Below, piece by piece: positions 1 to 64,000 of a stretch of 64,000 nt of DNA. The position numbers and the translations under genes are program-made. This DNA comes from Sphingomonadales bacterium (GTDB lineage Bacteria > Bacteroidota > Bacteroidia > Chitinophagales > Chitinophagaceae), in assembly GCA_016872155.1 (NCBI GenBank), contig VHBB01000005.1:90148-154147 (forward strand), given 5' to 3'. How positions within the stretch are numbered: the stretch's first letter is position 1; every line of letters begins with the position of its first letter. Below the pieces are notes generated by a model, which had not been told where the DNA came from, searched no databases, and saw only the letters and a list, made by a program, of their open reading frames with translations.

Positions 1-44
1 GTAATCGTTACGAACAGGTTACCGAATTGTTACCTAGGGTACGC

Positions 45-1253
45 CTAGAAGTTGATTTGCGCTTGAATGCGCAATAAACGCCCTTGTTGAATATTCTCTT
101 GGCGAATAAAATCCTCAAATCTTCTTTTAGAGATAGTATACATTACTACCAGCTCAAATTGCCTTACTGGCTGCCACTCTGCGCCAATTTCAAGCTCTCG
201 TACCGCGTAGCTCCGTGCATCTAATTCGTGCTTTTTTCCACCTTCGTAGACCTGATAGCGCGTAAAAGGGATTAATACTTTGTCTTTCCCCAGCTTTTTT
301 AAATACGACAACGTTACATATCCACCCGACAAAGATTGCGTTGATATAGAATCGAGTCTCTTATCGAACTGTGGCCCACGTCCAATATTATACTCGGCCT
401 GAATGCCAAAGGGCTTAGGATAAAGTGTAAAAGAGGTGGCTACCCGTTGGTCAGCATATGTAAGTGTAGGATTAACTTTAACACCAGCAGAAAGTTGATC
501 GCGCGAAAAAGTATATTTTCCGGAATAGGCCTGCAGTCCCGGCTCTAAGATCTGATCGCCCAACTCGAAAGGCCAGGTAAAACGAACCACCTTGTGTAAA
601 TTATTGTTCAATTCTGGACGATTAGCGGTTTGTCCATTGTATAAACCAAATCCAAATAAACCATAATCTCCGCTTCCCTTAAGACCGTCTCTGACCAGCG
701 AAGCGAATAGCTTTCTTTTTTCGGGAGTTGCCCAATAAAAAAAGGCGCCCAAGTCTCGCTCATTGGTTACGGCACTATTTAACGCATCGGCGCGATCAAG
801 CGGAAGACGATTTTGGCTGGATTGCATATTTTCAAAACCATAGGGAATCTTACTCTGACCGATCCTAACCCTAAAAGAATTATTCTTATCTAAACCAAGA
901 TCAAAATAGGCATCACGAATCTGGCCAAAATGTTGAGATGTAGCAGAGGCATTACTGGCAAAATCGGGTTGTATATAGAAATAAACCCTTTCGCTGATCT
1001 GGCCAAACAAGATGACGCGCAAACGTCGAAGAAAGAAGCCTCCGTTGTCGCCCCAGCTCCTATCGCATTGCTCACATTTTAGTTGGGGATTGGTCTCGAA
1101 CAAGCGATTATACCTTGCCTGCACATATCCTCTTATGCTGATCGACTCGTACCATTTAGGAACCTTGGGGTCTGGCTTGCCCTGCCCAACAACCTCATTT
1201 TCAATACAAAAATTAAAGACCGCTAAAATAATTATATGGATAAGGTACTTCAA
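45..1253 (-). CDS. Phosphate-selective porin O/P-like outer membrane protein
   Basis: 402 aa ORF with N-terminal signal-like segment and beta-barrel-like pattern (FFLRRLRVILFGQISERVYFYIQPDF), terminal aromatic F; divergent from phosphate transport genes. Confidence 0.8.
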   Translation of the reverse strand: MKYLIHIIILAVFNFCIENEVVGQGKPDPKVPKWYESISIRGYVQARYNRLFETNPQLKCEQCDRSWGDNGGFFLRRLRVILFGQISERVYFYIQPDFASNASATSQHFGQIRDAYFDLGLDKNNSFRVRIGQSKIPYGFENMQSSQNRLPLDRADALNSAVTNERDLGAFFYWATPEKRKLFASLVRDGLKGSGDYGLFGFGLYNGQTANRPELNNNLHKVVRFTWPFELGDQILEPGLQAYSGKYTFSRDQLSAGVKVNPTLTYADQRVATSFTLYPKPFGIQAEYNIGRGPQFDKRLDSISTQSLSGGYVTLSYLKKLGKDKVLIPFTRYQVYEGGKKHELDARSYAVRELEIGAEWQPVRQFELVVMYTISKRRFEDFIRQENIQQGRLLRIQAQINF

Positions 1254-1437
1254 AAGCCAATGCTGTTTATGGATAACTATTTGATAATAATTAATTAATG
1301 CCTAGATAACGCACCGCAAAATTGGCACACAAATTAAAGCCCTGTATTAATTTATTATTAAGTTTTAAATACACCCCGCTCCACACTGCGAAGTGTATAC
1401 CTTAGCCCCCTACAAATCAAACTGATAAACTCTAATC

Positions 1438-2088
1438 ATGGCCGGACTCAACTCATTCCTCAAGATCTTTATGCCAAAGAACACGGTGTTCTTTGAATTA
1501 TTTGAAAAGGTAGCAGAAAACTTATCGCTCATGGGCACCCAGCTCAAAGCGGTAGTAGCAGAACATGACATCGATAAAAGAGTTGCTCTGATCGCGGTAA
1601 TCGAAGATCTGGAACACCAAAACGACGATCTGACGCACAACCTCTTCACTGAACTCGGTCGCAACTTTATTACCCCTTTTGACCGCGAAGACATTCACGC
1701 ACTCGCAACTTCACTCGATGATATTGCCGACTACATCTACGGTTCTGCTAAAAAAATGAACTTTTACCGTGTCAATACGAACGACATGGGGATGCAAAAA
1801 TTTGCAGAACTCATTGAACAAGGTTGTCAACAGGTTCGCATTGCCGTCACACAGCTGAGAGATATGAAAAACGTCAAGGCTATTACCGAAGCCATGATTA
1901 AGATAAACAGCATCGAAAATCAGGCTGATGATGTGTTCGATATGAGCATCGAAAGATTATTCGCCCTTGAAGAAAATGCCAAAGAGGTCATTAAGATCCG
2001 CGAGATCTATCAAGTAATGGAACTGGCCACCGATAAATGCGAAGATGCCAGCAATGTGATCGAATCCATTATCATCAAATACGCTTAA
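1438..2088 (+). CDS. DUF47 / PhoU-like phosphate transport regulator (Pit accessory protein)
   Basis: 216 aa helical protein (FFELFEKVAENL...DLTHNLFTELGRNFITPFDREDIHALATSLDDIADYIYG), directly upstream of PiT. Confidence 0.9.
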   Translation: MAGLNSFLKIFMPKNTVFFELFEKVAENLSLMGTQLKAVVAEHDIDKRVALIAVIEDLEHQNDDLTHNLFTELGRNFITPFDREDIHALATSLDDIADYIYGSAKKMNFYRVNTNDMGMQKFAELIEQGCQQVRIAVTQLRDMKNVKAITEAMIKINSIENQADDVFDMSIERLFALEENAKEVIKIREIYQVMELATDKCEDASNVIESIIIKYA

Positions 2089-2096
2089 CCTTCTCC

Positions 2097-3308
2097 ATGA
2101 CGACATTTCTTATCACTATCATCATATTGGCATTGGTGTTTGACTATATCAATGGTTTTCACGATGCCGCCAACTCTATTGCCACGGTCGTATCTACCAA
2201 AGTACTGACTCCATTTCAGGCCGTACTTTGGGCCGCTATCTTTAACTCGATCGCCTATTTTATTTTCAAGGATCATGGGGTGGCTAATACGGTTTCCAAG
2301 ACCGTAAATGCCGATATGATTGCCGGAGACAACATGATGAAGGTGATCTTTGCCGGCCTTATTGCCGCCATTGCTTGGAACTTGCTGACCTGGTGGTTCG
2401 GTATTCCTTCATCCTCTTCTCATACGCTCATTGGAGGTTTTGCCGGTGCGGGTATCGCTGCCGCCGGTTTCGATGCAGTAAATGCTGCTGTAATTATCAA
2501 AACAGCTAGTTTTATTTTCTTGGCACCACTGGTAGGTATGCTCATGGCCTTTATTATGTCGCTATGGTTCTTAAGTTCTTTTCGCAAAGACTGGACCTCT
2601 AAGATCATTTCTGTGATCGTTATCGCCTATGTAATTTATTTTTTACAAGCCAACCTAGTTATCGATGCGGCGCAATTGGCCGGTAAAACCGATTACCAGA
2701 GCTATTGGGCACAGGTTATTTTCTATTCCAAGAACTTTAAATGGATCTTACTAGCCCTGATCTTACTGACCATGGCCTTCTTTGCCCTGTACCTGAGTAA
2801 ACTCAATGCTCATCGCTCTAATCTCTGGTTTAAAAAACTGCAATTGGTCTCTTCGGCCGCCTTTAGTATTGGCCATGGCGGTAACGATGCCCAAAAAGTA
2901 ATGGGTATTATTACAGCTGCCCTTATTGCCGGTGGCAATATCTCCAGCTTCGAAGAAATGCCCCAATGGGTTCCTATCGCCTGCTATGCAGCAATTGGTT
3001 TAGGTACCATGAGCGGGGGCTGGAAGATCGTCAAGACCATGGGTACCCGCATTACCAAGGTGACTCCTTTCGAAGGAGTGGCTGCCGAAACCGCCGGAGC
3101 CATCACTTTATTTATGACAGAGGCCCTAAAGATCCCTGTAAGTACCACGCATACCATCACCGGCGCCATTATGGGCGTGGGCGCTACTAAACGTTTATCG
3201 GCCGTACGCTGGGGGGTTACCCTCAATTTGATCTGGGCCTGGATCTTGACCATCCCCGTTAGTGCACTGCTGGCCGGCTTCATTTATTGGCTGATGCGTT
3301 TCTTCTGA
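2097..3308 (+). CDS. Inorganic phosphate transporter, PiT family
   Basis: DYINGFHDAANSIATVVSTKVL and PVSTTHTITGAIMGVGATKR signature motifs; start ATG 2097 preferred over the longer ORF that overlaps the upstream gene. Confidence 0.93.
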   Translation: MTTFLITIIILALVFDYINGFHDAANSIATVVSTKVLTPFQAVLWAAIFNSIAYFIFKDHGVANTVSKTVNADMIAGDNMMKVIFAGLIAAIAWNLLTWWFGIPSSSSHTLIGGFAGAGIAAAGFDAVNAAVIIKTASFIFLAPLVGMLMAFIMSLWFLSSFRKDWTSKIISVIVIAYVIYFLQANLVIDAAQLAGKTDYQSYWAQVIFYSKNFKWILLALILLTMAFFALYLSKLNAHRSNLWFKKLQLVSSAAFSIGHGGNDAQKVMGIITAALIAGGNISSFEEMPQWVPIACYAAIGLGTMSGGWKIVKTMGTRITKVTPFEGVAAETAGAITLFMTEALKIPVSTTHTITGAIMGVGATKRLSAVRWGVTLNLIWAWILTIPVSALLAGFIYWLMRFF

Positions 3309-3363
3309 TCTTTCGTGGCCGATTTTGACTAGAATTACGGAGTTTTGCCGGGCAACTTATTCT

Positions 3364-4401
3364 ATGCCAAAAATTGTTGTTACCGGCGGCTGCGGCTATA
3401 TTGGTTCGCACACGATCATCGATCTTATCGAGAACGGATACGAGGTTATTTGCATCGATAATAATTCGCGCTCGCACGCCGCTGCCCTTCAGGCGGTTAC
3501 CGAGATCACGGGCAAAACGGTCAAGCACTATAAGATCGACCTCTGCAACTACGACGATACCTATGCGGTGTTCGAAGAGCATCCCGATATTTCGGGGGCC
3601 ATTCACTTTGCGGCTTACAAAGCGGTAGGCGAATCGGTCGAAAATCCGCTGCTCTATTTCGATAACAACCTACAATCGCTGATCAACCTGCTCAAATGCA
3701 TCGACGAGTTCGGTGTCTCGCATTTCGTATTCTCCTCTTCTTGCACCGTATATGGTAACCCCGACCAAATTCCTGTTACCGAAGCCACCCCTATTAAGCG
3801 AGCCGAATCGCCGTACGGATCTACCAAGCAGATCAGCGAACAGATTATCCAAGACTATGCACGTAATTCGGCGGCTACCCATATTTTACTACGCTACTTT
3901 AATCCGGCCGGCGCCCACCCGTCTGCATTGCTGGGCGAACTTCCACTGGGCAAACCCCAAAATCTGGTTCCCGCCATTACGCAAACGGCCATTGGAAAAA
4001 TTGATAAACTACTGGTGCACGGCACCGACTACCCCACCCGCGACGGCTCTTGCATTCGCGATTATATTCATGTTTGCGATCTGGCCCATGCGCACACGCT
4101 GGCACTTCGCTATTTAGAAGAAGAAAAAAATAAAGAAGCCTGCGAGGTATTTAACCTAGGTACAGGCACCGGCAATACCGTACTCGAAGCCATTGCCGCT
4201 TTTGAACAAGCCAGTGGCACCCCCCTTCGCTACGAGATCGGACCCCGCCGTGCGGGCGATGTGATAGCTATTTACGCCAATAACGACCGAGCCCGCTCGG
4301 TACTGGGATGGCAAACCCGTTATACCCTCAGCGACATTATGAGCACGGCCTGGACCTGGGAGCAGAAGCTCCGTGATAAAAAGACGGTCTTTAGTGAATA
4401 A
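3364..4401 (+). CDS. galE: UDP-glucose 4-epimerase
   Basis: GGCGYIGSHT Rossmann motif, SSSCTVYG, YGSTK catalytic motif, LRYFNPAGAH. Confidence 0.92.
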   Translation: MPKIVVTGGCGYIGSHTIIDLIENGYEVICIDNNSRSHAAALQAVTEITGKTVKHYKIDLCNYDDTYAVFEEHPDISGAIHFAAYKAVGESVENPLLYFDNNLQSLINLLKCIDEFGVSHFVFSSSCTVYGNPDQIPVTEATPIKRAESPYGSTKQISEQIIQDYARNSAATHILLRYFNPAGAHPSALLGELPLGKPQNLVPAITQTAIGKIDKLLVHGTDYPTRDGSCIRDYIHVCDLAHAHTLALRYLEEEKNKEACEVFNLGTGTGNTVLEAIAAFEQASGTPLRYEIGPRRAGDVIAIYANNDRARSVLGWQTRYTLSDIMSTAWTWEQKLRDKKTVFSE

Positions 4402-4453
4402 CTCGGCTGCTATATTTTTTTTGCCTTAACCCCCTGCACTTACATTTGTTCCT

Positions 4454-5410
4454 ATGTTAAAAGACATTCAATTGACCGGTACCAAAGACACCCGAAGTGG
4501 TTTCGGGGATGGTATTGTAGAGGCCGCCCGCAAAAATGCAAATGTAGTGGCGCTTACCGCCGACCTGGCGGGTTCTCTTAAGCTCAATCAGTTCATGAAA
4601 GAGTTTCCCGATCGGTTTATTCAATGTGGCATTGCCGAAGCTAATATGATCGGTGTGGCGGCCGGCCTTACCATCGGGGGCAAGATTCCGTTTACAACCA
4701 CGTTTGCCAATTTCTCTACCGGTCGTGTTTACGATCAGATCAGACAAAGTGTTGCCTACAGCGAAAAAAATGTAAAGATCTGTGCTTCGCATGCAGGTCT
4801 TACCCTTGGCGAAGATGGTGCCACGCACCAGATCTTAGAAGATATTGGCATGATGAAGATGCTACCCGGTATGACCGTAGTAGTGCCATGCGACTATGCA
4901 CAAACCAAAGCAGCTACCGAAGCCATTGCCGAAATAAAAGGACCCGTTTATCTGCGGTTTGGTCGTCCGGCCTGGCCCATTTTTACCAGCGATCGTCCTT
5001 TCGAATTAGGCAAAGCCCAGCATTTCTCTACCGGTAACGACATTAGCATTTTTGCCTGCGGTCATCTGGTGTGGAATGCCATTCAAGCGGGCGCGATCTT
5101 AGAAGAAAAAGGGATCAGTGTAGAGGTCATCAACATCCATACCATCAAACCGCTCGATGAAGCCGCTGTAATTGCCTCCCTTAAAAAAACGCGTTGTGCC
5201 ATAACGGCCGAAGAGCATAGTATTTTTGGTGGATTGGGCGATTCCATTGCCCAAGTAGCTGCCAAGCATTGCCCGGTGCCTATCGAATACGTGGGCACCC
5301 GCGATACCTTTGGTGAAAGTGGCACCCCCGCCCAGTTGCTCAAGAAATACGGATTGGACATACCCGATATTGTGGCTGCCGCCGATAAGGCCCTGCAACG
5401 CAAAGGTTAA
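4454..5410 (+). CDS. Transketolase C-terminal subunit (split transketolase)
   Basis: 318 aa; RFIQCGIAEANMIGVAAGLTIGGKIPFTTTFANF and GATHQILEDIGMMKMLPGMTVVVPCD, transketolase Pyr/C-terminal domains only. Confidence 0.9.
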   Translation: MLKDIQLTGTKDTRSGFGDGIVEAARKNANVVALTADLAGSLKLNQFMKEFPDRFIQCGIAEANMIGVAAGLTIGGKIPFTTTFANFSTGRVYDQIRQSVAYSEKNVKICASHAGLTLGEDGATHQILEDIGMMKMLPGMTVVVPCDYAQTKAATEAIAEIKGPVYLRFGRPAWPIFTSDRPFELGKAQHFSTGNDISIFACGHLVWNAIQAGAILEEKGISVEVINIHTIKPLDEAAVIASLKKTRCAITAEEHSIFGGLGDSIAQVAAKHCPVPIEYVGTRDTFGESGTPAQLLKKYGLDIPDIVAAADKALQRKG

Positions 5411-5450
5411 ACCTAGGGCTATCTTTAAGGTCCAATACCGGCAGACCTAA

Positions 5451-5999
5451 ATGGCCGATTACTCCGACAACGAAATTTTGCTCCGCTTTCGAGTGCCCGC
5501 CACCCGAGAAGCCGCCTTTACCGACCTGATTAAAAAATACCAGGAACGCCTCTATTGGCATATTCGCCGCATGGTCGTAACACACGAAGACAGCAACGAT
5601 CTTTTACAAAATGTATGGATCAGGGTTTGGAATGGCCTCGAAAAGTTCAGAGAAGAGAGTCAACTGTACACCTGGCTATACCGGATCGCCACCAATGAAT
5701 GCCTGAGTTTTATTGAGCAACAAAAGAGAAAAGCTACCCTGCCGCTGAGCGACGAAGAGAACGGCATGGAGCGGCAACTCAAGGCCGATCCTCAATTTGA
5801 TGCTCAAAAACTAGAATGGAAACTACAGCTGGCCATTCAGCAGTTACCCGAAAAGCAACGGGTCGTATTTTCGCTTCGCTACTTCGATGAAATGCCTTAC
5901 GAACAAATGAGCAACGTGTTGGATACCAGCGAGGGAGCCTTAAAGGCCAGTTACCATCACGCCGCTAAAAAAATTGAACGCTTTTTATTAGATCATTAA
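5451..5999 (+). CDS. ECF-type RNA polymerase sigma factor
   Basis: Sigma region 2 (DSNDLLQNVWIRVWNGLEKFREESQLYTWLYRIATNECLSF) and region 4 (LPEKQRVVFSLRYFDEMPYEQMSNVLDTSEGALKASYHHA). Confidence 0.95.
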   Translation: MADYSDNEILLRFRVPATREAAFTDLIKKYQERLYWHIRRMVVTHEDSNDLLQNVWIRVWNGLEKFREESQLYTWLYRIATNECLSFIEQQKRKATLPLSDEENGMERQLKADPQFDAQKLEWKLQLAIQQLPEKQRVVFSLRYFDEMPYEQMSNVLDTSEGALKASYHHAAKKIERFLLDH

Positions 6000-6030
6000 A
6001 CCGCACAAATAAAACCAGGTCTTATTAAGG

Positions 6031-6645
6031 ATGTCCGAACAGCAACATAGTAACGAAGAACTAGCCAGCCTTGCACCGGGTCTGCCCTTTCCTGCTCCCG
6101 CAATGCCCTATGCTGTGCCGGCGGGTTATTTCGAACAGCTTGCAGGCGCAGTGCTGGCGCGTATCCATCTGGAGAGCGATGAACTCCCCCCCGTACTTCA
6201 GTCACTTAAAGAAAAATACACACAACGGCCCGGCTGGCCTTACCAGACTCCGGCGGGTTACTTTGAACAAACCCCTGCACCAACGGCAGCCCCCATTATT
6301 CCACTTCGTAAACAGTCCTTTTTTAGATATGCAGTAGCGGCGGCCGTACTGGCTACTATTTTCGGATTGGGTCGTTGGTACCAACAACGCGCTGTACCCG
6401 ATATTGAAACGGACCCTGTTAGTTGGGTACGCAACGAAGTAAAAAAAGAATCAAGCGAAAAAATCGACAGTTATATAGATGTCAGTATAGTCGAAGCCAC
6501 AACACTGAGCGGAGATCATAAAAAAGAGATCGCATTACTTACCAAAGACATCGACGAAAAAGAGATCCTGTTATTACTGAAAGAGACCGACTTGCTTGCT
6601 GCTGTAACGAGCGAACCGGCGGGCTCAAAAAAAATATTGAATTGA
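6031..6645 (+). CDS. Putative membrane-anchored anti-sigma-like protein with two P-A-GYFEQ motifs
   Basis: 204 aa with a single TM-like segment (FRYAVAAAVLATIFGLGRW), directly downstream of an ECF sigma factor; duplicated VPAGYFEQ / TPAGYFEQ. Confidence 0.7.
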   Translation: MSEQQHSNEELASLAPGLPFPAPAMPYAVPAGYFEQLAGAVLARIHLESDELPPVLQSLKEKYTQRPGWPYQTPAGYFEQTPAPTAAPIIPLRKQSFFRYAVAAAVLATIFGLGRWYQQRAVPDIETDPVSWVRNEVKKESSEKIDSYIDVSIVEATTLSGDHKKEIALLTKDIDEKEILLLLKETDLLAAVTSEPAGSKKILN

Positions 6646-7076
6646 TGAAGAAGCTTTTATTTTTTTCGCTGTTGCTGGCAGGCATAATGAGCTTCTCGGC
6701 TTCGTTGGCCCAGCCGCCAATGGGTCCGCCCGAAGGACCTCCCGATGGGCCTCCGGGTAGAAGAATCGCCGATCGCATGGCCCTGTTTATAGAGAGAAAG
6801 ATGCGGCTGAGCGAACGGGAGCGCGTTGAGTTTACCCCGCTGTTTATTCGCTACGAAAAAGAATACCGAGACATTCTTCGAAGTAACCGTCAAGATCGGT
6901 TGGTATTACAACAACAATTGATCGATCTGCAACTCCGCTACCGAAAAGAGTTCGGCCCGGTGGTCGGCAACCGCCGCGTTATGGAGATCTACGATTTACA
7001 ACAATACTTTATTCGCACCCTGCGCGATCTGCAACAAGAACGAAGAGGAGGGCCGGGTGCGCGTAGACCCTTTTAA
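6645..7076 (+). CDS. Spy/CpxP-like or heavy-metal-resistance-like periplasmic helical protein
   Basis: Signal peptide, PPMGPPEGPPDGPPG proline-rich segment, then long charged helix; ATG overlaps upstream stop (TGATG). Confidence 0.7.
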   Translation: MKKLLFFSLLLAGIMSFSASLAQPPMGPPEGPPDGPPGRRIADRMALFIERKMRLSERERVEFTPLFIRYEKEYRDILRSNRQDRLVLQQQLIDLQLRYRKEFGPVVGNRRVMEIYDLQQYFIRTLRDLQQERRGGPGARRPF

Positions 7077-7088
7077 TCTTGTAATACG

Positions 7089-7835
7089 CTACCTGCATAC
7101 GTAGCGGTGATATACCGCATTGGCAATGTCGTGATAAAAAAGAAAGGTCCATTTTTCTGGCTCGGACTGTTGCCACCACTTTGCTCTCAGCTCCATAGCC
7201 CTTTTTCCATCTTTGTCGTACTTGGCTACGAACCGATGTTTCATTTGCTGTAGCTGCGGCGCTTCGTCGCCCCCATAAAAAATGGTCTGCCCATTTTCAG
7301 CGATCCAAATTACCTGGTGATACAAACAATGCCCGCCCGAAGGTTCGCATCGAATGGCATCGTTAATTTGAGTAGGGCCGTCAAGTAATACCAGCCGCTC
7401 GTACGAAGAAAGCCATTGCAAAAGAGAAGGTATATAAGAGGACGATGAAGTTGATAAGGCGTAGCTTAGTTCTTCTCGCTGTACATAGTAATTGGCATTG
7501 GGGAAAGCCGGATGCAATCCTGACTGAGCAGCGTAAGCGATCCCACCTATATGATCTTTATGCAAATGCGATAAGATCACTTTAGTGACTTGCTCGGGTT
7601 GCACACCAACGGCTTTTAGCTGATGATAAAGTTGTAACTCCGCTCCGACACTGTATCCCAACCCTGCATCCAATAAGATCACATCGCCCGAAGTGATAAC
7701 GACAAAAGGTTGAATCTCTACCAATAAACTACCGGCAGGCCGGTCCGTTAACTTGTCGTTCGTAGCATCGAACGGCACAAATACCTTGGTTTGATCAACG
7801 GTAAACTTTCCTTCGGATAACGGATAAATAACCAT
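7089..7835 (-). CDS. MBL-fold metallo-hydrolase
   Basis: HLHKDHIGG zinc motif; start set at ATG 7835, just downstream of a TACCTTTG element. Confidence 0.87.
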   Translation of the reverse strand: MVIYPLSEGKFTVDQTKVFVPFDATNDKLTDRPAGSLLVEIQPFVVITSGDVILLDAGLGYSVGAELQLYHQLKAVGVQPEQVTKVILSHLHKDHIGGIAYAAQSGLHPAFPNANYYVQREELSYALSTSSSSYIPSLLQWLSSYERLVLLDGPTQINDAIRCEPSGGHCLYHQVIWIAENGQTIFYGGDEAPQLQQMKHRFVAKYDKDGKRAMELRAKWWQQSEPEKWTFLFYHDIANAVYHRYVCR

Positions 7836-7852
7836 AGGTCGCAAAGGTACGA

Positions 7853-9193
7853 TTAGCGAAGCACCATCTGCCGATCAGCATCTACCCGGATCAACACAAA
7901 CAACAACATGGTAAATGTAAGTAGCGATGTACCTCCATAACTAATAAAGGGAAGGGGAATACCAATAACGGGCGCTAACCCGATGGTCATTGCCACATTG
8001 ACTACAACGTGAAAGAAAAATACAGAAAAGACCCCATAGGCATAGACGCGACTAAACACACTGCGTTGACGTTCGGCGATACTGATCATTTTTAGCAGCA
8101 GGGCCAAGTATAGCCCCAATAGCAACATACTACCGGCAAAGCCAAATCCTTCTCCGACGGTACAAAAAATAAAGTCGGTCCGTTGTTCAGGTACAAAATC
8201 GTAACGGGTTTGCGTAGCGCTTAGTAAGCCCTTGCCAAAGAACCCACCGCTACCAATGGCGATCTTGGACTGGCGCACATTATAACTACTGCCACTTTCT
8301 TTTTTCTTTTTCGCCTCTGTCTCCGACAAGACACGCTGCATAGGGTCGTAAGGATTGTCTTTCCCGAACAGATTATAAATACGTTCTACCTGGTGACGCT
8401 GCAGCAGTTTTTCGAAAATAAAAGGAACGGCAAATCGCTGAATACCTACCGCTATGACCCATAAGAAAAGAAGCGTGGTAAGAATTTGCCGGCGCCTTCT
8501 GATTTGTCTTCTCGAAAACCAGATCAGCAGTAAGACGGCAACCGTTAAAAGTAGGGCCAGCAGGTTGGGAGGAATTAGAATACTGGCAATGATCAGGAGG
8601 GCAAACGAGATAGCCAGCGCCGGTATTACGGCCGGAAGACCTTCTCGATACATAACCATAAAAAAAGAAAAATAAACTAGCGCCAGCCCTGTCTCACTTT
8701 GCAAGATAGCCATAGCCGCCGGCACCAATACGACCAGAGCCGCTATCAGTTGTGCCCTCGGTAAATTAAAGTTGGTCTCGGGCCTAGAGAGATACTTGGC
8801 CAAGGCTAGCGCCACAAAGAGTTTGCAGAACTCGGCAGGCTGAAAATTAAAAGCCCCGATGCGGATAATCGACTCCGTTCCCTTAATGCGCGAATGAAAA
8901 GGAAAGACCAACAATAACAAAACGATTCCCACGACATACCAAAAATTAGCAGTAGCAGGATAAAATTTACTATCGGTCAGTAAAATAAAGAAGCCGACTA
9001 TAAAAGCGATCAGCAGAAAATAGAACTGCTTGCTGTAATCGGTCTTAAAGGCCAACAAGCTCTGAAAAAATGCATCGCCCTCTTGATACGTAGCCGCAAT
9101 AATCGCTGCGAGACCGATCAGCACCAGCGCCAGATAGATCCAGATCAAGCTCCAATCAATTCCTTTCGATATGGCCGCATTGTGATGTCTCAT
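7853..9193 (-). CDS. rodA: Rod shape-determining protein RodA (SEDS family)
   Basis: Multi-TM SEDS protein with PVIGIPLPFISYGGTSLL motif; downstream of mrdA. Confidence 0.93.
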   Translation of the reverse strand: MRHHNAAISKGIDWSLIWIYLALVLIGLAAIIAATYQEGDAFFQSLLAFKTDYSKQFYFLLIAFIVGFFILLTDSKFYPATANFWYVVGIVLLLLVFPFHSRIKGTESIIRIGAFNFQPAEFCKLFVALALAKYLSRPETNFNLPRAQLIAALVVLVPAAMAILQSETGLALVYFSFFMVMYREGLPAVIPALAISFALLIIASILIPPNLLALLLTVAVLLLIWFSRRQIRRRRQILTTLLFLWVIAVGIQRFAVPFIFEKLLQRHQVERIYNLFGKDNPYDPMQRVLSETEAKKKKESGSSYNVRQSKIAIGSGGFFGKGLLSATQTRYDFVPEQRTDFIFCTVGEGFGFAGSMLLLGLYLALLLKMISIAERQRSVFSRVYAYGVFSVFFFHVVVNVAMTIGLAPVIGIPLPFISYGGTSLLTFTMLLFVLIRVDADRQMVLR

Positions 9194-11292
9194 GGCAGCA
9201 TTTCTTTTTTTACGATCGCAGATCTAGCACTCAGCACGGCCATAGCAGCCGGCTTTTCTTTAGTAGTCGGGATGGGCCTTGGAGATCGAGGTGTCACCGG
9301 AAGAGGAGTCACAGCTGATCCTACGCGAGTATAACGATCTATATAGGCGCTGTCGCGCGTTGTTTGAAACCACTTAAAGGCGCGTATGGAATCTTCGCGG
9401 TACTGCAAACGCTTAAAATAGGCCGGCATCAAGTTGGCCGCTTCTATGCGAGCCGAATCGGCCTTGCTACGCACCGATAAAGAATCGTTTAGGTATTTCT
9501 CCATCATCATACGAGCGATGGGCGCCGCCCATGTGGCTCCGAATCCGGCATTCTGTACAAAAACAGCAATGGCGATCTTAGGATTCTCTTTGGGTGCAAA
9601 ACAAACGAACATCGAGTTGTCGGGCAATTTGATGCGTCTTCCATCGAGCACCGTATAGTTCTCTGCCGTACCGGTCTTGGCACAAACTTCGATGCCTTCT
9701 ATTTGTGCACCTCTTGCCGTACCCACTTTCACCACATCGTTCATGCCTTCGATCACATCATTAAATGCGGCGGCCGGAATATACGTAAGCACATTGTGTC
9801 TTATCTTATATCGATTCTTGTATGCAGTGTCGTATACCTGCTCATCTTCGATTCGCTCTACAAAATGGGGCGTATAATAATAGCCCTTGTTGGCAATAAT
9901 ACACATGGCATTGGCCATTTGCAAAGGTGTGGCTTGCATCTTGTCTTGCCCAATACCCAGGGTCAGGTTGGTACAAGAGGTCCACCGACCCGCATTCTCT
10001 TTGTTGTATACAACCGTATCGGCAATACCGCCGGCGCTCTCGCTGGGCAGATCGACTCCCAACCGCACTCCCAAGCCAAAAGCATTCATGTATTGTTTCC
10101 AGTGCAAATAACCATCGTATACGTTTTTGTATTTGGGATTATCGACGGTCAAGCGGTAAATATGTGCAAAGTAGGCATTGCAAGAATTGGCAATCGCCAG
10201 GCGCACATTGGCTGCGTGACCTCCTCCGGCATGGGTACACTCGGGCTTGCCATGCCCGCAGAGTGTATAGCGACCCCCACAAGGGTATCCATACGAAGGG
10301 GATATTACTTTTTCGTTGAGCGCTATCAAGGCCCCGAGCGGCTTGTAGGTAGAACCTGGTTCGTACTTGCCGGCAATGGCGCGATTGAGCATCGGGCCCG
10401 ATACATCAAGTTGCATGCGGCTAAAGTTCTTACTGCCTTCCGAACCCGACAGATCGTTAGGGTTATAATTAGGCCCGGATACCATCGAAAGTATACCACC
10501 CGTACGCGGATCGATAGCTACGATACCCCCTACTTTATTACTCATCAACTTCTCGGCCAGTTGTTGTAATTCGATATCAATGTAGGTGTGCAGACTTCGG
10601 CCGGCAATCGCCGAAGTATCGTACGCACCGTTCTCGTAGGTGCCCACGATCCTGTTCTTATTGTCTTTGATCATGTACTGCACACCACGTTGACCCATCA
10701 GTACCGGCTCGTAAAAGGCTTCCAATCCGGTCTTACCGATATAATCGCCTTGTCGGTAAAAATTATCCGAACGTTCAATGTCGCGTTTGTCCGCCTCGCG
10801 CACGTATCCCAAAATATGGGCGGCTGCATTAAATGGATAAATGCGCAGCGGCCGCTCTACCAAATTAAAACCGGGAAACTTCCAACTATTCTCTTCGAAG
10901 CGGGCCTGAAGCTCTTGGGTAAGCATGGGCTTAAATACCGAAGGTCGTACCCGAGTATTTTTTACGATCGCCTCAATGATGCGCCTTTTAAAATCGGCCG
11001 TGTCGATATTCATCAACCGACAAAAATCGAGGGTATCGATTCCTTTTACCTCTGCCGGCGTAACCAGCAGATCGTAAATAATGGTATTGTTAAGAATGGC
11101 CCTTCCCTTTCTGTCGTAGATAATACCTCGCTCCGGGTAGATCACCTTGGCATAGACCGCATTGTCCATGGCCAGCTGCTTATAGCGACGATCGACCAAT
11201 TGCAGATAGACCAGTTGCAGCACAATAACTAAAAAAGAAATAATGACTACTAAACGAATACTATTGCTGCGAGACTGGTTATACGCTGCCAT
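9190..11292 (-). CDS. mrdA: Penicillin-binding protein 2
   Basis: EPGSTYKP (SxxK), NSCN, CAKTGTAEN (KTG) transpeptidase motifs; mre cluster context. Confidence 0.95.
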   Translation of the reverse strand: MAAYNQSRSNSIRLVVIISFLVIVLQLVYLQLVDRRYKQLAMDNAVYAKVIYPERGIIYDRKGRAILNNTIIYDLLVTPAEVKGIDTLDFCRLMNIDTADFKRRIIEAIVKNTRVRPSVFKPMLTQELQARFEENSWKFPGFNLVERPLRIYPFNAAAHILGYVREADKRDIERSDNFYRQGDYIGKTGLEAFYEPVLMGQRGVQYMIKDNKNRIVGTYENGAYDTSAIAGRSLHTYIDIELQQLAEKLMSNKVGGIVAIDPRTGGILSMVSGPNYNPNDLSGSEGSKNFSRMQLDVSGPMLNRAIAGKYEPGSTYKPLGALIALNEKVISPSYGYPCGGRYTLCGHGKPECTHAGGGHAANVRLAIANSCNAYFAHIYRLTVDNPKYKNVYDGYLHWKQYMNAFGLGVRLGVDLPSESAGGIADTVVYNKENAGRWTSCTNLTLGIGQDKMQATPLQMANAMCIIANKGYYYTPHFVERIEDEQVYDTAYKNRYKIRHNVLTYIPAAAFNDVIEGMNDVVKVGTARGAQIEGIEVCAKTGTAENYTVLDGRRIKLPDNSMFVCFAPKENPKIAIAVFVQNAGFGATWAAPIARMMMEKYLNDSLSVRSKADSARIEAANLMPAYFKRLQYREDSIRAFKWFQTTRDSAYIDRYTRVGSAVTPLPVTPRSPRPIPTTKEKPAAMAVLSARSAIVKKEMLP

Positions 11293-11303
11293 GAAACAAA
11301 AAT

Positions 11304-11840
11304 TTATCCGCCCACATTGGTTCTAAATCGCATGCTACGCGGAAATAATAACTCGACCGTAAAGATCAACAACAAAGAAATGGCCGTCGAAGCAATCAGC
11401 TTGATCAAAAAATCGCCAAAACTGCCAAAACTCATCCATTCGAGTAGCACCAGCCACCCATGATACAGCAGCGTTAATATCAATACATATATAAAATAAG
11501 GTGCCCACAAAAGAGATTGTGGAGAAGGCTCACGGTAATTAAAGTCGGAGCTGTCACGCGGCGTTAATACACTAATTAGAAAAGGACGCACATAGGCGAT
11601 CAGCACACAAGCCGCCGCATGCAAGCCGGGCGATTGTGTAAAATAATCAAGGGTAAGGCCGGTAACAAAAGCGATCGAGAGCAACCAGCGTGGCGATACA
11701 CTAAAGGGCAGCCAAAGAATAAACAAGAAATAAAGCGAAGGCGATATAAAGCGGTGCAAATGGGGTACCCGATTCAGTACATAGATCTCGAAGGCCAAAA
11801 AGAGGACAAACCGAATACTATTTCTGATCAACTCACTCAT
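11304..11840 (-). CDS. mreD: Rod shape-determining protein MreD
   Basis: 178 aa multi-TM protein between mreC and mrdA. Confidence 0.85.
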   Translation of the reverse strand: MSELIRNSIRFVLFLAFEIYVLNRVPHLHRFISPSLYFLFILWLPFSVSPRWLLSIAFVTGLTLDYFTQSPGLHAAACVLIAYVRPFLISVLTPRDSSDFNYREPSPQSLLWAPYFIYVLILTLLYHGWLVLLEWMSFGSFGDFLIKLIASTAISLLLIFTVELLFPRSMRFRTNVGG

Positions 11841-12715
11841 CGGGGATTGCGTTTAGGGTCTTCGATACGTCGACGGCTCTGCTCATCGAGTTGCGCTTGC
11901 TCGCTATACTGCAGGTTCTCTACCACAAATACGTACTGCAGATTATAAAAACGCGCGGCCGGCCTAACTTTTAGTAAAAAGAAATTGGTGCCCGGATCGC
12001 TAATGATGGCGGCGACCGTTCCCACCGGATACCCCGGCGGAAAATTAAAGGAGTAACGACTGGTCACCACCGAATCACCCACCTTTACGGCCACACTTTT
12101 AGGCAACCCCTTTACTAGTAACAATCCGGGATCGGCCCCATCCCATTCCATGGTTCCAAAATCACCTGACTTCTTTAGCGCCACATTTACTTTTTGTCGT
12201 ACGTGCAGCAGACTCATGACCTGGGCAAAGCGAGGACTTACGTTCACGACCACGCCCACAGCGGCTCCATCAGAGTTTAACACCGACATGTTTTCGGTAA
12301 TACCGTGCAAGGAACCCCGGTCAATTTGAATATAATTTTTTTCTCCGCTGGTCGAGTTGTACACCACAGCGGCCGGACGAAAATAATAGCGACGATAGCG
12401 ATTTAACGTATCGGTCGGTACCGTATCTCTTACCAGTTGGCGAGCGGTATCGACTTGCGCAAATTGCTGTGGCAACAAATTGATCAACGAGTCATTGAGT
12501 GTGTGGACCCTTCTGTTCTCGTCGCCCAAGGCAAAGAAATTCTCTACTTTCTTGTAACGACTATTGACCTGACCGGTCAGCTCGTTGGCCGATTGCAAGA
12601 ACTGAGCCTGATGAAATTTATTAAAGCTGTATAGAAACCAAAGTGACGCGACCTGCAGAAACAAAAAAGTAAAGAAGGTAAAATAGCGACGAATAAATAA
12701 AATAACGTTACGCAA
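11837..12715 (-). CDS. mreC: Rod shape-determining protein MreC
   Basis: N-terminal TM, coiled coil, MreC beta domain (GSLHGITENMSVLNSDGAAVGVVVNVSPRFAQVMSLLH); TTG start. Confidence 0.93.
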   Translation of the reverse strand: MRNVILFIRRYFTFFTFLFLQVASLWFLYSFNKFHQAQFLQSANELTGQVNSRYKKVENFFALGDENRRVHTLNDSLINLLPQQFAQVDTARQLVRDTVPTDTLNRYRRYYFRPAAVVYNSTSGEKNYIQIDRGSLHGITENMSVLNSDGAAVGVVVNVSPRFAQVMSLLHVRQKVNVALKKSGDFGTMEWDGADPGLLLVKGLPKSVAVKVGDSVVTSRYSFNFPPGYPVGTVAAIISDPGTNFFLLKVRPAARFYNLQYVFVVENLQYSEQAQLDEQSRRRIEDPKRNPR

Positions 12716-12742
12716 CGAAGTACCAGTTTAAAAGCCGCAAAT

Positions 12743-13768
12743 TTATCTCATCACAAAGGGGTAACGATCGTAGTTCTTAAGTGCGATCCCCGTACCGCGC
12801 ACCACACTCTTCAGTGGATCATCAGCAATGTGCACAGGCAATTTGATCTTTGTACTCAATCGTTTGTCGAGTCCGCGCAACAAGGCGCCTCCACCGGTAA
12901 TGTATAAGCCGCGGCGATAGATGTCGGCCGCCAACTCGGGTGGGGTCTGCTCGAGCGCTTTTAAGATAGCCTCTTCGATCTTGAATACACTTTTATCGAG
13001 CGCCTCTGCGATCTCTTGATAGCTGACCATGATCTGTTTGGGAATACCGGTAACCAGGTCACGTCCGTTAACGGCAAAATCATCGGGCGGATTATCGATA
13101 TCCTTCATGGCCGCACCCACTTGAATTTTGATCTGCTCGGCCGTACGCTCACCGATCAACAGTGAGTGATAGCGGCGAAGCGCTTCCATAATATCGGCGG
13201 TAAATTCATCGCCGGCAATACGAATCGATTGATCGCAAACGATACCGGCCAGTGCGATCACCGTAATACCGGTCGTACCCCCTCCTATATCAATGATCAT
13301 ATTACCCACGGGCTCCTCTACATCAATGCCAATACCCAAGGCAGCGGCCATAGGTTCGTGAATAAGATATACTTCTTTAGCACCGGCTTGCTCGGCACTG
13401 TCACGCACCGCTCTTTTTTCTACTTCGGTAATAGAAGAAGGTATGCAGATCATCATGCGCCAGCTGGGCGGCAGTAACGGTCTCTTAGGATAGACCAATT
13501 TGATAAGTTCACGAATCATCAACTCGGCCGCATTAAAATCGGCGATCACGCCATCGCGAAGCGGACGCACGGTACGAATACTCTCGTGCGTTTTTTCGTG
13601 CATCATCAATGCCTTTTTTCCAACCGCCAATACTTCTTTCGGATTATTTCGGTTAAGAGCAACGATGCTGGGCTCGTTGACCACCACTTCATCGTTATGA
13701 ATAATGAGGGTGTTGGCCGTGCCCAAATCGATCGCGATCTCTTGCGTAAACCAGTTGAAAATTCCCAT
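12743..13768 (-). CDS. mreB: Rod shape-determining protein MreB
   Basis: IAIDLGTANTLI, IIDIGGGTTGITVIALAGIV, LYITGGGALLRGLDKRL actin-fold motifs. Confidence 0.97.
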   Translation of the reverse strand: MGIFNWFTQEIAIDLGTANTLIIHNDEVVVNEPSIVALNRNNPKEVLAVGKKALMMHEKTHESIRTVRPLRDGVIADFNAAELMIRELIKLVYPKRPLLPPSWRMMICIPSSITEVEKRAVRDSAEQAGAKEVYLIHEPMAAALGIGIDVEEPVGNMIIDIGGGTTGITVIALAGIVCDQSIRIAGDEFTADIMEALRRYHSLLIGERTAEQIKIQVGAAMKDIDNPPDDFAVNGRDLVTGIPKQIMVSYQEIAEALDKSVFKIEEAILKALEQTPPELAADIYRRGLYITGGGALLRGLDKRLSTKIKLPVHIADDPLKSVVRGTGIALKNYDRYPFVMR

Positions 13769-13817
13769 TTCCTAAAATCACTTTTGTATAGGAGCAAAGG
13801 TGTAGGAAAATATTAAC

Positions 13818-13843
13818 TTCTCAAAGGAGTTTTCATTTGAGAA
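13818..13843 (-). terminator. Possible stem-loop downstream of/overlapping the purD stop
   Basis: Perfect 8-bp inverted repeat TTCTCAAA (13818-13825) / TTTGAGAA (13836-13843), 10-nt loop containing the purD stop; weakly T-rich after it on the minus strand. Confidence 0.35.
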
Positions 13844-15110
13844 ATTCGTACCCGATATCGGTACGACAATACTTGTCGTTGAACTGAATGGTCTGTTGAA
13901 CCTGCTGCGACCGGGCGGCCGCTTCGGTTACCGAGCTCGCAAATGAGGTAACGGTCAGCACCCGGCCTCCGCTGGTAAGCACCTGGCCTTCGTGCCGGGT
14001 GGTGCCCATATGAAAGACCAGCGACTCGTGCGGCTGGTCTAACCCAGAAATGGGATACCCTTTTTTATAGTCTTCGGGATAGCCTCCGCTTACCGCCACC
14101 ACCGTGCAAGCGGCACGGGGGTCGACCTCAACGCGCTGTTTTTGCAACTGACCCAATGCAGCGGCATCGAGCAATGCGACCAGATCGGAGGCTAGCCTTG
14201 GTATAACCACCTCGGTCTCCGGATCGCCCATACGGCAATTGTACTCGATTACAAAGGGCTCTCCTTTCACGATCATAAATCCTATAAAAACAAAGCCACA
14301 ATACGGAATGCCGTCCTGCTGCAGGCCGTTGATGGTCGGGATCACGACCCGCTGCTCAATCTTACTCCATAGGGTAGCATCCACAAAGGGCACGGGGCTC
14401 ACGGCTCCCATTCCCCCGGTATTGAGCCCCTTGTCGCCCACGCCGATTCGTTTATAATCTTTGGCCTCGGGCAGTAACACATAATTTGTACCATCGGTTA
14501 GCACAAAGACCGATATCTCGATTCCTTTTAAAAATTGTTCAACCACCACTTTTTTTCCGGCCTCCCCAAAACGGGCCTCTCTGATCATGGCCTCAAAACC
14601 CTGCAGGGCCTCTTGTGTGGTTTCGCAGATCAGCACCCCTTTTCCGGCAGCCAGTCCGTCTGCCTTAAGTACAATGGGCAAAGGATGCGCTTGTAAATAA
14701 GCCACTCCCTGCTCGTAATTGGCGGCCGAAAACTCTTTGTAACGCGCGGTGGGAATACCGTGCCGCTCCATAAACGATTTGGCAAAGGCCTTGCTTCCTT
14801 CTAGCTGAGCCCCCACCTTTCCGGGCCCAATGATCTTGAGTGATTCGAGCCCTTGTTGCTTCGTCAAAAATTCTCGGATCCCGTTGACCAGTGGTTCTTC
14901 GGGACCCACTATTACCATGTCGATCTGTTCCTTTAAACAAAGACTTGCGATGGCTTCAAAATCGGTTACCGCAATGGGGCAATGCGTACCTAACAAGGTG
15001 GTGCCAGCATTGCCCGGTGCCAAATAGAGCCGGGTGCATAAAGGACTTTGGCTGATCTTCCAGGCCAATGCGTGTTCTCGTCCTCCGGATCCTAATAGAA
15101 GTATGCGCAT
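13833..15110 (-). CDS. purD: Phosphoribosylamine--glycine ligase
   Basis: MRILLLGSGGREHALAWKI, GPEEPLVNGI, LKADGLAAGKGV, YNCRMGDPETE. Confidence 0.97.
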   Translation of the reverse strand: MRILLLGSGGREHALAWKISQSPLCTRLYLAPGNAGTTLLGTHCPIAVTDFEAIASLCLKEQIDMVIVGPEEPLVNGIREFLTKQQGLESLKIIGPGKVGAQLEGSKAFAKSFMERHGIPTARYKEFSAANYEQGVAYLQAHPLPIVLKADGLAAGKGVLICETTQEALQGFEAMIREARFGEAGKKVVVEQFLKGIEISVFVLTDGTNYVLLPEAKDYKRIGVGDKGLNTGGMGAVSPVPFVDATLWSKIEQRVVIPTINGLQQDGIPYCGFVFIGFMIVKGEPFVIEYNCRMGDPETEVVIPRLASDLVALLDAAALGQLQKQRVEVDPRAACTVVAVSGGYPEDYKKGYPISGLDQPHESLVFHMGTTRHEGQVLTSGGRVLTVTSFASSVTEAAARSQQVQQTIQFNDKYCRTDIGYEFLK

Positions 15111-15211
15111 AATAAGCGGCAGAAAAGTTAGTTGCGAAAGTAATTAGCCTGCGGGTAATTGAGGATAAGATAATAATCTTTATTTTCAGCTACTTAAACC
15201 AATTGCCCCTT

Positions 15212-16714
15212 ATGTCTTCTACTTCGTCTGCGACCGGTCACCCCAAGGGTCTGGCCGTCTTGTTTGCCACCGAAATGTGGGAACGGTTCAACTTCTATGG
15301 CATGCGTGCCATTTTGGTTTTGTTTTTGACCAAGGCCCTTATGTTCGACAAGGTATTTGCCTCTAACATTTACGGAAGCTATACCGGGCTGGTCTACCTG
15401 ACCCCCTTGCTGGGCGGATATATTGCCGACCGCTATTGGGGTAACCAGCGCTCGATTATCTTGGGAGGTCTGTTAATGGCGCTCGGCGAATTTGTACTTT
15501 TTTTCTGCGCTTCGCTCTATCAATCCTATGCCGATCTTTCTACCCTCTTTTTTTTTACAGGATTGGGATTGATGATTACCGGCAATGGATTCTTTAAACC
15601 CAATATCTCGGCCATGGTGGGGCAGCTCTACCCCAAGGGAGATCGCAGGATCGACTCGGCCTATACTATCTTTTATATGGGTATCAATGTAGGGGGTGCA
15701 TTAGGTCCTATTATCTGTGGTCTCGTAGGTGATACCGGCCATCCCGAAGATTTTAAATGGGCCTTTTTGGCCGGTGGTATCGCCATGTTGATCAGTGTGG
15801 TCGTTCAAGTTTTCTATCATAAAAAATATGTGTTAGATCCCAATCAAAACGTACTGGGACTAACGCCCGCCCATGCCCCTGCCGCCTGGACCCGTCCCCT
15901 CAATGTGGTGGGGCTGCTCATCTTGCTCTCTGCAATTATGATCGCTGCCTTGTATGTCGATACCAGTGTGGTAGATTACCTCGCCTATGTACTCATCGCC
16001 GCTCCGGTGCTGATCGGGTTTATTATTTTTTCCGATAAGGCCCTGGCCAAAATAGAAAAACAGCGAGTGGCCGTTATTTTTTGCGTGTCGTTCTTCGTGG
16101 TCTTTTTCTGGAGCGCCTTCGAACAGGCCGGTGCCTCGCTTACCTTTTTTGCAGAGGAACAGACCCAGCGCGACCTTGGCTTTTTTACCGTACCTGCCAG
16201 CTTTTTTGCTTCGCTCAATTCTATCTATGTAGTACTGTTTGCCCCCGTCTTTGCGTGGCTTTGGATCAAGATGGGAAAAAGAGAGCCCTCCTCGCCTACC
16301 AAGATGGCCTTAGGCCTCCTATTGCTTTCTTTAGGTTATCTATGGATCGCATTTGGGGTCAAAGAGGTGCAGGCCAGCACCAAAGTGAGTATGATCTGGC
16401 TGCTCGGAATGTACGCGTTGCATACTTGGGGTGAACTTTGTCTGTCGCCCATCGGACTTTCGCTGGTCAATAAACTGGCCCCGCTAAAATTTGCTTCGTT
16501 GCTAATGGCAGTTTGGTTCTTGGCCAATGCCGCCGCTAACAAATTGGCCGGTGTACTCAGCGCCCTGTATCCCGACGGAAGAACCACCCAGTTTATGGGT
16601 TACCAGATGAATAACATGTACGATTTCTTTATACTTTTCGTGGTCATGTCGGGTATTGCCGCTGCCCTGCTGCTGGTGCTGACAAGACTGCTCCAAAAAA
16701 TGATGAACGATTAA
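15212..16714 (+). CDS. POT/PTR-family peptide MFS transporter
   Basis: FATEMWERFNFYGMRAILVLFL, FYMGINVGGALGPIICG and MYALHTWGELCLSPIGLSLVNKLAP motifs. Confidence 0.93.
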   Translation: MSSTSSATGHPKGLAVLFATEMWERFNFYGMRAILVLFLTKALMFDKVFASNIYGSYTGLVYLTPLLGGYIADRYWGNQRSIILGGLLMALGEFVLFFCASLYQSYADLSTLFFFTGLGLMITGNGFFKPNISAMVGQLYPKGDRRIDSAYTIFYMGINVGGALGPIICGLVGDTGHPEDFKWAFLAGGIAMLISVVVQVFYHKKYVLDPNQNVLGLTPAHAPAAWTRPLNVVGLLILLSAIMIAALYVDTSVVDYLAYVLIAAPVLIGFIIFSDKALAKIEKQRVAVIFCVSFFVVFFWSAFEQAGASLTFFAEEQTQRDLGFFTVPASFFASLNSIYVVLFAPVFAWLWIKMGKREPSSPTKMALGLLLLSLGYLWIAFGVKEVQASTKVSMIWLLGMYALHTWGELCLSPIGLSLVNKLAPLKFASLLMAVWFLANAAANKLAGVLSALYPDGRTTQFMGYQMNNMYDFFILFVVMSGIAAALLLVLTRLLQKMMND

Positions 16715-16729
16715 CCTCAACCCTTTTTT

Positions 16730-18793
16730 ATGAGCGATCAACAATTTAAACCCTTTGTTTCTCCCGAAACCAAGATGGCCGAGTTTACTCTCAAATCCAT
16801 TTTAACGGGAGCCGCCTTTGGTATCATCTTCGGTGCTTCTACCGTATACCTGGCCCTCAAGGCCGGACTGACCGTATCGGCCTCTATTCCCATTGCAGTA
16901 CTCGCCATTACGCTGGGCAGAAAATTGTTGCGTACCACTATTCTTGAAAACAACATCATTCAAACCACCGGATCGGCCGGAGAGAGTATTGCCGCCGGTG
17001 TGGTCTTTACGTTGCCCGGTTTTTTATTCTTGAGCGAAGCGGGCAGCGCTAATTTCTTTAACTACTTTACCATTTTGATCCTCGCCATCTTTGGCGGCGT
17101 ATTGGGTACCCTCATGATGATCCCGTTAAGACGTTCGCTCATCGTGCAAGAACACAAAACCCTTCCGTATCCTGAGGGAACGGCCTGTGCCTCGGTACTA
17201 AAGGCCGGAGAAAAGGGAGGCGACTTTGCCAAGACCGCTTTTTTAGGACTCGGATTTTCGTTTGGCTATGCCATTTTGCAAAAGATCGCGCATGTAATTG
17301 CCGAGACGCCTTCGTTCATGACCAAACAAACGCAAAAATTCTTTCCCTCTGCCAAAGTAAGCGGAGAGATTACGCCCGAATATTTAGGGGTAGGCTATAT
17401 TATTGGTCCTAAGATCGCCGGAGTACTGGTAGCAGGCGGTGTACTCAGTTGGTTTGTATTTACACCTTTGTTGGCTAGCTTACTGAGTGACCATGGCGTG
17501 GTGATCGCTGCACAACTGGTAAAATTGGGATACCTCAGCAATGTAGAGACGGCCGGCGGACCGGGTGGATGGGATCCGGCCACGCAAGGATTTGCCGATT
17601 GGTCGACCGCTATTTACAGAGCATATATAAGACAGATCGGCGCCGGTGCGGTAGCGGCCGGTGGATTTATTACGCTGATCAAAACCATCCCTACTATCGT
17701 CTCATCGTTTAAAGGAAGTATCGGGTCGCTGCAAAAATCGGGCGCCCGCAGTGAATCGGCCGCTGTTATTCGTACCGAACAAGACCTTTCGTTAAAAGTA
17801 GTGGGCATTGGCAGTTTGCTCCTCATTGCCGTGATCGCACTGCTCCCCAGCACGCTGATTCCCGGAAGTAATATCGGCAGTAAACTGTTGCTCGGCGTAT
17901 TGGTGATCATCTTCGGGGCTTTCTTTGTAACCGTATCCTCTCGTATCGTAGGGCTGATCGGTTCTTCGAACAATCCCATTTCGGGTATGACCATTGCCAC
18001 CCTCATGGGCACCTGTCTGATCTTTATTGCGGTCAAATGGACCGGCTATGTGTACGAACCTATGGCGCTGGTGGTAGGGGGTATGATCTGTATTGCCGCC
18101 GCCAATGCAGGCGCCACCTCGCAAGATCTTAAGACCGGCTATATTGTGGGTGCTACACCGCGCTATCAGCAACTTGCTCTTTTTGTCGGGGCCATTGTGT
18201 CTTCGATCGCCATCGGTGCCACCATAAAAGTACTCGATCAACCTACGGCAGAAATGGCCGCGCAAGGAATTCAGCATGCCATAGGCACCGATAAATATCC
18301 AGCCCCGCAAGGAACGCTAATGGCCACGCTGGTCAAAGGAATTCTTTCGTTCAATCTCGATTGGCAATTTGTGCTGGTGGGTGTCTTTATTGCGATCGTA
18401 ATGGAACTCTGCGGTATCAAGGCCCTCAGTTTTGCCATTGGCATTTATCTTCCACTCTCGACCACGCTTCCCATTTTTATTGGAGGAGCCATTCGTGGAA
18501 TTGTAGAATGGAGACAAAAGAAAAAGAATATCGTGCTTAGCGCCGAAGAAGAAGATCTGGGCAAAGGAAATCTGTTCGCCACCGGATTGGTAGCCGGGGG
18601 TGCGCTAGCCGGTGTATTGGTGGCCATTCTTTCGTCGATCGATAGTGTGAATGCGCAGCTCGGCAGTGTTAATGCAGAACACGGTATTGTAGCGCTACTG
18701 GGAGGCGAGGGATACAAGTGGCTCGGGGTGGTCTGCTTTGCCGGAATGGGCTTTGTGCTCTACCGAATAGCCACCGCCAAATCTTCTTCGTAG
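16730..18793 (+). CDS. OPT-family oligopeptide transporter
   Basis: 687 aa multi-TM; GSAGESIAAGVVFTLPG, LPYPEGTACASVLKAGEKGG. Confidence 0.92.
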   Translation: MSDQQFKPFVSPETKMAEFTLKSILTGAAFGIIFGASTVYLALKAGLTVSASIPIAVLAITLGRKLLRTTILENNIIQTTGSAGESIAAGVVFTLPGFLFLSEAGSANFFNYFTILILAIFGGVLGTLMMIPLRRSLIVQEHKTLPYPEGTACASVLKAGEKGGDFAKTAFLGLGFSFGYAILQKIAHVIAETPSFMTKQTQKFFPSAKVSGEITPEYLGVGYIIGPKIAGVLVAGGVLSWFVFTPLLASLLSDHGVVIAAQLVKLGYLSNVETAGGPGGWDPATQGFADWSTAIYRAYIRQIGAGAVAAGGFITLIKTIPTIVSSFKGSIGSLQKSGARSESAAVIRTEQDLSLKVVGIGSLLLIAVIALLPSTLIPGSNIGSKLLLGVLVIIFGAFFVTVSSRIVGLIGSSNNPISGMTIATLMGTCLIFIAVKWTGYVYEPMALVVGGMICIAAANAGATSQDLKTGYIVGATPRYQQLALFVGAIVSSIAIGATIKVLDQPTAEMAAQGIQHAIGTDKYPAPQGTLMATLVKGILSFNLDWQFVLVGVFIAIVMELCGIKALSFAIGIYLPLSTTLPIFIGGAIRGIVEWRQKKKNIVLSAEEEDLGKGNLFATGLVAGGALAGVLVAILSSIDSVNAQLGSVNAEHGIVALLGGEGYKWLGVVCFAGMGFVLYRIATAKSSS

Positions 18794-18825
18794 CTTTAGG
18801 ATCGTCCAAGTCTATTCAATACTGT

Positions 18826-19884
18826 ATGAAGGCCTTTAAGTATTTATCTCCCTTTATCTTTTTTGCCGGCGCCTATATGGCCTTTACCGGACAAGGATGG
18901 ATCGTGTGGATGCCCATGTGCTGGGCCTGGATACTGGTACCGGTCACCGAACTTTTTATAAAACCCGATTCGCAGAATATGAGTGCCGCCGAAGAGGAGC
19001 TGGCCAAGCAAGACCGCAGTTACGACCTGTTACTTTACGTTACGGTAGTTATTCAGTATGTTTTACTCTTCATTTTTTTAGAAGGCATCGCCACCGATAC
19101 CCTATCCTTGTCGGACCGGTTGGGACGCATCTTTGCCATGGGGCTGCTATGTGGCATCTTTGGTATTAATGTAGCGCACGAACTTGGGCACCGGGTCAAT
19201 CGTCTTGAGCAAACCCTGGCCCAAGCTTTATTGCTGACCTCACTGTACATGCACTTTTTTACCGAGCACAACAAAGGACATCACAAACGCGTAGCCACCC
19301 CCGACGATCCTAGCAGTGCTCGCTACGGAGAACCCGTTTATACCTTTTATTTTCGCACCATTGTTATGAGTTATGTGAGCGCCTGGCATATTGCCAACGA
19401 CGATTGTCGCAAAAAAACAGGCACGGCGCTTTCGTTGCAAAACGAAATGATTCGGTTTCAATTAGTGCAAATCGCTTTTATAAGTTTGATCGGCTGGTAC
19501 TTTGGAACCCCTGCCCTACTTGCTTTTGGGGGAGCGGCACTAATGGGCATCCTGATGCTCGAGACCGTCAATTACATAGAGCACTATGGCCTGCAACGAA
19601 AACTGGGTAGCTCCGGCCACTACGAAAGAGCCATGCCTCATCATAGCTGGAATAGCGACCACGTGGTAGGCAGACTCATGTTATTCGAATTGAGCCGTCA
19701 CTCCGATCATCATTATTTGGCCAGTAGAAAATACCAGGTGCTTCGTCATCATGATGAGGCCCCGCAAATGCCCACCGGCTACCCGGGTATGATGCTGCTG
19801 GCCCTGCTGCCGCCGCTTTGGTTCGGTATCATGAACAAGAAGATCAAAGATTGGCAAGGAGCCCACGCTGCTCCTAGCGCGTAA
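18826..19884 (+). CDS. Alkane 1-monooxygenase / AlkB-XylM family membrane di-iron hydroxylase
   Basis: Histidine boxes HELGHR, EHNKGHHKR, RHSDHH, and NYIEHYGL; start ATG 18826 preferred over ORF start inside OPT. Confidence 0.9.
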   Translation: MKAFKYLSPFIFFAGAYMAFTGQGWIVWMPMCWAWILVPVTELFIKPDSQNMSAAEEELAKQDRSYDLLLYVTVVIQYVLLFIFLEGIATDTLSLSDRLGRIFAMGLLCGIFGINVAHELGHRVNRLEQTLAQALLLTSLYMHFFTEHNKGHHKRVATPDDPSSARYGEPVYTFYFRTIVMSYVSAWHIANDDCRKKTGTALSLQNEMIRFQLVQIAFISLIGWYFGTPALLAFGGAALMGILMLETVNYIEHYGLQRKLGSSGHYERAMPHHSWNSDHVVGRLMLFELSRHSDHHYLASRKYQVLRHHDEAPQMPTGYPGMMLLALLPPLWFGIMNKKIKDWQGAHAAPSA

Positions 19885-21148
19885 TAGCACTCATTCCCAT
19901 ATATGCATGTAATACCTGCGGCAATTGGATCCCTTCGGCCGTTTGATTATTTTCTAGCAACGCTGCTACGATGCGAGGCAGGGCGAGCGAACTACCATTG
20001 AGGGTATGCAGCAATTGTGATTTCCCTTTTTCGTCTTTGTAGCGAAGCTTTAACCGGTTAGCCTGAAACGATTCAAAATTGCTGACCGAGCTTACCTCTA
20101 ACCATTTTTGCTGAGCCGCACTATAGACCTCAAAATCGTACGTAAGCGCCGAAGCAAAACTCATATCGCCGCCACAGAGACGCAAGATGCGATAAGGCAA
20201 CTCCAGCGACGTTACCAATTTCTCTACATGGGCTACCATTTCGTTCAATACCGCATAACTATTTTCGGGGGTTACAATAGAAACGATCTCTACTTTATCG
20301 AACTGGTGCACCCGGTTAAGCCCCCTTACATCCGATCCGAAGCTTCCGGCCTCTCTTCTAAAACAAGCCGAAAAGGCCGTCATCTTTACCGGCAGGTCGG
20401 CAAGCGATAGCAGCTGATCGCGATAGATATTGGTAACGGGTACTTCGGACGTAGGAATCATATACAAATTATCGAGCGGCATATGATACATCTGCCCTTC
20501 TTTATCGGGCAGCTGACCGGTTGCGTACGCCGAGGCTTCATTGACCATCAACGGCGGCAGATATTCGGTATAGCCCGCCGCTGTATTCACATCCAAAAAA
20601 TACTGAATCAGCGCGCGCTGCAATTTGGCGCCCTTTCCTTTATAGAGAGGAAACCCGCTTCCGGTTATTTTAGCACCGGCCTCAAAATCGACCAGGTCGT
20701 AAGAACGAATCAAGTCCCAATGGGCTTGAGCACCCTCGGCCAATACCGGCTTTATGCCTCCTTCGCGCACCACTACATTATCGGACGCCGCGCGTCCGTC
20801 GGGTACCTGTTCGCTGGGTAAATTAGGAAGTAACACCAGCTCGTTATGTAATTGCGTTTCGGCTGCGCTCAGCTGATCGGCCAGTGGCTGCAACGAGGCT
20901 TTAAGAGAGGCTACCTCTTGCTTACGGGCCTCGGCCTCTTCACGCTGTCCCTTACCCATCAACATCCCGATCTCTTTAGAAAGCGTATTGATCTTGGCTT
21001 GCAGATTATCGCCATCCAACTGTAATTTTTTTCGTTGGTCATCGAGCGAAATAATCAAGTCGACCAGCTCGGGCCTTGCAAAATGCTTTTTGGCCAGTTG
21101 GGCTTTTACTTTTGCTGAATCTTGTCGTAGTTGCTGTAACGTGAGCAT
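19874..21148 (-). CDS. serS: Serine--tRNA ligase
   Basis: N-terminal coiled coil; TEYLPPLMVNEASAYATGQLPD, CFRREAGSFGSDVRGLNRVHQFDKVE, LNGSSLALPRIVAALLENNQ. Confidence 0.97.
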   Translation of the reverse strand: MLTLQQLRQDSAKVKAQLAKKHFARPELVDLIISLDDQRKKLQLDGDNLQAKINTLSKEIGMLMGKGQREEAEARKQEVASLKASLQPLADQLSAAETQLHNELVLLPNLPSEQVPDGRAASDNVVVREGGIKPVLAEGAQAHWDLIRSYDLVDFEAGAKITGSGFPLYKGKGAKLQRALIQYFLDVNTAAGYTEYLPPLMVNEASAYATGQLPDKEGQMYHMPLDNLYMIPTSEVPVTNIYRDQLLSLADLPVKMTAFSACFRREAGSFGSDVRGLNRVHQFDKVEIVSIVTPENSYAVLNEMVAHVEKLVTSLELPYRILRLCGGDMSFASALTYDFEVYSAAQQKWLEVSSVSNFESFQANRLKLRYKDEKGKSQLLHTLNGSSLALPRIVAALLENNQTAEGIQLPQVLHAYMGMSAITR

Positions 21149-21210
21149 AGTTACAATTTGTAGCAAATATAAACTACCCGCTCGGCACAGCAGGCTTTAT
21201 CTTTGCCCCT

Positions 21211-21555
21211 ATGCTAGCACAAGACGATCTGCAACAACGCTGGTGGAACCTCGAGGCCAAACTGGTAGAGCGATTTGGTAAGAAGCCCGACCTGGAGACC
21301 ATTTTATTTTTGGTCGGTGTACAAGAATTCGGAGACATCAAAGAAAAATTTAGCAAAGAACAAAAACAAGACCTCATGCATGTGGCCGTGTGCAGTCTGC
21401 TTTCCAAGAGTGGGTACTACGAACTAGAAGGGGTAGACGAAGACGGGTGGCCTCATTTTAAACAATGCAAAGCCCTTCCTACCTTAAATACCATCGAGCA
21501 AGAAAATTTTATTAAAGACCACGTTTTGCTTTACTTCGAAGAATCATCATTTTAA
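21211..21555 (+). CDS. Conserved-looking hypothetical protein
   Basis: 114 aa; TATCTTTG promoter element 5 nt upstream of ATG; fits tightly between serS and PPIase. Confidence 0.75.
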   Translation: MLAQDDLQQRWWNLEAKLVERFGKKPDLETILFLVGVQEFGDIKEKFSKEQKQDLMHVAVCSLLSKSGYYELEGVDEDGWPHFKQCKALPTLNTIEQENFIKDHVLLYFEESSF

Positions 21556-21558
21556 GTT

Positions 21559-22263
21559 ATGCATAAACTATTGAACGGTGTTCTGCTGCTGTTGCTGGCC
21601 GGTCAAATACTGGCCGCACCCGCTCCAAAAGATTCGATCGTAACCCGTAAGGACCGCAAACGCGATGTGCTGTTCGAAACCTCCATGGGCCGCATACAGG
21701 TTCGTCTCTCCGATTCAACCCCCCTGCACCGCGATAACTTTTTAAAGCTGGTCAAGATGGGCTACTTCGAGAACATCCTATTTCATAGGGTCATTAAGAA
21801 CTTTATGATACAGGCCGGCGATCCTGATAGTCGCAATGCCCCAGCCGGAAAGCCACTGGGCAATGGCGGACCGGACTACACCGTGCCGGCAGAATTCAAA
21901 CCGACCCTCTTTCATAAAAAAGGCGTTATTGCCGCCGCCCGCGATAACAATCCCGAAAAGGCCAGCAGCGCCAGCCAGTTCTACCTGACCCAGGGCAAGG
22001 TGTTTACCGAGGCCGGGCTCGACTCGGTAGAGACCTACCGCCTTAAACGAAAAATTCCGGCCGACCAGCGACAGGTCTATACCACGCTGGGAGGGGTGCC
22101 CCATCTGGACCAGAACTATACCGTCTTTGGCGAAGTGGTAAGCGGCATAGAAGTGATCGACGCCATTGCCGATGTACCCACCAGCAAAGGGGCCGATCGT
22201 GACAGACCCTTAACCGATGTCAAGATTCGTAAGGCCAGTCTTGTCAAACGCAAACGGTCTTGA
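21559..22263 (+). CDS. Secreted cyclophilin-type peptidyl-prolyl isomerase
   Basis: Signal peptide; GYFENILFHRVIKNFMIQAGDPDSRNA, SASQFYLTQGK, YTVFGEVVSGIEVIDAIA. Confidence 0.93.
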   Translation: MHKLLNGVLLLLLAGQILAAPAPKDSIVTRKDRKRDVLFETSMGRIQVRLSDSTPLHRDNFLKLVKMGYFENILFHRVIKNFMIQAGDPDSRNAPAGKPLGNGGPDYTVPAEFKPTLFHKKGVIAAARDNNPEKASSASQFYLTQGKVFTEAGLDSVETYRLKRKIPADQRQVYTTLGGVPHLDQNYTVFGEVVSGIEVIDAIADVPTSKGADRDRPLTDVKIRKASLVKRKRS

Positions 22264-22314
22264 ACAAGTTTGCCTCATAATTTGTAGGTTTGTGCTCCCA
22301 AAAATTTCTATCGT

Positions 22315-22692
22315 ATGAATATCCCCGCTCAATTACGCTACACAAAAGAACATGAATGGATTCAACTCGAGGGTAATGTAGCCACTATTGGTATTACCGA
22401 CTATGCGCAGCGCGAATTGGGGGATATTGTTTTCGTAGAGGTCGACACCATCGGCAGTGCCCTCGAAGCCGGTGCCGTTTTTGGAACCGTCGAGGCGGTC
22501 AAGACCGTTTCGGACCTCTTCTTACCGGTTAGCGGAACCATCAACGAATTGAATCCCGCCCTAAGCGGCGCCCCCGAACTGGTCAACAGCGATCCATATG
22601 GAGAAGGTTGGATGATCAAAATGACGGTTAACGATCCGGCCCAGGTAGAAGCCCTGCTCGATGCCGCCGGCTACGAAGCCTTGGTTGCCTAA
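22315..22692 (+). CDS. gcvH: Glycine cleavage system H protein
   Basis: YTKEHEWIQLEGNVATIGITDYAQRELGDIVFVEVD, GTVEAVKTVSDLFLPVSG lipoyl site. Confidence 0.97.
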   Translation: MNIPAQLRYTKEHEWIQLEGNVATIGITDYAQRELGDIVFVEVDTIGSALEAGAVFGTVEAVKTVSDLFLPVSGTINELNPALSGAPELVNSDPYGEGWMIKMTVNDPAQVEALLDAAGYEALVA

Positions 22693-22702
22693 TTTAATTT
22701 TT

Positions 22703-23155
22703 TTGAATACGATTGTTTTTAGATCGGCTGCGGCAACGGGCTGGTTATTTCTTTCGGGCTATTTATTGTTAGCACCCGCCGCTTCTTTTTCGAACGATGG
22801 AACCTTGGGATGGTTGTTCTCTGTACTCGGAATAGCCAATTGGCAGCAGAGGCTCCCCCTCGATAAACTGATTCACTTTACCATTTTTTTCGGGCTGGTT
22901 TTTTTATGGCATCGGGTACTGATGGCAATACCACTCCATAAAAAGCAACAAGACCTTTGGATCTTTTTAAATGTAGCCGGATGGTGTGTTCTGGGTGTGG
23001 CGATAGAATTCTTGCAAGAAGCCTTAGAGTCGGGACGTCATTTCGACTACGCAGATATGATCGGTAATTCCATCGGATGCGTAGCGGGTTGGTGGTTGGG
23101 CAAAAAATTGACCCCTGTAGAGACAGGGGTCGCAACCAAAACTAACTGCTTATGA
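22703..23155 (+). CDS. VanZ-like family membrane protein
   Basis: LDKLIHFTIFFGLVFLW...EFLQEALESGRHFDYADMIGNSIGCVAGW; likely TTG start 22703. Confidence 0.85.
   Translation: MNTIVFRSAAATGWLFLSGYLLLAPAASFSNDGTLGWLFSVLGIANWQQRLPLDKLIHFTIFFGLVFLWHRVLMAIPLHKKQQDLWIFLNVAGWCVLGVAIEFLQEALESGRHFDYADMIGNSIGCVAGWWLGKKLTPVETGVATKTNCL
23110..23131 (+). repeat. Perfect 9-bp inverted repeat (hairpin) in 3' end of vanZ-like gene
   Basis: GACCCCTGT-AGAG-ACAGGGGTC read directly. Confidence 0.8.
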
Positions 23156-23234
23156 GAAATATAATCTATAACGTAAAGTTAGTTCCTAAGTTGGGCGACC
23201 CCTTGTTAAAATATTCAAAACTTCTAGGGTGCGA

Positions 23235-24296
23235 TCAGGAGCGGGTCAGCTTCTCGGCATTCTCGGCAAACTGAAGGGCATCGATCAGTTCTTGCACCTC
23301 TCCATTTAAAACAGCATCCAGATTATAAAGAGTAAAGCCGATCCGATGATCGGTAACCCGGCCTTGCGGAAAATTATAGGTTCTAATCTTGGCGCTGCGA
23401 TCGCCCGTGCTAACCAGGCTCTTACGGTGGCGAGAGATCTCTTCTTCTTGTTTTCGCACCTGCTCTTCGTACAAGCGGGTACGCAGCATTTGCATAGCCT
23501 TTTCGCGGTTGGCCAGCTGTGAGCGCTCGGTCTGGCATACCACTACCGTTCCCGTTGGAATATGGGTCAGCATCACCTTGGTCTCTACCTTGTTTACATT
23601 TTGACCACCGGCTCCCCCGCTTCGGGCCGTCTCCATTTTAACATCGGCCGGGTTCAGCTCAAAATCCAACTCTTCGGCCTCGGGCATTACAGCTACGGTA
23701 GCGGCCGAAGTGTGCACCCGCCCGCTGGCCTCGGTATCGGGCACCCGCTGTACTCGGTGTACGCCACTCTCAAATTTTAAGGTTCCATATACATCATCGC
23801 CCACTACCTCTAACTGCACCTCTTTATATCCACCTACCGTACCCTCGTTCTCGCTCAATAAAGCGGTCTTCCATCCTCTACGATCGCAGTAGCGCATATA
23901 CATTCTAAGCAGATCGCCGGCAAATAAACTGGCCTCGTCTCCACCGGTACCGGCTCTTATTTCTAAGATGGCATTCTTTTCGTCTTGGGGATCTTTCGGA
24001 ATCAGCAGTTGACGAATAGACGACTCGGCCTGCTCTTTCTGCTGCTCAAGGGTGGGTAACTCTTGTTTGGCCAGTTCGCGCAACTCCTCGTCGGTGCCGG
24101 CCATAGCATCTTTATAGAAATCAATATCCTCCAATAATTTCTTGTAATGCAGGTAGGCGGTCACGATTCGCTCTAGGCTTCTGTATTCTTTGCTGGTCTC
24201 GGCAAACTTTTTATTGTTACCGACGATCTCGGGATTGGTCAGGGCCACTCCCAGCTGATCGAAACGGGCTTTGATCGCTTCTAATTTGTCTAGCAT
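23235..24296 (-). CDS. prfA: Peptide chain release factor 1
   Basis: [25 protein letters not shown] motif ([15 protein letters not shown]), PxT anticodon-like motif region. Confidence 0.97.
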
Positions 24297-24311
24297 AACT
24301 GATTAGGGCAG

Positions 24312-24334
24312 CAAAAGTAATAAGAATAAATTTG
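24312..24334. promoter_or_regulatory. Back-to-back divergent TAnnTTTG elements
   Basis: Minus-strand TACTTTTG (24312-24319) facing prfA and plus-strand TAAATTTG (24327-24334) 4 nt before ATG 24339. Confidence 0.6.
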
Positions 24335-24338
24335 GGGC

Positions 24339-25514
24339 ATGGGGATGATGAAATTCAAGGCAACGCAACTTTTCGATGGAAAGCGGCTTTTCGACAATAA
24401 AGTATTGGTTACGCAAGCCGATGGAACCATCGAGTCGATCGTGGATGTGCAAGAGGCGGGTGAATCGGTTCGGGAACTCGATGGCATTTTAATGCCGGGT
24501 CTTATCAATGCCCATTGTCATTTGGAACTCAGCCATCTTAAAGAGGTGATCGCTCCGCATACCGGTCTTATCGAATTTTTATGCACGGTAGTGACCAAGC
24601 GAAATTTTTCGCCCGAGGTGATTCAAGAAAAAATTGCAGCCGCCGAGCAAGAGATGTACGCCAATGGTATTGTAGGTGTAGGCGATATCGGTAACACTGC
24701 CGATACGGCAAGGGTCAAAGCAGGCAGTGCTATTTGCTGGCACAATTTTGTAGAGGTAATTAGTTTTACCGACGAGAAAGCCAATGAAAATATGGCCCAC
24801 TACCGTTCGCAGTTAGCGTCACTAACACAGGCGCTGGCGGGTAGTTCGCTGCCCCACCGAAGTAGCCTGGTACCCCATGCCCCTTATAGTATTTCGCCTG
24901 CCACCTTTCGAATGCTAAACGAGGCTACCCAAGAGCAGGTCATCTCCATTCACAATCAAGAGCATCCGGCCGAGAACGAACTCTACACGAGCGGCGGGGG
25001 TGATTATCTGAAACTCTTCAGCATCTTTGGTCTAACCCAATCCCCCTTTCCTATAACCGGACAAAGCAGTTTGCGATCGGTGCTTCCCTATTTTGATCGC
25101 GGACAAACCATTTTGCTGGTACACAATACCTGCACTACACAAGAAGAAATGGAATGGGCGGCCGACTATGCCAAACAAAACGGCATCCGACTACAATACT
25201 GCTTATGCATCAACGCTAATTTGTATATAGAAAATAAACGGCCACCGGTCAACCTACTTTACCAAACTGGAGCCCCGGTCGTTATTGGCACCGACAGCTA
25301 TAGCAGTAATTGGCAGCTAAGTGTGGCCAGCGAGATCAAGAGCCTGCATGATCATTTTCCGTCAATTCCCCTCGAAACCATCCTGCACTGGGCTACCCTG
25401 CAAGGAGCCCGCGCCCTGCAATGGGAAGAGCGACTGGGGAGTTTCGAAAAAGGAAAAAAGCCGGGTCTTGTTTTACTAGATATCGAAGCGGGCCGCTCGC
25501 AACGAATAGGTTAA
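24339..25514 (+). CDS. Amidohydrolase-family protein (candidate aminodeoxyfutalosine deaminase-like)
   Basis: LMPGLINAHCHLELSHL, VPHAPYSISP, LLVHNTCTTQEE, VVIGTDSYSSN metal-site motifs. Confidence 0.8.
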   Translation: MGMMKFKATQLFDGKRLFDNKVLVTQADGTIESIVDVQEAGESVRELDGILMPGLINAHCHLELSHLKEVIAPHTGLIEFLCTVVTKRNFSPEVIQEKIAAAEQEMYANGIVGVGDIGNTADTARVKAGSAICWHNFVEVISFTDEKANENMAHYRSQLASLTQALAGSSLPHRSSLVPHAPYSISPATFRMLNEATQEQVISIHNQEHPAENELYTSGGGDYLKLFSIFGLTQSPFPITGQSSLRSVLPYFDRGQTILLVHNTCTTQEEMEWAADYAKQNGIRLQYCLCINANLYIENKRPPVNLLYQTGAPVVIGTDSYSSNWQLSVASEIKSLHDHFPSIPLETILHWATLQGARALQWEERLGSFEKGKKPGLVLLDIEAGRSQRIG

Positions 25515-26278
25515 GACAAGATCTCTTTTAGTACAGGCAGCGTTTTGAGCATCCCAAAATCTTGTATATGCTGTTGATAATAGCGCTCCATTACCAGTAA
25601 GAGTTGACGACGCAGCTCGCGGTTTAGCGAGAACTGCTCAAGCTCTTCGGGTTGTCTTACCTGTAACAACTCGGCCAGTGTTTGCACCATGGCACCGGCT
25701 ATGTAGTGCGGATGTCGAGGTTCTGTGGTGCTGATGATACAATCGGCCAGATCGAAAAAAAGAGGTTGCTCTTTGCCTTCGGTAAGTTCTACTCCGTCTC
25801 GAAGGCGAGGCAAGATGCCAAAGAAATGCGTTAACTGCAGCGAAAAAAAGAGCGGAAGATTGGCTTGTACCAATGGCGTAGCGCGGTCCAGTGCCATCAA
25901 TATATCTTCGGTAAACTCGAACAAGGGTACATTTTCTTCGGGCTGTCGAAGGCATTTAGAAAGTAGCTCAATCATAAACAAAGCCACCGCATTCTTAGTA
26001 ATGTCCGCGAACAGTCGCTCATGCTGTTTGTTCCACCGAAACTCTTTGATACGCTGCAGCGATTTTCGGTCTTGATGGTAGACCACCATGTCGAGCAAGG
26101 CGGCGGGCTGAAACAGATTAGCCCCTCCTTTTCCTTTTTTGGCGGCCGATCGCACGCCATTGACCAAATAAGACTGGATGCCAAAACGCTCGGTAAAGAC
26201 CGATACGATCAGTGAGGTCTCTCCATAGGTAACGGTACGAAGAACAATGCCCTTGGTCTTAACGATTGATGCGCTCAT
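25511..26278 (-). CDS. recO: DNA repair protein RecO
   Basis: VKTKGIVLRTVTYGETSLIVSVFTERFGIQSYLVNGVRS N-terminal OB domain; start ATG 26278. Confidence 0.9.
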   Translation of the reverse strand: MSASIVKTKGIVLRTVTYGETSLIVSVFTERFGIQSYLVNGVRSAAKKGKGGANLFQPAALLDMVVYHQDRKSLQRIKEFRWNKQHERLFADITKNAVALFMIELLSKCLRQPEENVPLFEFTEDILMALDRATPLVQANLPLFFSLQLTHFFGILPRLRDGVELTEGKEQPLFFDLADCIISTTEPRHPHYIAGAMVQTLAELLQVRQPEELEQFSLNRELRRQLLLVMERYYQQHIQDFGMLKTLPVLKEILS

Positions 26279-26386
26279 ACAACTGTTGCCCTGCAACAAT
26301 ACTATAAAATTGGCCTACCCGCTCAAAAACAGTGCCGACGCCGACATTTTTACCTTTCTTTGCACTTTCCATTAACAGCGTGTTGT

Positions 26387-28786
26387 ATGTGGCAAAAACT
26401 AGGCCATTTTATTTTACGATTTCGGGTAGCCTTACTTGTCTTGCTCTTGCTTATTACTGTCGCCATGGGCTATTTGGCCAGCAAGGTAGAGCTCAGTTAT
26501 GAATTTACCCTCGCCATCCCCCTCGATAATCCCAAGTACCAGGCCTATCAGCAATTCAGAAAACAGTTTGGCGAGGATGGCAATCTGCTGGTGTTGGGTA
26601 TTCAAACCGATCGGCTCTTTACCCTTTCGACCTTTACGGCCTATCGCGATCTGCAGCGTCAACTTAAGACCATCGCTGGTGTAGAGGATATTATTGCCGT
26701 GCCCTCGGCAGTGGCTTTAGTTAAAGACACGGCCACCGAAAGGCTAAAGGCCCGTCCCGTTTTTAACGACACCCTTACATCGCAGCCAGCCCTCGATAGT
26801 GCTGCGCTTGCCTTTCGACAGTTGCCCTTTTACAAAGGCCTGCTCTATAACCCCGAGACAGAGGTCTATCTGATGGGTGTACGCATCAACAAAGATTTGA
26901 TGAACTCTAAAGCCCGCGTGGGGGTTGTTAACGAGATCGAACAAGCCGTTGATCGCTTTACGAATAAAACCACCCTTGTCGTTCATAAAAGTGGGCTTCC
27001 GTACATCCGCACCAAGGTGGCAGTGATGATTCAAGAGGAGATGCGTTTTTTCTTACTGGCCTCGGTACTCTTGTCGGCTCTTATCTTATTGGCCTTTTTT
27101 CGTTCGCTCAGTGCCATGCTGCTTTCGATCGTGGTAGTGGGTATCGGGGTAGTCTGGAGCGTAGGCACCTTGCAATTGTTCGGTTTTAAGATCTCTTTAT
27201 TGACCGCGCTAATACCACCGCTGGTGGTCGTAATTGGCATCCCTAATTGTATTTACTTTTTAAACAAGTTTCATGTGGCCTGGAACAAGACCGGCCATAA
27301 AGAACAATCGCTGATTCAGATGATCGACAAGATGGGGATCGTAACCCTGTTTTGCAATGTGGCGGCCGCGATCGGGTTTGCCGTATTTGCCTTAACAAGC
27401 AGCCAGATCTTAAAAGAGTTCGGTCTGGTGGCAGGCATTAACATTATGGCGCTGTTCGTTATTTCGCTGCTCTTTATTCCGGCCGTCCTTAGCTTTTTAC
27501 CGCCTCCTAAGAACAGACATACGCGCTATCTCGATAACCCCTGGCTCAATAAAGGGCTGGAAAAATTAGAGCGCTGGTCATTGCATCATCGCCCCTTTAT
27601 ATATGGAACCACCGCCGTGGTGTTGGTCGTAGCCATCGTTGGTCTTTTCAAGTTAAAAAGCGAAGCCTTTATCGTAGACGACCTGCCTGCCTCGAACCAG
27701 GTATACACCGACCTGCGCTTTTTCGAAACCCATTTCAAAGGTGTTATGCCGCTAGAGATCGTGGTAGATACCCGCAAGAAGCAAGGGGTTATTAGAAATA
27801 TGCGCAACCTCGAAGGCATCGATTCGCTCTCTCGCTTTATTGAACATATTCCCAATATGGCAAGACCCCTCAGCATTGCCGAGGGACTCAAATTTGCCAG
27901 ACAGGCTTTCTTCGAAGGAGACAGTAGCAGCTATTTACTTCCTTCGGCCTACGATTTGCCTGCACTGTCGCAATACCTGAGTTTTAAAGACAGTAGCCAA
28001 ACCAATAATTCGTTGGCCAAATTGGTGGGCTCCTTTATGGACAGCACCAAAAGTCGGGCTCGTATTAGTGTCAGCATGGCCGATATTGGCAGTTACCGTT
28101 TACCCGGTTTGCTCGATAGCATACAACGGCAAGCCGAAAACATATTTAACAAAGATAGTATCGAAGCCTTAAGCGCCGATGCCGATACAAGGGCCGCCGC
28201 ACTTGCCGAAAACGAAAAATGGGGCCAGCGTACGCACCAGATCGAACTTACAGGTAGCAGTGTTACCTTTTTAGAAGGAAGTCGTTTTATTATTAGCGGC
28301 TTAAAAGATTCTATTTTCTGGGCCTTTCTGTTGATCAGTCTTTGTATGCTTTATTTATTTCGCTCACTGCGAATTCTTGTCTGCTCGTTGATCCCTAACA
28401 TTATTCCGCTCGTGATTACAGCGGGCACCATGGGCTGGGCCGGCGTACCGCTCAAACCTTCGACCGTGTTGGTCTTTAGTGTCGCACTGGGTATTGCCAT
28501 CGATGTTACCATACGCTTTTTGGTCAACTATAAGCAAGAGCTGCCTCATTTCCAACAAGACGCCTACAAGACCGTTATTCAAACGATTTACAGTACCGGC
28601 ATTAGTATTATTTATACATCGCTGGTGCTGATTGCCGGGTTTGTTATTTTTTGCTTTAGCAATTTTGGAGGCACGCAAGCCCTGGGATGGTTAACCTCCC
28701 TTACGCTGGTCGTGGCCACACTTACCAATCTGATCTTATTGCCCGCCATGCTACTGTCGCTAGGCAAAGAGGGTAAGAACGGATAA
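26387..28786 (+). CDS. RND/MMPL-superfamily transporter
   Basis: ~800 aa with two TM blocks and large loops; two sterol-sensing-like segments (LIPPLVVVIGIPNCIYFLNKFH; FSVALGIAIDVTIRFLVNYKQEL). Confidence 0.9.
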   Translation: MWQKLGHFILRFRVALLVLLLLITVAMGYLASKVELSYEFTLAIPLDNPKYQAYQQFRKQFGEDGNLLVLGIQTDRLFTLSTFTAYRDLQRQLKTIAGVEDIIAVPSAVALVKDTATERLKARPVFNDTLTSQPALDSAALAFRQLPFYKGLLYNPETEVYLMGVRINKDLMNSKARVGVVNEIEQAVDRFTNKTTLVVHKSGLPYIRTKVAVMIQEEMRFFLLASVLLSALILLAFFRSLSAMLLSIVVVGIGVVWSVGTLQLFGFKISLLTALIPPLVVVIGIPNCIYFLNKFHVAWNKTGHKEQSLIQMIDKMGIVTLFCNVAAAIGFAVFALTSSQILKEFGLVAGINIMALFVISLLFIPAVLSFLPPPKNRHTRYLDNPWLNKGLEKLERWSLHHRPFIYGTTAVVLVVAIVGLFKLKSEAFIVDDLPASNQVYTDLRFFETHFKGVMPLEIVVDTRKKQGVIRNMRNLEGIDSLSRFIEHIPNMARPLSIAEGLKFARQAFFEGDSSSYLLPSAYDLPALSQYLSFKDSSQTNNSLAKLVGSFMDSTKSRARISVSMADIGSYRLPGLLDSIQRQAENIFNKDSIEALSADADTRAAALAENEKWGQRTHQIELTGSSVTFLEGSRFIISGLKDSIFWAFLLISLCMLYLFRSLRILVCSLIPNIIPLVITAGTMGWAGVPLKPSTVLVFSVALGIAIDVTIRFLVNYKQELPHFQQDAYKTVIQTIYSTGISIIYTSLVLIAGFVIFCFSNFGGTQALGWLTSLTLVVATLTNLILLPAMLLSLGKEGKNG

Positions 28787-28816
28787 GGTTATCTTTGTGC
28801 AGCTCAACTAACCCCC

Positions 28817-29821
28817 TTGGAAAAAAGCAATTTTGTAGACCAGATCAGAATTTTTTGTCGCAGCGGTCACGGTGGTGCGGGCAACAAGCATTTTATGCGC
28901 AATAAGTTTACGGCCATGGGCGGACCCGATGGTGGAGACGGTGGACGAGGGGCCCATATTATTTTGCGCGGCAACCGAAATCTCTGGACCCTGTTGCACT
29001 TGCGTTATTATAAAAATGTATTGGCCGAAGACGGAGAGAAAGGCGGCTCGAATAATTGTCATGGCCGCGACGGAAAGGATATTATTATAGAAGTTCCATT
29101 GGGGACCATTGCCCGCGACGAAGAAAGTGGAAAAAAAGAAGCGGAGGTGCTCGAAGACGGGCAAGAAATTATTTGGATGCCCGGTGGTAAAGGAGGACTG
29201 GGTAACTCCCATTTTGCAACGCCTACCAACCAGGCACCCGAACATGCACAACCCGGATTGCCCGGCATCGAAGGATGGAAGGTATTAGAGTTAAAAGTGT
29301 TGGCCGATGTAGGATTGGTGGGTTTTCCCAATGCAGGCAAGTCAACGCTGCTTTCTGTTATTACCGCAGCCAAGCCGAAGATCGCCGACTATGCATTTAC
29401 CACCATTACGCCCAACTTGGGCATGGTCGAGTACCGCGATGGACGCAGTTTTTGTGTGGCCGATCTTCCGGGCATTATCGAAGGGGCCGCCGAAGGAAAA
29501 GGGCTTGGACATCGGTTCTTGCGTCATATTGAACGAAACGCCGCCTTGCTGTTTTTGATTCCGGCCGACAGCGCCGATCATAAAAAAGAATTCCAGATAT
29601 TGGTACACGAACTTGAACAATACAATCCCGAACTCTTGCAAAAACAATTCGTGATCGCTGTAAGTAAGAGTGATATGCTCGATACAGAACTAAAGACAGC
29701 CATTGCGCAAGAGCTTCCCAAAGAAGTACCGCACGTCTTTATCTCGTCTGTAACGCAGCAGGGCCTTATGGAGTTAAAAGACCTGCTTTGGAAGATCGTC
29801 AACGAACCCGTAGCCTCATGA
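28817..29821 (+). CDS. obgE: GTPase Obg/CgtA
   Basis: [23 protein letters not shown]...[11 protein letters not shown] Obg fold, [14 protein letters not shown]1 motif; TTG start. Confidence 0.96.
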
Positions 29822-30006
29822 TGCAGCGTTGTTTTTTTTGCCAGCACGAAATAATTCCGGTTCATGTGCATGGGCATTATCAATGTCCGGTTTGCACCAC
29901 CAATATAATGCCTTGCTGTGATGGCGATAATTGTGATACGAACCTGCTGCTAAAAAACAACTCAGTAAGTACGACCGACCGTATCACAGGCGGCCTTGAG
30001 GAGTGA
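29818..30006 (+). CDS. Small zinc-ribbon-like protein
   Basis: [40 protein letters not shown]: two CxxC pairs plus CC/C; ATGA overlap with obgE stop. Confidence 0.6.
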
Positions 30007-31305
30007 GTTGGCATCGGGCGCATCTTGCCATTTTTCCCAGAACATAACCCCCCCTGCCATATCCTTGGCCAGCTTAGCCTTTCGCTTTACGGTGTATTGC
30101 CCGTTATAATAGATTGTATAATTGCTGAACGAACCGGCACTTACCACTGCCGAGTCGAGCTGCGCATTTCCTCCTTGTGCCAGAATAGTTCGGTACGATA
30201 ATACCGTGTTAGATTGTGTGATGCCCGAAGGCCTGCCATAAGCTGGCACACCCAGTACTGCTTTGGCGGCCGGCATGCCGCGCGTCGTGATCCAGTATTG
30301 CAAACAAGTTTGTGCGAGTGTGAAATCGCTGTGATGACGGTAGGGTACTGAAGTACTGAAATCATCGTAGGCCATAATATTGAAAAAGTCGACCACACCA
30401 AAGAGTTCATTGCGAATAGCATCTCTGTATCCTCCGGCGTATTTACCGGCGGTAATAGCGCAAGAAAGATAGTATCGAGCATCGCGGTGTAGCGAATCGG
30501 CCAACTCTTTCATCAACGCGGTAAAGGTCACATCGGTTCCATCATTGGTGCTGGGAAATTCCCAATCCATATCTACGCCATCCAGTTGTTGGGTTCGCAC
30601 TACAGACATTACATCACGAATAAAATTTGTTCGCCCGGTGGGCGAAGAAGCCATATTCTTAAAATTCGTAGTGCCATTGCCGCTGCCATCATTGATACCC
30701 AAGAAAATTCGGGCATTGTTCGTTCTCGCCTTAGAAGCCACCGCAGTCAGTGAGGCGGTGTTGCTGCTGGGCGGGGCAAGCGAGCCGGTACTATTGACCT
30801 GATAAAATGCGTATACGACCACATTGGTCATCTTGAATTTAACATCGGGCACATCGGCTAAGGCTCTATACGAAGGAAAGTAGCCTACCACATAGTACCC
30901 TAACGAAGGAGGCGACTGAATAGTAATATAGGTAAAGGAGCGAGCTGCGGTGGCGCAACCCGTAGCCGCACCACTGCTGTTGCGCGGAATTACATACCAA
31001 AAATAAGTGACGTTAGGCGTAGGGGCAATCGTTAGGGTATAGCTGGTTCCTGCCACACCTGTGGCCACTGCCACTGCATTGGTGACAGTCGTACCCAGCA
31101 TCACGTCATAGGCGCTGGCCTGTAGAGCACTGCTCCAGCTAAGGACAATATTGGTAGTCGTTACAAAAGAACCGGAGGCAGGGCTCACCAACGAACCACA
31201 GCCAGGTACGGTGGGTGCTGGCGTTGGCACAGGCGAATCTTTTTTTCGACAGCCCTGTACGAAGAGCAGGGTCACTAAACAAAACAAAAGCACACGCGAT
31301 CGCAT
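29962..31305 (-). CDS. Glycoside hydrolase family 18 (chitinase-like) lipoprotein with Ig/FnIII-like domain
   Basis: Lipobox LLFVQGC; GH18 catalytic motif LDGVDMDWEFP; N-terminal FnIII-like segment. Confidence 0.9.
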   Translation of the reverse strand: MRSRVLLFCLVTLLFVQGCRKKDSPVPTPAPTVPGCGSLVSPASGSFVTTTNIVLSWSSALQASAYDVMLGTTVTNAVAVATGVAGTSYTLTIAPTPNVTYFWYVIPRNSSGAATGCATAARSFTYITIQSPPSLGYYVVGYFPSYRALADVPDVKFKMTNVVVYAFYQVNSTGSLAPPSSNTASLTAVASKARTNNARIFLGINDGSGNGTTNFKNMASSPTGRTNFIRDVMSVVRTQQLDGVDMDWEFPSTNDGTDVTFTALMKELADSLHRDARYYLSCAITAGKYAGGYRDAIRNELFGVVDFFNIMAYDDFSTSVPYRHHSDFTLAQTCLQYWITTRGMPAAKAVLGVPAYGRPSGITQSNTVLSYRTILAQGGNAQLDSAVVSAGSFSNYTIYYNGQYTVKRKAKLAKDMAGGVMFWEKWQDAPDANSLLKAACDTVGRTY

Positions 31306-31397
31306 AAGCAGTGGTAGGGCTTGAAGTTAGCGAATAATGTTAAAACCACTACCGTAAAACGAGATTTTCGTAGGTTTGTCGCCTAAATGATCGCCCC

Positions 31398-33560
31398 ATG
31401 AAAAAATATTTTATTTCGCTGCTCCTTACCGTAAGTCTTGTAGGAAAAACAATGGCCGACGAAGGTATGTGGCTGCCCCTGCTACTAGGCCAGCAAGTCT
31501 ATAACGATATGGTAAAAAAAGGACTCAAGCTTACCAAAGAACAACTTTATCAGATCAATAAACCTTCATTAAAAGATGCCATCATCATTTTTGGAGGAGG
31601 ATGCACCGGAGAGATCGTCAGCAGCAAGGGGTTGATCTTTACCAATCACCACTGCGGCTACGATGCGATCGCTACGGCCAGTAGTGTAGAAAAAAATTAT
31701 TTGCGCGATGGGTTCTATGCCGCTTCGATGAACGAAGAGATTCCCACCTCTTTATCTGTACAGTTCTTAGTGCGTATCGATGATGTGACCAAAGAGGTAC
31801 TCGATTCGCTCAAAGGGCTAAGCGGTGCCGAGCGCGTACAAAAACAAGCAGCCGTGCTGGCCGCGATCAATAAGCGAATGAGCAATGCCGATGAAAGTAT
31901 CGAAACCCGTGTAAGTTCTCTCTTTAAGGGTAATCAGTTTCTCGCCTTTGTGTACCAGCGCTACAGCGATGTGCGACTGGTAGGAACACCTCCCGAAAGT
32001 GTGGGTAAGTTTGGGGGCGATACCGATAACTGGGAATGGCCTCGTCATACCGGCGATTTCTCGGTATTTCGCGTGTATACCGACGCTAGTGGAAAACCCG
32101 CTAAATACAACAAAGAAAACATCGCTTACAAACCCAAATGGTATCTGCCTGTTTCACTAAAGCCACTCAAAGACGGTGATTTTGCCATGATCTGGGGATA
32201 CCCCGGCAGCACGAACCGCTACGAGAGTTCGTATGGCATTAAACTGGCGACCGACATCAATAATCCTACCCTGGTAAAACTGAGAGACGCCCGGCTTAAA
32301 TACATGTTCGAAGAAATGAAGAAAGATCCGGCCGTTAAATTGCAACTGGCCTCTTCGTATGCCAGTATAGCTAATTATTGGAAATTCTTTGATGGCGAAA
32401 CCAAGCAATTGCTCAAGTACGATGTGTATGGACAAAAACAAAAGGCCGAAACGGTCTTTACTTCTTGGGCCGCTACCCGATCTGAATACCAAACCTTATT
32501 TAGAGATTGGAGCAAGGCCTATGATGCCTGGAGACCTTATGCCAAGCACCGCGTGTATATGAGCGAAGGGATCATGGGCTCTCCGCTGATCGCTTTTGCC
32601 TCTTCGCTACTGCCATTAGAATCGGTGCTGGCCCGCAACAGCTCCGCTGCCGATATACAAAAAGCGGCCGCAGCCGCCGATCAGGCCCGTAAGGCATTTT
32701 TGGAATCATCCAATAAAGCTTCCGACGAAAAGATACTGGCTACGGTTACCCGCCTGTTTTATGAAGATGTCGATAAACAGCAGCATCCCGTTACCTTTTA
32801 CGGCTCGCTCAAAAATCAATACGGTGCTCTCGACAACGATGACACGTATCGTCGCTATGCTGCCGACGTATTTACCAAGACCATGATATTCGATAATGCG
32901 CGTTGGAGCGCCTTTATCGCTAAACCCGACGCGGTGCTACTGCAAAACGACCCCGCTTTTGCACATGCCAGTACGTTTGTAACCAATTATAATAGTAAGT
33001 ACGGCCCTCTTTCTCAACAATTCAATGCCAAGAACGCCGAGTTCGGAAGACTCTATCTGAAAGGCGTCATGGAAATGGATACCGTCAAGGCTAAGATGAT
33101 GTATCCTGATGCCACCTTTACCATGCGCGTTAGCTATGGTAATGTAAAATCATATCAACCTCGCGATGCGGTCAAGTACGACTATGTAACCACCTCGCGT
33201 GGGCTGCTCGAAAAATACAAAGCCGGCGACTATGAGTTCGATCTGCCCACTCAACAGGTAGAACTGATCAAGAAAAAAGATTTTGGCCAGTACATGGACC
33301 CCACCCGCAAAGACCTGGTGATCGGATTTATTACCACTAACGATATTACCGGTGGAAATTCGGGTTCACCCGTACTCAATAACAAAGGAGAGTTGATCGG
33401 ACTGGCCTTTGATGGTAACTACGAGGCGCTAAGCCATAAGCTGGCCTTCGATAAAGACCTCAATAGAACCATTTGTGTCGATATTCGCTATGTACTATGG
33501 TGTATCGATAAATTGGGTGGAGCCAAACATCTTATTAACGAGTTGACCCTGGCCAAATAA
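31398..33560 (+). CDS. S46 family dipeptidyl peptidase (DPP7-like)
   Basis: FTNHHCGYDAI (His), GDTDNWEWPRHTGDF (Asp), TGGNSGSPV (Ser), signal peptide. Confidence 0.94.
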   Translation: MKKYFISLLLTVSLVGKTMADEGMWLPLLLGQQVYNDMVKKGLKLTKEQLYQINKPSLKDAIIIFGGGCTGEIVSSKGLIFTNHHCGYDAIATASSVEKNYLRDGFYAASMNEEIPTSLSVQFLVRIDDVTKEVLDSLKGLSGAERVQKQAAVLAAINKRMSNADESIETRVSSLFKGNQFLAFVYQRYSDVRLVGTPPESVGKFGGDTDNWEWPRHTGDFSVFRVYTDASGKPAKYNKENIAYKPKWYLPVSLKPLKDGDFAMIWGYPGSTNRYESSYGIKLATDINNPTLVKLRDARLKYMFEEMKKDPAVKLQLASSYASIANYWKFFDGETKQLLKYDVYGQKQKAETVFTSWAATRSEYQTLFRDWSKAYDAWRPYAKHRVYMSEGIMGSPLIAFASSLLPLESVLARNSSAADIQKAAAAADQARKAFLESSNKASDEKILATVTRLFYEDVDKQQHPVTFYGSLKNQYGALDNDDTYRRYAADVFTKTMIFDNARWSAFIAKPDAVLLQNDPAFAHASTFVTNYNSKYGPLSQQFNAKNAEFGRLYLKGVMEMDTVKAKMMYPDATFTMRVSYGNVKSYQPRDAVKYDYVTTSRGLLEKYKAGDYEFDLPTQQVELIKKKDFGQYMDPTRKDLVIGFITTNDITGGNSGSPVLNNKGELIGLAFDGNYEALSHKLAFDKDLNRTICVDIRYVLWCIDKLGGAKHLINELTLAK

Positions 33561-34691
33561 TTGATACTCGTGGCCTCCTCTTCGTTGCATATCAAAAAGA
33601 TCGGTCTTTACGCGCTGCGTATTCCGCTGATCGAACCTTTTATTACCTCGCTCGGCAGAGACGACGATGCGCTCAATGTAGTCGTTCGCATACAAACGCG
33701 CGAGGGTTTGGTCGGGTTTGGCGAGTGCAGCCCGTACATGCCCATCAACGGAGAAAGCCAAGAGACCTGTATGGCCATTGGCCGTTACTTTGGTCAGGCG
33801 CTGCTAGGGCGCAATGCACTCGATATCGATGCTTGTCTGGAACTACTCGATAGCATTGTCTATGCCAATAACAGTATAAAAAGTGCATTTGATATAGCGC
33901 TGCACGATCTGGCCTCGCAGGCCGCAGAGCTTCCGCTGTGGAAATATCTGAATGGAGATAATACCAAGATCATCACGACTGACTATACCGTCAGCATCGG
34001 CGATCCCGACAAGATGGCCCTCGATGCCAAAAAGATCTTGGACTTGGGCTATCCGGCCATTAAAGTAAAGCTGGGCAAAAATGGAAAGACCGATGTGCTT
34101 CGCATGCAAGCCATCCGCAAAGCCGTGGGTCCGACCGTTCCGCTGCGCATCGATGCCAACCAGGGATGGGCCGTAGCAGAAGCCATCGAAACGCTTCAGG
34201 CGCTGGGCCCGTTACAGATCGAACATTGCGAAGAGCCCATCTCTCGTTATTTGTATACATCGCTGCCACTCGTAAAAAAAGAAAGTCCCATTCCCATTAT
34301 GGCCGATGAATGCTGCGGCGATCATCACGATGCGGCAAGACTGATCGCGCTAGAGGCCTGCGATTATTTCAATATCAAACTGGGAAAGGCCGGCGGTATA
34401 CGAAATGGTGTACGAATAGTTCGACTGGCCGAAGCCGCCGGTATTAAATTACAGGTCGGGGCCATGATCGAATCACGTCTGGCTATGACCGCCTTTGCCC
34501 ATTTTGCCTGCTGCAGCCCCCAGATCGTTCACTACGATTTTGATACGGCGCTTATGTTCAGAGAAGACCCTGTTACGGGTGGTATTCGCTACGAAAAAAA
34601 TGGAGTCATTAAACTACCAGAGGGCCCTGGCCTTGGTGCTACCATCAACGAAGAGTGGCTACAACGCATGGAGGCTATTCATCTGAGCTAA
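33561..34691 (+). CDS. Dipeptide epimerase, enolase superfamily
   Basis: AIKVKLG (KxK), RIDANQGW, HCEEPI, MADECC, FNIKLGKAGGI and C-terminal DFD (DxD) motif; TTG 33561 or GTG 33570 start. Confidence 0.9.
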   Translation: MILVASSSLHIKKIGLYALRIPLIEPFITSLGRDDDALNVVVRIQTREGLVGFGECSPYMPINGESQETCMAIGRYFGQALLGRNALDIDACLELLDSIVYANNSIKSAFDIALHDLASQAAELPLWKYLNGDNTKIITTDYTVSIGDPDKMALDAKKILDLGYPAIKVKLGKNGKTDVLRMQAIRKAVGPTVPLRIDANQGWAVAEAIETLQALGPLQIEHCEEPISRYLYTSLPLVKKESPIPIMADECCGDHHDAARLIALEACDYFNIKLGKAGGIRNGVRIVRLAEAAGIKLQVGAMIESRLAMTAFAHFACCSPQIVHYDFDTALMFREDPVTGGIRYEKNGVIKLPEGPGLGATINEEWLQRMEAIHLS

Positions 34692-34714
34692 TCACATATT
34701 ATGTATCGCTCACT

Positions 34715-35689
34715 ATGTGGCAACGTGTACAAGATATTGTCAATTCCCTTTTCTGGACCCGGGCGCAGCACCAGGTCTTTGAGAACATGCTCACGCGCTA
34801 CCGAAGGGCCAAACGATTTCGGGCCCAAAAGATCGTTGCACAAAATCTATTGCGCGATATCTTTTTTATTTTACTTGGTATCGTATCGGCCTCATTTGGC
34901 TTAAAAGGATTGCTGCTCCCTAATCATTTTATAGATGGTGGGGCCACAGGTATATCGCTGTTGTTAACAACGCTTAGCGCTACCCCGCTTTGGATCTTAA
35001 TTCCGCTGGTCAATATCCCTTTTATTGTGATGGGTTACCGAATTATGGGTAGCACATTCGCGATCAAGACAGCACTGGCCATTGCTGGACTAGCCCTCTG
35101 TCTGGCTTACATAGATTTTCCGCTGGTCACACAAGACAAGATACTGGTAGCCGTCTTTGGAGGTTTCTTCTTAGGAGCCGGTATTGGGCTGGCCGTACGA
35201 GGCGGCACAGTTATCGATGGCACCGAGGTACTCGCCATTTACCTAAGCAGAAAGCTCGGCACGACCATCGGAGATATTATTCTTGTCATCAACATTATCA
35301 TTTTTTCGCTCGCGGCTTATTTATTGAACATCGAAGTGGCCCTATATTCCATCATCACGTATATGGTGGCTTCAAAAATGCTGGACTTTATTGTAGAGGG
35401 CATCGAAGAATATATTGGGGTTACGATCGTATCATCGCACAGCGAAGAGATAAGAGAGATGATCATCAATGTAATGGGAAGGGGTGTTACCGTCTACCAA
35501 GGCAAGGGAGGATACGGCAAACGAGGAGAAAAAAGAAATCTGGATATTCTTTACACGGTCATTACCCGATTAGAGATCAATAAGCTGAATACAGAAATAG
35601 AGAAGATAACACCAACCGCCTTTGTGGTCATGAATCCGGTCAAAGAAACAAAGGGAGGACAAATCAAGAAAAGGCCACTCAAGCATTAA
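34715..35689 (+). CDS. YitT family membrane protein (DUF161/DUF2179)
   Basis: FFILLGIVSASFGLKGLLLPNHFIDGGATGISLLL; C-terminal DUF2179-like GVTVYQGKGGYGKRGEKRNLDILYTVITRLE. Confidence 0.92.
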   Translation: MWQRVQDIVNSLFWTRAQHQVFENMLTRYRRAKRFRAQKIVAQNLLRDIFFILLGIVSASFGLKGLLLPNHFIDGGATGISLLLTTLSATPLWILIPLVNIPFIVMGYRIMGSTFAIKTALAIAGLALCLAYIDFPLVTQDKILVAVFGGFFLGAGIGLAVRGGTVIDGTEVLAIYLSRKLGTTIGDIILVINIIIFSLAAYLLNIEVALYSIITYMVASKMLDFIVEGIEEYIGVTIVSSHSEEIREMIINVMGRGVTVYQGKGGYGKRGEKRNLDILYTVITRLEINKLNTEIEKITPTAFVVMNPVKETKGGQIKKRPLKH

Positions 35690-37209
35690 TCGATTCGCCA
35701 AGTCATCTCTCCGCCCTTCTCATCCTTTACTTGTATTCCCACGGTCAACAAACGATCGCGGATTTTATCGGAGGTTACAAAATCTTTTCGGTTACGCGCC
35801 TCTTTTCGAATATCGATCAGCAATTGCATTACGTGCTCTAACTTATCGTGACCACCCTCTTCCATACCCTGCAAGCCTAAAATGGTCTCGAGCCAATGTG
35901 TCATCTCTTGTTGCATGCGTTGCAGCGTAGAGACAGACAGCGCTCCGGCCGGTGTATGTCCATCATATATTGCGTTGATGACCGGCACTAATTCAAAGAA
36001 GTTAGCCAGCACCTTTGCCGTGCTGAAATCATCATTCATAAATTCAGGCAACTCATCGAGTAATCGATGGACCGTTTGTGTGAGTGCCGCATCGGCTCCG
36101 TCGGTGCCAGGTGTTCCTGGATCATTAGATCTGCTCTTTTGAGCCGCATCGATCTTTTGTATTTTTTGATAGGCCTCCCATAAGCGCTTGAGCCCTTTCT
36201 CGGCGGCTTGCAGGGCCTCGTTACTGAAATCGAGCGTACCGCTATAATGCGTTTGCAGAATAAAAAAACGAACCGTCATAGGGTGATAGGGCTTATCCAA
36301 GAGTGGATGGGAGCCGCTAAAGAGCTCGGTTAAGCGGATCACATTGTTGTAGCTCTTTCCCATCTTACGACCGTTGATGGTGATCATGTTGTTGTGCATC
36401 CAATAGCGAACCGGCGCCTGGTGATTACAGATCGTACTTTGTGCGATCTCACTTTCGTGATGCGGAAACAGCAGGTCCATTCCACCCCCATGAATATCAA
36501 ATTGCTTGCCCAGATATTTAGTGGCCATGGCGGAGCATTCAATATGCCAGCCCGGATAGCCTACTCCCCAAGGACTTTGCCAACGCATGATATGCTCGGG
36601 TGCCGCGGCCTTCCAAAGTGCAAAATCGGTGCGGTCTTTCTTTTCTTCCTGACCCTCCAGTTCACGAGTCGTAGTGAGCAACTCATCGATGACGCGTCCG
36701 CTGAGTTTTCCGTAGTCATGGCTGGACGCATATTTTTTCACATCAAAATACACCGAGCCTTGTACCTCGTAGGCATAGCCGGCCTTTATTAACTGCTCGA
36801 TCATGCCGATCTGCTCTACAATATGCCCCGTAGCAGTGGGCTCGACAGAGGGAGGTAATGTATTGAACTGTTCCATCGCCCAATGAAACAAGCGAGTGTA
36901 CTTATGGACCAGCTCCATGGGCTCTAGTTGCTCCAGCTTGGCTTTTTCAGCGATCTTATCGGTAGCATCTCTTCCCTCTTCTTCGAAATGCCCGGCATCG
37001 GTAATGTTGCGCACATAGCGAACCTTGTACCCCAAGGTTTGGAAATAGCGATAGACCACATCGAACGTAATATATGGGCGGGCGTGACCCAAATGACTTT
37101 CTCCACTTACCGTAGGGCCACAGACATACATACCCACGTGTCCGGGTACCAACGGTGTAAAGATCTCTTTTTGTCGGGTCAGCGAATTGTAGATACGAAG
37201 CTCGGCCAT
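35686..37209 (-). CDS. cysS: Cysteine--tRNA ligase
   Basis: YVCGPTVSGESHLGHARPYITFDVVYRYF, GWHIECSAMATKYLG, KMGKSYNN; start ATG 37209. Confidence 0.97.
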   Translation of the reverse strand: MAELRIYNSLTRQKEIFTPLVPGHVGMYVCGPTVSGESHLGHARPYITFDVVYRYFQTLGYKVRYVRNITDAGHFEEEGRDATDKIAEKAKLEQLEPMELVHKYTRLFHWAMEQFNTLPPSVEPTATGHIVEQIGMIEQLIKAGYAYEVQGSVYFDVKKYASSHDYGKLSGRVIDELLTTTRELEGQEEKKDRTDFALWKAAAPEHIMRWQSPWGVGYPGWHIECSAMATKYLGKQFDIHGGGMDLLFPHHESEIAQSTICNHQAPVRYWMHNNMITINGRKMGKSYNNVIRLTELFSGSHPLLDKPYHPMTVRFFILQTHYSGTLDFSNEALQAAEKGLKRLWEAYQKIQKIDAAQKSRSNDPGTPGTDGADAALTQTVHRLLDELPEFMNDDFSTAKVLANFFELVPVINAIYDGHTPAGALSVSTLQRMQQEMTHWLETILGLQGMEEGGHDKLEHVMQLLIDIRKEARNRKDFVTSDKIRDRLLTVGIQVKDEKGGEMTWRID

Positions 37210-37271
37210 ATGGCAAAGATGATTAAAATAAATGGAATAGCCACTCCTGCTCGGGGGTGTTGCACTCCCGA

Positions 37272-38396
37272 TCAAGGCTGTAGTTGCAGATCTGTTACCA
37301 GCATATAGTGATCGGAATAATCCTTTTTGACACGCTTGAATTGCTGCACCGAAAAACGAGGATCTGCAAAAACATAATCGATGCGAAGGGTGGGCGAAAG
37401 TCCGCGAAAGGTTCGTCCCAATCCGTATCCTTTTTCAAGAAACGCATCTTGCAAGTTGCCGCGCACGGTAAAATAGGTATACGAGTTAGGCACATCGTTA
37501 AGATCGGCGGTAAGAATTACAGGATGGGGCGAGTCCGCCAGCAGCGACGCGATCATATCGGCCTGCAGACTTCGAATAACCACACCCCTTTTTAATTTAC
37601 CGACAATGGGAATAAAATGATAGACCAAACTGTCTTCGCGGCCACGGATCTTTTCGATGCGCCGGTAGTCTTGTTTATCGAACCGCTGCGATTGTAAATG
37701 CGTGGTCAAGATGCGAACAACTCCACTTGGTGTCCGTATATCGGCCTGCAACAACACCTCGGGCTGCGAGGGCCGAGGAAACCGTATCATACCACTGTCG
37801 ACAATGGGGTACCGCGAAAAGATGACCGAACTGTAATAGTTAAGATCGCCATCAAGGTCTTTGCTAAAATAAAAATAAGGGTAGCCCAGTTGCTTGCGAA
37901 TGGAGCTGATATTATCGTAGAAAGCAGGATTATCGGAGGTGTAGAATTCTTGCAAGCAAAGCACATCGGCTTTTTGCTCGGCCAGCAGGGCCAGCATTTT
38001 TTTTCTGGTTACACTACCTCGATTATTGTTGCGAGCCAGCTCTACGAAACGAGCCACATTCCAGCTGACCACCCGAATGGACCTGGGTGCTTTTTTTACC
38101 TCGAACGAAGAGGGGGCATTAAAGGCAATGAACACGCCGATACTCTTATATCCCAGCAAAAGGGCGCTAAGTGAGATAAGGGTGAGCCTGAACTTGAGCA
38201 ATACCAGCCAACCGACTAAAAAACAAAATACCACAAAAAGCAAAAAGGGAAAGGCCAACCCCATAAGCGAAACCCACCACCACTGTTGCGGATGCAGCAG
38301 CGGAATTAGGCAAGACAATAAAAACAGCGCCACCACCAGCACATTGGCCGAGATCACGAATTTTTTTGTGAATAAACGCAGCCGGCTTTTCTTCAT
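37272..38396 (-). CDS. Membrane-anchored endonuclease/exonuclease/phosphatase family protein
   Basis: N-terminal TM segments; VVSWNVARFVE, LCLQEFYT, LTADLNDVPNS, RIDYVFADPRF, SDHYMLVTDL. Confidence 0.9.
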   Translation of the reverse strand: MKKSRLRLFTKKFVISANVLVVALFLLSCLIPLLHPQQWWWVSLMGLAFPFLLFVVFCFLVGWLVLLKFRLTLISLSALLLGYKSIGVFIAFNAPSSFEVKKAPRSIRVVSWNVARFVELARNNNRGSVTRKKMLALLAEQKADVLCLQEFYTSDNPAFYDNISSIRKQLGYPYFYFSKDLDGDLNYYSSVIFSRYPIVDSGMIRFPRPSQPEVLLQADIRTPSGVVRILTTHLQSQRFDKQDYRRIEKIRGREDSLVYHFIPIVGKLKRGVVIRSLQADMIASLLADSPHPVILTADLNDVPNSYTYFTVRGNLQDAFLEKGYGLGRTFRGLSPTLRIDYVFADPRFSVQQFKRVKKDYSDHYMLVTDLQLQP

Positions 38397-38887
38397 TACT
38401 GTCGCATAAGGCTATCGGCCCCGGCCAAACTGCCCAAAATGGCAGCTTTGACCTTGTTGACTTTCGCTAGCTCATCTTGTAAATACTGCATGCGAAGGGC
38501 CTTGTTATCTTTTGCAGAGTCGATATTAAATTCTACCATCCACTTGTCCATGGCAAAATCGGCATAATTAAGATCGCTGATCAGCTGCTCCAATTGCCGG
38601 CGATATGACTGGCTAGTGTTACCGGCTTGCGTAGCCAGCGAATCGAGGCGTTGCTGCGCGCGTTGCTGCGCACCTCGCAGCTTTCCCATCTTGGGCATCA
38701 CTTCGTCATGAATATCCATTACCTGGCGATACAAGCTGTCTTCGGCGGTCTTGGGCTGGTGGTCAGAGAGCCCTCCCGCATGGTCGTGGCTCTGTTGAGA
38801 ACTATTACGCTGATCCTGACAAGACGATACCATAAAAACAAAGATGGCCAACATAGCCAACAGCGAAAATGGGGTTTTGCTAAACAT
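38396..38887 (-). CDS. Hypothetical coiled-coil lipoprotein
   Basis: MFSKTPFSLLAMLAIFVFMVSSC lipobox, helical remainder; exact TATCTTTG element at 38907-38914 (minus); TAATG overlap with the following gene. Confidence 0.75.
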   Translation of the reverse strand: MFSKTPFSLLAMLAIFVFMVSSCQDQRNSSQQSHDHAGGLSDHQPKTAEDSLYRQVMDIHDEVMPKMGKLRGAQQRAQQRLDSLATQAGNTSQSYRRQLEQLISDLNYADFAMDKWMVEFNIDSAKDNKALRMQYLQDELAKVNKVKAAILGSLAGADSLMRQ

Positions 38888-38974
38888 TCCAACGAAGATT
38901 AGAAAACAAAGATACCCAATTGTAAAAGACAAGTGCCCTTGCGCTATTTTTGAGGTAAATTTGCCCCTCGCCTT

Positions 38975-41050
38975 ATGATACAACTCGAAAACTATGTAGC
39001 CGGACAATGGCTTCGCGGGCAAGGAAACGAACAAGCTTTGTATGATGCGGTAACGGGCGAATGTCTGGGCACGACCAGCACGCAAGGCGTTGACTTTAGG
39101 GCCATGATCGACTATGCCCGGCAAAAAGGAAATTCCGCCTTACGACAACTTTCATTTCATGAAAGAGGCAACCGACTAAAGGCGCTGGCCTTTCATTTGC
39201 AAAAACACCTGCCCTCTTTTTATGCGCTTAGTTATCGCAGTGGTGCCACCAGGGCCGATAGCTGGGTTGATATAGAAGGGGGCATCGGTAATCTTTTTTC
39301 GAATGCATCGCTACGCAGAAAGTTTCCGAACGAAACCTTTTGTATTGATGGAGAAAGTCATAACCTGAGCAAGGGCAATACGTTTATGGGTACGCACATT
39401 CTGGTGCCCAAAGAAGGAGTGGCCATTCATATCAATGCCTTTAATTTTCCGGTCTGGGGCATGCTCGAAAAGATCGCGGTCAATCTGCTGGCCGGTGTAC
39501 CCGCTATTGTAAAGCCGGCTACCGCTACCTCGTATTTGACCGAGGCGGTCTTTCGAGAAATTATCAATAGCAAGATCTTTCCTGAAGGATCGCTGCAACT
39601 GATCTGTGGCAGCAGCGGCGATCTGCTGCACTGGGTCGATAGCCAAGATGTGATCACCTTTACCGGCAGTGCGGCCACGGGCGCCCTGCTTAAGAAAATA
39701 CCGGCCATTCTCGACAACAACGTTCCCTTTAACATGGAGGCCGACAGCCTTAATTGCATTGTATTGGGCGAATCGGTACAACCGGACGATCCCGAATGGG
39801 AACTTTTTGTAAAAGAGGTGCGAAAGGAAATGACGCTCAAAGCCGGTCAGCGCTGCACGGGCGTGCGACGCATTTTTGTGCCGGCCCGCCATCTCGATGC
39901 CATGGCCCGTTCGCTGCAAACAGCACTGGCACAAACGGTGATCGGTTCTCCCCATAACGAAAAAGTTAGAATGGGGTCACTGGCCGGGCAACAGCAGCGA
40001 ACCGAAGTACTAGCGCAAGTTCAAAAATTACTGGCCTCTTCGCAACTTATCTACGGATCGCTCGATAGTGTATCGGTGGTCGATGCCGATGCGCAAAAAG
40101 GTGCGTTTCTATCTCCCTTGCTATTGCTCAACAATACGCCTTTTGCATCGGTCGCACCCCACGAGGTCGAAGCCTTTGGACCGGTCAGCACCCTAATGCC
40201 CTATCGAGGCATAGACGAAGCCATTGCGCTTAGTAAAAAAGGAAAGGGAAGTTTGGTCACCACCATTGTAACCAACGATACGCGCGAGGCCCGTCACTAT
40301 GTAATTGGGGCAGCCTCTCATCACGGAAGAATATTGGTCTTAAACCGCACCTGCGCCAAAGAGAGTACCGGCCATGGATCTCCCCTGCCTTTGCTCGTGC
40401 ACGGCGGACCCGGCCGTGCAGGAGGTGGCGAAGAAATGGGGGGCATTCGCGGTGTTAAGCATTATTTGCAACGCACGGCCTTGCAAGGATCGCCCACGAT
40501 GATCACGGCCATTACATCGGTTTACCAACCCTTTGCCGAAGGCAAGGACCCCGGCAAACACCCCTTTAAGAAATATTTCGAAGAGCTGCAGATCGGAGAT
40601 CAACTTGTAACCGAAAAAAGAAAGATCACTGCAGAAGATATTGACCGATTTGCCGATCTGAGCGGCGATCACTTTTATGCGCATATAAAAGAGACCGACT
40701 TCGAAGGCACCATGTTCGAACGGCAAGTGGCCCATGGCTATTTGATCATGAGTCTGGCGGCCGGCCTGTTCGTAGATAGCTACGAAAAAAATCCGGTGCT
40801 ACTTAACTATGGTATCGATGAACTTCGTTTTACCAAACCAGTCTATCCGGGCAGTGAGATCCAAATACGATTTACCTGCAAAGAAAAATTACTGCAAGAC
40901 AAACGGATCGTAGAAGATCCCGCCGACCAAAAAAGAGGAGACGATATAGAAAAAGGCATTGTAAAATGGCTGGTCGAAATTATGGACGAGACCTCCGAAA
41001 TTGCAGGCATTGCCACCATATTGACCATGGTCGCCAAACAACCCCGCTAA
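38975..41050 (+). CDS. paaZ: PaaZ-like bifunctional aldehyde dehydrogenase / MaoC-type hydratase
   Basis: ALDH domain (FNFPVWGMLEKIAVNLLAGVPAIVKPAT; KAGQRCTGVRRIFVP) fused to MaoC domain (DLSGDHFYAHIKETDFEGTMFERQVAHGYLIMSLAAGLF). Confidence 0.9.
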   Translation: MIQLENYVAGQWLRGQGNEQALYDAVTGECLGTTSTQGVDFRAMIDYARQKGNSALRQLSFHERGNRLKALAFHLQKHLPSFYALSYRSGATRADSWVDIEGGIGNLFSNASLRRKFPNETFCIDGESHNLSKGNTFMGTHILVPKEGVAIHINAFNFPVWGMLEKIAVNLLAGVPAIVKPATATSYLTEAVFREIINSKIFPEGSLQLICGSSGDLLHWVDSQDVITFTGSAATGALLKKIPAILDNNVPFNMEADSLNCIVLGESVQPDDPEWELFVKEVRKEMTLKAGQRCTGVRRIFVPARHLDAMARSLQTALAQTVIGSPHNEKVRMGSLAGQQQRTEVLAQVQKLLASSQLIYGSLDSVSVVDADAQKGAFLSPLLLLNNTPFASVAPHEVEAFGPVSTLMPYRGIDEAIALSKKGKGSLVTTIVTNDTREARHYVIGAASHHGRILVLNRTCAKESTGHGSPLPLLVHGGPGRAGGGEEMGGIRGVKHYLQRTALQGSPTMITAITSVYQPFAEGKDPGKHPFKKYFEELQIGDQLVTEKRKITAEDIDRFADLSGDHFYAHIKETDFEGTMFERQVAHGYLIMSLAAGLFVDSYEKNPVLLNYGIDELRFTKPVYPGSEIQIRFTCKEKLLQDKRIVEDPADQKRGDDIEKGIVKWLVEIMDETSEIAGIATILTMVAKQPR

Positions 41051-41066
41051 CAGTAGATAACCCGCT

Positions 41067-41825
41067 ATGAATACCCCCTATGTAAACTCCACCCGACAAG
41101 GGTCCTTACAGATCGTAGAATTTTATCATCCGCAGAGCAATTCATTACCGCGCACCCTGCTGACCCAACTGGCAAAAGCTATTACCGAAGCGGGTGAAGA
41201 TCCCGAGGTCAAGCTCATCTTGTTGCGCAGCGCAGGCGAAAAGGTTTTTTGTGCCGGTGCTTCTTTCGATGAACTCGCCGGTATTACCACCGCCGCCGAG
41301 GGGTTGCGTTTCTTTAGTGGCTTTGCCGAAGTGATCAATGCCATTAGAACCTCCCCCTTGCTGGTCATAGCCAGAATACAAGGTAAATGCGTTGGCGGAG
41401 GCGTAGGCCTTGCCGCTGCGGCAGATTACGCAATGGCCACCGATAGCGCACAGATTAAACTAAGTGAACTCGCCGTTGGTATCGGCCCCTTTGTCGTAGG
41501 GCCGGCCGTTGAGAGAAAGATCGGAGTGGCCGCTTTTTCGCAACTGGCTATCGATGCCACCAATTGGCGAAGTGCCGAATGGGCCCATCAGCGAGGTCTG
41601 TTTGCCGAGCGCTTCGAAGACGAAGCCGGACTCGACGAAGGCATTAACCGACTGGTCGCTCAACTGCTGCAAAGCAGTGCCGCTGCACTTAAAGAGATCA
41701 AAAAGATCTGTTGGGATGGCACCGAACATTGGACCCAACTACTACAGCACCGCGCTTCGATTAGTGGACGACTGGTACTGACCGAAGAGAGCAAAAAAGC
41801 CATCGAACGATTTATAAAAAAATGA
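41067..41825 (+). CDS. Enoyl-CoA hydratase/isomerase family protein
   Basis: EKVFCAGASFDEL, ARIQGKCVGGGVGLAAAADYAMATDSAQIKLSELAVGIGP crotonase motifs. Confidence 0.92.
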   Translation: MNTPYVNSTRQGSLQIVEFYHPQSNSLPRTLLTQLAKAITEAGEDPEVKLILLRSAGEKVFCAGASFDELAGITTAAEGLRFFSGFAEVINAIRTSPLLVIARIQGKCVGGGVGLAAAADYAMATDSAQIKLSELAVGIGPFVVGPAVERKIGVAAFSQLAIDATNWRSAEWAHQRGLFAERFEDEAGLDEGINRLVAQLLQSSAAALKEIKKICWDGTEHWTQLLQHRASISGRLVLTEESKKAIERFIKK

Positions 41826-42469
41826 AGGCGCCCATTCGTTGCTACAGTAAAGAGAATTTTAATTCGCTTTGTGATTCACTCGCGGCTCGGGATGCCGATC
41901 TGCAAAAGATCATTCGCACGCATGGATATCCTCGCCCCTGGATAAGACCTAATACGTTTCAGACCCTGGTACTCTCGATCTTAGAGCAACAGGTCTCGCT
42001 CGCAGCAGCCTATGCTGCCTTTGATCGCCTTCGTAAAAAGATCGGTCTGGTCACGCCAAAAAAATTGTTGGCCCTTACCGATCAGGAGCTGCGCGACTGC
42101 TATTTTACCCGTCAAAAAATTGTATACGCGCGCGGGCTGGCGCAGGCTATTGTGAGCAAGCAGATCAGCTTACGCAAAATGGAGCACTACAGCGACCAAG
42201 ACGTATACGAAAAATTGATTCCGCTAAAAGGGATCGGCCCCTGGACCATCGATGTGTACCTGATGCATGCCCTGCGCAGAACCGATCAATTTCCATTAGG
42301 AGACGTGGCCCTGGTCAATAGCTTAAAGAAAGTAAAACGAATGCGCCCCACGATATCTAAAGAAAGGATGTTGGCCGTGGCCGCTGCCTGGAAACCCTAC
42401 CGTAGCATTGCCGCCTTTATTCTATGGCATTCGTACATGCAAGAGAAAGGGGCACGCGTTAGTCACTAG
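41822..42469 (+). CDS. HhH-GPD DNA-3-methyladenine glycosylase 2
   Basis: FQTLVLSILEQQVSLAAAYAAF, LIPLKGIGPWTIDVYLMHALRRTDQFPLGDVAL; 4-nt overlap with upstream gene. Confidence 0.92.
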   Translation: MKAPIRCYSKENFNSLCDSLAARDADLQKIIRTHGYPRPWIRPNTFQTLVLSILEQQVSLAAAYAAFDRLRKKIGLVTPKKLLALTDQELRDCYFTRQKIVYARGLAQAIVSKQISLRKMEHYSDQDVYEKLIPLKGIGPWTIDVYLMHALRRTDQFPLGDVALVNSLKKVKRMRPTISKERMLAVAAAWKPYRSIAAFILWHSYMQEKGARVSH

Positions 42470-42478
42470 CCCCTAGCC

Positions 42479-43234
42479 CTAGATATTCAATCCGCCGCAG
42501 GCACTGATCGTTTGACCGGTTACGTACGAAGAAAGATCGGAGGCCAAAAACAGCGTTACATTGGCAATATCGGTAGCCGAAGCAAAGCGACCGAGCGGAA
42601 TACCGGCCTTGTACTTATCGGCCGCTTCGCCCGCTTGCAAGTACTGGGTCATATCGGTTTCAACAAAACCAGGCGCAATCGCATTGCAGCGAATGTTACG
42701 GCTGCCCAACTCTTTGGCCACCGATTTTGTAAACCCAATAATGCCGGCCTTGCTGGCGGCGTAACTACTTTGCCCCGCATTTCCCATCTCGCCGATCACA
42801 GAACTCATATTGATAATAGAACCCGAACGCGCCTTCATCATAGGTCGAATTACCTGCTTGGTCATATAGAAGACACTATTGAGGTTTACCTGCATCACTT
42901 CTTCCCATTGCTCATTGGTCATTCGCATTAGCAGATTGTCTTTCGAAATACCCGCATTATTGACACAGATATCGATAGCCCCAAATTCATTCAATACATC
43001 GGCTACCAGGGTTTCGCATGCCTTGGCATCGGATGCATTGCTTTGGTACGCCTTTGCCTTGACACCGAGTGCTTGCGCCGATGCAGCGAGGGCCATGGCT
43101 TTATCGGCACTGCTGTCGCTCACATAGGTAAAGGCCACGTGTGCCCCCTGTGCTGCAAAGAGTCTCACGATTCCCTCACCGATTCCGCGGGCGCCACCAG
43201 TAACGATCGCCACTTTGTTGTCGAGTAATTTCAT
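42479..43234 (-). CDS. fabG: 3-oxoacyl-ACP reductase (SDR)
   Basis: VTGGARGIGEGI, NNAG, YAASKAGIIGFTKSVAKEL, CNAIAPGFVETDM. Confidence 0.93.
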   Translation of the reverse strand: MKLLDNKVAIVTGGARGIGEGIVRLFAAQGAHVAFTYVSDSSADKAMALAASAQALGVKAKAYQSNASDAKACETLVADVLNEFGAIDICVNNAGISKDNLLMRMTNEQWEEVMQVNLNSVFYMTKQVIRPMMKARSGSIINMSSVIGEMGNAGQSSYAASKAGIIGFTKSVAKELGSRNIRCNAIAPGFVETDMTQYLQAGEAADKYKAGIPLGRFASATDIANVTLFLASDLSSYVTGQTISACGGLNI

Positions 43235-43243
43235 ATACTTAAA

Positions 43244-44770
43244 TTAAGATGGGGCAAATGTAGTTTTATTCAGTTGTAAAATCTCTTCGATCAGCTTTCG
43301 ATCATTGCTTAGCCGGGGTACTTTGTGTTGGCCGCCCAACTTTCCTTTTTGACGTAACCAGGTAGAGAATGTCCCCCGGGGGAGCGAGTGCACCTGGGGC
43401 AATCCCAACGCCATATCACGATACCGCTTAGCCTCGTAATCGCTATTGAGTCGTTGCAGAGCTTTATCGAGTAGTACTGTAAACGCGTCGAGTTTTTCAG
43501 GGGCTTGCTCAAACTCGATCAACCATTGATGGGCGCCTTGAACCCGTTCATTAAAATAAACAGGGGCGGCCGTATAATCAATAACAAGTGCACCCGTTTG
43601 CTGACAAGCTTCTGCCAAAGCCCGGTCGGTATTGTCCACGATCACCTCTTCGCCAAATGCATTGATAAAATGCTTTAACCGACCCGAGACCCTTACTCGA
43701 AAAGGACGCAGCGTGGTAAACTCAATGGTATCACCCAGCAAATAGCGCCAAAGTCCGGCGTTGGTGCTAATGACCGGTGCATAGTGGCGACCGACCTCAA
43801 CGTCGGCGAGTCCGATCGTGCGTGGTGCAGCAGTCCCATACTCTTCTACGGGCATAAACTCCATAAACACACCGTGATCGGTAAATAAGAGCATACCGGG
43901 TTGTTGGGGATCGTCTTGGGCCGCAAAAAATCCTTCGCTGGCATTGTACATATCGAGATACTGAATGTCTTTTCCGATCCACTTCGAAAATTGCTCGCGG
44001 TAAGGCGTAAAGGATACACCCCCGTGCATGTACAGTTCTAGCGATGGCCACACTTCTGTTATATGTTGGCAACCGGTCAGCTCTAAAATGCGCTTAAATA
44101 AAACCAGCGTCCATGTGGGTACGCCCGATATGGAAGTAACATTTTCGTGAATGGTGCTCGCAGCCAGTTTTTCGATCTTCGATTCCCATTCATCCATCAA
44201 GGCAATTTCTAAATGAGGGGTGCGCAGCCAATGTCCCCAAAATGGAGAATTCTGTAACAACACCGCACTCAGATCGCCAACCTGTGCATCTTGATTGAGT
44301 AGATTGATCGTATGGCTACCCCCGATAATAAGTCCTTTGCCGGTCAACAATTCAGAATCGGGCTTGCGTAAATAGTATAATGATAGTACGTCTTTAGAGG
44401 CTCGGTAATGCCCATCTTGTAGACTTTCTTCGCTTACCGGAATAAACTTACTCTTGTCGCTGGTAGTTCCGCTGCTCTTGGCAAACCAATGGATAGGTGT
44501 ATTCCAAAGCAACCCCTGCTCGCCTTGCATAACTCGCTCAATGTAGGGCTTAAGGTCGTCGTACGCATGAATAGGAACGGCCTCTTTAAAGGATCTAACT
44601 GAAAACAAGCTGGCAAAATTATACCGTCTTCCTATTTCGGTGTATTGAGCAGAGGTTACCAGATCTTGCAACACCTCTCGCTGTGCATCGAGGGGATTAT
44701 CTCTCCACGCATCAATGCGCCAAGAACGCAACCGGGCTAAGGAGGATATAGCAGGAGAGAGAATTTTCAT
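43244..44770 (-). CDS. GH3 auxin-responsive promoter family protein (acyl-adenylate/amide synthetase-like)
   Basis: GH3-family motifs FAKSSGTTSDKSKFIPVSEESL, YNASEGFFAAQ, LWRYLLGDTIEFT, GRLKHFINAFGEEV. Confidence 0.9.
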   Translation of the reverse strand: MKILSPAISSLARLRSWRIDAWRDNPLDAQREVLQDLVTSAQYTEIGRRYNFASLFSVRSFKEAVPIHAYDDLKPYIERVMQGEQGLLWNTPIHWFAKSSGTTSDKSKFIPVSEESLQDGHYRASKDVLSLYYLRKPDSELLTGKGLIIGGSHTINLLNQDAQVGDLSAVLLQNSPFWGHWLRTPHLEIALMDEWESKIEKLAASTIHENVTSISGVPTWTLVLFKRILELTGCQHITEVWPSLELYMHGGVSFTPYREQFSKWIGKDIQYLDMYNASEGFFAAQDDPQQPGMLLFTDHGVFMEFMPVEEYGTAAPRTIGLADVEVGRHYAPVISTNAGLWRYLLGDTIEFTTLRPFRVRVSGRLKHFINAFGEEVIVDNTDRALAEACQQTGALVIDYTAAPVYFNERVQGAHQWLIEFEQAPEKLDAFTVLLDKALQRLNSDYEAKRYRDMALGLPQVHSLPRGTFSTWLRQKGKLGGQHKVPRLSNDRKLIEEILQLNKTTFAPS

Positions 44771-44800
44771 GGCTACCGCCAAGTTAAAAAAAATTAGCCA

Positions 44801-45787
44801 TCAATACGCCTCCATGATCTGCTGGCGCAATGGAGCCCTTAGCTTTTCTTCTATAAAGGCATGCTGCAACGCCTGCAGATTGCAGGCCAGCAACTCGGAC
44901 CGGCCCCAGCCAAATGCCATATGTACCTGTTGGTATTCGCTGCTTAGTGTAATGGGTGTAATCATACGGGCATCGGTAGAGAGGCTCATAGAAACCCCTT
45001 GCCGATACAGGGCCCCCAACGAATGAGCGGACATCGAAGAAAAAATATTGGTTTGCAGATTGCTGGTCGGGCAAACTTCTAAATGAATGTTCTTTTCGAT
45101 CAGATAGTCGACCAACAAAGGGTCTTCTATGCTCCTTACCCCATGACCTATTCGCTGTGGACCCAATTCACGAATGACCTCCCACATACTGGCTGGCCCT
45201 GCCGCTTCTCCGGCATGCACCGTAAAGGGAATAGAATTCTCTTTGATCATCGCAAACGCTTCTTTATGCGCCAGCACGCCGTAACCGGCCTCGTCTCCGG
45301 CCATATCAAATCCGACTACCCAGCCTTGGCCAAAAAATTGCCGGGTTAGTGCTGCGGTCTCCAGACTTTGTTGCTCGGTAAAATGGCGAAGTGTACAAAG
45401 AATCAATCGGGGAATCACCTTGTAGCGAGCAGCCCCTTCTTGCAAAGCGGTCTGCACAGCCTCGACCACCTGCGTTGGCGTTAATCCCTTTGTTGTATGC
45501 AATAAAGGCGCAAAGCGAATCTCGGCATAGAGTACCCGGTCGGCCTCCAGTTGCTGCAGCAGATCGAGCGTTACCAAGCGCAGTTGTTCGGGAGTTTGCA
45601 TTAAAGAAAACCCCTTTTCGGCACGGGTCAGGTAGTCGCGCAGATCGGCGCATACCGTTGGGGCCACGAACGCTTGCTCATACTGTTGCAACGAAATGGT
45701 CGGGTCAAGGGCTTTAACGACCGTATAGCTTAGACTGCAATCCAAATGCAGGTGTAATTCTATTTTAGGAAGCTGGGTATAGTTCAT
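44801..45787 (-). CDS. Adenosine deaminase family protein
   Basis: PKIELHLHLDCSLS, FTVHAGEA, RIGHGVRSIEDPLL, LEVCPTSNLQT, STDARMI; start ATG 45787. Confidence 0.9.
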   Translation of the reverse strand: MNYTQLPKIELHLHLDCSLSYTVVKALDPTISLQQYEQAFVAPTVCADLRDYLTRAEKGFSLMQTPEQLRLVTLDLLQQLEADRVLYAEIRFAPLLHTTKGLTPTQVVEAVQTALQEGAARYKVIPRLILCTLRHFTEQQSLETAALTRQFFGQGWVVGFDMAGDEAGYGVLAHKEAFAMIKENSIPFTVHAGEAAGPASMWEVIRELGPQRIGHGVRSIEDPLLVDYLIEKNIHLEVCPTSNLQTNIFSSMSAHSLGALYRQGVSMSLSTDARMITPITLSSEYQQVHMAFGWGRSELLACNLQALQHAFIEEKLRAPLRQQIMEAY

Positions 45788-45794
45788 GCGTAAA

Positions 45795-46574
45795 TCAGCT
45801 AGAAAGACCCGATTGTTGCTGCGCCTCTTCGTGTATCCAATCTTTTCTGCGTAGCTCAAAGTTGCGACCCAGATAAAGCTTGCGCACCTGCTCGTCGCGG
45901 GCCAATTCGTCTGCAGTACCGTGCTTAAAGATCTTTCCCTCGATCAACAAATAGGCGCGGTCACAGATCGAGAGAGTCTCTGTTACATTGTGATCGGTAA
46001 TAAGAATTCCGATGTTCTTATATTTTAAACGAGCCACAATAGACTGAATGTCTTCGACCGCAATGGGATCGATCCCTGCAAAAGGTTCATCGAGCAAAAT
46101 AAAGGTAGGATCGACCGAAAGGGCCCTGGCAATTTCTGTTCTTCTTCTTTCTCCTCCACTCAACACATCGCCATTGCTGTTGCGCACATGCTGCAACCGA
46201 AACTCAGTAAGAAGGGTCTCGAGTTTATCTTTTTGCTGTTGTTTGCTGAGCTTGGTCATTTCGAGCACGGCAGCAATATTATCGGCTACACTTAGCTTTC
46301 TAAATACCGAGGCCTCTTGTGGTAAATAGCCAATACCCATCTGGGCTCTTTTGTACATGGGCAATGCGGTAATGTCCTGTTCGTTCAAGAACACCTGCCC
46401 CTCATCGGGCTTAATAAGACCGACCACCTGGTAAAACGAGGTCGTTTTTCCGGCCCCATTGGGGCCTAGCAAACCCACGATCTCTCCTTGGCGAACCTCG
46501 AAGGATACCTGATTTACAACGGTTCGATTACCATATCGTTTAACCAACGAGCTTGTACGAATGGCTAGCTGCAT
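45795..46574 (-). CDS. lptB: LPS export ABC transporter ATP-binding protein
   Basis: [18 protein letters not shown] Walker [16 protein letters not shown] signature, [12 protein letters not shown] Walker B; start ATG 46574, 4 nt from a TACATTTG element. Confidence 0.93.
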
Positions 46575-46661
46575 ACAACAAATGTAAGCTATCGGGCCGG
46601 CTCGTTCCAAAGGGTCTTGGCTTTTAACAAAAGGTATGTTATGTTTGCATGCCCCGTACCT

Positions 46662-47612
46662 ATGAAAGTCATCGAACACATCAACCAAGCCAAGGACACT
46701 CTTATTTCTTTCGAAGTGTTACCCCCGCTCAAGGGCAAGGGTATTGGGGCCTTATACAAGCATCTCGATCCATTGATGGCCTTTCAGCCGGCCTTTATAA
46801 ATGTCACCTATCACCGCTCCGAACATGTATTCAAAAAAAGATCGGATGGTAGTTTCGAAAAAGTGGTGGTACGCAAGCGCCCGGGTACAGAAAGCATCTG
46901 TGCCGCCATCATGAATAAATACAATGTGGATACAGTACCGCATCTTATTTGCGGAGGATTTAGTGTCAACGAGACCGAGGACGCGCTTATTAATCTTCAC
47001 TACCTGGGTATCGACAACGTATTAGTGTTACGGGGCGATGCGGCCAAAAACGAATCGGCATTTGAGCCCGAGCCGGGTGGACACCGCTACGCGGTCGATC
47101 TGTTGCAGCAGGTATCGGCCCTCAATAATGGCATTTATCTCGAAGAAGAACTTAAGGACACGCAAAAGACCCGCTTTTGTATTGGAGTGGCCGGTTATCC
47201 CGAAAAACATTTCGAGGCACCCAACATGGATACCGACCTGCGTCACCTTAAACAAAAAGTAGACGCCGGGGCCGATTATATTGTCACGCAGATGTTCTTT
47301 GACAATACCAAGTATCACCAGTTTGTAAAGGCCTGTCGCGATATCGGCATTACCGTACCCATTATTCCCGGCCTAAAGCCCATCTATTCTAAAAAACAAT
47401 TGACGGTTCTTCCCAAGACTTTTCACATCGATCTTCCTTCCGATCTGGCCAATGCGGTTCAAAAATGCAAGAACGATGCCGATGTAGAACTAGTAGGTAA
47501 AGAGTGGTTGCTCGCCCAATCGCGTGAACTCAAGAAAGCCGGGGTACCCGTATTGCATTATTATACCCTGGGGCGTCCCCAACTCGTGGCCGATGTGGTC
47601 AAGGATATCTAA
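46662..47612 (+). CDS. metF: 5,10-methylenetetrahydrofolate reductase
   Basis: [56 protein letters not shown]. Confidence 0.93.
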
Positions 47613-47624
47613 CCCGCCATCGGG

Positions 47625-49058
47625 CTACTTCTCTTTTTTCTTTAGCTGAATTATTTCGTCCATTTGCTCGTACGAGAGCTTTTTGGCAATGATGCGCTTG
47701 TCTTTATCCAATAGATAAAGAGTAGGAAAAGACTGCACATCGTAGAGTTGCGAATAGCCGGGAATATTTTTTTCGACCCGCTCTTTTTCTGCCGTCTTGC
47801 TATAATAAACATGGCTCCAATGGCCGATCTTCTTGTCGGCAATAAACGTAAGCCAGTCCTTGCGTGTTCCTTCGGTCTCTTTGGCAATGGCAAAGATGCC
47901 TACGCCGTCTTTTTTCCAACGGGCCGCATAGACCGAATCGATCTTAGGAAGGGTCTCTTTACAGTGCCCACAGGTGGGATCCCAAAAAACCACCAGGGTG
48001 TACTCTTTTTTTAATCCGTATAAAGAAACGGTGCGACCTGTAGAGTCGGGCAATTCAATATCCGAGGCCGGTGTACCCAGTATGTTGGCCATTAAACTAT
48101 AGGCGCGGTCGGTGATGGTCTTTTTTCCTTGCTCGCTGAGCCAGGGATAGGTCTTAGCAGAAAAATATTTTTCGTACAAATGCACAAAGACGGCATCTTC
48201 CCACATGTAGCGCTGGGTATAGTAGCGGTTGATAAAGCGGAGCAACAAAAACCGCTGCATCTCGGCATTGATCGATGCATACCCCAGCATATAATCCATC
48301 TCTTTGTTTACAGAATCAGGATTGGGTGTAACCAGTTGATTAAAATAACGATCGAGCTTATCCTCGAAAAAAGTGGTGTAGGCCAGTCGTCCGTCCCAGA
48401 AATTTACACCATCCCAAAAATGATCCCGGTAATATTGAAAGGCCTTGATAGAATCTTCGCGATTGGTCGGTTGCTGCAGATGAGCGGGTAAAACAGGTTC
48501 GCGCATGGCTTGCAGCAACGAAGCCAAAAAACTGCCTTCGTTTTCTTTGATCAGCTGGTCGCGCGCGTCGCGCAAGTCTAGATCGAGTGTAGTAAGCAGG
48601 TCAATTATACGGGTAGAGTCAACTTTTCCACTAGCGGTTTTCAATTCTTCGCGAAGTGTGTTGATGCGCATCCCTTTTTCGGATACCATGCGCTGGTAGC
48701 GGGCAAACAATTCGTTATCGGGTGAGTTTACATAGGTGATGCCCCCCGGTAATTGGGCCGAATCGGCTATGACCGAAAAGCGCTGCTGCTTATCGACCAA
48801 GATCTCAAAAAAGCCCGATTTGTTAGGAAAGCCGATCAAATAGATACCTCCCTGCAAGGGCTGCTTTCCTTTAAAGACCCCTTTTGATTGCTGATCTACC
48901 AATACCGAATCGATAATGGGATAGGTCTTACCGAAGTAATGACCCAAATAGATATACTGATTCTTGTAAGGCTTGAGCGTAACGGTAATCTCATAACCGC
49001 TCTGGGCCCGTAAAGAGAAGGTAGATGCCAACAACAAAAAACTTAAAAGACGTTTCAT
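47625..49058 (-). CDS. TlpA-like thioredoxin-fold lipid/periplasmic protein with N-terminal DUF4369-like domain
   Basis: Signal peptide; C-terminal VVFWDPTCGHCKETLPKID (CxxC) thioredoxin motif. Confidence 0.88.
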   Translation of the reverse strand: MKRLLSFLLLASTFSLRAQSGYEITVTLKPYKNQYIYLGHYFGKTYPIIDSVLVDQQSKGVFKGKQPLQGGIYLIGFPNKSGFFEILVDKQQRFSVIADSAQLPGGITYVNSPDNELFARYQRMVSEKGMRINTLREELKTASGKVDSTRIIDLLTTLDLDLRDARDQLIKENEGSFLASLLQAMREPVLPAHLQQPTNREDSIKAFQYYRDHFWDGVNFWDGRLAYTTFFEDKLDRYFNQLVTPNPDSVNKEMDYMLGYASINAEMQRFLLLRFINRYYTQRYMWEDAVFVHLYEKYFSAKTYPWLSEQGKKTITDRAYSLMANILGTPASDIELPDSTGRTVSLYGLKKEYTLVVFWDPTCGHCKETLPKIDSVYAARWKKDGVGIFAIAKETEGTRKDWLTFIADKKIGHWSHVYYSKTAEKERVEKNIPGYSQLYDVQSFPTLYLLDKDKRIIAKKLSYEQMDEIIQLKKKEK

Positions 49059-49124
49059 ATACTATCAAAAATAATAGGTAAAGTTATTAAAATCCCGCAC
49101 AACTAAGACAGCCGTTATCTTTGC

Positions 49125-50552
49125 GTGGTGCGAAGAAAAAAACCTGCTGTACTGCTACCCAATCTGCTCATCGAAGACTATGCGGCCGAAGGAAAATGCA
49201 TTGCCCGCCACGACGGTAAAGTAATTTTTGTAGAAGGGGTCGTACCCGGAGACCGTGCAGACCTTCGTATTACCAAGAGTAAAAAGGATTGGGCCGAAGC
49301 GGTGGCATTGAACATTGTCGAAAAGTCAACAGAAAGGGTTGATCCCTTTTGCGATCACTTTGGGGTCTGCGGAGGATGCCAGTGGCAAATGCTGCCCTAC
49401 GAAAAGCAATTACAGTACAAACAACAACAAGTCGAGCAGACCCTAAAGCGGATTGGTAAAGTAAACATCCCCGCTATTCAGCCTATTGCAGGGGCATCCC
49501 ATACGACCGAATACCGCAATAAGATCGAGTATACGTTTGGCAACAAACGATACCTGCTGTTCGCTGAGCTGGGAAACGAAGCCATTAGCGGGCTATCGAA
49601 TGTAGCCGGCTTTCATGCGCGTGGTTTTTTCGATAAGGTGGTAGACATCAACACTTGCTATTTGCAGGCATCTCCTTCTAATGAGATTCGAAATTTTATA
49701 AAGACGATGGCACTGCAAAAAGGATGGACCTTCTATGATAGCCGGGCCCACCAGGGCTATCTGCGCAATGTACAACTGCGACTTTGTCGCAGTGGCGAAC
49801 TTATGGTCAATGTGATCGTAGGAGAAGATAAGCCCGCCCAAACAAAAGCCTTGTTGAATGCTTTACTCGATCGGTTTGCCGGTATTACCACGCTGCTCTA
49901 CACGGTCAATACCAAATGGAACGACAGTATACAAGACCTGCAACCCATTGTTTTTTCGGGCAAGGGCTATGTAGAAGAATTACTCTATGGAAGCAGCCCC
50001 GACGAAGTATATCGATTCAAGATCGGACCGCTCTCCTTTTTTCAGACCAATACCGCACAAGCCGAGTGCCTCTACCGCTTAACAGCACAAGCGGCTGCAC
50101 TTACCGGTCAAGAAACGCTCTACGACCTTTACTGCGGCACCGGTAGTATCGGTATTTTTTTAAGCCGAAAGGCCGGTCGTATTGTAGGGGTAGAACAAGT
50201 GGCCGCTGCCATTGAGGATGCAAAAGAGAATGCCCGGATTAACCAGATTGCCAACGCTTCTTTTTTTGCAGGCGATGTAATTGATATTTGCACCGATTCG
50301 TTCTTCGAAAAACAGGGGCGTCCGGACGTGATCGTTACCGACCCGCCCCGTGCGGGTATGCACGAGGCGCTCATCGATTCGCTGTTGACCATCGCGGCTC
50401 CTACACTGGTCTATGTTAGCTGTAACCCGGCTACGCAAGCCCGTGACCTGCAACGGCTCGATTCGTTATACCAGATAACCCTGGTGCAATCCGTCGATAT
50501 GTTTCCGCATACCCATCATATCGAAAACATTGTCCGCTTAACACGCAGATAG
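49125..50552 (+). CDS. rlmD: 23S rRNA (uracil-5-)-methyltransferase RlmD/RumA-type
   Basis: TRAM-like N-term, CDHFGVCGGCQWQMLPYEKQLQYK Fe-S motif, LYCGTGSIGIFL, VTDPPRAGMH, VYVSCNPATQARDL; GTG start 49125 or 49128. Confidence 0.92.
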   Translation: MVRRKKPAVLLPNLLIEDYAAEGKCIARHDGKVIFVEGVVPGDRADLRITKSKKDWAEAVALNIVEKSTERVDPFCDHFGVCGGCQWQMLPYEKQLQYKQQQVEQTLKRIGKVNIPAIQPIAGASHTTEYRNKIEYTFGNKRYLLFAELGNEAISGLSNVAGFHARGFFDKVVDINTCYLQASPSNEIRNFIKTMALQKGWTFYDSRAHQGYLRNVQLRLCRSGELMVNVIVGEDKPAQTKALLNALLDRFAGITTLLYTVNTKWNDSIQDLQPIVFSGKGYVEELLYGSSPDEVYRFKIGPLSFFQTNTAQAECLYRLTAQAAALTGQETLYDLYCGTGSIGIFLSRKAGRIVGVEQVAAAIEDAKENARINQIANASFFAGDVIDICTDSFFEKQGRPDVIVTDPPRAGMHEALIDSLLTIAAPTLVYVSCNPATQARDLQRLDSLYQITLVQSVDMFPHTHHIENIVRLTRR

Positions 50553-50566
50553 CATAATTTTGTAGA

Positions 50567-51307
50567 ATGAGTGAGTTTCGATTTACGAGACCAGATAATT
50601 TTCCCCCCATTGTCAAGAATCTGATCATCATCAATGTATTGATGTATGTGGCGCAACTTACGTTGGCCGCTCGTTTCCCCTTTACCGAGTGGGTGATGCT
50701 CTGGCCTTTGATGCCCGAAAAGTTACAAGGCCTGCTGGCCGAAGCCGGCGTTATGAACAGCACCGGCCACTTTAGACCCTATCAGTTGCTTACGCATATG
50801 TTCGCACATGCGCCTCAGACCTTGTTTCATATTGTCTTTAATATGTTTACCCTGTGGATGTTTGGTAAAGTGCTCGAGACGGTTTGGGGCGGACCTCGCT
50901 TTTTAGTTTTTTATTTGGCCTGTGGATTAGGAGCCGCTGCGCTGCACCTGACCGTGCAATACATACGCTGCCAAGAGTTGCTGTCTTCATTTACGGCCGG
51001 CGATATCGTGGCCGTGCAGCAACAACTGGGTGCAGTATCGCCCGCCCTTGGGGCTAGTGGTGCGGTAATGGGCGTTATGGCCGCCTTCGCCTATCTATTT
51101 CCTAATACAGAGCTTTATATCATGTTTATTCCCGTGCCCGTCAAAGCCAAGTGGGCAATGCTGGGGCTAGCCGCCATCGATCTGTTTGGCGGTGTGGCGG
51201 GTGTTAGCGGAGACAATATTGCTCACTTTGCACATTTGGGTGGCGCCCTAACGGGTTTTTTAATGGTACTCTATTGGAACAAAACCAACCGTCAATCGTT
51301 ATACTAA
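50567..51307 (+). CDS. Rhomboid family intramembrane serine protease (catalytic residues present)
   Basis: LFHIVFNMFTLWMFG, GASGAVMG (Ser), AHFAHLGGALTGF (His). Confidence 0.93.
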   Translation: MSEFRFTRPDNFPPIVKNLIIINVLMYVAQLTLAARFPFTEWVMLWPLMPEKLQGLLAEAGVMNSTGHFRPYQLLTHMFAHAPQTLFHIVFNMFTLWMFGKVLETVWGGPRFLVFYLACGLGAAALHLTVQYIRCQELLSSFTAGDIVAVQQQLGAVSPALGASGAVMGVMAAFAYLFPNTELYIMFIPVPVKAKWAMLGLAAIDLFGGVAGVSGDNIAHFAHLGGALTGFLMVLYWNKTNRQSLY

Positions 51308-51324
51308 AGAATTAACCTGGAATC

Positions 51325-52224
51325 GTGTCTATGGGATACTCGTTAGGTGACAGTCAAAATAGTCTGACCCGCCTGCTCATTATCAATCTCGTTGTTTTTA
51401 TAACGCTGGCTCTTTGTAGAGCCTATTTCTTCTTTTTTTATCAAGATACCGCACAGATCGAAGTGGTTTTTAGCCAGCAGATCTTACAATGGTTCGCCCT
51501 GCCTTCAAGCGGTCAACAGGTACTGTATCGTCCCTGGACGCTGCTCACCGCCATGTTTACCAACAGGGGCGTCTGGATGATCTTGGGTCATATGCTTTGG
51601 CTCTGGGCCTTTGGATTTATTTTTCAGGACCTGAGCGGCCATCGAAAGATCATCGCGCTTTATTTGTACGGAGGATTGGCCGGATCGCTGGGCTATTTGT
51701 TAGGAGTTACGTTACTGCCGGCTACGTACAACGCCGGACTTTTTTATGGATCCGGTCCTGCGGTGATGGCCGTTGCCATTGCCACCACCATGCTCTCTCC
51801 GTATTACCGTCTCTTTCCTCAGTTAATGGGAGGCTTTCCACTTTGGATACTTTCCGTGATATATGTATTGATTAGTGTGGCGACCAAACCACTGCAGCAG
51901 CCACTTACCTACTTGCCACTGCTGGCCGGCGCTGCTATGGGATTTTTATTTATGCAGCTCATTCGAATGGGATACGACCTGAGCGAATGGATGAATGGCC
52001 TTTTTGATTGGGCAAACAACTTGTTTAATCCGGACAAGCCTTTACCCAAAAAGCCGGGTGTTCGTGATATGCATTTTTATAAGGCTACCCGTAAGCCGTT
52101 CGATAAAAAGCCCAAGCTTACGCAAGACAGAATCGATGCCTTGCTCGAAAAAATTCACCTGCAAGGAATCGATTCCCTGACAGCAGAAGAAAAAGAATTT
52201 TTAGAACGCGCCAGCCAGTCGTAA
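51325..52224 (+). CDS. Rhomboid-like protein lacking apparent catalytic Ser/His, with C-terminal cytosolic extension
   Basis: Rhomboid-like TM pattern (RPWTLLTAMFTNRGVWMILGHMLWLWAFGFIFQDL); GSGPAVMA and PLLAGAAMGF replace GASGAVMG and AHLGGALTGF. Confidence 0.85.
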   Translation: MSMGYSLGDSQNSLTRLLIINLVVFITLALCRAYFFFFYQDTAQIEVVFSQQILQWFALPSSGQQVLYRPWTLLTAMFTNRGVWMILGHMLWLWAFGFIFQDLSGHRKIIALYLYGGLAGSLGYLLGVTLLPATYNAGLFYGSGPAVMAVAIATTMLSPYYRLFPQLMGGFPLWILSVIYVLISVATKPLQQPLTYLPLLAGAAMGFLFMQLIRMGYDLSEWMNGLFDWANNLFNPDKPLPKKPGVRDMHFYKATRKPFDKKPKLTQDRIDALLEKIHLQGIDSLTAEEKEFLERASQS

Positions 52225-52230
52225 GAATAA

Positions 52231-52806
52231 TTACAGTGCCTGATCTATTTGGGCGCAGATGCCCGCAAAGATCGCATCGATACTTCCTTCTCCTGCGATC
52301 GATCTGAATTTTCCACTGTGGCGATAGTGGTCGGCCACCGGGCTAGTCTCTTGTGTATACACTGCAAATCGCTTGCGAATAACCGACTCATCGGTATCGT
52401 CTGAGCGACCCGAGGTTTGACCGCGTTGCAACAATCGCTTTACCAGTTCTTCTTCGGATACCTCCAGCGCTACCACCAGCGAAATTTCGGTCTGCTTTTG
52501 GGTCAATAGCGCGTCGAGCGCTTCGGCCTGGGCCACCGTACGCGGAAAGCCATCAAATAAAAATCCCTTGGCTCCCTTGTGCTGATCAAAGAAGGAATCG
52601 ACCATGCCGATCACCACCTTATCGGGCACCAGCTTGCCCGAATCAATATAAGACTTGGCCGAAAGCCCCAGCGGGGTTTGATCAGCAATTTCTTTTCGTA
52701 GCAGATTGCCGGTAGAAAGATGGATCAAGCCGTAGGTCGCCACCAGGCGATCGGATTGGGTTCCTTTACCGCTTCCGGGCGGTCCAAATAGTACCAGATT
52801 AAACAT
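52231..52806 (-). CDS. adk: Adenylate kinase
   Basis: LVLFGPPGSGKGTQSDRLV, LFDGFPRTVAQAEAL; start ATG 52806. Confidence 0.95.
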   Translation of the reverse strand: MFNLVLFGPPGSGKGTQSDRLVATYGLIHLSTGNLLRKEIADQTPLGLSAKSYIDSGKLVPDKVVIGMVDSFFDQHKGAKGFLFDGFPRTVAQAEALDALLTQKQTEISLVVALEVSEEELVKRLLQRGQTSGRSDDTDESVIRKRFAVYTQETSPVADHYRHSGKFRSIAGEGSIDAIFAGICAQIDQAL

Positions 52807-52897
52807 AGACAGTCGTTTTGGGCAGGTAAGCAAATATAAGTCGCAAGCACTATTGTATAAAGTTGAACCTTTAGGATGCCCTATTGTTAACAAACAG

Positions 52898-53485
52898 ATG
52901 ATGTCGATCTCTCTTTTTAGCTGGCCCCTACTAACCGTGCTATTGCTACAATGCAGTGCTGGCCCCGACACGTATCGGGCTACTGCAACAGGCACAGGCC
53001 TTACCGGGGCAGGCCCTCAAAAACAGATGGCTATGGATACCTCAAAAAAAGAAAACCCCATCTATTCACGTACCGATACCGGCAAGGTGGCGCTTCCGGA
53101 AAGTGAATGGAAAAAGATCCTCTCGCCAGAGGTCTATTACATTGCCCGGCAAAAAGGGACCGAAAGGCCCTGGACCAGCCCCATTGAGCATTCCCAAGAA
53201 GTGGGCACGTACTACTGCAAAGCCTGCGGCAACCCCTTGTTCAAGAGCGAGACAAAATTTGAGAGTGGTTGCGGATGGCCCAGTTTTTTTGAGCCGTTCT
53301 CGAAAGCAAGCATCTTGTATATACCCGATAACAGCCACGGCATGCAGCGAACCGAAGTACAATGCGGACGCTGCAAGGCTCACCTGGGCCATGTGTTTGA
53401 TGATGGGCCTCCGCCCACCGGGCTTCGCTATTGCATTAACGGAGTAATTCTTGATTTTGATAAATCGGCCGGGGCAAAGAAATAA
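52898..53485 (+). CDS. msrB: Peptide methionine sulfoxide reductase MsrB, exported lipoprotein
   Basis: Lipobox-like LLLQC; CKACGNPLF, GCGWPSFFEP, CGRCKAHLGHVFDDGPPPTGLRYCIN. Confidence 0.93.
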   Translation: MMSISLFSWPLLTVLLLQCSAGPDTYRATATGTGLTGAGPQKQMAMDTSKKENPIYSRTDTGKVALPESEWKKILSPEVYYIARQKGTERPWTSPIEHSQEVGTYYCKACGNPLFKSETKFESGCGWPSFFEPFSKASILYIPDNSHGMQRTEVQCGRCKAHLGHVFDDGPPPTGLRYCINGVILDFDKSAGAKK

Positions 53486-53515
53486 AGTACATTTGCCCTT
53501 GCAACCGGCCCGAAG

Positions 53516-54772
53516 ATGAAACTGTCGCAACTCGCCTCTACCCTCATCGGCTCTGAGATCGTCAAGCTCGGAGGAGAGATCAAAGAAAAGATCCGTCAAG
53601 GGGCTCGTATTTACAATTTTACCGTTGGGGATTTTGACCCTGCGTTGTTTCCCATTCCCAAAGAACTCGAGAACGCCATTATCGATGCCTATCGGCAAGG
53701 CCATACCAATTATCCCGCTGCAGAGGGCAATCTCGATCTGCGACAAGCCATTGCCTCTTTTATTTACGAAAAAGAAAAGTTGACGTATTCGACCGACGAG
53801 ATCTTGATCGCTTCGGGCGGACGACCCCTTATCTATACGGTGTTTCGCGCTATTTGCGACAAAGGAGATAAAGTGGTGTATGCCGTTCCTTCTTGGAACA
53901 ATAATCACTATACGCATTTTACCGAAAGTGAGCATGTGGTTATCGAGACCGGTCCCGAAACGCGCTTTATGCCAACGGCGCAACAATTGGCCCCTCACTT
54001 AAAAGGCGCCACATTACTTTCACTATGTTCTCCTCAAAATCCTACCGGTACCACCTTTGATAAAGCAGAACTATCCGCCATTTGCGATCTGGTACTCGAA
54101 GAGAATAAACAAAGAGGCCCCGATCAAAAAAAGCTATACGTAATGTTCGACCAGATGTACTGGCACCTTACCTATGGAGAAATTCGGCATCACAATCCGG
54201 TATCGCTGCGGGCAGAAATGAAAGACTACACCATTTTTATCGATGCCATTAGTAAGGCCTTTGCCGCCACAGGGGTTCGCGTGGGTTGGTCGTTAGGTCC
54301 GGCCCCCGTTATTCAAAAGATGAAGCAGATCATGACCCATATCGGAGCCTGGGCCCCGATGGCCGAACAAAAAGCACTGGCCGTTTATTTACAAGAAAGC
54401 CCTGCAATAGAACACTACTTGACCGGCTATAAAAAAGAGATAGAAGAAAGACTCAACAGCATTTACAACGGGCTCATGCAACTAAAACAACTTGGATTAC
54501 CGGTAGATGCCATTAAACCCGAAGCCGCCATTTACCTTACTGTAAAGATCGATGCGGTCGGCAAAACCACGCCGCAAGAAAAAACACTTTCTTCGCAAGC
54601 CGATGTAACTGCCTTTTTACTCGATGCGGCCGGACTGGCCCTGGTTCCCTTCTATGCCTTTGGAGCATCGGCCTCTTCTCCCTGGTATAGAATGAGCATT
54701 GGAACTTGTAAAAAAGAAGACATCCCTATTATACTGCAACAACTACAAGAGGCCTTGCAACCGCTTCGCTAA
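53516..54772 (+). CDS. PLP-dependent class I/II aminotransferase
   Basis: YPAAEGNLDLRQAIASF, LCSPQNPTGTTFDKAEL, DAISKAFAATGVRVGWSLGP. Confidence 0.92.
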   Translation: MKLSQLASTLIGSEIVKLGGEIKEKIRQGARIYNFTVGDFDPALFPIPKELENAIIDAYRQGHTNYPAAEGNLDLRQAIASFIYEKEKLTYSTDEILIASGGRPLIYTVFRAICDKGDKVVYAVPSWNNNHYTHFTESEHVVIETGPETRFMPTAQQLAPHLKGATLLSLCSPQNPTGTTFDKAELSAICDLVLEENKQRGPDQKKLYVMFDQMYWHLTYGEIRHHNPVSLRAEMKDYTIFIDAISKAFAATGVRVGWSLGPAPVIQKMKQIMTHIGAWAPMAEQKALAVYLQESPAIEHYLTGYKKEIEERLNSIYNGLMQLKQLGLPVDAIKPEAAIYLTVKIDAVGKTTPQEKTLSSQADVTAFLLDAAGLALVPFYAFGASASSPWYRMSIGTCKKEDIPIILQQLQEALQPLR

Positions 54773-54780
54773 GAATCCGC

Positions 54781-55017
54781 TTAATTTTTATTGATCACAA
54801 ACCGAAAGGAACGCAGGGGGCGTTTGGAGAGTTCCTCTTTAATGCGGGTTCGATTACGGGTAATATGATTGCGATCTACCAGTTCGGTAGCTTGGTAAAA
54901 CCGTTCTTTCATTAATGGAGTAGACAGTAAGCTAGAAAGGAACCTGCGCTCTTGCTCTACGGCCATTGCAGAGAGATAGGGCGTACAAACCAGAACAAAA
55001 ATTGAAGAAGCAGGCAT
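54781..55017 (-). CDS. Small hypothetical protein
   Basis: 78 aa ORF in otherwise unfilled 270-nt gap; no recognised domain. Confidence 0.35.
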   Translation of the reverse strand: MPASSIFVLVCTPYLSAMAVEQERRFLSSLLSTPLMKERFYQATELVDRNHITRNRTRIKEELSKRPLRSFRFVINKN

Positions 55018-55040
55018 CGATAGAACGTTTCGGCTTTACA

Positions 55041-55163
55041 TTAACGAACATTGCTCGGACAACCACAATTGCGAGAAGCCTTGGTACTGTACAAATTTCG
55101 GTTGCAGGCGCTTACTAACAACAGTAAAGAGGCCATGGCAAAAAGGGTACGGAGCAATTTCAT
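55041..55163 (-). CDS. Very small lipoprotein with C-terminal CGCP motif
   Basis: MKLLRTLFAMASLLLLVSACNRNLYSTKASRNCGCPSNVR: lipobox LVSAC and NCGCP. Confidence 0.6.
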   Translation of the reverse strand: MKLLRTLFAMASLLLLVSACNRNLYSTKASRNCGCPSNVR

Positions 55164-55248
55164 ACTATAAAAATCCTGAATTAAAACTACTTTACAAACG
55201 ATTTTGTTGCCCAAAGGTTCCGATTTTAGCTTTTTTATTTGATTATCC

Positions 55249-56412
55249 ATGCCGCCCCCCGCTCGCCCCTTTGTTGTACTGGTAGCCCCGTTAAACTGGG
55301 GATTGGGGCATGCCACCCGCTGCATCCCCCTTATTTATACGTTACAAGAGCTGGGATGCGATGTTATAACTGCCGCTGATGGGGCCAGCCGAACGCTGCT
55401 TGTAGAAGAGTTTCCGCAGCTTACCCATTTACCCTCTCCACATACCGAAGTTCGTTACGCCCGATACCAATGGCTATTTGGATGGGCCATCCTCAAGTTA
55501 CTGCCCCGCTTTTGGCTTCAATTGCATCGGGAGCAAAAATGGGTACGCAGCACTGTACAGCGCTATAAGATCGATGCTATTATTTCGGATAATCGCTACG
55601 GACTGTCTTATCCCCATATACCTGCTGTGCTCATTACACATCAATTGGGTATTCGCACCGGGTATGGCCAACTAGCAGATCGGTTAGTTCAACAAATTCT
55701 CTACCGCTATATAAATCGATACCAAGAAGTATGGGTGCCCGACAGACAAACAGAGCCTATGCTGGCAGGCGCACTCTCGCACCCCCACCATCTTCCACGC
55801 GCACCCCTACAATATATTGGTGTATTAAACAGACTCAAGACCAATGCCCCAGATGCTGCGAGCGAAACAACGCAACTACTCGTACTGCTGTCGGGTCCCG
55901 AGCCGCAGCGAACCCTTCTCGAAAAAATTATCTTACAACAAGCCGCCTCGTTTACCGGACAGCTACTACTTGTAAGAGGACTACCCTCTTCGCAACCGAA
56001 TAACCCCGCCACCGCATCGGTTGACCCCTCACTGGCTATGCTGTATGGAGTGGCGCGCGTTCGTATCGTTGATCATCTTACTACCGCTCAATTGCAGCAG
56101 GTATTACCCTCGGTAGATTTTATTGTTTGCCGAAGCGGCTACACTACGCTCATGGAGATGATTCCGCTACAAAAAAAATTACTCCTTATTCCCACACCCG
56201 GTCAACCCGAACAGAGTTACCTGGCGGCCTACGCCGACCGTCAGCGCTATGCACCTCAATTTTTACAGCAACACTTCTCGCTCGAACAAGCGATACAAGT
56301 AGCCAATCAATACCCCTATCGGTTTCCGGGTGCGTTTACAGAGACTCCCCGAGCAGCGGTCGTAACTCGTTTTATCGATCAGCTCAAACACAGACGCAGC
56401 CATTCTCACTAA
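55249..56412 (+). CDS. MurG/GT28-like glycosyltransferase
   Basis: VAPLNWGLGHATRCIPLI; VDFIVCRSGYTTLMEMIPLQKKLLLIPTPGQPEQSYLA. Confidence 0.85.
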   Translation: MPPPARPFVVLVAPLNWGLGHATRCIPLIYTLQELGCDVITAADGASRTLLVEEFPQLTHLPSPHTEVRYARYQWLFGWAILKLLPRFWLQLHREQKWVRSTVQRYKIDAIISDNRYGLSYPHIPAVLITHQLGIRTGYGQLADRLVQQILYRYINRYQEVWVPDRQTEPMLAGALSHPHHLPRAPLQYIGVLNRLKTNAPDAASETTQLLVLLSGPEPQRTLLEKIILQQAASFTGQLLLVRGLPSSQPNNPATASVDPSLAMLYGVARVRIVDHLTTAQLQQVLPSVDFIVCRSGYTTLMEMIPLQKKLLLIPTPGQPEQSYLAAYADRQRYAPQFLQQHFSLEQAIQVANQYPYRFPGAFTETPRAAVVTRFIDQLKHRRSHSH

Positions 56413-56415
56413 GAT

Positions 56416-57321
56416 TTGCGTTCTTTGCAGTGCAACCCTTTTCTCTTGCGCACCACTACCAAGGCCCATATTGCCGTACTGTTCACCAACTTTTTCTTCG
56501 CTACCAATCTAAGCCTGGTCAAGCATATCTCGCCCGCCATGATCGGCCCCTATGGGGTTAACCTGCTTCGAGTGGGCATTACCTTAGTTTTATTTTGGAT
56601 GCTTTGGGCCTTTTCGAAACAAGAGGCAGGGATCGATAAAAAAGATATTCCGCGCTTTGCCGCTTGTGCCCTAACCGGGGTGGTCATTAACCAGATGCTC
56701 TTTATTAAAGGACTCACCCTTACCTCTACCATTCATGCCGCCTTGCTAATGCTAACCACACCGCTGCTTATTAGCGTACTGGCACTATGGTGGCTACGCG
56801 AAAAATTTACAGGCCTCAAACTAGCGGGTCTTCTGTTGGGCATTGGCGGAGCCTTGCTGCTGATCTTATCGCGAGATGCCAGTGGCATAGCCAGCATAAA
56901 AGGCGATCTGCTTATTCTGATCAACGCCATTTCGTATGCCATCTATTTTATAATCGTCAAACCCTTAACCGGACGCTATTCGCCCCTTCATGTTATTAGA
57001 TGGGTCTTTACCTTCGGATTTGTTATGATCGTTCCATTCAGTTGGCACGATGCAAGCCAGGCCGCCTGGCAAAGCGCCACTCTTTCGCAATGGGCCGCGC
57101 TGGCCTCGGTGGTGATCTGCGGCACTTTTTTGACCTACTCGTTCAACAGCTACTCATTAAAACATCTGGGAGCTGCCATTACCGGCAGTTATATTTACAC
57201 GCAACCCATCTTTGCTGCTATTATCGCTGCCCTATTCTTACAAGAAGATTTTAGCTGGGAAAAAATGCTGGCCGGAGCCCTGATTTTTGGAGGAGTGTAC
57301 GTAGGAAGCCGCAGCCGTTAA
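56416..57321 (+). CDS. EamA/DMT family transporter
   Basis: Ten-TM-like DMT protein, two EamA repeats; TTG start 3 nt after upstream stop. Confidence 0.88.
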   Translation: MRSLQCNPFLLRTTTKAHIAVLFTNFFFATNLSLVKHISPAMIGPYGVNLLRVGITLVLFWMLWAFSKQEAGIDKKDIPRFAACALTGVVINQMLFIKGLTLTSTIHAALLMLTTPLLISVLALWWLREKFTGLKLAGLLLGIGGALLLILSRDASGIASIKGDLLILINAISYAIYFIIVKPLTGRYSPLHVIRWVFTFGFVMIVPFSWHDASQAAWQSATLSQWAALASVVICGTFLTYSFNSYSLKHLGAAITGSYIYTQPIFAAIIAALFLQEDFSWEKMLAGALIFGGVYVGSRSR

Positions 57322-57337
57322 CGAAGCAACGGCACGA

Positions 57338-59185
57338 TCAATATCCGCGCACGTTCTTGCCTTCCATATAATTGATAAAGGCTTTGTTGACCACTTTATT
57401 GCCGCCCGGCGTTGGATAATCACCGGTAAAATACCAGTCACCCAAATTGGAGGGGCAAGAAAGATGCAGATCTTCGATGGTCTGAAAGATCACCTGTACC
57501 GGTATACGAAAAGAAGGAGGCGTTATTAACTGCGCGATCTTGTCGGCAATCTCGAGTGCCGTAAACTGTTGATATAAACTTTTGACCACATTTTCTTGCT
57601 GTAATTGACCGGCCTCTTCTAATTGCTTGCAACGGTTTAGCATGGTCGTTAAAAAAGATTCCTTGCCCCTTTCTTTTAGCAGGGCCACCGCGGCATTAAA
57701 GGCAATAAAATCACCCATCTTGCTCATGTCAATACCATAGCAATCGGGATAGCGTATCTGCGGAGAAGAAGAGACAACAATGATCTTTTTAGGAGACAAA
57801 CGACCCAGCATGGTAATGATGCTCTCCTTTAAGGTCGTACCCCGCACAATAGAATCGTCGATCACCACCAGGGTATCTTCGTTGGCGCGTACCGTTCCAT
57901 AGGTGATGTCGTAGACGTGCTGCACCATTTCGTTACGACTTACGTCTTCGGTAATAAAGGTGCGCATCTTAACATCTTTGATGGCGATCTTTTCGATACG
58001 AATGCGCCGATTGATCATCTCGCTAAGCTTATCCTCATCGAAGTCTTTATTCCAACTTAGAATGCGTTCTACTTTAATGCGATTCAAATAATCTTCCATG
58101 CCCTTTAGCATACCATAAAAAGCCGTCTCGGCCGTATTGGGAATAAAAGAGAAGATCGTATTGCGCAGGTCGTGATCGATGGCCTTTAGGACCGGCTCAC
58201 TTAACTGATAGCCGAGTTTGTTTCGCTCGCGATAGATCTTTTCATCACTTCCTCTCGAAAAATAAATGCGCTCGAAGCTACAGGCCTTTCTTTCTTTGGC
58301 CGGCACCAGTTGCTCAAGTTCGATCGTACCGTCTTCGTTAACGATCAGTCCTTGCCCGGGCAATAATTCTTTGACCTCATTTTCCTTAACATTAAAGGCC
58401 GTACGGATGGCCGCACGCTCGGAGGCCGCCACTACCACTTCGTCGTTGATAAAATAATAGGCCGGGCGAATTCCATGCGGATCTCTAAAAACAAATCCAA
58501 TCCCATTACCCGTGGCGCCTCCGACATGAAAACCACCGTCGAGCATTGGAATGGCCTTACGAAGCACATTAGCAATACTCAATTTTTCGGGACTATTCTC
58601 GTCTTCTTGCCTAAGCAACGAAGACATTAGTTCTATAAGCGCCGCCAAGTCGCTAAAGCGAACTTCTTCGTCGGGATTCTTACCGATCTGCGCATACAGC
58701 TCATCGGCATTTACAATATTGAAATTACCCGCCAGCGCAATATTGCGAGCCGGAATTACATCACGATTAATAAAAGGATGGCAATACTCCAGTTTATTCT
58801 TTCCTTGCGTGCCGTAGCGAAGATGCCCGAGCAAGATCTCGCCCACAAAACCAAGATTGCCCTTCATGAGCCCCGGATGTTTGCGTACATCGGGATTGTA
58901 TTTCTCGAACTCCTTGATCTCTTGTCCGATGCGCTGAAAGATATCGGCGATCGCCTGTTGCGCATTGCTACGCATTCGGTTCATATATGGATAGCCCGGC
59001 TCGGTATGCAATTTAACGGCCACCACCCCGGCCCCATCTTGGCCGCGGTTGTGTTGCTTCTCCATTAAAAGATAGAGTTTGTTTAGCCCCCACAATACTG
59101 TGCCATATTGCTGCTGATAGTAAGAAAATGGCTTGCGCAAGCGGATAAAAGCCAATCCGCATTCGTGTTTAATAGGGTCGCTCAT
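57338..59185 (-). CDS. Amidophosphoribosyltransferase-like protein (divergent long PurF form)
   Basis: ECGLAFIRL, KQHNRGQDGAGVV glutaminase motifs; LVVIDDSIVRGTTLKESI PRPP-binding motif. Confidence 0.88.
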   Translation of the reverse strand: MSDPIKHECGLAFIRLRKPFSYYQQQYGTVLWGLNKLYLLMEKQHNRGQDGAGVVAVKLHTEPGYPYMNRMRSNAQQAIADIFQRIGQEIKEFEKYNPDVRKHPGLMKGNLGFVGEILLGHLRYGTQGKNKLEYCHPFINRDVIPARNIALAGNFNIVNADELYAQIGKNPDEEVRFSDLAALIELMSSLLRQEDENSPEKLSIANVLRKAIPMLDGGFHVGGATGNGIGFVFRDPHGIRPAYYFINDEVVVAASERAAIRTAFNVKENEVKELLPGQGLIVNEDGTIELEQLVPAKERKACSFERIYFSRGSDEKIYRERNKLGYQLSEPVLKAIDHDLRNTIFSFIPNTAETAFYGMLKGMEDYLNRIKVERILSWNKDFDEDKLSEMINRRIRIEKIAIKDVKMRTFITEDVSRNEMVQHVYDITYGTVRANEDTLVVIDDSIVRGTTLKESIITMLGRLSPKKIIVVSSSPQIRYPDCYGIDMSKMGDFIAFNAAVALLKERGKESFLTTMLNRCKQLEEAGQLQQENVVKSLYQQFTALEIADKIAQLITPPSFRIPVQVIFQTIEDLHLSCPSNLGDWYFTGDYPTPGGNKVVNKAFINYMEGKNVRGY

Positions 59186-59191
59186 AAACTA

Positions 59192-60553
59192 TCAGTTGGC
59201 CGCTGCGTACTTTTTTAGTTGAGGACATTCCTCGCCGGTAGCCTGATCGATCATTACATAATAGGTGGCCAGACGGGTCTGGATCCATTTTTCCATCACC
59301 TTGGCCTTTTTTTCTTCGAGGGCGAACTGAGCGATCTTACTATAATCGTCCTTTAAATTCATACGGTGCGGCGTAGACCTCGACTTAAGGTGCACCACCC
59401 GTACTCCTTTTTTGCCCTGCTCGTTCTCGAAGGCCGTAGGCATAGAATAATCGCCCGGCTGCATTTTAGCCAGCATACTTACCATATCGCGATCGAGTTG
59501 ATCGATGGTTACGAACGTAGAGCCATCACGACCCGTAATATACGGTCCTGTATACTTGGCATTCTCGTCATCGCTGTACTTAGTAGCTGCTTCGTTGAAT
59601 GTAAGAGTGGCCGCCATTACTTTCGAGCGTACCGAATCGAGTTTGCGTTTGGCCTGATCGATCTCGTCTTGTGTTACCGGCGGTATGCGCAAGATGTGAC
59701 GCACTACGGCATCATCACCATTTCGCTCTACCATTTGTATAATATGAAAACCGAATTTCGATTTGACCGGAGGCGAGATCTCGCCTTCTTTTAATCGAAA
59801 GGCCGTCGACAAAAAGACGGGGTCCCACGACTTCTCGGTACGGTTCAATTGGTACTGGCCTCCTCGGTCCTTGCTGCCGGGGTCTTCCGAATAACGCTTG
59901 GCTAATTGCTCGAAGGTCGCTAGCTTAAGATCGATCTGGCGGCGATAATTATTCATTTCGCCAACAATGTATTGTTCAAGGTCGCGTGAAGCTTTCGGAT
60001 AGCTGATGATCTGCCCGATCTCAAGCTCAGACTCATAAAAGGGCAAACTGTCTTTGGGAATCTTATCGTACCAGGCCTTTACTTCTACGGGCGTAATACG
60101 AACGTTCTCTACGATCTTGCGCTGCATGGCACCCGCAAGTTTTTGCTCACGTACCGATTCGCGGGCATCATCCTTGATCTGGTAAATGGTCTTACCCGCA
60201 ATTTCTTCGACCGCTTCTTGGCTACCAAACTGATTAATGTAGGTGCGAATACGATTATCGAGATCGGCCTCGACTTCGTCGTCCGTTACGGGCAACGAAT
60301 CTTTTTGTGCCTGTAGCATCATCATTTTAGAGACCACGGCTTGCTCCATAATCAGACACTCGGCATTATCGGGTACTGTTTCGCCCCGGCGAGAAATATC
60401 GGCTACCGAATTCTTGATATCAGAAAGCAAAATAATACGATCTCCCACTACGGCGGCGATCTTATCGGCTATCACTTTTTTGGGTTGCGCCTGTGCCGCT
60501 ACCGAAAGCAGCATGCTACATAAAAAACTAATTGCAATTTGACACCTATACAT
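59192..60553 (-). CDS. SurA-like periplasmic peptidylprolyl isomerase (parvulin)
   Basis: Signal peptide, SurA_N-like region, two parvulin-like domains (RYSEDPGSKDRGGQY; FGFHIIQMVE). Confidence 0.9.
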   Translation of the reverse strand: MYRCQIAISFLCSMLLSVAAQAQPKKVIADKIAAVVGDRIILLSDIKNSVADISRRGETVPDNAECLIMEQAVVSKMMMLQAQKDSLPVTDDEVEADLDNRIRTYINQFGSQEAVEEIAGKTIYQIKDDARESVREQKLAGAMQRKIVENVRITPVEVKAWYDKIPKDSLPFYESELEIGQIISYPKASRDLEQYIVGEMNNYRRQIDLKLATFEQLAKRYSEDPGSKDRGGQYQLNRTEKSWDPVFLSTAFRLKEGEISPPVKSKFGFHIIQMVERNGDDAVVRHILRIPPVTQDEIDQAKRKLDSVRSKVMAATLTFNEAATKYSDDENAKYTGPYITGRDGSTFVTIDQLDRDMVSMLAKMQPGDYSMPTAFENEQGKKGVRVVHLKSRSTPHRMNLKDDYSKIAQFALEEKKAKVMEKWIQTRLATYYVMIDQATGEECPQLKKYAAAN

Positions 60554-60615
60554 AATCTCAAATGTAAGTGACCCTCTTGTTTCGTACAGATGGTCACCGG
60601 GGGTTTAACAAAAGC

Positions 60616-63387
60616 TTAGAGCGTTCGTTTTACTTCTTCTATTTCGTAAGCCTCTACCACATCGCCCACTTTAATATCGCTAAAGTTCTTGATGGTAAGA
60701 CCACACTCCATTCCATTGAGCACTTCTTTAGCGTCATCCTTAAAGCGCTTAAGCGATCCCAGCTCGGCCACCACGCCTTCTGCTGTGGGGTAGACCACAA
60801 TACCGTCGCGAATCAGGCGGATCTTCGAATCGCGCTTGATCTTTCCATCACGTACAAAACAACCGGCCACCGTAGCCTTGTCGAATTTGAACACTTCTCT
60901 GATCTCCACATTGGCCACGATCTTTTCTTGGGTCTTGGGCTCGAGCATTCCCTCCATGGCATTCTTGACCTCTTCGATCGCATTGTAAATGATGGAATAC
61001 ATCTTGATCTCGATACCTGCATTTTCGGCCAGCTTCGATGCCTGGAGCGAAGGACGTACGTTAAATGCAATCACGATCGCATCCGATGCCTCGGCCAGAA
61101 CGATATCACTTTCGTTGATCTGTCCCACACCCTTATGAATTACATTGACCAATATCTCTTCGGTAGAAAGTTTTTGCAATGAGTCGCTTAAGGCTTCTAC
61201 CGATCCGTCCACGTCACCTTTAATAATAACATTGAGCTCTTTAAAGCTACCAAGTGCCAGACGACGACCGATCTCGTCGAGGGTAATGTGCTTTTTGGTG
61301 CGAATGCCCTGCTCGCGCAAGATCTGGGCGCGACGATTCGCGATCTCTTTGGCCTCGGATTCGTCTTCGTATACCTTGAATTTTTCTCCGGCCTGCGGAG
61401 CACCATTCAATCCCAATATAACGGCCGGAGCCGATGGACCCGCTTGTGTCTCTTTTTTATTTCGCTCGTTAAACATGGCCTTTACACGACCATAGAACTG
61501 TCCACTCACCACCAGATCGCCGGGCTCGAGCGTACCATTCTCTACCAACAAGGTAGCCACGAAACCACGCCCCTTATCGAGCGTAGCCTCTATGATCGTA
61601 CCCGATGCTTCGCGATCAGGGTTGGCCTTGAGGTCGAGCATTTCAGCTTCGAGCAATATTTTTTCTAAAAGCTTATCGACATTCAATCCTTTTTTGGCTG
61701 ATAATTCTTGGCTTTGAAACTTACCACCCCATTCTTCGACCAACAGATTCATCTGCGAGAGTTGCTCATAGATCTTTTGACTATTGGCCCCATCTTTGTC
61801 GATCTTGTTGATGGCAAAGATCATAGGCACGCCGGCTGCCTGCGCATGGCTGATGGCTTCACGGGTTTGTGGCATAACCGCATCGTCTGCGGCTATTACA
61901 ATAACAGCGATATCAGTAACCTTGGCACCACGGGCACGCATGGCCGTAAAGGCTTCGTGACCGGGCGTATCCAAAAAGGTGATCTCTTTTCCATTGGGAA
62001 TCGCCACGCGGTAGGCACCAATGTGCTGGGTAATACCCCCGGCCTCGCCCGCCACTACGTTGGCGCTACGAATGTAGTCGAGTAATGAGGTCTTACCATG
62101 GTCTACGTGACCCATAATCGTTACGATCGGAGAGCGAGGTTGCAGATCTTCTTCGTCATCTTCGTCATCTCCATCCGTTTCCATCTCCATCTGCTTTTCC
62201 ATATCGATAAACTCGACGATAAAGCCAAATTCACTGGCCACCAGTTCGATCACCTCGGCATCTAACCGCTGGTTAATCGACACCATAATGCCCAGACTCA
62301 TACACTTACTAATAACATCGGCAAAACTGACGTCCATTAGACTAGCCAATTCGCTAACACTAATAAATTCGGTCAGTTGCAATTTGTTGTCATCAACCGC
62401 TTCACCCATGGCCTCGGCCATTTCTTGCCGCTTCTCGCGACGCAACTTGGCCTTAACGCCTTTTCCTTTTCCGGCACCACCACCGCTCAACTTAGCCTGT
62501 GTTTCTTGGATCTTGCGTTGAATTTCTTTTTCATCGATCAACTTCTCTTCGCGCTTGGCACCACGAGGTTGTGGTCTGGCACCGCCTCTTCCGCGATTGA
62601 AGCCACCACCGGTTCTGCCATCTTGATCTTTATTGATAAATATCTCGCGATGTGTGGTGTCTTTTTTAGCGATCGGAATACGCTTACGCGGTTTCTTTTC
62701 GTCGCGCACCGGGCGTGTTTCGCTATCGGTGGGCAGATCGATCTTTCCTAAGATCTTAGGACCGGACAATTTTTCGACCTCAATATTCTCAATAACGGGT
62801 GGGGCTTCTTCTGCGGGTGCGGGGGCTGCAGGTGCAGGGGTCTCTTCGGCTGCGGCTTTTCCTTTTTTAGCTTTTGTCGGCTTTGCTTCTTCGGCCGCTT
62901 CTTCTTTCTTCGCCTTTGCGCCTCGTTTTGGGCGGGTCGATGAGTCAATGGCCTCCAGATCGATCTTGGTGACCACCTTGGGACCCTCGAGTTCAGGTGC
63001 CTCGGCTTTTACTACCTTTTCGGGTGCGGCCGCGGGCGCAGCTGTTGCAGCGGCAGAAGCGTCAGCAACTTCTTCTTTCTTTTTACCGGCCTTGGCAGTA
63101 GACGACTTTTCGGTTGTCTTGAATGTGATCTCTTCGTCTTCTTTCTTTTTGCGTACATCGCCCTGCGCCGACTTGGGAAGTTCCAGCTGGTCGCTTTTCA
63201 TTTTAGCAACCTTATCGCTTTGAAACTCATTTTGCAACGAGCGATACATGTCTTCCGTTAATTTAGACGTCGGCTTTAGATCATCTTTAGGAAATCCCTT
63301 ACCGACCAAAAATTCAATAAGGGTATCCTGACCAATGTTAAATTCTTTGGCCGCTGCCAGTAATCGGGGAAGTTTTAATTCTGCCAT
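60616..63387 (-). CDS. infB: Translation initiation factor IF-2
   Basis: [23 protein letters not shown]1, [31 protein letters not shown]; low-complexity N-terminus. Confidence 0.98.
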
Positions 63388-63432
63388 TCCAATCGGTTAT
63401 TTCAGTTGAGTGATCCCCTTTGCGGAGACCGG

Positions 63433-64000
63433 TTATTCCTTTTCAAATTCTGTCTTGAGTACTTTGCGCAGATCGGTGATGGTCTCTTTTTCCAGATCGG
63501 TACGGCGCTCCAACTCATCGGCCGTAAGATTCAGAACGCTGCGGGCCGTATCACAACCCACGCGCTTGAGCTCATCAATAACCCATCCGTCGATCTCATC
63601 GCTAAATTCTTCGAGATCGATATCGAACTCTTCTTCGTCTCCTTCATTGTCACGGTAAACATCTAGTTCGTAACCGGTCAATTCAGAGGCCAATTTAATA
63701 TTGACCCCGCGACGTCCGATCGCCAGCGACACCTGATCGGGTGCCAGGTATACATTGGCATGTTTACCCTCGGTATCCAATTCCATGCTTGTTATACGCG
63801 CCGGTGTAAGTGAACGCTGAATCAATAACTGTGTATTGGCGGTATAATTAATAACATCGATGTTCTCGTTCTTAAGTTCGCGCACGATTCCGTGTATACG
63901 ACTTCCTTTCATGCCCACACAAGCCCCAACCGGATCAATACGATCGTCGTACGATTCAACCGCCACTTTGGCCCGCTCTCCAGGATCGCGTACGATCTTT
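63433..64000 (-). CDS. nusA: Transcription termination/antitermination factor NusA, C-terminal part (gene continues beyond window)
   Basis: ORF open through 64000: KIVRDPGERAKVAVESYDDRIDPVGACVGMKGSRIHGIVRELKNENIDVI; upstream of infB. Confidence 0.95.
   Translation of the reverse strand, partial: KIVRDPGERAKVAVESYDDRIDPVGACVGMKGSRIHGIVRELKNENIDVINYTANTQLLIQRSLTPARITSMELDTEGKHANVYLAPDQVSLAIGRRGVNIKLASELTGYELDVYRDNEGDEEEFDIDLEEFSDEIDGWVIDELKRVGCDTARSVLNLTADELERRTDLEKETITDLRKVLKTEFEKE

Follow-up and report, generated by a model that had tools for sequence, protein, structure and literature searches.

A predicted rhomboid pseudoprotease with a DUF6576 tail beside an active-looking rhomboid, and the repeated loss of its catalytic dyad in Chitinophagaceae

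Why should a bacterium keep, directly behind the gene for a rhomboid protease that looks active, a second rhomboid that seems to have lost its active site? The question is raised by a pair of genes, here called R1 and R2, in a 64,000-nucleotide stretch of Chitinophagaceae DNA (the window; Table 1). The genome to which the window belongs (1.79 Mb, 98% complete) was searched as a whole and holds only these two rhomboids, and, among named genomes, those nearest to it are metagenome-derived Chitinophagaceae, mostly from lakes judging by isolate names. Nearly all congeners carry a third rhomboid elsewhere in the genome, which this genome appears to have lost.

Table 1. Features of the rhomboid pair and of its upstream neighbour in the window
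Feature	Coordinates	Strand	Details
rlmD-like 23S rRNA methyltransferase gene (presumed)	49125..50552	+	ends 14 nt upstream of R1
R1, rhomboid intramembrane serine protease (active-looking)	50567..51307	+	246 aa; Pfam Rhomboid match; intact TM2 His88/Asn92 and Ser164/His223
R2, rhomboid-fold pseudoprotease (predicted) with C-terminal tail	51325..52224	+	299 aa, GTG start; Rhomboid and DUF6576 matches
R2 TM2 positions 85-89, M...H replacing His...Asn	51577..51591	+	alignment
R2 GSGP (142-145) replacing GASA, Gly144 at catalytic Ser position	51748..51759	+	profile alignment
R2 Leu199 at catalytic His position	51919..51921	+	profile alignment
DUF6576 tail of R2 (residues 265-298), probably cytosolic	52117..52218	+	hmmscan

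An active-looking rhomboid and its dyad-less neighbour

Both proteins belong to the rhomboid superfamily, with matches to Pfam Rhomboid (PF01694) over the six-helix core that score 90.4 bits for R1 and 43.4 bits for R2 against a cut-off of 22.6. The end of R2 matches DUF6576 (PF20216; 41.2 bits, cut-off 27.3), a named and Bacteroidota-associated family, which bears out the suggestion of an earlier note on this DNA that the tail resembles a domain of that phylum. Considering that other rhomboids have six helices and a cytosolic N-terminus, the tail of R2 probably lies in the cytosol. Neither an iRhom-specific nor a Derlin family appeared among the Pfam matches of R2 up to E = 1, and the comparison with iRhoms made in the earlier note therefore holds as a functional analogy and not as family membership. 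Searching the PDB with single sequences returned nothing for R1 and chance hits only for R2, and profiles of both dyad-less and intact R2s reached GlpG structures over TM1-TM3 only. AlphaFold monomers built from seven sequences (the window and six loci) had pLDDT values of 50 for R1 and 48 for R2, too poor to use.

R1 shows the GlpG-like pattern of an active rhomboid, with H88 and N92 in TM2, S164 in GASGAV and H223 in AHLGG. It thus has both the Ser/His dyad and the TM2 His/Asn pair by which active rhomboid proteases are recognized, and is active-looking on these grounds. R2 instead reads M85, H89, G144 and L199 at the four positions; it lacks the catalytic Ser of GxSx and the TM6 His, and it also lacks the His/Asn pair of the TM2 oxyanion hole. 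To place these residues, we aligned a profile of 35 dyad-less R2s with a profile of 17 intact R2 orthologues. The alignment spans the whole length (E = 9e-105) and pairs G144 of the window with the Ser of GASA and L199 with the His of AHLGG. An active-looking protease followed by an apparently dead homologue, with Gly for Ser and Leu for His, was what had first been read from the locus by eye; the profiles recover the same two substitutions and add the TM2 changes, which that account had missed.

In principle R2 could still be an enzyme, using a nucleophile that is unusual or has moved to another position. Ser143 of the window R2 adjoins the lost Ser144, and some relatives keep the Ser without the usual His or carry Thr in its place. 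Yet the R2s of the seven nearest species have no invariant His, neither Ser nor His reaches 75% conservation at any position among 67 dyad-less R2s, and the TM2 His has been lost too, so that we regard such an enzyme as very improbable. A relocated dyad, the finding that would have overturned the first reading, was rejected: the histidines of the window R2 fall only at positions 89, 106, 250 and 278, none of them in TM6, and the alignment with intact orthologues offers no dyad elsewhere. That R2 is catalytically inactive is well supported by these comparisons, and we infer that it would be inactive in vitro as well.

The gap of 17 nt between R1 and R2 given in the earlier note agrees with the open reading frame coordinates. 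The gene upstream of R1 we take to be rlmD-like, and the convergent gene downstream of R2 adenylate kinase-like, both names coming from family knowledge and not from a profile. The rlmD-like gene adjoins R1 in the large majority of Chitinophagaceae loci, where the order rlmD-R1-R2 is conserved. With gaps of only 14 and 17 nt and a conserved order, co-expression of R1 and R2 is plausible.

Spread of the tandem and erosion of R2 in Chitinophagaceae

In Bacteroidota the tandem of R1 and R2 is both ancient and widely distributed: it occurs throughout the family, order and class to which the window belongs, and in several other families of the phylum. Of 100 R2 loci, 90 have both genes in tandem on one strand, and several of the remainder are cut by contig ends. 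One locus of the same order (L036, genome G052) departs from the tandem order, with an R1-type gene downstream of R2 on the opposite strand.

Outside Chitinophagaceae, R2 keeps His/Asn/Ser/His in 53 of 54 sampled loci. The sole exception is L150 (genome G287), from the distant family f63; here the active site of R2 was lost independently and reads S, A, W and H beside an intact R1. Within Chitinophagaceae, R1 keeps all four residues in every one of the 91 loci of the tree set, whereas R2 does so in just 13 of 94. The TM2 His is kept in 14 of these 94 R2s, the Ser in 33 and the TM6 His in 47; Ser and His are both present in 27 and both absent in 41, and the TM2 Asn persists in 75. The replacements are diverse, with M, K, R, E, G, S, T, Q, D, L or P for the TM2 His, G, T, A, Q, Y, N or H for the catalytic Ser, and L, Q, M, I, P, Y or C for the catalytic His. 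The difference between intact R1 (91/91) and outside R2 (53/54) on one side and family R2 (13/94) on the other excludes chance. Misassembly of metagenomes is not the cause either, since some dead copies sit in genomes of one or few contigs (e.g., G401 and G413). A loss limited to the genus of the window was also considered and rejected, as 60 genera from the rest of the family show that it is family-wide. Of the two things that the earlier note proposed to look for in the phylum, conservation of the pair was found, while loss of Ser and His is not general to the pair and is concentrated in Chitinophagaceae. The observation of R2 loss is therefore confirmed as real, and it is larger than first described.

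To count the losses, we used a family tree of concatenated R1 and R2 from which the catalytic columns and their neighbours were excluded. Parsimony requires at least 16 changes in the Ser/His dyad on the best tree, falling to 11 once branches with support below 95 are collapsed; because the tree comes from a quick method and has open forks, these figures are a lower-bound estimate and not an exact count. Parsimony alone does not separate gain from loss, but loss is the natural reading given the intact R2 in 53 of 54 outside loci, and the R2 of the ancestor was apparently active. In Chitinophagaceae, then, R2 has lost the dyad independently at least 11 to 16 times.

This history bears on the idea that R2 acts like an iRhom, as an inhibitor or competitor that binds the substrates of R1 and restricts their cleavage. 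The core of R2 is still rhomboid-like, and iRhoms, themselves catalytically dead rhomboids, inhibit rhomboid signalling in flies (PMC3149277). However, if R2 was active in the ancestor, as it apparently was, inhibition was not the original role of the pair, and R2 matches no iRhom-specific family. We consider an inhibitor improbable.

Constraint on R2 and the company kept by DUF6576

Has R2 simply been released from selection? For close pairs of R2s lacking active-site residues, dN/dS is 0.03-0.15, and for R1 in the same pairs 0.01-0.13, values that are safe only as an order of magnitude because synonymous sites are saturated in several pairs. We then took the columns that are conserved at ≥90% outside Chitinophagaceae, 34 in all, and compared their retention inside the family. 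Among them, the TM2 His, the Ser and the TM6 His rank second, fourth and fifth least retained; by random rank, the probability that three named columns fall within the lowest five is 10/5984, or about 0.002. In contrast, the fold columns W71, G97, P159, G206 and G216 are retained at 97-100%, as are the main DUF6576 columns (D271, L274, K276, I277, G281, L285 and L293), the first six of which are invariant in 95 Chitinophagaceae R2s. Constraint has been lifted mainly from the active site and not from the whole protein. The strongest protection by selection falls on DUF6576.

A functionless relic drifting toward loss would account for the many different residues at the active site, as relaxed constraint predicts, and 8 of 150 sampled Chitinophagaceae genomes have no DUF6576 match. 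Such a relic should nevertheless show dN/dS near 1 instead of the observed range, and a decaying pseudogene is rejected on that ground; moreover, R2 is present as a full-length open reading frame in nearly all species, its tail and fold columns hardly vary, and DUF6576 is kept in the other 142 of the 150 genomes. We find the relic scarcely credible. Purifying selection on R2 is well supported by these sequence comparisons, and R2 probably does a job other than cutting.

The tail itself is nearly universal in the phylum, with DUF6576 in 291 of 297 sampled genomes. In one genus (g125, family f57), each of the six genomes sampled lacks it (G223, G263, G303, G315, G327 and G335). Stand-alone DUF6576 proteins of 84-95 aa, scoring 73-80 bits, occur in a family of the same class (f24; L065, L066, L069, L070, L072 and L073). 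Many Chitinophagaceae also have a further protein of ~270-370 aa whose DUF6576 tail scores far above that of R2, at ~60-86 bits (e.g., G406:C3:76658, G431:C1:898821, L067 and L071); of these, L067 and L071 were examined, and each is a rhomboid whose active site is intact.

The R2 sequences group together in a broad tree with weak support (72), and 27 sampled single rhomboids with DUF6576, from other classes, form one group (support 99) inside the R1 side. These single tailed rhomboids have an intact active site, and in three genomes (G127, G159 and G249) the DUF6576 rhomboid is the only rhomboid. Their neighbourhoods also differ: most single tailed rhomboids lie behind phosphoglycerate kinase, while the R1-R2 pair lies behind rlmD in Chitinophagaceae and often behind mutL in other families of the class, neighbour names that we presume from family knowledge of the sequences. 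An R1-type core and the tail thus occur either in one protein or split between R1 and R2. By the domain-fusion argument, their union in other lineages suggests that the R1 core and the DUF6576 tail work together, and a single tailed rhomboid could be the ancestral arrangement.

The main rival to a partnership of R1 and R2 would be an adaptor role like that of Bacillus subtilis YqgP (GluP), in which R2, independently of R1, serves membrane quality control, holding membrane clients and, much as Derlins do, passing them via DUF6576 to a processive protease such as FtsH. There is bacterial precedent, as YqgP is an FtsH substrate adaptor independently of its own protease activity (PMC7231995), and R2 retains the fold, the conserved Gly positions and a tail that would face the cytosol. 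But an R1-independent adaptor leaves unexplained both the strict linkage to R1 and the presence of the same tail on an active R1-type protein in other lineages. We rate it as unlikely, if a serious candidate.

A possible division of labour, and known systems

The best reading of these data is that R2 is a membrane-embedded pseudoprotease that supplies its tail to R1 or to the clients of R1. In such a pair, R1 would make the cut, and R2, retaining the rhomboid fold, could bind clients and affect the membrane locally, while its cytosolic DUF6576 tail would engage a further factor or present clients. With the work shared in this way, the active site of R2 would be dispensable, and many erosions in Chitinophagaceae would follow. 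Physical association of R1 and R2 and recruitment of a factor or client by the tail are both predictions drawn from the gene arrangements and conservation described above, and neither adjacency nor shared evolution is proof of binding. The retention of the TM2 Asn in 75 of 94 family R2s is not explained by the partner model. We put at about even the chance that selection maintains R2 as a pseudoprotease that partners an active R1 and brings DUF6576 to the pair. Somewhat more tentatively, Chitinophagaceae may hold a natural, family-wide class of bacterial rhomboid pseudoproteases that came from an active paralogue many times over (at least 11 dyad losses) and in which R2 is the dedicated noncatalytic subunit of a two-part rhomboid: R1 would cut, and R2 with its DUF6576 would recruit or gate.

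To our knowledge, rhomboid pseudoproteases have been studied almost only in eukaryotes, where the loss of activity is ancient. At the R2 locus, active, partly eroded and dead orthologues share one position across sister genera beside the same active partner, which makes both the path from rhomboid protease to pseudoprotease and the role that follows accessible to direct comparison. The interest lies in this recurrence of loss beside a constant active partner more than in the single dead R2 first noticed. Our search of the open-access literature turned up no account of either Bacteroidota rhomboid pseudoproteases or DUF6576, which does not prove that none has been published.

Derlins are rhomboid pseudoproteases whose tail recruits an AAA ATPase. 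They resemble R2 in being pseudoproteases with a tail, but the tail is a different one, and R2 has no match to the Derlin family. The iRhoms (RHBDF1/2) are likewise catalytically dead rhomboid-fold proteins under selection; unlike R2, they are eukaryotic, carry a large N-terminal domain and an iRhom homology domain, and lost activity anciently, whereas the loss in R2 is recent and repeated. A recent review treats pseudoproteases through these two eukaryotic examples (PMC12615303). GlpG of Escherichia coli and Haemophilus influenzae is the structural relative matched by the R2 profiles over TM1-TM3, but it is active (His150, Asn154, Ser201 and His254), and R2 has no equivalents of these residues. 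The best bacterial precedent for noncatalytic work by a rhomboid is YqgP, with its nonproteolytic adaptor function and cytosolic domain; YqgP is itself active and its extra domain is N-terminal, while R2 is naturally dyad-less, with a C-terminal DUF6576 and an active paralogue beside it. The window pair is an orthologue of the other Bacteroidota tandem rhomboids with DUF6576, in which R1 is likewise followed by R2 with the tail on R2. In those outside the family the R2 active site is full in all but one of the sampled loci, whereas the R2 of the window is dead.
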